From contig JAKACD010000012.1 in NCBI GenBank assembly GCA_021821785.1, positions 1 to 35,853 on the forward strand: a stretch of DNA of 35,853 bases, written 5' to 3'. The DNA comes from Thermoplasmata archaeon (GTDB taxonomy: Archaea > Thermoplasmatota > Thermoplasmata > Lutacidiplasmatales > UBA184). The translations under genes were made by a program, and so were the position numbers. Below, piece by piece: positions 1 through 35,853 of the stretch (its first letter is position 1; every line of letters starts with the position of its first letter). Below the pieces are notes generated by a model that was given only the letters and a program-made list of their open reading frames with translations, was not told the DNA's origin and searched no databases.

Positions 1-268
1 AGACCCCCTAGTACGTACGCGCTCGCGGCGCCGGCGAGGAGGGGGCCTCTGGGACGAGGTCCCGGCCCCGAGGCGGGGCGAAGGTTTCTCGGCGGAGGTC
101 CCTCCCGACCCTACGACCCTTTGGAGTACGTACGTCCTCTCCTCGAGAGCGATCGCTTCGGGCAGGGGCACGCGGCGACCGCCCGGTCCACGTGCGGCGG
201 CGCGACGACGGGCGGATCGTGGGGTCCGGCGAAGGAAGGACGGGCAGGGTTTCCCCTCGCCCCCCTCC
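1..268. other. left-edge intergenic stretch, no gene seen
   Basis: I see no convincing gene here; the short reading frames are GC-rich and resemble nothing. It lies downstream of the last minus-strand gene of the cytochrome operon. It carries GTACGTACG at 11-19 and GTACGTACGT at 126-135, the latter identical to a site in the divergent cupredoxin/coxB intergenic region. It may hold the promoter of a minus-strand gene beyond the left edge. Confidence 0.4.
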
Positions 269-643
269 TCAGGCGAGAAGGCTCCCGAGAATGTACGCGA
301 TGGCGGCCCCGGCGAGGACGATGACCAGGACCTTGAGGAGCCGGACCTGCGCTTCGGCCGTCACCGGTCCCGGGTTCTTCGGCTCGAACTTCCGGCCGAG
401 CGGCCAGACCCGGTACGCCCGGTCGGTGAGGTGGACGACGAGCGCCCCCATCATGAATATCATGGCGACGGCGAGACCGAACGACTCGGTGGTTCCGGGG
501 CCCGTGATGGCCCCGAGACGGATCACGTAGACGATCAGGACCGCGATCCCGAGCAGCATCAGGACCTGAACGGCGGCGTACAGGTCGAGGACCCGGTTCT
601 GGAGCTGCCGGTACGCCTTCGGGTCGTCGGGCAGTTCACTCAA
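269..643 (-). CDS. small membrane protein, last gene of the bc/Tat operon
   Basis: I do not recognise a family. The 124-residue product has three predicted membrane helices (about residues 24-45, 54-73 and 101-123) and a short basic loop near residues 75-90. The start is TTG at 641-643, chosen because it overlaps the stop of the preceding gene and has a GGAGG ribosome binding site 9 nt upstream. Its place directly behind cytochrome b and another small membrane protein suggests an accessory subunit or assembly factor of the quinol-oxidising complex. That role is inference from position only. Confidence 0.75.
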   Translation of the reverse strand: MSELPDDPKAYRQLQNRVLDLYAAVQVLMLLGIAVLIVYVIRLGAITGPGTTESFGLAVAMIFMMGALVVHLTDRAYRVWPLGRKFEPKNPGPVTAEAQVRLLKVLVIVLAGAAIAYILGSLLA

Positions 644-899
644 AGAACTCGATCCTCCGTTGCGTGACGCCCCGGTATCGGTCGACCCGGTAGAGAATGC
701 CGGCCATGAACAGGAACGCGAGCGCCGCGACCACGCCGCCGATGGCGATCGCGATGAGGTCGAGGAGCGAGCCGCCGATGACCCCGAGGATCCCGTAGAC
801 GAACGTCGCGGCCCCGATCGTGCCGAACACGAGAAGGACCGCGAGGATCCCCCAGAGCGTCCCGGTCTGCCAGGTCGGGTGGGTCTCCTCGCTACTCAC
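636..899 (-). CDS. small two-helix membrane protein after cytochrome b
   Basis: No family recognised. The 87-residue product has two hydrophobic helices (about 15-38 and 45-70) and a charged C-terminus rich in Arg. A longer frame begins at 941, but I chose GTG 897-899: it overlaps the TAG stop of cytochrome b by eight bases and has a GGAGG motif about 10 nt upstream, as expected for translational coupling. The gene overlaps the next one by eight bases. It may be a small bc-complex subunit; this is inferred from the tight coupling. Confidence 0.72.
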   Translation of the reverse strand: MSSEETHPTWQTGTLWGILAVLLVFGTIGAATFVYGILGVIGGSLLDLIAIAIGGVVAALAFLFMAGILYRVDRYRGVTQRRIEFFE

Positions 900-2238
900 T
901 GGAGCTCGCCTCCGCGGCCCCGACGCTCCCGCTCGGGACACTGCCGGGTGAGGGGTAGGCGCCGGAGTACGGGACCGACCGCGCCGCGAGCCGGCGCGCG
1001 TAGCTGCGGCGGTAGCGCAGGTGGAAGAGCGCGGTGACCAGCCCGTTCACGAGGAAGATCGGCCCGATGGTGGACGCGACCTGCATCGGCGCGATCTGGA
1101 CCCCCGGGGTCTCGCCGCCCCAGACCGTCATCATGATGAAGAACCCGAGCAGCGAGGTCGCGATCCAGATGAAGAGGGGCCGGTCGCGCGGGTGCGTCCG
1201 CTTCGAGCGGTCGAGGAACGGCAGGAACAGGACGTAGAGCATGAGGACCGTCGTGACGGCGACCGCGATCACCGGCGTCACGCCCGTGAAGTCCACGAGC
1301 TTGAACAGCCAGAGGAAGTACCAGTCCGGCTCGGTGACGATCCCCGCGGCCGCGACGTTCCCCGCGTACGCCGTGAGCTGCCAGGGCCAGAGCGCCGCGA
1401 TCCCGAACAAGACCCCGACGTAGAGGAGGCCCCACTTCGTGATGTAGAAGAAGATGTGCGGCATGAACGGCACGTGCTTCTTGTCCTCCTTCTCGGTGAA
1501 CCGCCGCCGCTGGAGGGGGTCGGACGTCGCGGGCGGCGCGATCCCGTGCGACTCGAACAGCGCGATGTGCGCGTAGAGGAGCGCGCCGAGCGCGACCGGG
1601 ATCAGGAGCACGTGCGCGTCGAACATCCGGGACAGGAGCCCCTGACTGGTCCCATCGGCCAAGATGAACGGCCCGAGGAGCGGCCCGAAGGTCGGCAGGC
1701 GGAGGGCCAGGACGATCCCGACATTCGTCGCGTTGAGCGACAGCTGCGTGTAGGGCAGGAGGTAGCCGGTGAACCCCATGCCGAGGGTCGTCAGCATGAG
1801 GAGGGTCCCGACCATCCAGGAGAACTCGCGCGGCGCCTTGTAGACACCGACGTAGTAGCCCCGGAAGAAGTGGACGAACATGAGGAAGATCATCGCGTAG
1901 GCACCGTAGAGGTGGCTCGAGAGCAAGAGCGAGCCCATCGGGACCGAGTTGATGATGTAGTACGTCGAGCACCACGCGGCGGGGGCCGTGGAGAAGGTGC
2001 CCGCGACCTGACCGCACGCGGTCAGGGTCGGCGCGGTGCTGGGCTGGTAGTACAGGAGCAGGAGGGCGCCCGAGATGACCTGGTACAGGAAGGCGTTCAC
2101 CACGAACGCCCCGGTCCAGTACGAGGGCTTGAACGTGAAATCGGGCTGGGGCCGTAGGGCCCACTTCTTCATCGAGGTGCGGTCCTCGACGAACCCCCAG
2201 ATCTTGTTCAGCGTCCGATTGTACCAGTGGGAGAACAC
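892..2238 (-). CDS. petB: cytochrome b of a bc-type quinol-oxidising complex
   Basis: Integral membrane cytochrome b that oxidises quinol and passes electrons to the Rieske protein and across the membrane between two b hemes. The 448-residue product spans the whole cytochrome b fold. Likely heme ligands are H109/H123 (14 apart) and H209/H224 (15 apart, as in b6-type proteins). The quinol-site motif, usually PEWY, reads PDWY at 304-307. The GTG start has a GGAGGT site 8 nt upstream and follows the Rieske gene by 15 nt. No cytochrome c1 gene is nearby, so the electron acceptor is probably a blue copper protein. Family assignment is firm; the acceptor is inference. Confidence 0.95.
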   Translation of the reverse strand: MFSHWYNRTLNKIWGFVEDRTSMKKWALRPQPDFTFKPSYWTGAFVVNAFLYQVISGALLLLYYQPSTAPTLTACGQVAGTFSTAPAAWCSTYYIINSVPMGSLLLSSHLYGAYAMIFLMFVHFFRGYYVGVYKAPREFSWMVGTLLMLTTLGMGFTGYLLPYTQLSLNATNVGIVLALRLPTFGPLLGPFILADGTSQGLLSRMFDAHVLLIPVALGALLYAHIALFESHGIAPPATSDPLQRRRFTEKEDKKHVPFMPHIFFYITKWGLLYVGVLFGIAALWPWQLTAYAGNVAAAGIVTEPDWYFLWLFKLVDFTGVTPVIAVAVTTVLMLYVLFLPFLDRSKRTHPRDRPLFIWIATSLLGFFIMMTVWGGETPGVQIAPMQVASTIGPIFLVNGLVTALFHLRYRRSYARRLAARSVPYSGAYPSPGSVPSGSVGAAEASSSE

Positions 2239-2253
2239 GTTCGACCGACCTCC

Positions 2254-3093
2254 CTACGTTGGGAAGGAGCAGAGGATCACGGGAGTCTCTTTGACGAGCG
2301 ACGACGTCGAGCCGACCCCATAGTCGCCCTGCAGGGTGTTCAGGTGCCCGTTCACGGGAGGGCCCTGCTCGCCCACCGCGTAGATGTTGCCGCTCGAGTC
2401 GACGTCCAGCGTCACCTGGGGGAGCGGGAGCACCGCGGGCCCGGTGAGGTTCGAGGCCCCATTCGTGACGTCGTAGGTCGACCCATGGCAGGAGCAGTGA
2501 ATGTAGAACGAAAGCGTGGGATACGTCGCGTTCGAGAACGTCTTCGGGCAGGTGCCGGGGGGATAGTAGGAGATCGCCGGCGCGGGGCAGCCGAGGTGCT
2601 GACAGATGGCGCTGTAGGCCACGATCGAGCTGTGCGTCCCGACCCCACCGGGGACGTTCTCGGCCCCGTTCGTGCCGTTCGGAGCCCCGCTCGCCGGGTA
2701 GAGATTGAGCAGGAAGTTCGGCTCGTTGCGGAGAGGGTAGTTGAAGATGTACAGGTCGCTCGTTTGGGCGTTGTACTCCGACTCGACCTTGGCGACCGTG
2801 AGCGGGCTTCCGTCGACGTCGATCAGCTGGACCCGAGGATAGCTCGAGATGCCGATGGTCGGGGGCTGAAGGTACTGCAACGCGCCGCCGGCGAGGCCGC
2901 CCGCCCCGGCGCTCACGAGGCCCGCGACCGCGAGGAGCTTGAGCACGTTGCGGCGGGTCTCGTCCACCTCGCCGTCCGCGGGCGGGTTGGCCGCCGCGAC
3001 CCGGCGGACCTGCCCGACAGGAAACTCGAACGGCGACGGTCGGTCGGCATGGTTGGGGCAGCTCAGCGAGCAATCGGTGGTTCCAAAGGTCAT
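2254..3093 (-). CDS. Rieske 2Fe-2S protein with twin-arginine signal anchor
   Basis: High-potential iron-sulfur subunit of the bc-type complex. The cluster motifs are CQHLGC (C164, H166; C169 for the disulfide) and CSCHGS (C200, H203; C202 for the disulfide), so both ligand pairs and the disulfide are intact. A twin-arginine motif (RRNVLKLL, from residue 47) precedes a hydrophobic anchor at about 51-73, showing Tat export with an uncleaved anchor. An unusually long 44-residue N-terminal part precedes the RR and contains two Cys and a His. The insert between the two cluster motifs is long (about 30 residues). The ATG overlaps the upstream stop (ATGA), and the tat genes lie just upstream in the same run. 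Confidence 0.95.
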   Translation of the reverse strand: MTFGTTDCSLSCPNHADRPSPFEFPVGQVRRVAAANPPADGEVDETRRNVLKLLAVAGLVSAGAGGLAGGALQYLQPPTIGISSYPRVQLIDVDGSPLTVAKVESEYNAQTSDLYIFNYPLRNEPNFLLNLYPASGAPNGTNGAENVPGGVGTHSSIVAYSAICQHLGCPAPAISYYPPGTCPKTFSNATYPTLSFYIHCSCHGSTYDVTNGASNLTGPAVLPLPQVTLDVDSSGNIYAVGEQGPPVNGHLNTLQGDYGVGSTSSLVKETPVILCSFPT

Positions 3094-3275
3094 AGGCTCC
3101 TCCCGCGGGTGTCGGGCACGGCGTCGTCGACCTCACCGGGTACCGGGATCGTCGCATCCCCCGGCAGCTCCGCGCGGTCGCTCCCGTAGTAGACCGCCCA
3201 CGTGATCCCGATCCCCATCAGAATCACGAGGATCTCCGTGAGGGTGATGATCTGGTCGACCGAGAATGCGCTCAT
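3090..3275 (-). CDS. 61-aa single-helix membrane peptide between tat and Rieske genes
   Basis: No family recognised. The product has one membrane helix (about 12-31) followed by an acidic, proline-containing tail. The ATG at 3273-3275 overlaps the TGA of the TatA/B-like gene (ATGA), and its own TGA overlaps the Rieske ATG (ATGA); GGGGAGGAG lies upstream as ribosome binding site. A longer in-frame start at 3347 would lie inside the upstream gene and gives a low-complexity N-terminus, so I rejected it. The coupling on both sides argues that it is a real gene, perhaps a small bc subunit or a helper of Rieske insertion (inference). Confidence 0.7.
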   Translation of the reverse strand: MSAFSVDQIITLTEILVILMGIGITWAVYYGSDRAELPGDATIPVPGEVDDAVPDTRGRSL

Positions 3276-3673
3276 GGATGCCGCTCCTCCCCGAGCACCA
3301 CCGGTGCGGTCATCGTCCAGGTCGGCACCGGCGCACCGCCGGTCCACGGGGTCAAGGGCGACGGGGGCGGGGCGGGGGGCACCACGGGCGGCAGGGCGGG
3401 TGGGGTCCGAACCGCGGCCGGGATCCCCGACGTCTGCGTCGGAGTGGGGTCGAGCCCGAGGAGGGCGCCCCGGACCGAGAGCGGCGCGCCCGTCGGCGGG
3501 AGCGGCAGGTCGGTCGCCTTCGAGAACTCCGTGAGCAGCTCTTGCTTGAGGCGGCCCGCCCGCCCGTACCAGCGACCGAACGTGCGCAGGGTCTGGGCGC
3601 TGTCGTGGCCGAAGAGGAGGAAAAGGGCGGCCCCGACCACGATGATCCAGTCGATGTCGGAGAAGAGCGCCAC
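3272..3673 (-). CDS. TatA/TatB-like twin-arginine translocase subunit
   Basis: The N-terminal layout is that of the TatA/B (Hcf106) family: a short membrane helix (about 8-21), an FG hinge at 21-22, then an amphipathic basic helix (about 26-52). A long proline-rich tail follows from residue 56, giving 133 residues, longer than a typical TatA and closer to TatB size. It would pair with TatC in substrate recognition or pore formation. The GTG start lies 8 nt after the tatC stop, and the stop overlaps the next ATG. The second Tat small subunit, at 4619-4846, is the canonical TatA, so this copy may be specialised (inference). Confidence 0.82.
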   Translation of the reverse strand: MALFSDIDWIIVVGAALFLLFGHDSAQTLRTFGRWYGRAGRLKQELLTEFSKATDLPLPPTGAPLSVRGALLGLDPTPTQTSGIPAAVRTPPALPPVVPPAPPPSPLTPWTGGAPVPTWTMTAPVVLGEERHP

Positions 3674-3681
3674 GGGCTAGA

Positions 3682-4515
3682 TCACCCCGCCCCGACCGCG
3701 GAGAGCGACCGGTTCCGCTCCTCCGAGCGACGCTCCCACCGGGCCGCGAAGTACGCCCCGCCGAGGTAGAGGGCGATCATCGGCAGCGCGATGAGCAGCA
3801 TCGTGATCCCCGAGTTGTCCGGCGTGACCACCATCCCGAAGACGAGGGCGCCGATCACCGCCCCGCGCCAGTGCCGGCGCCAGGCGGCGGCGTGCACCAC
3901 GCCTAGCCGCGTGAGCGCGTAGACGAAAACGGGCAGCTCGAAGACGACCCCGAACGCGAACGAGTAGAGGAGCGCGAACGTCACGAACGCCTGCACGCCG
4001 AGAACGGGGGCGAGCCCCATGGCGGCGACGTAGCGGAAGAGGAGACGGAACGTGAACGGCGTCAGGAAGAAGAAGCCGATCCCGGTCCCGAGGGCGAAGA
4101 GGGCGGTCGCGGGGATCCCGACCTGCCGGATCAGGAGCCGCTCGTTCCGCCGGAGCGCGGGCACGAGGAACGCGCCGACCTCGTGCACGAGCCACGGCAT
4201 CCCGAAGATGAAGGTGAGGAGGAGACCGATCTCCATCTGCACGACGATGGAGTCGCCGACCCCCACGTTGAGGAGCTGCACTCCGGGGGGCAGCATCCAG
4301 CCGACCATCGCGCGGAACAGCTGCGCGGTGATGTTGTAGAACGGGCTCGGCCAGGGGACGGCGAACGGGACCGAGACCCCGAAGAGGGTGAACGGCAGAG
4401 GACGCAGCTCGAAGAGGAGGGTCGCGCCGAACAAGGGGCCCAAGACCAGGGCGATGCGGACCAGTCGGCGTCGGGCCTCTCCCAGGACCGAAAGGATCCG
4501 GTCGAGGTCGCCCAT
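3682..4515 (-). CDS. tatC: Sec-independent protein translocase TatC
   Basis: Polytopic core of the twin-arginine translocase, which binds RR signal peptides and exports folded proteins. The 277-residue product has the six-helix pattern of TatC, with recognisable segments FGMPWLVHEVGAFLVPAL, FFLTPFTFRLLFRYVA and GMVVTPDNSGITMLL. It lies between two TatA-family genes and upstream of the Rieske gene, whose protein carries an RR motif. The ATG at 4513-4515 is the natural start; about 100 nt separate it from tatA. Confidence 0.95.
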   Translation of the reverse strand: MGDLDRILSVLGEARRRLVRIALVLGPLFGATLLFELRPLPFTLFGVSVPFAVPWPSPFYNITAQLFRAMVGWMLPPGVQLLNVGVGDSIVVQMEIGLLLTFIFGMPWLVHEVGAFLVPALRRNERLLIRQVGIPATALFALGTGIGFFFLTPFTFRLLFRYVAAMGLAPVLGVQAFVTFALLYSFAFGVVFELPVFVYALTRLGVVHAAAWRRHWRGAVIGALVFGMVVTPDNSGITMLLIALPMIALYLGGAYFAARWERRSEERNRSLSAVGAG

Positions 4516-4618
4516 CAGTCAACCGGGCACCTCCCTCCCGGACTGAACCGACCCCGGGGCGGGTACGGGTGCGGCGTGAGTTCGCTGTGCGCCTCGCATG
4601 CCGGTCGCTGGCGGGGGC

Positions 4619-4846
4619 CTAGTGGGCCGGGCCCGACGGGCCGGCGGTGTTCGTGGCCCCGGACGCCTCGGACTTGAGCTCGCGTTCGACTTCGAGACGG
4701 CCCTTCTTGAATTCCCCGACCGACCGGCCCAGGCTGCGAGCCAGTTGGGGGATCTTGCTGGACCCGTAGAATAGGATCCCGGCCACTACGGCGATGATCA
4801 ACCAGTCGTCGATGGAGTCGAACACGGCACGCCCCCGCGTGCGCAC
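4619..4846 (-). CDS. tatA: twin-arginine translocase subunit TatA
   Basis: Pore-forming small subunit of the Tat system. After a short N-terminus it has a membrane helix (about 14-28), the hinge FYGSSKIPQLARSLG, and an amphipathic helix (EFKKG) as in canonical TatA, then a polar tail; 75 residues is normal length. Two GTG starts are possible: 4846, which has GAGGT just upstream, and 4825, seven codons later. It is the first gene of the Tat-Rieske-cytochrome b run and has a good TATA box upstream at 4915-4920. Confidence 0.9.
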   Translation of the reverse strand: MRTRGRAVFDSIDDWLIIAVVAGILFYGSSKIPQLARSLGRSVGEFKKGRLEVERELKSEASGATNTAGPSGPAH

Positions 4847-4912
4847 CCGACCTCGGACGATATGGCGTTCGTACGGGAGGACCGAACCCGTACCGTTTGT
4901 CCGTATCCGGGG

Positions 4913-4922
4913 CGTATAAAGC
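4913..4922 (-). promoter_or_regulatory. TATA box of the tat-Rieske-cytochrome b operon
   Basis: Minus-strand reading GCTTTATACG gives a clear archaeal TATA element in otherwise GC-rich DNA. Transcription would begin near 4890, leaving a leader of about 45 nt before tatA. The element sits immediately after the stop of the upstream PhoU-like gene. A GTTCGTACG motif (4867-4875) lies in the presumed leader and recurs before the coxB TATA box. Confidence 0.6.
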
Positions 4923-4924
4923 GG

Positions 4925-5971
4925 TCAGGCCGCCTCGACCAGGATCGTCTCGGTGCCCGCGGCGACGGCCCGGTCGATCGCGACCTCGGCGAGATGGGAG
5001 AGGTAGCCGCTGCCGCGCTGGAGCAGCCGGGTGAGCGTGGGCGCCGACGACGGGGTCGTCTTGCCCTTCCGGGACCCTCGGGTCGGTGGGATCCAGGCGC
5101 CGCTCAGCTCGAGGCTCTGGTGGTAGACGTCGCAGGCGCGGTCGAGCGAGGGGTGCATGAGCGCCTCCACGACCCCTTTCAATTCGGCCTTGAGCTCGGG
5201 GAGCCGCTGGGTCAGGATGGCCCTCATCGCCACCGGGAGCTTCGTGGACTCATCGTTCAGGAGGGCGAGGGTCTCCCCGAACAGCTCGGCGAGCTCGGAG
5301 AGGGCGTGGACGACGACCCGCCACTCCAGGAGCTGGCGGGGATCGGGACTGCCGATCCGCCGGGCGAGCGACCAGTCCCGGCTCGCGAGGAAGAGCTGCC
5401 GGACCAAGAGGGCGAGGACCTTTCCGCCCTCCTCCTCGAGGGTCGAAAGCCGACGGCTCTTCGTCCGCCGCCCGAGGACCTCCTCCATCTCCTCGAGGAA
5501 CGCGACCAGGATCATCTTCATCCGCTGGACCAGCTGGGGCAGCTCGTACTTCGACGGGTCGATGAAGTTCTGCAAGACCATCCGGGTCGGCTCCTGCGCG
5601 ACCACGGAGACCCCGAGAAGCCCGCGCGCCGCGGCGAGCACCTCTTCGACCCGCTCCGGCGCGAGCGGGACGTCCGTGCGGACCTCGATCGCGTCGTGGC
5701 CGACGCGGTACGCCCCGACGATCAGTCGCTCCAGGACCCCGGGCGTATCGAACGCCCGGGCCTGGACGAGGAACGGGGCGACCGTCGGGCTGACCCCGGG
5801 AAGGGGCGCGGGCTTGAGATAGAGCGTGCCGTCGTCGTTCTGGTCGAAGACGATCAGGTCCCCCGGCCGCAGGTTCATCGCTTCCGCCCACGGTTTGGGC
5901 AGCGTGACCGCGATCGACGAGTGTCCGGCCTTCAGTACGCGGCGCTCTCGGCTCGGAGTTCCCCACGCCAT
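4925..5971 (-). CDS. AbrB-PhoU domain regulator (archaeal PhoU-like)
   Basis: The N-terminal region (about 8-53) is an AbrB/SpoVT swapped-hairpin DNA-binding domain, with the segment HSSIAVTLPKPWAEAMNLRPG. The remainder (about 120-340) is helical and PhoU-like. Archaeal proteins of this build are usually annotated as phosphate uptake regulators, but no pst transporter genes lie in the window, so the target is unknown. The 348-residue product starts at ATG 5969-5971. It is upstream of, and in the same direction as, the tat-cytochrome operon, though that operon has its own TATA box. Confidence 0.85.
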   Translation of the reverse strand: MAWGTPSRERRVLKAGHSSIAVTLPKPWAEAMNLRPGDLIVFDQNDDGTLYLKPAPLPGVSPTVAPFLVQARAFDTPGVLERLIVGAYRVGHDAIEVRTDVPLAPERVEEVLAAARGLLGVSVVAQEPTRMVLQNFIDPSKYELPQLVQRMKMILVAFLEEMEEVLGRRTKSRRLSTLEEEGGKVLALLVRQLFLASRDWSLARRIGSPDPRQLLEWRVVVHALSELAELFGETLALLNDESTKLPVAMRAILTQRLPELKAELKGVVEALMHPSLDRACDVYHQSLELSGAWIPPTRGSRKGKTTPSSAPTLTRLLQRGSGYLSHLAEVAIDRAVAAGTETILVEAA

Positions 5972-6068
5972 CGGACGTTCCCAACCTACTACGAGGTCCG
6001 TAGCTTATGAGAGGTCCCCCATTTGAGCGTTGCGAGCGCGCCGGAGCCGGCGCCGGGCGCGCCCGGCC

Positions 6069-6776
6069 CTAGTGCTTCGGAGGCTCGCCCGGCGTCGCGG
6101 GTGGGACCACCGGACGGGGCGGCTCGGGGTATCCGAGCCGCTCGGGCGGCATCTCGTGCTCCGCCCCCCGGCGCTGACCGAAGACGAAACCGAGGACCAG
6201 CGCGATGACGACGAGCGCCACGATCGTGCCGCTGATGATGAAGACCGCGACCCCAGGGCCGGTCGACGGCGCGCTGACCGTGAGGTTCGCCGGGAGGTTC
6301 TCTCCGAAGGCGATGAACCCGTACATCCCCTGGCCGAAGTGGCCGGGCTCGAGGCACACGAACTCGTACCAGCCGGGCGTCGCCGGGGAGGTGAAGGTGC
6401 CCGAGGCGACGATGCCCGCGCCCGTGACGTTGAGGCTGATGTAGGCGCCGTAGGTCGAGAACAGCTGCTCGAGCCCCGCGCTGCTCGTGCTCGACGGGAT
6501 CACCACGCCCTCCCGCTTGAGCAGCGAGAAAGTGTGGGCGAGCGTATCGCCGTCCGTGAACTGGACCGTGATATTGGTGTTGGTCGGCAGCTGCTGGTAG
6601 GTCGCCTGGACGAACTTGAACCCGGTCGCCGCGGTCACGTCGAGGCTCGAGGAGGTGTCGGTCACGACCGCCGAGGTCGCCGCGGCCCGGGCGAGGCCGG
6701 CCGCCGAGAACAGGGAGACCATCAGCAGGACGGAGACCCCCAACGCGAACGCCCGCGACCGGCGTGATTGGAACAC
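6069..6776 (-). CDS. membrane-anchored blue copper protein (cupredoxin)
   Basis: Extracytoplasmic type 1 copper electron carrier. The 235-residue product has a signal peptide (about 8-32), a cupredoxin domain with copper ligands H81, C141, H146 and M151 in the C-x4-H-x4-M pattern (CLEPGHFGQGM), a C-terminal membrane helix (about 176-199) and a proline-rich cytoplasmic tail. It starts at GTG 6774-6776 and is divergent from the CuA oxidase subunit gene. With no cytochrome c in the window, it is a good candidate to shuttle electrons from the bc complex to the oxidase, as sulfocyanin or plastocyanin-like proteins do elsewhere. The partner assignment is inference. Confidence 0.9.
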   Translation of the reverse strand: MFQSRRSRAFALGVSVLLMVSLFSAAGLARAAATSAVVTDTSSSLDVTAATGFKFVQATYQQLPTNTNITVQFTDGDTLAHTFSLLKREGVVIPSSTSSAGLEQLFSTYGAYISLNVTGAGIVASGTFTSPATPGWYEFVCLEPGHFGQGMYGFIAFGENLPANLTVSAPSTGPGVAVFIISGTIVALVVIALVLGFVFGQRRGAEHEMPPERLGYPEPPRPVVPPATPGEPPKH

Positions 6777-6832
6777 GTTCTTCCCCCGGAACTATCGACC
6801 GCGGGACGGGAGGTGTGGTTCAAAGCCCCTCC

Positions 6833-6842
6833 GTACGTACGT
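6833..6842. promoter_or_regulatory. GTACGTACGT palindromic site in divergent promoter region
   Basis: This 10-mer, containing the palindrome ACGTACGT, lies between the divergent cupredoxin and CuA-subunit genes. On the minus strand it sits just upstream of a TATA-like CTTTGAA for the cupredoxin gene. The same 10-mer occurs at 126-135, and a 9-base version at 11-19. Possible operator for respiratory genes; not proven. Confidence 0.35.
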
Positions 6843-6878
6843 CGCCCGCGCGACCCTCCTCCCTCGAAGGGCATTGCG

Positions 6879-6900
6879 GTTCGTACGCGGGGGATATGTA
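6879..6900 (+). promoter_or_regulatory. promoter of split CuA oxidase subunit gene
   Basis: GATATGTA at 6893-6900 is a plausible TATA element, preceded by GTTCGTACG at 6879-6887. Start of transcription would fall near 6920, so a short or absent leader before the first reading frame. Confidence 0.45.
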
Positions 6901-6946
6901 GCTCGACCGACCCCTTCGGGTCGTGGCAGGGTCGGATCGGGGCACG

Positions 6947-7147
6947 ATGCGTTGGGCCCTCGGGGCGGTCTCCGCGCCGCTCGCCGCGCTGAGCGGTACG
7001 GGCGTGACCAACCTCGACCAGACGAACGCCCTCGTCTGGACGATGATCGGGATCGGCTCCGCCGGGGCGATCGTGACGTTCGCGTTCCTGGTCTACGCGC
7101 TCTGGAAGTTCCGGGATCCGAACGCCAAGGGGCGTCGCTATGGTTAA
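6947..7147 (+). CDS. coxB: cytochrome c oxidase subunit II, N-terminal helix part (split gene)
   Basis: The frame encodes the first transmembrane helix of a CoxII-type subunit, ending in YALWKFRDPNAKGRRYG, the usual basic stretch between helix 1 and helix 2. It stops with TAA at 7145-7147, eight bases into the next frame, which encodes helix 2 and the CuA domain. Removing one T from GGTTAAC would join the two as ...RRYGNKLEVAWT..., the expected continuous sequence. So this is a genuinely split subunit, a frameshifted gene, or a read error. ATG 6947 is chosen; GTG 6923 in the same frame would add eight residues and could be leaderless. Confidence 0.75.
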   Translation: MRWALGAVSAPLAALSGTGVTNLDQTNALVWTMIGIGSAGAIVTFAFLVYALWKFRDPNAKGRRYG

Positions 7148-7598
7148 CAAGCTCGAAGTCGCCTGGACACTGGTCGTCGTGGGACTGCTCGCCGGGGTCG
7201 CCGCCTATTCGACCGTGCTCGTCTATCACCTCGATGCCCTGCCGGCGCACCCGACCGAGTATGTCGAGGTCATCGGTCACCAGTGGTACTGGGAGTTCAA
7301 GTACACCAACGGGACCGACGTGAACTCCACGTACGACGCGGCCACCAACACGGTGAGCGGGGGCGCGTTATGGGCTCCGCCGGGCGCCGTCGTGCAGATC
7401 AATGTGACGAGCGCCGACGTCATCCATTCGTTCAACATCCCTCAGCTCGGGGTGCGGATCGACGCGATCCCGGGTCGGATGAACCACTTCGCGTTCACCG
7501 TGCCGAACGCCGCCGCCGGGAGCGAGTATCTGATCCAATGCACGGAGTTCTGCGGAACCTACCACGGGATCATGCGCTCCTTCCTCGTGCTTACCTGA
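7140..7598 (+). CDS. coxB: cytochrome c oxidase subunit II, CuA domain (split gene)
   Basis: The 152-residue product begins with NKLEVAWT, typical of the start of CoxII helix 2, followed by the helix, the aromatic motif HQWYWEFKY and the CuA cupredoxin domain. CuA ligands are present: the His in VIHSF, then CTEFCGTYHGIM, giving C-x3-C-x3-H-x2-M. This is the electron entry site of a heme-copper oxidase. Subunits I and III are not in the window. ATG at 7140 overlaps the upstream stop by eight bases. A CuA site implies a soluble or membrane-tethered donor such as the neighbouring cupredoxins rather than direct quinol oxidation. Confidence 0.92.
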   Translation: MVNKLEVAWTLVVVGLLAGVAAYSTVLVYHLDALPAHPTEYVEVIGHQWYWEFKYTNGTDVNSTYDAATNTVSGGALWAPPGAVVQINVTSADVIHSFNIPQLGVRIDAIPGRMNHFAFTVPNAAAGSEYLIQCTEFCGTYHGIMRSFLVLT

Positions 7599-7633
7599 GC
7601 GGAGCGGCGCGGATCGGGGCCCCCCTACGGGGT

Positions 7634-7649
7634 TGACCCCCGGGGGTCA
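7634..7649. terminator. 16-bp perfect palindrome downstream of coxB
   Basis: TGACCCCCGGGGGTCA lies 36 nt after the CuA-domain stop, between convergent genes. A perfect 16-bp palindrome could act as a cruciform or operator. It lacks a loop and a T-tract, so a terminator role is only a guess from position. Confidence 0.3.
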
Positions 7650-7792
7650 GGTCCCGGGACGGGAGGATGTCTCGGTCGCGCAGGACGCGGCCCCGGATGA
7701 TCTGTCCGCTTCCGTCGGAGGGTCCCGGCCCAGGAATGGCCCATCGCCGATGGGAGCGCGCTTTTCCCCGTCCTTGCGGACCGAGGGAGCGC

Positions 7793-8824
7793 TCAGTGGT
7801 GACCGCTCCCCGGAGAGCGGGGGAACCGACCCGAGTACGCGGCGACCAGCGTGAGCACCACGCCGACTCCGAGCAACGCCGCGGAGCCCGCGAGGATCCA
7901 GGTGTCGACGATGGCCGTGGACGGGGGCGCCGGCGGGGCCGGAGGGGTCACGCCCACGTAGAGGAAGCCGTCCATGCCGCTCGCAAAGTGGCCGGGGATC
8001 TCACAGATGTACTGGTAGACGCCCGGTCCCTTGATCGTGAAGTTCGCCCAGACGGTCGACCCTCCCCCGCTGGGGACGGTCGCCGAGACGAGCGGGGCGT
8101 GCTGCTGGAAGTAGGTCGTGAAATTGCCGGGGCTCAGCGTGACGTTCGACTGGGAGGCGAGCGTGAACGTGTGGCCGAAGCTCCCTTCGTTCGTGACGAG
8201 CACATCGATCGATACCGGATAGTGGGCCGGCGCCGCGGTCAGCACGTTCGGCACGAACTGCAGGCCGTCGGTCGTGTTCTCGCTGAGCTGGAGCCCGGGG
8301 CCGGTCGCCGTGAAGTTGAGGAAGCCGAACATCCCCGCCTGGAACTGGTACGGCACGACCGAGACGAACTCGAAGCTCGCGGGCCCGCTCGAGGTGTTGG
8401 CGGAGAGGTTCGCCCAGCCGCTCGCTCCGGGGGCGAGCGAGACGTTCGCGAGCGAGCCGTTCGTCTGGAAGAAGCGGTCGACCTGGGCCGGGGACCACGA
8501 CGGGGAGAGGACGACGTTCGGCTGCGCGACCAGCGTGAACGTATGGTTGAGGTTCCCGGTGTTGGTGAGCTGGATCGAGACCGGGGAGCCCGCGGGCGCG
8601 CTGAGGTACTGCGGGGAGAACGCCGGCTGGTCGGTGAGGTTCACCGAGAAGCTCGCGGTGGAGGCGAGCGGGTGCGCGACCCCGATCATCGGGGCCACGG
8701 GGAGGGTTCCGAGCGCCGCGACGCTGGGCAGGCCGACCGTGGCGAGCAGGGCGGCGGCCACGAACCAGGGAACGGCGCGCCGAAGGTGGGTCGATGTGCG
8801 ACGAAGGACCGAGCGATCGCTCAC
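7793..8824 (-). CDS. tandem cupredoxin, membrane anchored, first copper site degenerate
   Basis: The 343-residue product has a signal peptide (about 10-38), two cupredoxin domains and a C-terminal membrane helix (about 305-330). In domain 2 the type 1 copper ligands are intact: H218, C274, H279, M284 (CEIPGHFASGM). In domain 1 the matching positions are H94, S155, Q160, M165, so Cys and the second His are replaced and it should not bind copper normally. The start is GTG 8822-8824, chosen because the signal peptide follows directly; an in-frame start at 9010 would add 62 low-complexity residues and overlap the next gene. Likely an electron carrier or copper-handling protein on the cell surface. 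Confidence 0.88.
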   Translation of the reverse strand: MSDRSVLRRTSTHLRRAVPWFVAAALLATVGLPSVAALGTLPVAPMIGVAHPLASTASFSVNLTDQPAFSPQYLSAPAGSPVSIQLTNTGNLNHTFTLVAQPNVVLSPSWSPAQVDRFFQTNGSLANVSLAPGASGWANLSANTSSGPASFEFVSVVPYQFQAGMFGFLNFTATGPGLQLSENTTDGLQFVPNVLTAAPAHYPVSIDVLVTNEGSFGHTFTLASQSNVTLSPGNFTTYFQQHAPLVSATVPSGGGSTVWANFTIKGPGVYQYICEIPGHFASGMDGFLYVGVTPPAPPAPPSTAIVDTWILAGSAALLGVGVVLTLVAAYSGRFPRSPGSGHH

Positions 8825-8859
8825 GGGAACCCCGACGGCGCGGAGACTTGGGCGCCGTT

Positions 8860-8878
8860 GATATGGGTAATGTACGAA
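8860..8878 (-). promoter_or_regulatory. promoter of the tandem cupredoxin gene
   Basis: On the minus strand TTCGTAC (8872-8878) lies a few bases upstream of the TATA-like CCATATC (8860-8866). The order resembles the coxB promoter, where GTTCGTACG precedes GATATGTA. Transcription would begin near 8838, about 14 nt before the GTG. Confidence 0.4.
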
Positions 8879-8924
8879 TCGCGCCGCCTCGGCGGGAGAG
8901 CGGCTCCTCGGGGGCCCGGACGGC

Positions 8925-9878
8925 CTAGCGCTCGAGCGTCGGGTTCGGTCGGCCGGCGGGCCATTCCGTCGCCACCGCCTCGTCCGGGGCGCGGGCGACC
9001 CACGGGGCATGGGCCATCCCGTGATAGAAGCGCCGGAAGAGATAGGCGATCTCGACCCCCATCACGGCGCCCATCGTCGCGCCGAACCCGAGGTCGGCCG
9101 CGGTGCTTCCCGAGGTCGCCGCGACCGAGAGGCCCGCGATCGCCATCGCGAGGAAGGCCCCGGCCAGCCCGAACAGGAAGCCGACCTCTCCGCGGGCCAT
9201 ATCGCCCCGGAGGAGGGGACGGAGGAGGAGCACGAAGACGAGGGTCATGATCGTCGCCATCGCGGCCCCGCCCACGGTGGGGAACGCCGTGACCCAGGGG
9301 GCCACGACCGCGGAGAGGGTCAGGGCGAGGAGCGCCCGGCGCTCGATGCGGGCGAGCGGGGCCCAGAGGAGGAGGGCGGACATCACGCCGGCCATCGACC
9401 AGAAGAACCAGATCGAGGCGAGCCCCTGCGCGAACGCCGCCGCGAGCCCCGGCGGGGCGGACGCCGACCCGGTGACGAACAGGATCCCCATGAGCGCCTC
9501 GGAGCCGGTCGTCACGACGGCGAGGGTCGCCGGCCAGAACCAGCTGTCGGTGCGGATCCGCCGGTCGCGGAAGACCACCACGCCGATGAACCAGATGCCG
9601 GCCGGGGTCATCATCATGAAATTGAACGCCATGAGGACCCAGGTCCAGGCATCGGTCCCGTTCGGGTTCAGGAAGACGAAGAGCAGCGCGAGGATCAGGA
9701 GGCTCCCGCCGCCGAGGACCGCGAGCGCGAGGACCATCTGGGTGAGCAGCGGGGGCCGGCCGTCGGACGGGAGGACCTTGCCGAAGAGGAAGATCGTGAC
9801 CCCGACCATCGCGAGCGCCACGGTCGCGAACGGGACCAGCGTGGCGTCGATCGAGAGCGGGGGGAGCGGCAGGGTCAT
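8925..9878 (-). CDS. polytopic membrane protein of unknown function
   Basis: I do not recognise the family. The 317-residue product has about nine hydrophobic segments (roughly 14-36, 44-70, 78-103, 115-137, 145-175, 182-201, 203-223, 233-255, 265-287) with conserved-looking features such as the Met-rich FNFMMMTPAGIWF segment and several Trp residues within helices. The C-terminus is polar. It is flanked by the copper protein genes and transcribed in the same direction as the tandem cupredoxin, with a 100-nt gap. A role in copper delivery or respiration is possible but rests only on neighbourhood and Met-rich helices. Confidence 0.8.
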   Translation of the reverse strand: MTLPLPPLSIDATLVPFATVALAMVGVTIFLFGKVLPSDGRPPLLTQMVLALAVLGGGSLLILALLFVFLNPNGTDAWTWVLMAFNFMMMTPAGIWFIGVVVFRDRRIRTDSWFWPATLAVVTTGSEALMGILFVTGSASAPPGLAAAFAQGLASIWFFWSMAGVMSALLLWAPLARIERRALLALTLSAVVAPWVTAFPTVGGAAMATIMTLVFVLLLRPLLRGDMARGEVGFLFGLAGAFLAMAIAGLSVAATSGSTAADLGFGATMGAVMGVEIAYLFRRFYHGMAHAPWVARAPDEAVATEWPAGRPNPTLER

Positions 9879-9900
9879 CGGCGCTTCGAGGACGCGGCGG

Positions 9901-9912
9901 GCTTTCTTATGC
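9901..9912 (-). promoter_or_regulatory. TATA-like element before the unknown membrane protein
   Basis: Minus-strand GCATAAGAAAGC stands out in GC-rich DNA and lies about 27-30 nt upstream of the ATG at 9876-9878, so the transcript would be leaderless or nearly so. Confidence 0.5.
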
Positions 9913-9944
9913 CTAGGGTTGCGACCCGGCGCGGTTTCGGGGCC

Positions 9945-10790
9945 CTACGGCTCGGCGGCGGTGTCGTGGCTGTCCGTCCCTTCGAAGCGACGCAGGAGCT
10001 GGGTCGTCACCTCGATGAGCGGGTGGTGGCTCGATCGGTCGATCTGGATGTCGGAGACCTTCGCGAGGTGGTACTCCTCCGCGATCCGCTCGAAGCCGGT
10101 CTCCTGGCTCGCGAACTGCTCGGGCCGGTCGCAGGTCAGCACGAACGCCTGGAGCTGGGTGAGGCCCATCTCCCGCGCCGCGAGCGCTCGGTGATGGCCG
10201 TCCACGAGGATCCAGCGGTCCCCTTTCTGGAGCACCAGCACCGGCTCGGCGAACCCGCGCTCGAGCTCGTAGCGCCGGCCCTCGAGCTCGTCTTCGAAGA
10301 CCTTCCACTGGCTCGGCGTGAGCCGGTCGATCGGGACGAGGCCCCGGTGGAAGGAGAACGGGAGCCCATAGCGCTCGGAGAGGAGGCGCTTCAGGGTGTC
10401 GGCCTTGGCCGGGGACGCCCGCTCGAAATGCGAGCGCACGATGTCGAGGTTCGACAGGATCCCGCAGAGCCGCCCGTCCGGGTGGATGATCGGGAGGTCG
10501 CGCAGGCCGAACCGGAACATGATCCGGGCGGCGTCGTCGAGCCCCGTGTCGGGATAGGCGGTGTACGTGCCGGGCCGGAGGATGTGGCTGAGCGGGGTCG
10601 CCGCCTCGCCGGCGTGGCGCAGGAGCTCCTTGGCGCTCACGAATCCCACGAGCTGGCCCCGCGCATCGGTGACCGGAAGGCCATGGTGACGGCTCTTCGT
10701 GAGCCGGGCGATCGCCTGGCCGATCGTGGCGGTCTCCCGAATGTGCTCGACCTCGAGCACCATGTAGTCCTTGACCCGAACGATGGTCAT
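9945..10790 (-). CDS. CBS-pair protein with ParB-like domain
   Basis: The 281-residue product begins with two CBS motifs (about 7-60 and 70-122), which usually sense adenine nucleotides. A ParB/Srx-like domain (about 150-220) follows, with VPIDRLTPSQW and the signature VDGHHRALAAREMG (197-210), where ParB-fold enzymes bind nucleotide. The ATG overlaps the stop of the SIS isomerase gene (ATGA), so it is co-translated with two heptose enzymes. The ParB fold can act as a CTPase, sulfiredoxin-like enzyme or free amino-acid kinase; in this setting a nucleotide-dependent kinase or regulator of the heptose pathway is possible (inference). No parA or parS context is seen, so a chromosome-partition role is unlikely. 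Confidence 0.85.
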   Translation of the reverse strand: MTIVRVKDYMVLEVEHIRETATIGQAIARLTKSRHHGLPVTDARGQLVGFVSAKELLRHAGEAATPLSHILRPGTYTAYPDTGLDDAARIMFRFGLRDLPIIHPDGRLCGILSNLDIVRSHFERASPAKADTLKRLLSERYGLPFSFHRGLVPIDRLTPSQWKVFEDELEGRRYELERGFAEPVLVLQKGDRWILVDGHHRALAAREMGLTQLQAFVLTCDRPEQFASQETGFERIAEEYHLAKVSDIQIDRSSHHPLIEVTTQLLRRFEGTDSHDTAAEP

Positions 10791-11383
10791 CGGGTCGCGC
10801 CGGGCTGCTCGTCCCGCAGGTACGCGGTCAACAGGTGGCAGACCAGGAGGTGCACATCCTCGATGTGCTGCATGCTGTTCGACGGGACGACGAGCGCCAC
10901 GTCGACCAGGTCCTTCAGCTTCCCTCCGCCCATGCCCGTGAGGCCCACGGTCGCGAGCCCCAGCGACCGGGCGACCCGTACCGCCTCGAGAACGTTCGGC
11001 GAGTTCCCGCTGCCCGAGATCCCGACCGCGACATCCCCCGGGTGCGCGAGGGTCTTCAACTGCTCGGAAAAGACCCGGGCGTAGTCGGCGTCGTTCGCCC
11101 AGGCGGTGACCGACTCGACGTTGTCGACGAGGGCGACGCATCGGAACCGCTTGCCGTCGCCGCGGATCGTCGCCTTGCCGATGTCGACCACGAAATGGGA
11201 GGCGGTGGAGGCGCTGCCGCCGTTCCCGAAGAAGAAGATCGTGCGGCCGTCCCGGCGCGCCGCGAGGAGGAGCGGCACGACCCCCTGCATCGCGCTGAGG
11301 AGGTAGGGGGGCTGGAGCGCCGCCGTTTCCTCGGCGAGGTAGCGGCGCACGTACGGCTCGAGCCCGGAGAGATCCTCGCTCAT
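10787..11383 (-). CDS. gmhA: SIS-domain phosphoheptose isomerase-like protein
   Basis: The 198-residue product matches sedoheptulose 7-phosphate isomerase (GmhA): FFFGNGGSAS phosphosugar-binding loop (about 49-58), GISGSGNSPNV second loop, and C-terminal IEDVHLLVCH helix with a His typical of the active site. It would convert sedoheptulose 7-phosphate to D-glycero-D-manno-heptose 7-phosphate, the substrate of the kinase encoded just upstream. ATGA overlaps couple it on both sides. Other SIS isomerases share the fold, but the GHMP kinase neighbour supports the heptose assignment. Confidence 0.85.
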   Translation of the reverse strand: MSEDLSGLEPYVRRYLAEETAALQPPYLLSAMQGVVPLLLAARRDGRTIFFFGNGGSASTASHFVVDIGKATIRGDGKRFRCVALVDNVESVTAWANDADYARVFSEQLKTLAHPGDVAVGISGSGNSPNVLEAVRVARSLGLATVGLTGMGGGKLKDLVDVALVVPSNSMQHIEDVHLLVCHLLTAYLRDEQPGATR

Positions 11384-12357
11384 CGACCCACGAACAGTAT
11401 CCGCGACCCTTCGGGCGTGATCCGCACCGGGAAGCGCTGCATCGGCGACAGGGCGTCCGCTATTTGACGGCTCCGCTCGGGCGGATGCAGAAGGAGGAGG
11501 AATCCGCCGCCGCCGGCGCCGGTGATCTTCCCGCCCCAGGCGCCGGCCGCCTTCGCGGCCCCGTACGCGCGGTCGATCGCCTCGGTGGAGATCCCGCTCG
11601 TAAGCCCGCGCTTGAGCTGCCAGCCCTCGTCGAGGACGGACCCGAGCGCCGGCCAGTCCTTGTGGAGCAGGGCGGAGCGGGCCGCGCCCGCGAGGTCGCG
11701 GATCCGGGTCAGCGCCTCCCGGTTCTCCCCCGTTCGCGAGCTCTGCTGCTTCAGGATCCCTTCGGCCCTCCGCGTGATCCCCGTGTAGTAGAGGGACAGG
11801 TGGTCGCTCATCGCCTCGCGGTCGCTCGTCGTGAGCGGGATCGGCGATACCCGGACCGTGCCGTCCGGATGGAAATCGAAGTACTGGACCCCGCCGAAGG
11901 CCGCGATGTACTGGTCCTGCTTTCCGAGGGTTCCGCGGAGGTGCTCGATCTCGATCCGGCACGCCTCCTCCGCGAGCTCGGCCGGGTCCTTCAGGATCCC
12001 CCGGTAGGCGTAGAGGGCGTTCAGGAGCCCGACCGTGAGCGTCGAGGAGGAACCGAGCCCGGTCCCTTCGGAGGGGATGTCGGCGATCGTGTGGATCTCG
12101 AGCGCCTCGCGGACCCCGACGGACCGCATCGCCTCCCGCACGAGCCCGTGCTGCAGGTCTTCCAGGCGCTCGACGTTCTCCGTCCGGGAGTAGGCGACGC
12201 GGATCGACCGGTCGAACTTCTCGTTCACCAGGACGTGGACGAACCGGTCGATCGCCGCGCTGGCGACCGCCCCGCCACCGTGCTCCCGGTAGAACGACGG
12301 CAGGTCGGTCCCTCCGCCGGCGAAGCTGATGCGCAGCGGGGTCCGGGTGATGATCAT
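11380..12357 (-). CDS. hddA: GHMP-family heptose 7-phosphate kinase
   Basis: The N-terminus MIITRTPLRISFAGGGTDLP is characteristic of D-glycero-alpha-D-manno-heptose 7-phosphate kinase (HddA). The ATP-binding motif PSEGTGLGSSST (about 94-105) and the C-terminal motif GGKITGAGGGG are intact; 325 residues is normal. It phosphorylates the anomeric position of heptose 7-phosphate toward an activated heptose for surface glycans. It starts at ATG 12355-12357, 26 nt after the helicase gene, and its stop overlaps the gmhA-like start. The later enzymes of the pathway (a GmhB-type phosphatase and a nucleotidyltransferase) are not in the window. Confidence 0.88.
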   Translation of the reverse strand: MIITRTPLRISFAGGGTDLPSFYREHGGGAVASAAIDRFVHVLVNEKFDRSIRVAYSRTENVERLEDLQHGLVREAMRSVGVREALEIHTIADIPSEGTGLGSSSTLTVGLLNALYAYRGILKDPAELAEEACRIEIEHLRGTLGKQDQYIAAFGGVQYFDFHPDGTVRVSPIPLTTSDREAMSDHLSLYYTGITRRAEGILKQQSSRTGENREALTRIRDLAGAARSALLHKDWPALGSVLDEGWQLKRGLTSGISTEAIDRAYGAAKAAGAWGGKITGAGGGGFLLLLHPPERSRQIADALSPMQRFPVRITPEGSRILFVGR

Positions 12358-12383
12358 CGGCCCGGGAGCGCGGACGCGGACAC

Positions 12384-14420
12384 TTAGAGGTTGTCCCCCG
12401 AGGGCGCAAGGTCGGTCGGCGGCCGGTCGCCGGGGGTTCGGCTGGCCTTGGAGGACCAGCGCGCGCGGCGGCCGTAGAACGCGCGCGTCTCTTCCGCGAG
12501 GTTCCCGATCGGCGCGAGCCCGGGGAGCACGGAGGCGAACGCGGGCGCCCGCCGGTCGAGGAGGATCGCGATCCCGCGATCGTGCTCGGAGCGGATCATC
12601 CGCCCAATCGCCTGAAGGATCGCCCGCTGGGCCGGCGCCTCGACCGTGTACTCCCAGCCATGGCCGACGGTCTGGTCGAGGTAGCGGCGCAGCGCCTCCC
12701 GCTTCGCGGTCGGACGCGGGTACGGGATCCCGACCAGCACGACCGCTTCGAGCTCCTCGTCCGGGTAGTCGATCCCCTCGGAGAGGCGACCGCCCGCGAC
12801 CCCGATCAGGATCGTCCCCTCGGGGTCCTTCTTCCAGCCCTCGATCGAGCGCCAGAGGTCTCCCATCGGGACCTTGTTGTACTCGATGAAGACGTTCCCG
12901 GGAAGCTGCGACTGGAGCCCCGACTCGAGGACCTTGTGCATCAGCTCGAAGCTCGGGAAGAAGACCGCGGTCTTCACGGGAAGCGTCTGCAGCACCTCGA
13001 CCAGGCGGTCGGCGAGACGCTGGATCGCCCGGGGGTCGTTCTTCAGGTCCTCGAAGCGGGTCGTCACGGTCGGGTCGTAGAGGAAGCGCCGGTGCTCCGG
13101 TGGGAAGTGCGACGGAACGTTGAGGAAACGCGCCCGGGGGCCGAGGCCGAGCGCGTCCCGGTACTCCTCGAGGGGGGTGAGGGTCCCCGAGAGGTGGACC
13201 GAGAGGTGGCAGTCGAGGACCGGGCGGGCCGCCGCGGACGCGTCCAGAGCGTAGGCCTCGAGGGCCGGTCGCGGCAACCGCGTCGCGACCTTGACGTAGG
13301 AGGGCGGTTCGAGCTGGGGCCAGGAGAGTAGGGTAAGCGCAACCGTGTGGACCCACGAGCGGGGGAGCCGACGCTCCCGCCGTCGCTCGTCGCGCAGGTT
13401 CTCGCCCCAGGTGGCGAGCGCGCCGAGCCACGTGTCGAGCCGGTGGCTGGTGCCACCGAGGGCGGTCAAGAGCGCGTCCTCGAACACGGAGGGCGGTAGG
13501 ATCGCATCGTCCTCCCGCACGAGGGCGTGGATGAGTTCCTCGACCGCGGCGCCGACCAGGTCGAGGAACCGACTCGCGCTCGGGCCGTCGGGCAGCTGGA
13601 AGTCCCCGCGCTCCGCGATCTCCGCCCGGGCGCGGCGAACCGACTCCTGCGGCAGCGAAACGGTCGAGAGCTCCCGCAGCTGGCTCGGCAGGTTATGGGC
13701 CTCGTCGATGACGAGGTCGAGCCGGTCGGTCGTGACCTGCATCCAGTTGAGGAGCGCCCGGCGGATGTGGGGGTGGAAGAAGAAGGCGTACGGGGCGGTG
13801 ACGATGCGGGCGTGCGGGACGAGCTTCTTCGACAGCTCGTACGCGCAGAGGTTCTCCTCCCGGCAGTACGCCTCGAACTCGTGCGGGGCGGGAAGCTTCG
13901 AACTGAACCGGTCGACCAGGCTCTCGAGGTCCGATTGGAGGACCCGGGCGTAGTACGGACACCCGTCGAGGTCGGCGAGATCGATCTCTCCTCCCTCGGG
14001 CAGCTCGGGGGGCGCGGCGAGCGGCGCCTCGCCCTGCATCGCCCGCTCCGTGGATCGTTTGCGGTCGGCACAGAGCTTCCCGTGCTCCTCGGCGGTCGCC
14101 CCCTTGATCTCGGCGACGTTCTCGAGCAGGAAGCATCGGCGCGCGCGGCCCTGGAGGCCGATGGCGAGGAGCGGCCGCTCGAGGCGGTGCGCGATCGTGC
14201 GCGCCTCCTGGAGGATCTGGACCTCCTGGGAGTGGGTGCGGACGAGGTAGAGGATGCGATGGTCGGCCGCCTCCGCGTGCTCGAGGAGGGGGGCCAGCAC
14301 GGCGACGGTCTTCCCGCTCCCGGTCGGGGCGTTCACCAGGAGCGGGCCGCCGCGTCCGCTGACCTCCTGGACCTCCTTCAGCATCGAATCCTGCCCGGGG
14401 CGAACCCGGTACGGGAACAG
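12384..14420 (-). CDS. XPD/Rad3-family superfamily 2 DNA helicase
   Basis: ATP-dependent 5'-3' DNA helicase family. Seen: Walker A APTGSGKT (about 31-38), DEAH box, and motif VI QAIGRMIRSEHDRG. The Q-motif-like segment FPYRVRPGQ lies upstream of the first ATG (14382-14384); no ATG, GTG or TTG precedes it before an in-frame stop at 14496-14498. I therefore place the start at CTG 14418-14420, which has GAGGT 7 nt upstream, giving 678 residues. Of the four Fe-S cysteines of XPD I can match C96, C117 and C154 (CPYYAR); the third is absent, so the cluster may be lost or use another ligand. The gene is followed closely by the heptose operon. Confidence 0.88.
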   Translation of the reverse strand: MFPYRVRPGQDSMLKEVQEVSGRGGPLLVNAPTGSGKTVAVLAPLLEHAEAADHRILYLVRTHSQEVQILQEARTIAHRLERPLLAIGLQGRARRCFLLENVAEIKGATAEEHGKLCADRKRSTERAMQGEAPLAAPPELPEGGEIDLADLDGCPYYARVLQSDLESLVDRFSSKLPAPHEFEAYCREENLCAYELSKKLVPHARIVTAPYAFFFHPHIRRALLNWMQVTTDRLDLVIDEAHNLPSQLRELSTVSLPQESVRRARAEIAERGDFQLPDGPSASRFLDLVGAAVEELIHALVREDDAILPPSVFEDALLTALGGTSHRLDTWLGALATWGENLRDERRRERRLPRSWVHTVALTLLSWPQLEPPSYVKVATRLPRPALEAYALDASAAARPVLDCHLSVHLSGTLTPLEEYRDALGLGPRARFLNVPSHFPPEHRRFLYDPTVTTRFEDLKNDPRAIQRLADRLVEVLQTLPVKTAVFFPSFELMHKVLESGLQSQLPGNVFIEYNKVPMGDLWRSIEGWKKDPEGTILIGVAGGRLSEGIDYPDEELEAVVLVGIPYPRPTAKREALRRYLDQTVGHGWEYTVEAPAQRAILQAIGRMIRSEHDRGIAILLDRRAPAFASVLPGLAPIGNLAEETRAFYGRRARWSSKASRTPGDRPPTDLAPSGDNL

Positions 14421-14629
14421 GAGGGGGACCTCGGGGGCAGGGGAGAGACCGGTCGTAGGCAGCGCTCCGGGGACCGCGAGCGGCGGAGTGGGGTTTTAAG
14501 GTGCGCCTTGACTGGAACGGTGGGGTCCCCTCCGGGGGGCCCTTGCCCCGCGGTCCAGCCCCGATTCCCCTTCGGGCGCCCGGCAACTTCAAGCGCGAGG
14601 CCTCTCTGCTGCGCCCGCCCGTGCAGGGG

Positions 14630-15145
14630 ATGGTAGAGAGCCAGGGGGCCGGGGCGACCCCAGACAGCGCCGGCCGACGGTCGTTCCTCGCCCGGTACGG
14701 GCGGTTCATGGTCGTGGGCCTCACGGGCGTGGTCGTGAACCTGGTCGTCTTCGCCCTCGTTCTCGACGCGATCTCGCCGAGCCCAAGCTTCAATGTCGTC
14801 CAGAGCCTCTTGCACTTCGCCTCCACGACCTCCTCGAACGCCCTCGCCAACTTCGTCGCGAGCGCGATCGCCTTCGCCGTGGCGACCTTGTGGAACTTCA
14901 CCTGGAACAACCTCTGGACGTTCCGCAGCCGGGTCGGTCACCGCCACGGGCTCGGACGCCGGGTGGGCCTGTACTATGGGGTCTCGCTGGGCTCCCTCGC
15001 GATCAACGAGGTCGTCCTGTTCGTCGCGGGCCTGTTCGTCCCGCCGCTCTATGGCCAGGCGCTCGGGATCGCGATCGGTAGCGTCGTCGGCTTCGCCGGC
15101 AACCACCACGTCACGTTCGCCGAGGCGACGGCGCCCGACCCGTAA
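14630..15145 (+). CDS. GtrA-family four-helix membrane protein
   Basis: The 171-residue product has about four membrane helices and GtrA-family landmarks: RYGRFMVVGLTGVVVNL at the first helix, NFTWNNLWTFR in the loop, and the final GFAGNHHVTF. GtrA-like proteins are proposed to flip or bind lipid-linked sugars for surface glycan modification. ATG 14630 is preferred over the in-frame upstream start at 14501, which adds 43 low-complexity residues. It stands alone, convergent with fixX. The 14421-14629 stretch before it shows no further gene. Confidence 0.82.
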   Translation: MVESQGAGATPDSAGRRSFLARYGRFMVVGLTGVVVNLVVFALVLDAISPSPSFNVVQSLLHFASTTSSNALANFVASAIAFAVATLWNFTWNNLWTFRSRVGHRHGLGRRVGLYYGVSLGSLAINEVVLFVAGLFVPPLYGQALGIAIGSVVGFAGNHHVTFAEATAPDP

Positions 15146-15173
15146 GCCGGGGGCGCCGGACCGCGGGAGCCCG

Positions 15174-15488
15174 TCAGCCGAAGGTATACCGAATCCCGAA
15201 CGGCCCCCGGGGCAGGTGCCAGGTGACCGAGCCCTGGTCGCAGGCGATATCGCACGCCCCGCACTCCACGCAATCCTCGTAGCGGAAGACGAGCCGCCCC
15301 TCGATCCGCTCGTAGCACTTCGCCGGGCAGACGAACGTGCAGTGCGAATGCGGGCACTGCGCACAGATCTCGGGCTTGACCGTGATGTGCGCGTGGTCCT
15401 TCGTGTCGGTCGTGTAGCGGAGCGTGCCGAGGCGCCGCTTTACCTCGACGAACTCGACCGGTGCGGAGGCTACGGCAGCCCCGACCAT
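15174..15488 (-). CDS. fixX: FixX-like ferredoxin
   Basis: Ferredoxin-like partner of FixC/ETF-quinone oxidoreductase. The 104-residue product has a 4Fe-4S motif C73-x2-C76-x2-C79-x3-C83 with Asp in place of the usual Pro after the last Cys, and further Cys at 42, 45, 50, 54 and 58. The C-terminus LPRGPFGIRYTFG is the typical FixX ending. It follows malate dehydrogenase by 24 nt. No fixA, fixB or fixC gene lies in the window, so its flavoprotein partner must be elsewhere. Confidence 0.88.
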   Translation of the reverse strand: MVGAAVASAPVEFVEVKRRLGTLRYTTDTKDHAHITVKPEICAQCPHSHCTFVCPAKCYERIEGRLVFRYEDCVECGACDIACDQGSVTWHLPRGPFGIRYTFG

Positions 15489-15512
15489 CGCGCGACGACC
15501 CCACCTCGTCCC

Positions 15513-16457
15513 TTAGGACGGCAGCTTTGCCAGGATCGCGAGGTCGGCGCGCACCGCCTCGACGCTCGCGTGGAACGCCGCGCGCTCCGCTTCGGAGAGC
15601 TCGACCGGAACGACGCGTTCGACCCCGTTGCGGCCGAGGACGATCGGCACGCCGATGTAGACGTCCTTCTCGCCGAACTCGCCGTCGAGGTAGGCGCTCG
15701 CCGGGATCAGTCGGTGCTCGTCCTTCGCGATCGCCCGGACCAGCTCCGCCTGGCTGGCCGCCGGGGCGTAGTAGGCGCTGCCCATCTTGAGCAGGTTGAC
15801 GATCTCCCCACCGCCCTTCTTCGTCCGTTCGACGATCGCCGCGAGCTTGTCGGCGGCGAGGAGCCGCGTGAGCGGCACCCCGGCGACGCTCGTGAGCGAC
15901 AGCAGCGGGACCATCGTGTCGCCGTGGGTTCCGAGCACGAAGCCGGTCACATCGCGGGGCGCCACGTGCAGCTCGTCGGCGACGAACCAGCGGAACCGCG
16001 CGGTGTCGAGCGTACCGGACTCCCCGAACACGCGGTGCGACGGGAACCCGCTCACCTTGCGGAAATAGTAGGTCATCACGTCGACCGGGTTCGTCACGAC
16101 CACGCAGACCGCGTTCGGCGCCTTCTGGCGGACCGCCTCGGCGTGCGACTTCACGATCCCGGCGTTCTTCTCGAGGAGGTCGGAGCGGCTCATCCCGGGC
16201 TTCCGGGCGAGCCCGGCGGTCTCGACCACGACGTCGGCCCCCGCGAGCCCGTCGAGCGAGGTCGTACCGGTGATCCGGGTCGCGAACGGCACGATCGGCG
16301 CCGACTCCTGGATGTCGAGCGCCTTGCCCTGGGGCAACCCATCGATGATGTCGATCAGCACGACCTCCCGAGCGAGGTCGGCCTCCGCGAGCCGCTGCGC
16401 GAGCGTTCCTCCGATGTTCCCGGCGCCGAGCACGACGATCTTGTTGAGCCCGCTCAT
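15513..16457 (-). CDS. mdh: malate dehydrogenase (LDH-like family)
   Basis: Cytoplasmic NAD-dependent oxidation of malate to oxaloacetate. The 314-residue product has the Rossmann motif GAGNIGGTLA (11-20), Asp36 at the end of strand 2 (favours NAD over NADP), Arg85 and Arg91 in LARKPGMSR (Arg85 marks malate rather than lactate specificity), Asn123, Arg154 and catalytic His178 in GTHGDT. The segment ESGTLDTARFR is more lactate-dehydrogenase-like than usual for this group. ATG 16455-16457 has AGGAGAT just upstream. Confidence 0.94.
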   Translation of the reverse strand: MSGLNKIVVLGAGNIGGTLAQRLAEADLAREVVLIDIIDGLPQGKALDIQESAPIVPFATRITGTTSLDGLAGADVVVETAGLARKPGMSRSDLLEKNAGIVKSHAEAVRQKAPNAVCVVVTNPVDVMTYYFRKVSGFPSHRVFGESGTLDTARFRWFVADELHVAPRDVTGFVLGTHGDTMVPLLSLTSVAGVPLTRLLAADKLAAIVERTKKGGGEIVNLLKMGSAYYAPAASQAELVRAIAKDEHRLIPASAYLDGEFGEKDVYIGVPIVLGRNGVERVVPVELSEAERAAFHASVEAVRADLAILAKLPS

Positions 16458-16492
16458 GGTATCTCCTACGGCCCGTCTGCACCCCTCCCGGG

Positions 16493-16499
16493 CTTAAAC
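16493..16499 (-). promoter_or_regulatory. TATA box of mdh-fixX
   Basis: Minus-strand GTTTAAG lies 36-42 nt upstream of the mdh ATG; transcription would start near 16470 with a short leader containing AGGAG. Confidence 0.5.
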
Positions 16500-16578
16500 G
16501 TCAGCGGCCCGGGGGCGGGTATCCACGGCCCGCTCCTCCGCCGAAAAGTTGATTCTCCGCCCCGGCCGTTCGCCGCCA

Positions 16579-16824
16579 ATGGTCGACGTCGACTCCGTGC
16601 TCCTGAGCCTGCAGGAGCGCGACAAGTGGCGACGGAGGATGGAGGTCCTCGAGCGGTCGCTCGGGGAGATTCGCGACCGGCGGCACCGGCTCGAGGTTCG
16701 GCTGCGACGGATCAAGAAGGAGCTCGCTCGCGTCCGAGTCACGTTCGAGGCGGTCCACGACATGGGGCGGTCCGCCCGCCCGAAGGAGGTGAACGGTGTC
16801 CCGCGCAGCGCTCCCCTCCGATAG
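16579..16824 (+). CDS. small coiled-coil protein 1
   Basis: No family recognised. The product of about 81 residues is highly charged and predicted to be an almost continuous coiled coil (about 5-60) rich in Arg, Glu and Leu in heptads. ATG 16579 is preferred; an in-frame start at 16549 adds ten residues. It overlaps the next small coiled-coil gene by 29 bases, and the two are probably translated together and may form a heteromer (inference). It heads a run with panE and pgk. Confidence 0.65.
   Translation: MVDVDSVLLSLQERDKWRRRMEVLERSLGEIRDRRHRLEVRLRRIKKELARVRVTFEAVHDMGRSARPKEVNGVPRSAPLR
16785..16792 (+). promoter_or_regulatory. perfect ribosome binding site GGAGGTGA
   Basis: GGAGGTGA matches the anti-Shine-Dalgarno end of archaeal 16S rRNA and stands 3 nt before GTG 16796, inside the previous gene. 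It decides the start of the second coiled-coil gene and supports that both are real. Confidence 0.75.
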
Positions 16825-17020
16825 CCCGGAGACGCTGCTCGCGACCCATCGCGAGGTCGAGGCCGAGCTCGAGCGACTGCGACGGGAGGAGGAGTACCTT
16901 CTGCTCAAGGTCCGCCAGGCCCGCGAACAGGTCCGGTACTACGAAGGGCTGCTCACGCTGCTGCGGCGGGACTGGGGCAAGACGCCCGGGCTCTCCGACC
17001 TGGTCCGGCGACTCGGATAG
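16796..17020 (+). CDS. small coiled-coil protein 2
   Basis: No family recognised. The 74-residue product is a charged alpha-helical coiled coil (about 12-58) ending in a polar segment with GKTPGLSDLVRRLG. The GTG start is fixed by a perfect GGAGGTGA. It overlaps coiled-coil gene 1 and precedes panE by 12 nt. The paired small coiled-coil design resembles prefoldin-like or structural partner pairs in shape only; no homology is claimed. Confidence 0.7.
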   Translation: MSRAALPSDSPETLLATHREVEAELERLRREEEYLLLKVRQAREQVRYYEGLLTLLRRDWGKTPGLSDLVRRLG

Positions 17021-17032
17021 GTCGGGCGGTCC

Positions 17033-17983
17033 GTGCAGATCGTCGTCTACGGCGGCGGGGCCGTCGGGAGCCTCTTCGCCGCTCGGCTGGCCCGGGCCGG
17101 CCACTCGATCCTCCTCATCGCCCGGCCCGACCACGTCCGCGCGATCGCCGAGCGGGGCCTGCGGGTCGAGGGGACGACCGAGGAGTCGGTCCGGCTCACG
17201 GCCGCCTCCGAGATCGCTACCGGGTCGGGAGCCGAAGCCGCGCTGCTGACCGTGAAGACCTTCGACCTCGCCGACGCCGCGCGCCGGCTTGCCCGCGCTC
17301 TCCCGACCCCCGTGCCGACCCTCCTGCCGCAGAACGGCCTCGGGGTCGAGACGCTGGCCGAGGAGGGGCTCGCGGCCGGGGGCTGGCGCGCCCCGGCCGA
17401 TTGGACCGTCCGGGCCGTGAGCACGGTACCGGCGACGTGGATCGCCCCCGGGGTCGTCCGGGCCGCCGGGACCGGGGAGCTCCTCTTGCCCGGTCCGTCC
17501 GGCACGGGCAAGGACGCCCTCGTCGGTCGGTTCGAGCGGCTCTTCGCAGGGGCGGGGATCCCCACCCGTCTCGTCCCGGAGTTCGACCGGGAGGTCTGGC
17601 GGAAGGCCCTCGTCAACGCCGCCATCAATCCGGTGACCGCCGTCCGGGGCGTCCCGAACGGCCGGTTGATGGACGAGCCGCTCCGTTCCGAGGCGCTCGG
17701 GCTCCTTCGAGAGGCGCTCGCGGCCGCCCGGGCCAACGGCTTCGACTTCTCGGAATCGGAAGCGGTCCGCGATCTCGAGCGCATCGCCCGGGCGACCGCA
17801 ACGAACCGATCGAGCATGCTCCAGGATATCGAGCGGGGCCGACCGACGGAGATCGATGCGATCTCGGGGGAGCTCCTCCGCCGGGCGGGCGCGCACGGCC
17901 TCGACCTGCCGCTCACCCGGAAGATCATCGCCGAGGTCCAGCGCCGGGCGACTGGTCGTGCCGGTCGCCCACAACCCTCTTAG
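17033..17983 (+). CDS. panE: 2-dehydropantoate 2-reductase (ketopantoate reductase)
   Basis: NADPH-dependent reduction of ketopantoate to pantoate for coenzyme A synthesis. The 316-residue product has an N-terminal Rossmann motif GGGAVGSLFAARLA (about 8-21), the LLPQNGLGV nucleotide-site segment, the catalytic-Lys motif WRKALVNAAINPVTA and the C-terminal SSMLQDIERGRPTEIDAISG signature. It starts at GTG 17033, 12 nt after the coiled-coil gene, and pgk follows 22 nt later. Confidence 0.93.
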   Translation: MQIVVYGGGAVGSLFAARLARAGHSILLIARPDHVRAIAERGLRVEGTTEESVRLTAASEIATGSGAEAALLTVKTFDLADAARRLARALPTPVPTLLPQNGLGVETLAEEGLAAGGWRAPADWTVRAVSTVPATWIAPGVVRAAGTGELLLPGPSGTGKDALVGRFERLFAGAGIPTRLVPEFDREVWRKALVNAAINPVTAVRGVPNGRLMDEPLRSEALGLLREALAAARANGFDFSESEAVRDLERIARATATNRSSMLQDIERGRPTEIDAISGELLRRAGAHGLDLPLTRKIIAEVQRRATGRAGRPQPS

Positions 17984-18005
17984 TGGCCTACCCGGTCCGG
18001 CCGCT

Positions 18006-19187
18006 ATGGCGCAGAAGAAGGGGCTCGCCTCCGCCCCAGTTCGGGGCCGAAGGGTCCTCGTTCGGGTCGATTTCAACGTTCCCCAGGAGCCGAACGGCCA
18101 GGTCGCGGACGATCGCCGGATCGTGGAGGCGCTGCCGACGCTCAACCATCTGCGGGCGGCCGGTGCGCGTACGATCCTGATGAGCCACCTCGGTCGGCCC
18201 GAGGGCCATCACGACCCCCGGTTCTCCCTTCGGCCGGTCGTCCATCGGCTGAGCGCGATCCTCGGCCAGCCGGTCCCGCTCGCGGACGACATCATCGGCG
18301 TCCACGCCCTCGAGCAGACCGCGCGCCTGCAGAACGGCCAGTTCCTGATGCTCGAGAACCTCCGGTTCCACCCGGGCGAGGAGGCGAACGACCCGGCCTT
18401 CGCCGCCCAGCTCGCGCATCTCGGCGAGCTGTTCGTCGAGGACGCCTTCGGCACGGTCCACCGGGCGCACGCGTCGACGGTCGGGGTGCCGCAGCGGGTC
18501 CCGGCGTTCGCGGGCTTGCTCGTCGAACGCGAGCTCCGGGAACTGTCGAAGCTGATCGAGGACCCTCCCCAGCCGTACGTCGTCCTGCTCGGCGGGGCGA
18601 AGGTCGCCGACAAGCTGCCGTTCCTCGCCAGCTTCTGCGGGCGGGCCCGGACGATCGCGATCGGGGGCGCGCTCGCGTTCCCGTTCCTGCGCGCCCAAGG
18701 CCACGACCTGGGCGCGAGCCTCGCGGAGCCCGGCCTCGAGAAGGCGGCGGATGAGTTCCTCCACCGGGCCGAGGCCGCGGGAACGGAGCTGCTCTTCCCC
18801 GTCGACCTGGTCGTCGAGCGACCGGGGGTCGTCGGCGCCGAGACCCATCCCGTCTCGGCGATCCCGCGGGATGCGAGCGCGTGCGACATCGGCCCCGAGA
18901 CGCGCGCCCGGTTCGCCGCCCGGATCGACGGCTCGAAGACCGTCTTCTGGAACGGCCCGCTCGGGCGGGCCGAGGACTCTCGCTTCCGGGCCGGTACCCG
19001 CGAGGTGCTCTCCCGGCTCGGGTCGGTCGCCGGCTATCACGTGGCGGCGGGGGGCGACTCGGCCCGCATCGCCCACGACCTCGGGGTGACGGAGAGCTTC
19101 CAGTTCATCTCGACGGGCGGGGGCGCCGCGCTCGAGTTCGTCCAGGGGCTCTCGCTGCCCGGCCTCGCGGTGCTGCCCGACGCGTGA
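18006..19187 (+). CDS. pgk: phosphoglycerate kinase
   Basis: Interconverts 1,3-bisphosphoglycerate and 3-phosphoglycerate with ADP/ATP in central carbon metabolism. The 393-residue product has all hallmark motifs: RVDFNVP near the N-terminus, SHLGRP, LLENLRFHPGEE, LLGGAKVADKL, FWNGPLG and the nucleotide-binding STGGGAALEF near the C-terminus. ATG 18006 is chosen; an in-frame extension to 17856 would lie inside panE. Its 3' end overlaps the tail of the convergent cutA frame by 83 bases. Confidence 0.96.
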   Translation: MAQKKGLASAPVRGRRVLVRVDFNVPQEPNGQVADDRRIVEALPTLNHLRAAGARTILMSHLGRPEGHHDPRFSLRPVVHRLSAILGQPVPLADDIIGVHALEQTARLQNGQFLMLENLRFHPGEEANDPAFAAQLAHLGELFVEDAFGTVHRAHASTVGVPQRVPAFAGLLVERELRELSKLIEDPPQPYVVLLGGAKVADKLPFLASFCGRARTIAIGGALAFPFLRAQGHDLGASLAEPGLEKAADEFLHRAEAAGTELLFPVDLVVERPGVVGAETHPVSAIPRDASACDIGPETRARFAARIDGSKTVFWNGPLGRAEDSRFRAGTREVLSRLGSVAGYHVAAGGDSARIAHDLGVTESFQFISTGGGAALEFVQGLSLPGLAVLPDA

Positions 19188-19566
19188 TCCCCCCGCCGAG
19201 AGGCGGCGGGGGACTGTCGGCATCGAGCGTCTCGGCCAGGTACCGCAGGTAGGCCGGCGCCACGCGGGGCACGTCGACCTCGGCGATCTCGGGGACCGCG
19301 TAGGGGTGGTTTTCCGAGAGGAACGTGAAGAGAGCGCCGACCCGCTTCGGGACCGTCTTGAACAGGACGAGCACCTCGTCGGCCGTCTCGACCCGGCCGT
19401 TCCAGCGGTACCGCGCGTCGATCGCGACCAGCTGGGCGCAGGCCACGAGACCTCGGGCGAGCGCACCGTCCACGGCGGTGAGCGCCGCGGCGCGAGCGGG
19501 ATACGTCGTGAGAACGATCCGCATCGGGCCGACCGCCCGGACCGGGTCGAGCGGGTACGGGCTCAT
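19105..19566 (-). CDS. cutA: CutA1-like divalent ion tolerance protein, extended C-terminus
   Basis: Small trimeric CutA family. The core MRIVLTTYPARAAALTAV through YRWNGRVETADEVLVLFKT and ENHPYAVPEIAEVDVPRVAPAYLRYL is complete. ATG 19566 overlaps the DP1 stop (ATGA) and is used here; ATG 19524 would start at the core. After YLAETLDA, where CutA usually ends, the frame runs on for about 40 basic, proline-rich residues over the convergent pgk 3' end and a GC hairpin. That tail may be a by-product of a lost stop. The physiological role of CutA is not settled. Confidence 0.85.
   Translation of the reverse strand: MSPYPLDPVRAVGPMRIVLTTYPARAAALTAVDGALARGLVACAQLVAIDARYRWNGRVETADEVLVLFKTVPKRVGALFTFLSENHPYAVPEIAEVDVPRVAPAYLRYLAETLDADSPPPPLGGGITRRAAPRGRAARAPGRTRARRPRPSR
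19189..19211. terminator. GC hairpin with GAGA loop between convergent genes
   Basis: CCGCC-GAGA-GGCGG, extended by CCCC/GGGG across a single bulged C, begins one base after the pgk stop. The GNRA-type tetraloop makes it a stable RNA hairpin. It could end pgk transcription or stabilise its 3' end. On the minus strand it lies inside the extended cutA frame. Confidence 0.45.
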
Positions 19567-21074
19567 GCGCCCACCGGCTCGATCCGGGGCGCTCCCCCGG
19601 TGAAGTCGAGCGTGACGAGCCCGAGGTTCGAGAGGTCGACGACCGCCGCGCGCGCCGGGACCGGCGAGATGTTGCGCATGCGCTGGTACTCGGTCTCCGC
19701 CTGCCAGGTCGACGCGTTCAGGAGCAGGACGTCCCGGTAGCGATCGACGCCGTAGGTGTGGGCATGCCCCGTGACGAGGATATCGGGCGCGGGATCGATG
19801 ACCATCCCATCGCGGGGCAGCGGCGCGAGCGGGGTCCGATCCCCGTAGATCGGGGCCAGGTGGCGCATCTGGAGCATCCGTCGCATCACCTCGGTCGGGC
19901 GGGCGTACGAGGCGCCGGGCAACGCGGGAATGAGATCGTCGAAGCTGCGGCCATGATACGCTTCGATCACGACCCCATCGAGCGCGAACGTCGAGGGGTT
20001 CCCGAGCACCCGCACGTTCGGCGGAAGGTCCTTCACGAGCGCGGAGGAGAGCGGGGGCTGCGGCTCCGCGGGGCAGACGGCGTCGTGGTTCCCCGGCACC
20101 GCCACGACCGTGAGTCGCTCGGGGAGCTCGTGGAGCCGACGGCCGAGCTCGGCGTACTGCTCGACGACGTCCGAGATCGCGAGGTCCCGCTCCTGCCGTG
20201 GATAGACGCCGATGCCGTCGACGAGGTCGCCGGCGATGACGACGTGGTCGATCGAGGCGGCCAGCTCCGCGAACGGGCCCTTCCCCTGGAGGAATTCGAC
20301 GAGGCCGGCCCACGACTCGGAGAGGAACGACCGGCTGCCGAGGTGAAGGTCGGAGAGGAAGATCGCCCGACGGGGGGTGGGGGCGCGGCCGAGCGGGCGG
20401 CTCACCGGCACGTCCGGCCGTTCCACGGCGGCGACCCGCGGCAGGCGGTGGGGCTCCTTCGAGAACTGAAGGTGGAGCCCGACGACCTCGTCGGGCAGGA
20501 ACTGCAATCGGCTCCCGGGGGAGTCCTTCGGCACCAGGACCTCGATCGCGCCGGTCTCGTCGTCGAGGGTGAGGATGAGATGATGGCGCTGCGGGGTCTC
20601 CCGCACCTCTCGGACCATCGCGATCACGGACGCCTGCCCCTCGGAGACGTGCAGCTCCTGGATGGGCCGTAGGTTCGGGAGCTGGGGACGACCGCGGAGG
20701 AGGCGCGCGAGCCCTTGGAACCGCGACCGGAAGAGCACCTGATACGCGGCGATCGGCTGGGTCGCCACCGGTGGACCCGAGAACCCCTGGACGAGCAGTT
20801 CGAAGGGGGCGGCGTGGCGAGGGGCGGTCCGTTCGAGCTCGCCGCTGCGCGGCGGGGCCGGGCCGGCCGCTCGCGCTCGCCGTCGGCTCGCGAGGAGCGC
20901 CTCGACCATCTCGCGCGTGACGAACGGGGTGCCCCCCGGTGCGCGCTCCACGAGCTCGCGGGAGACGACGAGCGGCTGGTGGTCCGTGAGCAGGAGCTGG
21001 AGCGCCGCCGCCTCGACCAGCTTGTGGTGCTCCTCGAAGTAGTGGACGAGATGCGCGCGAAGGTCGCCGTCCAC
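19563..21074 (-). CDS. DNA polymerase D small subunit DP1 (3'-5' exonuclease)
   Basis: Proofreading subunit of the archaeal replicative polymerase PolD. The 503-residue product has an N-terminal helical region, an OB-fold (about 140-215) and a calcineurin-like phosphodiesterase domain with intact metal motifs SDLHLGS (241-247), GDLVDG (282-287), GNHDA and GHAHTYGVD, so the exonuclease should be active. The ending LLLNASTWQAETEYQRMRN is typical of DP1. GTG at 21072-21074 starts the frame. The large subunit DP2 is not in the window. cutA follows with an ATGA overlap. Confidence 0.95.
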   Translation of the reverse strand: MDGDLRAHLVHYFEEHHKLVEAAALQLLLTDHQPLVVSRELVERAPGGTPFVTREMVEALLASRRRARAAGPAPPRSGELERTAPRHAAPFELLVQGFSGPPVATQPIAAYQVLFRSRFQGLARLLRGRPQLPNLRPIQELHVSEGQASVIAMVREVRETPQRHHLILTLDDETGAIEVLVPKDSPGSRLQFLPDEVVGLHLQFSKEPHRLPRVAAVERPDVPVSRPLGRAPTPRRAIFLSDLHLGSRSFLSESWAGLVEFLQGKGPFAELAASIDHVVIAGDLVDGIGVYPRQERDLAISDVVEQYAELGRRLHELPERLTVVAVPGNHDAVCPAEPQPPLSSALVKDLPPNVRVLGNPSTFALDGVVIEAYHGRSFDDLIPALPGASYARPTEVMRRMLQMRHLAPIYGDRTPLAPLPRDGMVIDPAPDILVTGHAHTYGVDRYRDVLLLNASTWQAETEYQRMRNISPVPARAAVVDLSNLGLVTLDFTGGAPRIEPVGA

Positions 21075-21101
21075 TCCCTGCCCCCGAAGCGAACCGTCGA
21101 T

Positions 21102-21145
21102 CGGAGCGAGACGCTCCGAGCCCGAACGTTCGACGGAGCGAGACG
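21102..21145. repeat. repeat and inverted repeat in the DP1 leader
   Basis: CGGAGCGAGACG occurs at 21102-21113 and again at 21134-21145, 32 bp apart, about three helical turns. The first copy is part of CGGAGCG-AGA-CGCTCCG (21102-21118), a perfect 7-bp inverted repeat. Between them lies the palindrome CGAACGTTCG (21123-21132). The block is between the DP1 TATA-like element and start codon, so it could be an operator array or a leader RNA structure. Confidence 0.5.
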
Positions 21146-21150
21146 GCCGA

Positions 21151-21159
21151 GCTTATTTC
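21151..21159 (-). promoter_or_regulatory. TATA-like element of DP1
   Basis: Minus-strand GAAATAAGC lies about 80 nt upstream of the GTG, giving a leader of roughly 55 nt that contains the repeat block. Confidence 0.5.
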
Positions 21160-21210
21160 AACCCTCGGTCCGCGCCGGAGGCTGGGCGGGGCGGCCGGGT
21201 CGCGAACGCC

Positions 21211-21894
21211 CTAGCGGTACGACTCCTTCGCGTAGGAGGCGCCCTTCGGATACTTCTCCTTGAGGTGGGCGACGAACCCCTCGGGCGACCGCTCGAGATG
21301 GGCCCCGTACCATTGGACGACCACGTCCTTCAGGACCCGATGGAGGTCGGTGACCTTCACGTCGTCCTCCGCGGCGTCGAACAGGACCGCCTGGCTCATC
21401 ATCCGCATCCAGCCGGAGTACCGGTGGTAGCTCTCGCCGTCGCACCACTCGAAGATCCCGCGCAGGCGCGAGGTCCCTTCGGGGGCCCGGTAGTACCAGA
21501 ACCGGAGCGTGAACCCGACCCACCCGGCCGCCCGGTCGCCCAGCTCGATCGTCTTCACCGCGCCGAAGTCGAAGTTCTCCTTGAACGTCCACTTGGTCGG
21601 ATACTCGGCGAAGGTGGCAAAGAGCGTCTGCGACGGGTCGATCGAAAGGTGGACGCTGATCTCCTCGAACTGGTTGTGGACCTCCCAGAGGTCCTGGAGG
21701 ATCCGCTTGTTGAGCTCGGCGCGGTGACTGAGGTCCTCGCCGGTCTTCGCGCCTGCGCTCGCCTGGGTCTTGACGAGCTCCTGCTTGAGCGCGCTCACAA
21801 AATCGTCGTCCGCGAGCGGCGGTTCCGGGGCGGGAGTGCCGGGTTCGGGAACGTCACGGACGAGCGTCGGTTTACGAGCGGGATGACGAGCCAT
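21211..21894 (-). CDS. unknown 227-aa soluble protein
   Basis: I do not recognise a family. After a proline-rich N-terminus (1-30), the product is a mixed alpha/beta protein rich in aromatic residues, with segments EVHNQFEEISVHL, WVGFTLRFWYYR and YHRYSGWMRMMSQ. There is no signal peptide or membrane helix. It ends in a helical KEKYPKG region. It has its own strong TATA box, and sits between DP1 and the divergent dnaG, so a link to replication is conceivable only by position. Codon use looks like its neighbours. Confidence 0.85.
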   Translation of the reverse strand: MARHPARKPTLVRDVPEPGTPAPEPPLADDDFVSALKQELVKTQASAGAKTGEDLSHRAELNKRILQDLWEVHNQFEEISVHLSIDPSQTLFATFAEYPTKWTFKENFDFGAVKTIELGDRAAGWVGFTLRFWYYRAPEGTSRLRGIFEWCDGESYHRYSGWMRMMSQAVLFDAAEDDVKVTDLHRVLKDVVVQWYGAHLERSPEGFVAHLKEKYPKGASYAKESYR

Positions 21895-21930
21895 GGAAGT
21901 GTGTCTCCGTCGGCGGCGTAGAGGGGACCC

Positions 21931-21938
21931 ATATAAAG
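21931..21938 (-). promoter_or_regulatory. strong TATA box of the 227-aa gene
   Basis: Minus-strand CTTTATAT is the best TATA match in the window. It lies about 41 nt before the ATG at 21892-21894, giving a leader of about 15 nt. Confidence 0.7.
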
Positions 21939-22017
21939 ACTGTATCGGCGGATGGGCGGTGTCTCCACCGAGGGCGGGCGAACGGTGGCCGGGCGGGAAA
22001 CGGCCGGGGAGTCCCGC

Positions 22018-22024
22018 TTAAATA
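22018..22024 (+). promoter_or_regulatory. TATA box upstream of dnaG
   Basis: TTAAATA within GCTTAAATAGG. A start near 22045 would leave a leader of about 190 nt before the dnaG ATG, unusually long for this window. Confidence 0.55.
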
Positions 22025-22044
22025 GGCCGCTCGACTGGACGCCA

Positions 22045-22236
22045 CTGGAAAGCACCCCTCCGGGGACGGAAGGAGGACGACTCCCGACGTCGCCAGGAGA
22101 TCCGGAATCACGACTCATGTTCCGCCCTGACCCTTGTCGTAATCTCCGCGCATCGACCGGCGACGCTGGGACCGCCTGATCTTCGTCCTCGGGGACCCCG
22201 CCGAGCGGGGAGCACTTTCCCGAAGGAACCGAACCC
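22045..22236 (+). other. long leader or small transcript region before dnaG
   Basis: No convincing gene is seen. It contains a short frame, ATG 22118 to TGA 22179 (20 codons), and GC-rich inverted stretches. It may be a 5' untranslated region, a leader peptide or a small RNA; the sequence does not decide. Confidence 0.3.
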
Positions 22237-23565
22237 ATGACCAACGACCCCAGTGCCGCGAAATATGAGATTCGAGCCCGCATCACCGCAGACGGCGTCA
22301 TCGACAAGCCGGATGTGGTCGGGGCGGTGTTCGGACAGACGGAGGGCCTGCTCGGCGACGAGCTCGACCTCCGCGACCTCCAGAAATCCGGACGCATCGG
22401 ACGTATCGAGGTCGAGATCGACAGCCGAAAAGGCAAGAGCGAGGGCGAGATCGTCATCCCCTCCTCCCTCGACCAGGTCGAGACCGCCATCCTCGCCTCG
22501 GGACTCGAGACCGTCGACCGCATCGGCCCCTGCCGCGCGCGGATCGAGGTGATCGGAGTCAACGACATCCGGATCACCAAGCGCCAGAAGGTCGTCGAGC
22601 GCGCGAAGGAGATCCTCGGTCGGCTCCAGGAGGAGTCGAAAGGGGTGGGCGTCGACCTCACCGAGGCGGTCCGCAAGGCCGTCCAGGTGGAGGAGATCAC
22701 CTCCTACGGAACCGAGCACCTCCCGGCCGGTCCGAACATCGACCAGGCCGACGCGTTGATCGTCGTCGAGGGCCGCTCGGACGTGCTGAACCTCCTGCGC
22801 TGCGGGATCAAGAACGTCATCGCGGTCGAGGGCACCAGCGTGCCCCAGACCGTGAAGGACCTCTCCCGGGGCAAGACGGTCACCGCCTTCACCGACGGGG
22901 ACCGGGCGGGCGAGCTGATCCTGCGCGAGATGCTGCAGACGATGGACGTCGACTTCGTGGCCCGCGCGCCGCGTGGCAGCGAGGTCGAGGAACTGACCCA
23001 GAAGGCGCTCCTGAAGTGCCTACGGAACAAGATCCCCATCAACCAGTACCTCGAGATGAGCGGGTTCGAGTCGACCGGCGCTTCGCGCGAGCCCCGCGAG
23101 GAGCGCGGCGAGGGCGGCGGTGGCGGCCGGGGAGATCGCCGCGAGGACCGCGGCGGAGGCCCCCGACGCGACGACCGGGAGCGCGAGCGGGGACCTCCCC
23201 CGCGGGCGCCCCCGTCCCCTCCGACCCCCGCGGCACCGGCCCCGCCGCTCTCGCCCGAGCTCCAGCCCCTGTTCGACCTCCTGGACGGCGTCGAGAACAC
23301 CTCGAAGAGCCTCTTCGTCGGCCCCGACGACTCGGTCGTGGGCGAGGCCCCGGTGAAGGACATGATCGAGGCGATCCTCAACCTGGCAAGCCCGGCGAAG
23401 GCGATCGTCTTCGACGGGATCGTGAGCCAGCGGCTGATCGATGCCGCGCAGGAGAAGGGCATCGGTCTCGTGATCGCGACGCGCCTCGGCCCGATCGGAA
23501 AGATCCCGGAGCAGGTGCGGATCTTCACGAAGGCCGACCTCGCGGCCCCCGCGGGCGGCCACTGA
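22237..23565 (+). CDS. dnaG: archaeal DnaG-like TOPRIM protein
   Basis: Archaeal DnaG is a primase-type TOPRIM protein and a core partner of the RNA exosome. The 442-residue product begins with the family signature KYEIRARITADGVIDKPDVVGAVFGQTEGLLG-like block (from residue 10), and has the TOPRIM motifs VVEGRSDV (Glu178) and FTDGDRAG (Asp220, Asp222). Between about residue 284 and 335 lies a low-complexity Arg/Gly/Glu then Pro/Ala-rich linker, longer than I expect for the family, joining the TOPRIM core to the conserved C-terminal domain. ATG 22237 is the start. Confidence 0.95.
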   Translation: MTNDPSAAKYEIRARITADGVIDKPDVVGAVFGQTEGLLGDELDLRDLQKSGRIGRIEVEIDSRKGKSEGEIVIPSSLDQVETAILASGLETVDRIGPCRARIEVIGVNDIRITKRQKVVERAKEILGRLQEESKGVGVDLTEAVRKAVQVEEITSYGTEHLPAGPNIDQADALIVVEGRSDVLNLLRCGIKNVIAVEGTSVPQTVKDLSRGKTVTAFTDGDRAGELILREMLQTMDVDFVARAPRGSEVEELTQKALLKCLRNKIPINQYLEMSGFESTGASREPREERGEGGGGGRGDRREDRGGGPRRDDRERERGPPPRAPPSPPTPAAPAPPLSPELQPLFDLLDGVENTSKSLFVGPDDSVVGEAPVKDMIEAILNLASPAKAIVFDGIVSQRLIDAAQEKGIGLVIATRLGPIGKIPEQVRIFTKADLAAPAGGH

Positions 23566-23617
23566 GAGGCCACCGTCACCCCTTCCGCTGCGGGGCCGGG
23601 ACGCCCCGCGGCACACC

Positions 23618-23624
23618 TTTTACC
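23618..23624 (+). promoter_or_regulatory. TATA-like element of the LonB-like ATPase
   Basis: TTTTACC lies about 30 nt before GTG 23651, placing transcription start next to the start codon (short or no leader). Confidence 0.45.
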
Positions 23625-23650
23625 CCGTCTCGCGCTACCGAGAACGAACC

Positions 23651-25198
23651 GTGACCGCCGGAGCCTCCGAGACCCCGCGTCGGATGCCCACGTCGCTCGA
23701 CGAGATCGAGACGACCGACGACATCCCGATTCCCACCGACCCGCTCGAGCGCGTCATCGGCCAAGAGAAGGCGGTGGAGATCGCCCGCATCGCGGCCTAC
23801 CAGCGGCGCCACCTCCTGCTGGTCGGCCCCCCCGGGATCGGGAAGTCGATGACGGCCCAGGCGCTCGCCCTCCATCTGGACCGACCGCGCACGGAGCTCC
23901 GGGTCGTCCATAACCCGGAGAATCCCGAACGGCCGAGTATCGAGGTCGCCAACCGGGACGAGGTCTACCACGAGCGGGAGGCCGCGCGGTCGGTCGAAGG
24001 GGAGCTGATCGCCCCCACCGAGGCACCCGCCTCGGTGGCGGAGCGGCTCGGCTATCGATGCCCCCGGTGCAGCTTCTACTCGCTGCCGAGCGAGCGGTAC
24101 TGCCCGAGCTGCGGGAACGTGAAGCAGGCGCTGCCCGGGGTCGCGGGCAGCGGGAACCCGTTCCGGGACCTGGTCGGCGGAATCCTCGAGCTGACGGTGA
24201 GCCCGGGGGGAAATCCCCAGGAGTCCGTGCGGACGACCCGCCTACGGAACGGCGTCGAAGAGGTCGTCGCCTACGAGCGGGCCGGCGACCGCATCAAGGT
24301 CCTCGACCAGCGGGCGCTCGAGCGGCGCCGCACGCTCCAGCACGAGAGCCCGCGGAAGGTCCTCGTCAAGCTCGACCGGAACACCTTCGTGATGGCGACC
24401 GGCGCGAGCGAGACCGAGCTGCTCGGCGACGTACGGCACGATCCGTACGGCGGCCATCCGCAGCTCGGGACGCTCCCGTACGAACGGGTGATCCCGGGAG
24501 CGATCCACGAGGCCCATGAAGGGGTGCTGTTCATCGACGAGCTGCCGCACCTCGGGTTCCTCCAGCGCCACATCCTCACCGCGATGCAGGAGAAGCGGTT
24601 CCCCATCTCGGGCCGCAACCCGCAATCCGGGGGCGCCGCGGTCCGCGTCGACAACGTCCCGTGCGATTTCCTGCTCGTCGCCGCGGCGAACATCCAGGAC
24701 ATCCATCGCATCCTCTCGCCCCTCCGTTCGCGGATCGCCGGCTCGGGCTACGAGGTCCTGCTCGAGACGGCGATGCCGGACACGGAGGGGAACCGGCTGC
24801 GCCTCGCCCAGTTCTGCGCCCAGGAGATCGCCGTCGACGGACGGATCCGGCCCGCGACCCGGGAGGCGATCGTCGAGCTCACCAAGGAGGCGCGTCGACG
24901 GGCGGAGACCCTTGACGGCCGCCGCAACGCGCTCACGCTCCGCCTGCGAGAGCTCGGGGGCCTCATCCGGACGGCCGGCGACCTGGCCGCCGTCTCCGGG
25001 AACGCCTACCTCGAGGCCCGGCACGTCCAGGAGGCGCTCCACCGCGCCCGATCGATCGAGGAGCAGGTGCGCGAGGTCTACGGCTCGTTCCAGGGCGGGC
25101 TCCGGCAGGAATCGACCGAGGCGCAGCGCCAGTCGATGGGCTACTACCACTGGAACGACCACCCGGACTCGAACCAGTACCCGGGCGGCTACGGCTAA
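23651..25198 (+). CDS. LonB-related AAA+ ATPase with zinc ribbon and no protease domain
   Basis: The ATPase module matches archaeal LonB: DPLERVIGQEKAVEIAR, Walker A GPPGIGKS (59-66), Walker B GVLFIDEL (291-298) and the LRSRIAGSGYEVLLETAMPD sensor region. Archaeal LonB normally has membrane helices between Walker A and B and a C-terminal Ser-Lys protease. Here the insert instead carries a zinc ribbon (C137, C140, C151, C154) and no hydrophobic helices, and the protein ends at 515 residues after the ATPase lid with a Tyr/Gly/Asn-rich tail. It is thus probably a soluble unfoldase or remodelling ATPase (inference). GTG 23651 is the start; ATG at codon 12 is possible. Confidence 0.88.
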   Translation: MTAGASETPRRMPTSLDEIETTDDIPIPTDPLERVIGQEKAVEIARIAAYQRRHLLLVGPPGIGKSMTAQALALHLDRPRTELRVVHNPENPERPSIEVANRDEVYHEREAARSVEGELIAPTEAPASVAERLGYRCPRCSFYSLPSERYCPSCGNVKQALPGVAGSGNPFRDLVGGILELTVSPGGNPQESVRTTRLRNGVEEVVAYERAGDRIKVLDQRALERRRTLQHESPRKVLVKLDRNTFVMATGASETELLGDVRHDPYGGHPQLGTLPYERVIPGAIHEAHEGVLFIDELPHLGFLQRHILTAMQEKRFPISGRNPQSGGAAVRVDNVPCDFLLVAAANIQDIHRILSPLRSRIAGSGYEVLLETAMPDTEGNRLRLAQFCAQEIAVDGRIRPATREAIVELTKEARRRAETLDGRRNALTLRLRELGGLIRTAGDLAAVSGNAYLEARHVQEALHRARSIEEQVREVYGSFQGGLRQESTEAQRQSMGYYHWNDHPDSNQYPGGYG

Positions 25199-25243
25199 AG
25201 GCCCCGCTAGGGCTAAGAGCCGAGCGTCGGTGGCCGCGACCAC

Positions 25244-25316
25244 GGGCGCGTAGTCTAGTGGTTATGACGTCACCCTGACACGGTGAAGGTCGCCAGTTCG
25301 AATCTGGCCGCGCCCA
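25244..25316 (+). tRNA. tRNA-Val (anticodon GAC)
   Basis: A full cloverleaf can be drawn: acceptor stem GGGCGCG/CGCGCCC (25244-25250 with 25309-25315), D stem GTC/GAC, anticodon stem TCACC/GGTGA with loop CTGACAC and anticodon GAC at 25277-25279, and T arm GCCAG-TTCGAAT-CTGGC. Discriminator is A25316. There is no intron and no encoded CCA. Confidence 0.95.
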
Positions 25317-25490
25317 TCGCCCTGCCGGGGCATGGGGTGAGGGACCGTGCTCGTCTTCCGGCGCTCCGAACGAGCGCGCCGCGGCCGAGCCGGTCAGGAC
25401 GGCCCTGCCCGGGCGACGCAGAGCCAGGTCCGTGCCGACCCGGTCCGCTTCCGGTCGAGCTCGCGGGGGCGCCCGCGACGGGCCAGCCCT

Positions 25491-25497
25491 GAAATAG
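25491..25497 (+). promoter_or_regulatory. TATA-like element of the GT-C-like gene
   Basis: GAAATAG stands out in GC-rich DNA about 35-40 nt before the ATG at 25531. Confidence 0.45.
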
Positions 25498-25530
25498 CCG
25501 CTTCTCGCTCGGCGGCCGGGCTCGGCGTCG

Positions 25531-26805
25531 ATGGCATTCGACCAGTGGTTCAACCCGATCACGTGGACGGTCTTCGTCGCCCTCACGGCCGTCAACCTCC
25601 TCGTCCTCCTCTACGCGACGGGCCGATACCCCGCGCTCCGTCCGTGGGTCCTCCGCCAGCTTCGACGCCTCTCTCGGCGCACCGACCTCGAGTGGCTCGA
25701 CTGGATCCCCCTACTGGTCGCGGCGGGGATCGCCTACGCCGCGGTCTCGGCCTACGGGATCGCGAGCGGGGCTTACGGCTGCTTTCCCCCCGGGGTGAGC
25801 GACCCCGTCGGGGTGCTCAACTCGGGACACGCACTCCTCGCGGGCGGTAACCCATTCTATGTGCCGGACTGCGGCGGGCACCTCGAGATCCCGTACGGGC
25901 TCGCGGCGGTCTTGATCGACGCGCTCGGGAGCCTGGGTGGACTGCCCGGGGTCTATCTCGTCTGGGGGGTGCTCGCGCTCGCGCTGCTCCCGCTCGCTTG
26001 GCTCGTCGCGGGCTCCGACCGACGCCTTATCGTCGTGTACCTCGGCACCTCCGCGCTGTACGTCCCGCTCATCTCCTCGCAGATCGACGGGGTCACGAAT
26101 GCGCTCGTCCCGGTGGCGATCCTCCTCTCGATCTACCTCGCACGCCGCCACGAGCTCGCGGCGGCAGTCCTGGGCGGGTTCCTCTCGACGGCGCGCTTCC
26201 CCACGCTGTTCCCGATCCTCGGCGCGACGGGGGCGAACCGGCGACATCGACTCCTCGCTTTCCTCGCCGCGGCCGCGACGTTCGGGGCCGTCTCCGGCCT
26301 CTCCTACCTCGCGTGGAAGTCCGACTTCCTCGGCCCGGTCTTCCTCAACCAGGTCGGTCGTCGATCGTTCTCGTTGAACTTCTACGGCGTGCTGCTCTTC
26401 GCGAACGCCCTCCCCTCCTCGATCGCCATCGAGGGGGTCCAGGCGGGGCTTACCCTCGCGCTCGTTCTGGTCGTCTTCCTCCGCGTTCGCTCCCCGGTCC
26501 TCTCCGCCTCCCTTGTGCTCGTGGGCCTTTCGCTCCTCACCCCGTTCCTTTCGTTCAACATCCTCATCTGGCTGCTTCCGGTCGCGCTCGTCGGCGCCCG
26601 GGCGCGGTGGTGGCTCTGGGGGATCGCGTCGGTCGGGTCGGTCAACTACGACCTCGCGCTGAACGTGTGGGCCTGGGACGACGGGGTCACCTGGCCGAGC
26701 GCAGTCCTCGACCTCGTGCTGACCGCGCTCCTGATCGGGCTGTTGCTCGAGCTCTGGCGCGACGAACGCCGCGCGCGGGCGGCGCCCCACGCGACGGGCG
26801 GCTAG
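25531..26805 (+). CDS. polytopic membrane glycosyltransferase-like protein (GT-C/GT87-like)
   Basis: The 424-residue product has about ten membrane helices. After the second helix comes a loop with GHALLAGGNPFYVPDC, resembling the Asn-Pro-Phe-Tyr loop of lipid-phosphosugar-dependent GT-C mannosyltransferases, and later the STARFPTLFPIL segment typical of the GT87/DUF2029 group. It probably transfers a sugar from a polyprenyl-phosphate donor on the outer face of the membrane. The family link is from motif resemblance, not a search. Its TAG stop overlaps that of the convergent GNAT gene. Confidence 0.75.
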   Translation: MAFDQWFNPITWTVFVALTAVNLLVLLYATGRYPALRPWVLRQLRRLSRRTDLEWLDWIPLLVAAGIAYAAVSAYGIASGAYGCFPPGVSDPVGVLNSGHALLAGGNPFYVPDCGGHLEIPYGLAAVLIDALGSLGGLPGVYLVWGVLALALLPLAWLVAGSDRRLIVVYLGTSALYVPLISSQIDGVTNALVPVAILLSIYLARRHELAAAVLGGFLSTARFPTLFPILGATGANRRHRLLAFLAAAATFGAVSGLSYLAWKSDFLGPVFLNQVGRRSFSLNFYGVLLFANALPSSIAIEGVQAGLTLALVLVVFLRVRSPVLSASLVLVGLSLLTPFLSFNILIWLLPVALVGARARWWLWGIASVGSVNYDLALNVWAWDDGVTWPSAVLDLVLTALLIGLLLELWRDERRARAAPHATGG

Positions 26806-27275
26806 CACCGGTCGCGGTGGATGGGCAGGTCGAGCCGCATCTCGTTCCCGTCCACGAATCCGAGCCGGACGTAGACCGGTCGACCCGCCTTCGAGGCATG
26901 AAGGAAGACCCGTCGGTAGCCTCGACGCTCCGCCCAGCGGACCATCTCCTTCACGAGGGTCGTGGCGACCCCTCGGCCGCGGGCGTCCCGCTCGGTGTAC
27001 ATCGATAGGATGTACGGCATCTCGAGCCGTGCGAGCCGCCCCGGTCGGGGCTGGGCCGGCGGGAGCCAGACGGCGCCGCTCCCCGCGACCGACCGATCCG
27101 GTCGGACGAGCAGGAATCCGAAGAACCGACGGGCTCGCATCTCGCGGACGACCCAACGTCGATAGGCCGGGTCGGCACGGTCGAGCTCGACCCGCGTCCA
27201 CCCTCCGATCTCCTCCCACATCGCCCGCCGGTGGCGGACGAGCAGGGGAAGGTCGGCCGAGGTCGCGCGGCGCAC
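26802..27275 (-). CDS. GNAT-family N-acetyltransferase
   Basis: The 157-residue product has the acetyl-CoA loop RDARGRGVATTLVKEMVRWAERRG (motif A, R-x-x-G-x-G/A type), preceded by the strand LSMYTE and followed by LHASKAGRPVYVRLGFVDG (motif B). The substrate is unknown. GTG 27275 is chosen because the GNAT domain begins there with VRRATSADLPLLV; an in-frame start at 27377 would overlap pntB by 53 bases. It lies 49 nt after pntB in the same direction and may be read through from that operon. Confidence 0.85.
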   Translation of the reverse strand: MRRATSADLPLLVRHRRAMWEEIGGWTRVELDRADPAYRRWVVREMRARRFFGFLLVRPDRSVAGSGAVWLPPAQPRPGRLARLEMPYILSMYTERDARGRGVATTLVKEMVRWAERRGYRRVFLHASKAGRPVYVRLGFVDGNEMRLDLPIHRDRC

Positions 27276-27324
27276 CCGAACCCGGCCGAGCGGCGAGGGG
27301 CGCCGGGCCTTCGGCGCAGCGGGC

Positions 27325-28719
27325 CTAGCTCGCCTTCTTGAGCTCGCTGACAAGGGCGCCGACGGCCTGCTGCGCATCGCCGTAGAGCATCCGGCAGTTG
27401 TCGCGATAGAAGAGGTCGTTCTCGATCCCCGCGAACCCCTTGCCCTGGCCGCGCTTGATCACGATCACGTTCTTCGCCTGCTCGACGTCGAGGATCGGCA
27501 TCCCCTGGAGCGGGCTTCCCGGACGGTGGGCCGCCGGGTTCACGACATCGTTCGCTCCGATGACGAGGGCGACGTCCGTGGCCGGGAACTCCGCGTTGAT
27601 CTCGTCGCGGTCGTAGAGCTTGTCGTAGGCGACGCCCACCTCGGCCAGCAGCACGTTCATGTGACCGGGCATGCGGCCTGCCACCGGGTGGATCGCGAAC
27701 TTCACCGTGACGCCCTTCGACTCGAGGAGGTCGGCGAGCTCCTTGACCTTCTGCTGGCCCTGCGCGACCGCGAGCCCGTAACCGGGGACGATGACCACCT
27801 GGGAGGCGTATGCCATCATCACGGCGGCGTCCGCGGCATCGATCGGTTTGAGCTGGCCCTGGACCGGCCCGCCGGTCTCCTCCGTCGCGCCGAAGGCGGA
27901 GAAGAAGACGTTCGAGATCGACCGGTTCATCGCCCGGGCCATGAGCACCGTGAGGAGCGACCCCGCGGCCCCGACCAGGACCCCCGCGATGACCATCGCG
28001 TAGCCCGCGTCGCCGAGCGGGCCGTTCACGAGCGCGAAGCCGTCGAGGCCAACCGCGATCCCCGTGAGGGCGTTGAACAGGCTGATGACGACCGGCATGT
28101 CGGCGCCGCCGATCGGGAGGGTGAGGAGGATCCCGTAGAGGAGCAGGAGGACGAAGAACGGCAGGAGCCAGAACGTGTTGAGCAGGTAGAGGGCGTAGCC
28201 GCCGAAGGCCACCCCCAGGACGAGCACCGCCATGTTGACGACCTGGCGGCCCGGGAGCACGATCGGCTTCGACGTGATCCAGCCCTGGAGCTTCAAGAAC
28301 GCGATGACGCTGCCGGCGATCGAGATCGACCCGATGATCGCGCCCGCCATGCTGAGGCCCGAGGTCGCGGGATCGGAGAGGTTCCCAAGGAGCTCCACCG
28401 CGGCGATCGCCGCGGCCGAGCCGCCCCCCATCCCGTTGAACATCGCGACCATCTGAGGCATCGCGGTCATCTTCACGACGCGCGCCCAGTAGAAGCCCCC
28501 AAGGCCCCCGACGATCACACCGAGAGCGATCAGCGCGAAATTGGAGAGCCCGGGACTGAAGAACGTGACCAGGACCGCGAGCAGCATTGCGACCCCGGCG
28601 TAGAGGATCCCGCGCCGGGCGGTCGCCGGGCTGCTCATCGCGCGGAGCCCGAGGATGAAGACCAGGACCGCGACCACGTAGATCGCGTTGATCACGTCCT
28701 GGATGTCGGGGAGCGTCAC
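27325..28719 (-). CDS. pntB: NAD(P) transhydrogenase subunit beta
   Basis: Membrane domain II and NADP-binding domain III of the proton-translocating transhydrogenase, which reduces NADP with NADH using the proton gradient. The 464-residue product has about nine helices, then domain III motifs VPGYGLAVAQGQ, HPVAGRMPGHMNVLLAEV, GANDVVNPAA and IKRGQGKGFAGIENDLF. The GTG start overlaps the TGA of pntA2 (GTGA). Confidence 0.95.
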   Translation of the reverse strand: MTLPDIQDVINAIYVVAVLVFILGLRAMSSPATARRGILYAGVAMLLAVLVTFFSPGLSNFALIALGVIVGGLGGFYWARVVKMTAMPQMVAMFNGMGGGSAAAIAAVELLGNLSDPATSGLSMAGAIIGSISIAGSVIAFLKLQGWITSKPIVLPGRQVVNMAVLVLGVAFGGYALYLLNTFWLLPFFVLLLLYGILLTLPIGGADMPVVISLFNALTGIAVGLDGFALVNGPLGDAGYAMVIAGVLVGAAGSLLTVLMARAMNRSISNVFFSAFGATEETGGPVQGQLKPIDAADAAVMMAYASQVVIVPGYGLAVAQGQQKVKELADLLESKGVTVKFAIHPVAGRMPGHMNVLLAEVGVAYDKLYDRDEINAEFPATDVALVIGANDVVNPAAHRPGSPLQGMPILDVEQAKNVIVIKRGQGKGFAGIENDLFYRDNCRMLYGDAQQAVGALVSELKKAS

Positions 28720-29018
28720 TTCGCCCCTCCCTTCGGCCGGGAGCGGTCGAACATCGCGAGGATCCGCTCCGTGACGACGTAGCCGCCCGTCACGTTGAGC
28801 GCCCCCATCACGACGGCGACGAGTCCGATCGCCTGCTCGAGCGGGGTGGTCGCGAGCCCGAGCGCGACGATCGCGCCGACGAGCACGATCCCGTGGATGA
28901 AGTTCGAGCCGCTCATGAGCGGCGTGTGGAGGAGCACCGGGACTCGACTGATCACTTCATAGCCGGTGAAGATCGCGAGCAGCGCGATGAACAGCGCCGT
29001 CCACAGGTCCGCGGCCAT
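28716..29018 (-). CDS. pntA: NAD(P) transhydrogenase subunit alpha-2 (membrane part)
   Basis: The 100-residue product holds the membrane helices that in two-subunit enzymes form the C-terminus of PntA, with the recognisable segment VISRVPVLLHTPLMSGSN. It directly abuts the alpha-1 stop with no gap and overlaps pntB. The three-gene split (alpha-1, alpha-2, beta) is a known bacterial and archaeal arrangement. Confidence 0.92.
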   Translation of the reverse strand: MAADLWTALFIALLAIFTGYEVISRVPVLLHTPLMSGSNFIHGIVLVGAIVALGLATTPLEQAIGLVAVVMGALNVTGGYVVTERILAMFDRSRPKGGAK

Positions 29019-30158
29019 CTAGCGACCTCCCGCGAGGAGTGCCGCGGTCGGCGCATGTAAGACGCTCCCCCCCGCGACGAGCAAGGTCCCTTTCAGGATC
29101 TCATCGGAATAGTCGGTCACGAGCGCGCCCTCCTTGCTCAGCAGGAGCGAGAGGAACGACTGGAGGTTCTTCGCGTACATCTGGCTCGCGTGGAAGGGGA
29201 GCTGGCTCGGGAGATTCAGCGGACCGGCGATCGTGACGTCGTGCGCGACGATCGTCGAGCCGGGTTGCGTGAGTTCGCAGTTCCCGCCGGTCTCGGCCGC
29301 GAGGTCGACGATCACCGAGCCCGGCCGCATCCGCGCGACCATCGGTTCGCGCACGAGGATCGGCGCCCGTCGGCCCGGGATCGCCGCGGTCGTGATCACG
29401 ATGTCGGCCTCCGCGACCGCCTTCGCGACCATCTCCGCCTCCTGCTTCTTCTCCTCCTCCGTGAGCTCCCGGGCATAGCCACCGGTGCCCTCGGCGTTGA
29501 TCTGGAGCTCGAGGAACTTGGCGCCGAGGCTGCGAACCTGCTCGCCGGCCGCCCGCCGGACATCGTAGCCTTCGACGATCGCGCCGAGGCGGCGGGAGGT
29601 CGCGATTGCCATCAGCCCCGCCACCCCCGCCCCAAGGACGAGAACCTTCGAAGGTCGGATCGTTCCGGCCGCGGTCGTCAGCATCGGGAGGAATTTCGGC
29701 GTGAGCTCTGCGCCGATCAGCGCGGCGCGGTACCCCGCGACCGTCGCCTGCGAGCTCAGGACGTCCATGCTCTGGGCCCGGGTGATCCGCGGCAGGAGCT
29801 CGAGGGCGAAGACCGTGAGGTGGCGGTCCCGCATCGCGCCGACCCGATCGAGGTTGCGCGACGCGTTCACGAGCGCGATGACCACCGCGCCGGACGGGAT
29901 CCAGCCGACCTCCTCCGTCGTCGGAGGCTGCACCTTGAGCACGAGCTGGGCCGAGCCGTAGAGCTTCGTCCGGTCCGTCTCGATCGTCGCTCCGACCGCC
30001 GAGTAGGCAGAGTCGGGATAGCCCGCCGAGAGGCCCGCACCGGCCTCGACGGCGACCGCAACCCCGGACTTGGTGAAGGCCCGGACGACCTCGGGCACGA
30101 GGGCCACGCGCCGCTCTCCCGTGGCGACTTCCTTCGGGACCACGACTTGAGTAGGCAT
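29019..30158 (-). CDS. pntA: NAD(P) transhydrogenase subunit alpha-1 (NAD-binding domain I)
   Basis: Soluble NAD(H)-binding domain of the transhydrogenase, related to alanine dehydrogenase. The 379-residue product has EVATGERRVALVPEVV at the N-terminus, the Rossmann motif LVLGAGVAGLMAIATSRRLGA, and the IPGRRAPILV segment with the mobile loop. A clear TATA box lies about 35 nt upstream. It heads the pnt operon. Confidence 0.95.
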   Translation of the reverse strand: MPTQVVVPKEVATGERRVALVPEVVRAFTKSGVAVAVEAGAGLSAGYPDSAYSAVGATIETDRTKLYGSAQLVLKVQPPTTEEVGWIPSGAVVIALVNASRNLDRVGAMRDRHLTVFALELLPRITRAQSMDVLSSQATVAGYRAALIGAELTPKFLPMLTTAAGTIRPSKVLVLGAGVAGLMAIATSRRLGAIVEGYDVRRAAGEQVRSLGAKFLELQINAEGTGGYARELTEEEKKQEAEMVAKAVAEADIVITTAAIPGRRAPILVREPMVARMRPGSVIVDLAAETGGNCELTQPGSTIVAHDVTIAGPLNLPSQLPFHASQMYAKNLQSFLSLLLSKEGALVTDYSDEILKGTLLVAGGSVLHAPTAALLAGGR

Positions 30159-30187
30159 ATGGAATCGGCCGCGGGGACCCGGGCGTA

Positions 30188-30197
30188 GATTATAACG
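30188..30197 (-). promoter_or_regulatory. TATA box of the pnt operon
   Basis: Minus-strand GTTATAATC lies about 30-38 nt upstream of the ATG at 30156-30158, giving a leader of roughly ten nucleotides. Confidence 0.6.
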
Positions 30198-30352
30198 TAA
30201 ACTTTCGCTCGGCCTCAGTTGACGAGCGCGTCCCCCTGCGAACGCCTTCGCTGACCTCGCCCAGGGTGGAGACGAGGGGGGGCTCCGGGGCTTTACGACC
30301 CCGTGCTGCCTCCCCCACGGGCGGGCTGCTCCGAGAGAACGGCCCCCCTCCG

Positions 30353-31567
30353 ATGTCCGAGATGTACGACCTCGCCGTGCTCGGGGGAGGGATCGTGGGG
30401 CTCACCGTCGCCCGGGCCCTCGCCGCTCGCCACCCGGACTGGTCGGTGGCAATCCTCGAGAAGGAACCCGCGGTCGGGCTCCACCAGACCGGCCACAACA
30501 GTGGGGTCGTCCATTCGGGGGTCTACTACCGGCCCGGTTCGCTCAAGGCCCGCCTCTGCCTCGAGGGGCGGGAGGCGCTGCTCGCCTTCGCGCGCGAGCG
30601 CTCGGTCCCGGTCCGCACCCTCGGCAAGCTGATCGTCGCCGCGCGCCCGAGCGAGGGAGCCACCCTGAGCGAGCTCGCCGACCGGGCGCGGGCGAACGGG
30701 GTCGACTCGGTGCGTCGCCTCGACGCCCAGGAGCTGGCCGACCGTGTGCCGGGGGTGGCGGGGTACGGGGCGCTCGAGGTGCCTACCGCCGCGATCGTCT
30801 CGTATCCTGCGCTCGCCCGCCACCTTGCGACCGAGCTCTCCGCGCACGGAGCCGCCGTGCGGACCGGCTGGACCTTCGAACGAGGCGACCGGGACGCCGG
30901 GGGCTGGACCCTCACGGGAAGCGCGGGTCGCGTCCGGGCCCGCGGCGTGGTCAACTGCGCCGGCCTTCAGAGCGACCTGGTCGCGCGGGCGATGGGCGTC
31001 AATCCCCCGGTCCAGATCGTGGGGTTCCGTGGGGACTTCTACGAGCTCTCCCCGCGGCTCCGGGCCCGAGTGCCCTGCCTCGTCTATCCCGTTCCCGACC
31101 CCGCGGTGCCGTTCCTCGGGGTGCACCTGACGCCCACCATCGACGGACGCTTGCTCGCGGGACCGAACGCGGCCCTGGCGCTTGCCCGGGAAGGCTATCG
31201 CCCCGGCGTGTGGGAGCCGCGCGAGCTCGCCCGTCTCGCGCTCTTCCGCGGCGTGGTCGGGCTCGCCCGTCGCTACGCGGCGCTTTCGGCGCGCGAATGG
31301 CTCCGCTCGTGGAGCCCCCGCGCCTACCTCGAGGCCGTGCGCGCGCTCTGGCCGGAGGTCCGTCGTTCCGACCTGGGTCCCCGCACGAGCGGGGTTCGGG
31401 CGCAGGCCGTCCGGCCCGACGGGAGCCTTGAGGATGACTTTGTCTTCGTCCGCGGACCCGGAGCGCTCCACGTGCTCAATGCCCCGTCCCCCGCGGCGAC
31501 CGCCGCGTTCGCGATCGCCGAGCGGGTCGCAGACGAGCTCGATGCCCTTCGGCCCTTCGCGACGTGA
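30353..31567 (+). CDS. lhgO: L-2-hydroxyglutarate oxidase-like FAD protein
   Basis: FAD-dependent oxidoreductase of the DAO superfamily, oxidising L-2-hydroxyglutarate (or a related 2-hydroxyacid) to the 2-oxoacid with electrons to quinone. The 404-residue product starts with the dinucleotide motif LAVLGGGIVGLTVARALA, then GLHQTGHNSGVVHSGVYY and LKARLCLEGREAL, both characteristic of LhgO, and ends with VLNAPSPAATAAFAIAERVA. ATG 30353 is chosen; upstream in-frame ATG 30266 adds 29 low-complexity residues. It is divergent from the pnt operon. Confidence 0.9.
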   Translation: MSEMYDLAVLGGGIVGLTVARALAARHPDWSVAILEKEPAVGLHQTGHNSGVVHSGVYYRPGSLKARLCLEGREALLAFARERSVPVRTLGKLIVAARPSEGATLSELADRARANGVDSVRRLDAQELADRVPGVAGYGALEVPTAAIVSYPALARHLATELSAHGAAVRTGWTFERGDRDAGGWTLTGSAGRVRARGVVNCAGLQSDLVARAMGVNPPVQIVGFRGDFYELSPRLRARVPCLVYPVPDPAVPFLGVHLTPTIDGRLLAGPNAALALAREGYRPGVWEPRELARLALFRGVVGLARRYAALSAREWLRSWSPRAYLEAVRALWPEVRRSDLGPRTSGVRAQAVRPDGSLEDDFVFVRGPGALHVLNAPSPAATAAFAIAERVADELDALRPFAT

Positions 31568-31619
31568 GAGGACCGGCTCGGGCGAACGTTCATCTCACGG
31601 TGTTCGCTCGCGCGGGGAG

Positions 31620-32456
31620 ATGGCTCGCCGCGTACGCACACCGCCCTCCGGGCCGTTCGACCGCGTCGTCCAGGGCGATGCGCTCACCGTGCTCGAGCAG
31701 CTTCCGGGCGAGAGCGTGCATCTCGCCGTGACGAGTCCGCCCTACAATGTTCGGATCCCGTATCGGGGGTATTCCGATGATCTTGCCCCCGAGCAGTACC
31801 TCGAGTGGCTCAAGGAGGTCTGGCGGGCGCTGCACCGTGTCCTCGTACCGGGCGGCCGCTTCGTGCTGAACGTCGCGCCGACGTCGATCAAGGACTTCCG
31901 GCCGATCCACCACGACCTCTCGCGCGACCTTCGGGCCCTCGGCTACATCATGCGCACCGAGATCATCTGGTACAAGCAGACGATGGGGCGGCGGACCGCC
32001 TGGGGAAGCTGGAAGAGCCCATCGAACCCCCACATCGTCCCCTCCTGGGAGTACGTGCTCGTCTTCTCGAAGGGGCAGTGGAAGTTGCCGGGGGACCCCG
32101 CCGCGATCGACATCACCGCGCGGGAGTTCGAACGGTTCTCCGACGGATTCTGGTGGATCCCCCCCGAGCGGAAGCGCCACGGGCATCCGGCGCCGTTCCC
32201 CGAAGAGCTGATCGAGCGGGTCGTGAAGTTCTACAGCTATCGGGGGAACGTCGTGCTCGACATGTTCGGCGGCACGGGAACCGTGGCGGCCGTGGCCCGC
32301 CGCCTGGGGCGCCACTACCTGCACGTCGATTCGTCGACCGAGTACTGCGCGAGCGCCCTCGAACGGGTGCGCGCGGCCTCGCCCCCCGAGGGCTGGCCGA
32401 TCCCTCCGCCGGTGCTCGAGATCGCCTCGACCCCCCGGCGGACCGGTCCGTCCTAA
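31620..32456 (+). CDS. orphan site-specific DNA methyltransferase (beta class)
   Basis: S-adenosylmethionine-dependent DNA methylase. The catalytic motif TSPPYN (38-43) comes before the AdoMet motif DMFGGTGT (214-221), the order of beta-class amino methyltransferases; the SPPY form is most often N4-cytosine, though N6-adenine cannot be excluded. The 278-residue product has its target-recognition region between them (about 110-190). No restriction endonuclease gene lies beside it, so it appears to be an orphan methylase. The TAA stop overlaps the stop of the convergent glycosyltransferase. Confidence 0.88.
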   Translation: MARRVRTPPSGPFDRVVQGDALTVLEQLPGESVHLAVTSPPYNVRIPYRGYSDDLAPEQYLEWLKEVWRALHRVLVPGGRFVLNVAPTSIKDFRPIHHDLSRDLRALGYIMRTEIIWYKQTMGRRTAWGSWKSPSNPHIVPSWEYVLVFSKGQWKLPGDPAAIDITAREFERFSDGFWWIPPERKRHGHPAPFPEELIERVVKFYSYRGNVVLDMFGGTGTVAAVARRLGRHYLHVDSSTEYCASALERVRAASPPEGWPIPPPVLEIASTPRRTGPS

Positions 32457-33496
32457 GCGGACATGCCCCGCGCGACCAGGCGACGGCGGGCGAAGCGGGC
32501 GACCGGTGCGGGCAGCACGACGTACGCGAGGCCGTAGATCGCCGCGGCCCACGTGTCGACGGTCCATGCCCGCTCCTTCGGGTGGCGGCCGAGGAGGCGG
32601 AGATACCCGGCGGTACGTTGCGCCACCTCGCGCCGATCCCCCCGGGCCGCGACCCGCCCCACGAGCTCGCCGCCCCGGTACATCCGGCCGAAGTGGACCG
32701 CGTTCTCGTCGAGCCACTCGGCGAGATCCGGCCGGGCGTGCCGGGCCGCGACCTCGGCGAGGGCTCGGAACGAGGACTCGGCCCGGCTCAGCCACGGGAC
32801 TTCGTGGGTCACGCTCTCCCGGTAGTAGCGGAAGCGCGTGAGCCTTCGATCGTCGAGGAAGAGCGGGCGGCCGGAAAGGATCCCGAGGAGCGCGAGGGCG
32901 AGGTCGGGAAGCTCGGTCGTCTCGAACGCGGCCCCCGCGCTCCCTTCCAAGAGGTCGCGGCGCACGGCCATCGTGCTGGAGTTGAAGGTCGCGTGCGAAT
33001 GGAGAGCGACCAGGTCGAGGACGCGCGCTTCGTCGTGCCGATCGAGGTAGACGGGGCCGGTCCGGTCGAAGGCGGGGTCGATTTCGAGCTCCCGCCAATC
33101 GACCGCGGGAACCGACCGGCCCTCGCGGTCGATCACCCGGACCCGGTTCCGATAGAACCCGAGCTCCGGATGCTCCGCGAAGGCTCCGAGGACGCGCTCG
33201 AGTCGCTCGGGTTCGAACTCGTCGTCGTCGTCCAGGAACGTGACGATCGGGGCGCGGCAGGCGTTCACCGCGCGGCGCAGCCAACGGCCGATGCGGGGTT
33301 CCTCGTCGAACAGGATGGTCGCCCCGAGCGCTGCGAGCGACCGGTCGACCTCGGGGTCCCGCCAGTTCTTCGTGACGACGATCTCGAACCGTTCTCGGGC
33401 CAGCGTCTGCGCACCCAGCGATGCGAGGGCGAAGGGAAGGTAGCGCCGTCGTGAATAGTCGCCGACGACGACCGCGATCTCGGGACTTCCCGCCAC
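32453..33496 (-). CDS. family 2 glycosyltransferase
   Basis: GT-A fold nucleotide-sugar transferase. The 347-residue product starts with the donor-binding strand EIAVVVGDYSRRRYLPFALASL and has the metal-binding acidic run FLDDDDEF (about 88-95) in the position of the DXD motif. The C-terminal part carries a weakly hydrophobic segment near 315-333. GTG at 33494-33496 is used, five bases after the exonuclease stop. Substrate unknown; with the heptose and GT-C-like genes it suggests surface glycan synthesis. Confidence 0.85.
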   Translation of the reverse strand: MAGSPEIAVVVGDYSRRRYLPFALASLGAQTLARERFEIVVTKNWRDPEVDRSLAALGATILFDEEPRIGRWLRRAVNACRAPIVTFLDDDDEFEPERLERVLGAFAEHPELGFYRNRVRVIDREGRSVPAVDWRELEIDPAFDRTGPVYLDRHDEARVLDLVALHSHATFNSSTMAVRRDLLEGSAGAAFETTELPDLALALLGILSGRPLFLDDRRLTRFRYYRESVTHEVPWLSRAESSFRALAEVAARHARPDLAEWLDENAVHFGRMYRGGELVGRVAARGDRREVAQRTAGYLRLLGRHPKERAWTVDTWAAAIYGLAYVVLPAPVARFARRRLVARGMSA

Positions 33497-33501
33497 GCCG
33501 C

Positions 33502-34296
33502 CTAGCCCTCCGCGACCGCCGGGTGGGGGCCCGGCCCGGAGGGAGCCGGGGCCGCGAAGAGCCGACCGCCGAGGTCCCGGACCGCGCGCTCGAGGAGCGG
33601 CTCGAGGTTGACCGTGTCGGCGCGGTTGTATCGCACGAGCCGTTCGAGCGCGTCCCGGCTGCCACGGCGGTACTCCTGCCAGAGGCGTACCGCGTCCGGT
33701 CCCTGGATCCCCTCGACGCCCGAGCGGTCGCCGACCCCGAGTCGCGCCTCGATCCGCTTCAGCCCGCCCGCGATCCCGAGGCGGTAGAACAGGAAGCGCA
33801 GGTCGATGTGGAGCGGCGGTACGATCAGCTGCGGGAACGTCATGGCCAGGAACGGGACGTCGAAGCGGCGCCCATTGAACGTGACGAGGACGCCGAAGCG
33901 ACGGAGGTATGCAGGAAGCTCCTCGAGGTCCTCGCCGGCGATGAACGAGCGGGTCGCGCCGCCGCCGTGGACCGTCACGACCGTGACGATCCCCTGGAAC
34001 GGGGAGAGGCCGGTCGTTTCGATGTCGAGGTAGGCCGTCTCGTGGGCGAACTCGGGGTAGGCCCGCCAGTGCTCCCCCTCGGCGAGGCGGCGGGCGAAGA
34101 AGTGGGCGTCCCGCGCGAGGAGCGCCCGCTCGCTCGCCGCCACCTCGTCGGCGAGACGCCGGCGGCCGGCGACGTCGGCGCCGAGCCGCTCGGGGCGGTC
34201 GAGAAGCTCCCGCCAATCGCGGTACCCCGCGCGCCACAGCTCGGCCTCGGTGGTCGCGCCGATCCCGGGGAAATGCTGGAACGTCGCCCGGAGCAC
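33502..34296 (-). CDS. YprB-like RNase H-fold 3'-5' exonuclease (DEDDy)
   Basis: Nuclease of the DEDD superfamily. The 264-residue product opens with a helix-hairpin-helix-like segment (FPGIGATTEAELWRAG, 9-24) and then the exonuclease core: DIETTG (D91, E93), TFNGRRFD (D146) and YNRADT (Y223, D227), the DEDDy pattern, plus the family segment DLRFLFYRLGIAGGLKRIEARLG-like (from 165). The GTG at 34294-34296 lies about 24 nt from a TATA-like element, so the transcript may be leaderless. Exact substrate is unknown. Confidence 0.88.
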   Translation of the reverse strand: MLRATFQHFPGIGATTEAELWRAGYRDWRELLDRPERLGADVAGRRRLADEVAASERALLARDAHFFARRLAEGEHWRAYPEFAHETAYLDIETTGLSPFQGIVTVVTVHGGGATRSFIAGEDLEELPAYLRRFGVLVTFNGRRFDVPFLAMTFPQLIVPPLHIDLRFLFYRLGIAGGLKRIEARLGVGDRSGVEGIQGPDAVRLWQEYRRGSRDALERLVRYNRADTVNLEPLLERAVRDLGGRLFAAPAPSGPGPHPAVAEG

Positions 34297-34319
34297 GCCG
34301 GGCGGGACCCGCCCCCGGG

Positions 34320-34329
34320 CTTTTACGCT
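34320..34329 (-). promoter_or_regulatory. TATA-like element of the exonuclease-glycosyltransferase pair
   Basis: Minus-strand CGTAAAAGCC lies about 26-30 nt before the GTG at 34296, the spacing expected for a leaderless archaeal transcript. Confidence 0.5.
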
Positions 34330-34348
34330 TCGCGCATGCCCGGGACGC

Positions 34349-34729
34349 TTAGGGGAGAGGATCGGCCCCGTCGACCGGTAGCGGCCCGATCGGAGCGACG
34401 AGCGGCTTCACCGCGGCCCAGAACGCCGCCACGTCGTCCTTCGGGAGGCGCCTGCCGAAGAGCGGCGCGCGGCACTCGGCCTCGAGGAGATCGGGGTCGT
34501 CGGAGTCCCAGACGAGCCGCAGCACCCAGGTGTCGTGGTCCTCCTCGTAGGCAAAGACCCGGCGGCGCGGGTCGGTGGCGACCGGGTTCGGCTCGAGGAT
34601 CTCGAGCGGCGGCTCGAGGGGCGGCGGCGGACCGGGCATCAACAGGGTCGGCGGCGGCCGGGGCGGGAGCTTCAGGCGGATCCACGCGACCACGGGCCAG
34701 TGGGTGCGGCTGACGCCGAGCGACGGCAC
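34349..34729 (-). CDS. small protein of unknown function
   Basis: No family recognised. The 126-residue product has a hydrophobic, proline-rich N-terminal third and a compact C-terminal part with FAYEEDHDTWVLRLVWDSDD, likely a small alpha/beta domain. The frame could be opened at GTG 34810, but that start lies within the rRNA terminator and would read its T-tract as Phe-Phe-Phe; GTG 34727-34729 has AGGAGAGG just upstream and is preferred. It lies between 23S rRNA and the exonuclease gene. The C-terminal part looks like real coding sequence; the N-terminal part is less certain. Confidence 0.55.
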   Translation of the reverse strand: MPSLGVSRTHWPVVAWIRLKLPPRPPPTLLMPGPPPPLEPPLEILEPNPVATDPRRRVFAYEEDHDTWVLRLVWDSDDPDLLEAECRAPLFGRRLPKDDVAAFWAAVKPLVAPIGPLPVDGADPLP

Positions 34730-34747
34730 GCCTCTCCTGAGCCACCG

Positions 34748-34764
34748 GACGGGAAAACCCCGTC
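34748..34764 (-). terminator. second hairpin after 23S rRNA
   Basis: GACGGG-AAAAC-CCCGTC forms a perfect 6-bp stem with a five-base loop, about 32 nt beyond the first terminator. It may be a back-up rRNA terminator or part of the leader of the next gene. Confidence 0.35.
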
Positions 34765-34795
34765 GAGCCGTTCGGCCCGGGGGTCGGTTCCGGGG

Positions 34796-34817
34796 AAAAA
34801 AGAACCACACGCGTTCT
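34796..34817 (-). terminator. hairpin plus T-tract terminator of 23S rRNA
   Basis: On the minus strand AGAAC-GCGTGTG-GTTCT forms a 5-bp stem, with the run TTTTTT starting at its last base. It follows the 23S 3' end by about 14 nt, so it looks like the transcription end of the rRNA. Confidence 0.65.
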
Positions 34818-34830
34818 GCTTAACTGCCAA

Positions 34831-35853
<1,023 letters not shown>

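Follow-up and report, generated by a model that had tools for sequence, protein, structure and literature searches.

The only Tat system of a Lutacidiplasmatales archaeon is probably encoded in one operon with its one evident client, a Rieske protein

Most work on the Tat pathway treats it as a general exporter serving many clients, a setting that obscures why the requirement for the double arginine is so strict and what TatB contributes. The locus described here raises the question of whether a Tat translocon can be dedicated to one client, a Rieske protein encoded beside it. The genes lie in a 35,853-nucleotide stretch of DNA from a Thermoplasmata archaeon (contig JAKACD010000012.1, positions 1 to 35,853, hereafter the window). 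The source genome is a MAG of 1.69 Mb in 99 contigs that is 91% complete. Among named genomes it is closest to Thermoplasmata MAGs, one of them that of Candidatus Lutacidiplasma silvani. The relatedness of TatC and of the block as a whole indicates, at the level of order, that the host is a member of Ca. Lutacidiplasmatales, a little-known group of soil archaea. A preliminary description of the window had proposed a dedicated translocon that is made together with its main client. Based on the results below, we consider it likely that the operon encoding the only Tat system of this archaeon also encodes its one evident client, the Rieske protein.

A gene block for Tat, a Rieske protein and cytochrome b

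The features of the locus are listed in the order in which they are read on the minus strand, with coordinates of the window.

6069..6776, minus strand: sulfocyanin/plastocyanin-like cupredoxin; Pfam SoxE and Copper-bind; conserved neighbour
4925..5971, minus strand: AbrB-type DNA-binding domain protein; Pfam MazE_antitoxin/AbrB fold, 2.5e-10
4826..4924, minus strand: conserved promoter/operator region before tatA, with the CTTTATAC box and CCCGTACGAACGCCATATCG
4619..4825, minus strand: tatA; 68 aa, GTG start; Pfam TatA_B_E, 2.8e-12
3682..4515, minus strand: tatC; 277 aa; Pfam TatC, 7.9e-39
3272..3673, minus strand: TatB-like gene, divergent member of the TatA family; 133 aa; profile-profile match to TatA
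3090..3275, minus strand: P61, single-helix membrane protein with an AELPG motif; 61 aa
2254..3093, minus strand: Rieske [2Fe-2S] protein with a Tat-type signal-anchor; 279 aa; Pfam Rieske, 7.8e-6
2938..2958, minus strand: twin-arginine motif TRRNVLK, residues 46-52 of the Rieske protein, before the anchor helix
892..2238, minus strand: cytochrome b of complex III; 448 aa; Pfam Cytochrom_B_N_2, 1.5e-36, and Cytochrom_B_C, 1.2e-7
636..899, minus strand: orf101, small membrane protein within the conserved block; conserved position; 8-nt overlap with cytochrome b
269..643, minus strand: orf124, small membrane protein at the block end; conserved position; 8-nt overlap with orf101

We found that tatA, tatC, the TatB-like gene and the genes for P61, the Rieske protein and cytochrome b make up one block on the minus strand. 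Exact ATGA overlaps occur at 3272-3275 (TatB-like/P61) and at 3090-3093 (P61/Rieske), so that the overlaps from the TatB-like gene through the Rieske gene are as first described. The gaps between the other genes are 8 nt (tatC/TatB-like), 15 nt (Rieske/cytochrome b) and 103 nt (tatA/tatC). The preliminary description had the tat genes leading directly into the rest of the run; order and strand hold, but tatA is more loosely attached, being 103 nt from tatC. It had also placed the run, cytochrome b included, at 2254-4846. Two corrections are needed here. Cytochrome b (892-2238) falls outside that span, and the end at 4846 corresponds to an upstream in-frame GTG. We set the start of tatA at the GTG at 4825 using a 14-sequence alignment (A3) in which the relatives begin at the equivalent codon.

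Upstream of the block are the genes for the AbrB-type regulator and the sulfocyanin-like cupredoxin, followed by a divergent CoxB-type gene. The cupredoxin encoded at 6069..6776 is likely to be the electron acceptor of complex III. A gene for a protein with cupredoxin-like domains (7793-9010, minus strand) adjoins the CoxB-type gene and is probably in a respiratory island.

The gene order SoxE-AbrB-tatA-tatC-TatB-like-P61-Rieske-cytochrome b-orf101-orf124 recurs in 13 genomes of the same genus or family, at 14 loci of which some are truncated or have end genes missing. A search of the genome collection yielded 80 related loci. Within the reach of their contigs, all 80 preserve this order, on whose conservation the preliminary description had let its proposal depend. 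Stop-start overlaps were present between P61 and the Rieske gene in 74 of 77 loci and between the TatB-like gene and P61 in 64 of 77. Because both the order and the overlaps recur across the relatives examined, the block with its overlaps is not a product of chance.

The association between Tat and the cytochrome bc genes extends beyond the order. When 120 Thermoplasmata genomes were compared, 37 contained both TatC and cytochrome b and 71 contained neither. Counting against a link are seven genomes that have TatC without cytochrome b and five with the reverse. The co-occurrence had a Fisher p of 2e-18, a value that ignores kinship. In 30 of the 37 genomes having both, tatC is located no more than 10 kb from cytochrome b; the two genes are co-directional in Lutacidiplasmatales and divergent or convergent in other families. 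This survival of the linkage through rearrangement argues for a function, beyond inheritance alone.

Several variants of the locus were observed among the relatives. In the Thermoplasmata family f18 (L014, L015, L016, L018, L022, L023, L024), tatA-tatC is divergent from Rieske-cytochrome b with a short shared intergenic stretch, and some of the Rieske proteins of this family also have KR in place of the double arginine. Loci from other genera of the host's family (L041:4150-4840, L043, L044, L045, L219, L225, L226, L229, L231) contain an extra Rieske-fold gene between tatA and tatC. In its product CxxCGS replaces CxCHGS and the CxH pair is often lost; one of these proteins matches Pfam Rieske at 3.6e-4, and some start with an RR-x-x-LK-type motif. 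The extra gene, which is internal to the tat operon, is a degenerate paralogue of the Rieske gene. In another subgroup (L223, L224, L227, L228, L232) a different, unrelated-looking frame of ~170-215 aa fills the tatA-tatC gap. One genome of the same genus (G073) has two complete copies of the block (L036 and L037), with a KR Rieske signal in one and RR in the other, and this may reflect a mixed bin.

We examined the region upstream of tatA for sequences that could direct transcription of the block. A TATA-like box is located ~95 nt upstream of tatA, and CCCGTACGAACGCCATATC is found ~48 nt upstream in most relatives. The motif TACGAAC occurs at 66 of 75 loci, 62 of which have it 42-51 nt before tatA, and it is unique in the scanned 77% of the genome. 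A strict TATA hexamer occurs upstream of tatA in 9 of 77 loci (1.3 expected), always at 90-98 nt, and a looser TTTAT box is the consensus. The spacer between tatA and tatC contains no TATA-like hexamer in the 77 loci. GTACGRAC repeats are found between the TATA-like box and tatA (4826-4924, minus strand). We rejected the idea that the tatA leader is a structured RNA, as RNAalifold found no structure in 61 loci, making a DNA operator likelier. The neighbouring AbrB-type protein, the gene for which adjoins tatA in most relatives, is a candidate regulator. The spacing, the overlaps and the placement of the promoter are consistent with one transcript from tatA onward.

P61 belongs to no Pfam family and had no significant match. 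It is conserved in 13 of 13 family genomes, with no clear match outside, and it is predicted to contain one membrane helix together with an invariant AELPG motif; ATGA overlaps flank its gene on both sides. A TatA-type identity was rejected, the hhalign probability against TatA being 1%. Orthologues in other genera have a signal peptide at the N terminus and a cysteine-containing extracytoplasmic segment, suggesting that P61 is probably a bitopic protein that acts as a subunit or assembly factor of complex III.

Tat components and their clients

TatC gave a single match in the genome, and Pfam-level TatA, the TatB-like protein, the Rieske protein and cytochrome b are encoded once each. No second TatC or Pfam-level TatA was found, and the second complete general Tat operon that could have spoken against the preliminary description is absent from this 91% complete MAG. 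Thus, the Tat of this block is the only Tat of the cell, with no general Tat beside it. TatA contains a transmembrane helix, a hinge and an amphipathic helix, and alignment A3 matches solved TatA chains. TatC matches solved TatC chains, the best with an E of 1.5e-20. Its E125 aligns with E103 of E. coli TatC, and from the shared E-x-R-x-R context its E13 would be the counterpart of E. coli E15. Both of these signal-pocket residues are invariant in 70 of 70 relatives.

To identify Tat clients we used a home-made rule, (R/K)R followed by a hydrophobic stretch near the start codon, on 1.29 Mb or 77% of the genome; an earlier pass of the same scan had covered 40%. Among proteins with 0-1 further membrane helix in this 77%, the Rieske protein was the only convincing candidate. 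The TAT_signal model had no match in the whole genome, the sulfite-oxidase family was not found in the genome, and the lone molybdopterin protein of the genome begins without a signal. Archaeal Tat signals may be atypical. With this caveat, we accept from the heuristic scan of 77% of the genome that the Rieske protein is the one main Tat client.

These results separate two parts of the original proposal. There is good support for the idea that Tat and its main client are made jointly. The word dedicated holds insofar as no other client was recognised in 77% of the genome and the TAT_signal search was empty. It does not hold in the sense of a specialised second translocon, and the dedicated status of this Tat is by default, it being the sole system.

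The linkage might instead reflect respiratory house-keeping, in which genes for complexes III and IV, the cupredoxin, haem synthesis and Tat are gathered in an island for aerobic respiration, with Tat acting on many clients without recognisable signals. Sulfocyanin and CoxB-type genes do flank the block, and other Thermoplasmata have tat and bc genes 5-8 kb apart. Such an island is described in the main text of Sheridan et al. 2022 (PMC9287336), according to which complex IV genes of Lutacidiplasmatales adjoin those for complex III, haem A/O synthesis, a twin-arginine system, a cupredoxin and six unknown proteins. We nevertheless think this explanation unlikely, given that the tat genes belong to the Rieske operon itself, where genes overlap translationally, and are not just near it, and that 77% of the genome yielded no other client signal.

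The TatB-like protein alone had no significant match in Pfam. Compared with the TatA profile from the same group, its profile matched with 95% probability (E 2e-8), and the TIGR01411 model for tatAE matched 8 of 14 members, the best at 2.6e-4. The AlphaFold model, which is of modest confidence (mean pLDDT 62.5, ~72-88 over the helices), has helices at residues 6-21 and 25-53 joined by a hinge and followed by a disordered tail. A Foldseek search of this model against the PDB gave no match, as is expected for a two-helix, low-confidence model. The profile matches and the model point to a member of the TatA/B superfamily. We call the protein TatB-like, not TatB, because it matched neither a TatB-specific model nor a solved TatB; its NCBIfam Tat matches were to TatA/E models only and it had no PDB match. 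It was found solely in the family of the host, and apparent occurrences in other Thermoplasmata were rejected, the outside matches being TatA itself or weak chance matches. Archaea are usually described as having TatA and TatC only (PMC2910488, PMC3189178), and a conserved second TatA-type partner beside tatC would be unusual among them.

It is doubtful that the TatB-like protein is an assembly factor for complex III or the Rieske protein that resembles TatA and has no part in the translocon. Such a role would fit its restriction to the group, its long disordered tail, and the lack of the proline that follows the hinge glycine in TatA, but not its match to the TatA profile and to TIGR01411, its predicted TatA-like pair of helices, or the location of its gene next to tatC.

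The Rieske signal-anchor

The Rieske protein contains the 2Fe-2S ligands (CQHLGC and CSCHGS). A twin-arginine motif was said to precede its anchor, and we found this motif in the sequence DETRRNVLKL, where R47-R48 come before the anchor helix. As a link to Tat, the twin arginine is present in the window but gives way to KR in most relatives; among 77 sequences including that of the window, the signal is KR in 63 and RR in 14. When 70 of the 77 are placed on a tree built from cytochrome b, at least six changes between RR and KR are needed, five of them forced by well-supported branches. The second arginine and the K of the motif are invariant.

This pattern fits what is known of the signal pocket. 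In E. coli, the first arginine reaches TatC E15 via water and the second forms a salt bridge with E103 (PMC13323110). The equivalent residues E13 and E125 are invariant here, in keeping with a first position that is relaxed and a second that is fixed. We looked for TatC residues that track RR versus KR and found only weak associations confounded by phylogeny. KR is also found in some Thermoplasmata Rieske proteins outside the order, including ones whose genes are far from tat, as in G110. The linkage between tat and Rieske genes thus has no support as the sole cause of KR.

Rieske proteins of the KR type might not be Tat clients at all, the charged pair merely orienting the anchor helix and export taking Sec or a Bcs1-like route, but this seems very unlikely to us. 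In its favour, several bacterial tests found that a lysine in first place is poorly tolerated (PMC7317946), and the KR/RK pairs of mitochondrial Rieske proteins may be there just for topology (PMC6251230). Against it, DE(T/S/A)(K/R)RNxLK hardly differs between KR and RR members, KR lineages retain TatC inside the operon, and single R-to-K changes mostly just slow transport, with thylakoids accepting KR and not RK (PMC6708511).

A possible mechanism and its counterparts in known systems

We propose a mechanism in which TatC and the TatB-like protein would form the receptor, and TatA, the gene for which is first behind the conserved promoter, would be the partner that forms the pore or thins the membrane. 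In the cytoplasm, the Rieske apoprotein would acquire its 2Fe-2S cluster, after which its uncleaved (K/R)RNxLK signal-anchor would dock in the TatC pocket. The folded Rieske domain would then cross the membrane and stay anchored beside cytochrome b made from the same message. Coupled translation would keep the translocon, its client and the partner of the client in step. With one main client, most of the group may have come to accept lysine in place of the first arginine, the second remaining fixed. The genes, their order and overlaps, the copy numbers, the motif statistics and the pocket residues are observed; in this scheme we infer co-transcription, the Tat-dependence of the Rieske protein, the roles of the TatB-like protein and P61, and the cause of the drift to KR. 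More tentatively, the scheme may apply to the archaeal order, with a one-client TatA/TatC/TatB-like Tat translated in step with the Rieske protein and a recognition code that drifted to KR because there is one client, the TatC pocket being the usual one; we regard this wider reading as a real possibility that falls somewhat short of probable.

The co-location of complex III and Tat genes in Lutacidiplasmatales has already been published (PMC9287336). The main text of that paper mentions no Rieske signal, KR motif, TatB-like protein, translational coupling or number of clients. In a literature search that covered few subscription papers, we found no report of archaeal KR Rieske signals or of a tat-Rieske operon beyond Sheridan 2022, and no earlier description of the translational coupling, the TatB-like partner, the single-client state or KR as the norm. 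One visible client, a group-specific TatB-like protein and repeated switches between RR and KR amount to evolutionary experiments on signal recognition. They also support a view that mitochondria and thermoacidophiles had suggested, in which some minimal cells keep Tat at all for the sake of assembling complex III.

The idea of a dedicated pair has precedents in phoD-tatAdCd and in mitochondrial Tat, for which a role in Rieske export has been proposed. In B. subtilis, phoD precedes tatAd-tatCd, and phosphate starvation induces all three genes (PMC3068169). There, as here, a minimal Tat is encoded beside its client, and the B. subtilis Tat is specific for that client; in the present group the adjacency is conserved. 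By contrast, B. subtilis has a second Tat, TatAyCy, whereas one TatC only is present here, and PhoD is a secreted enzyme whereas the client here is a membrane-anchored respiratory subunit. The TatAC or TatC-only systems of mitochondria resemble the present one in being minimal, in having Rieske as the proposed client and in the KR/RK variants of the motif (PMC6251230). They differ in being organellar and in having no operon with the client, and Tat-dependence could not be shown there (PMC6251230).

The Rieske protein itself resembles the Rieske proteins of Paracoccus and Legionella and QcrA of Bacillus, which have a single N-terminal signal-anchor and are inserted by Tat (PMC7317946). These bacterial proteins differ in having an RR motif. 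In bacteria with such Tat-dependent Rieske proteins, the tat genes are not known to lie beside the Rieske gene. A natural KR Tat motif is known from TtrB of Enterobacteriaceae, which a 2019 review called the only known native KR cargo (PMC6708511). The present results correct the idea that a native KR Tat signal is an isolated oddity: TtrB is one bacterial protein, whereas KR is the majority state of the client across an archaeal order here.
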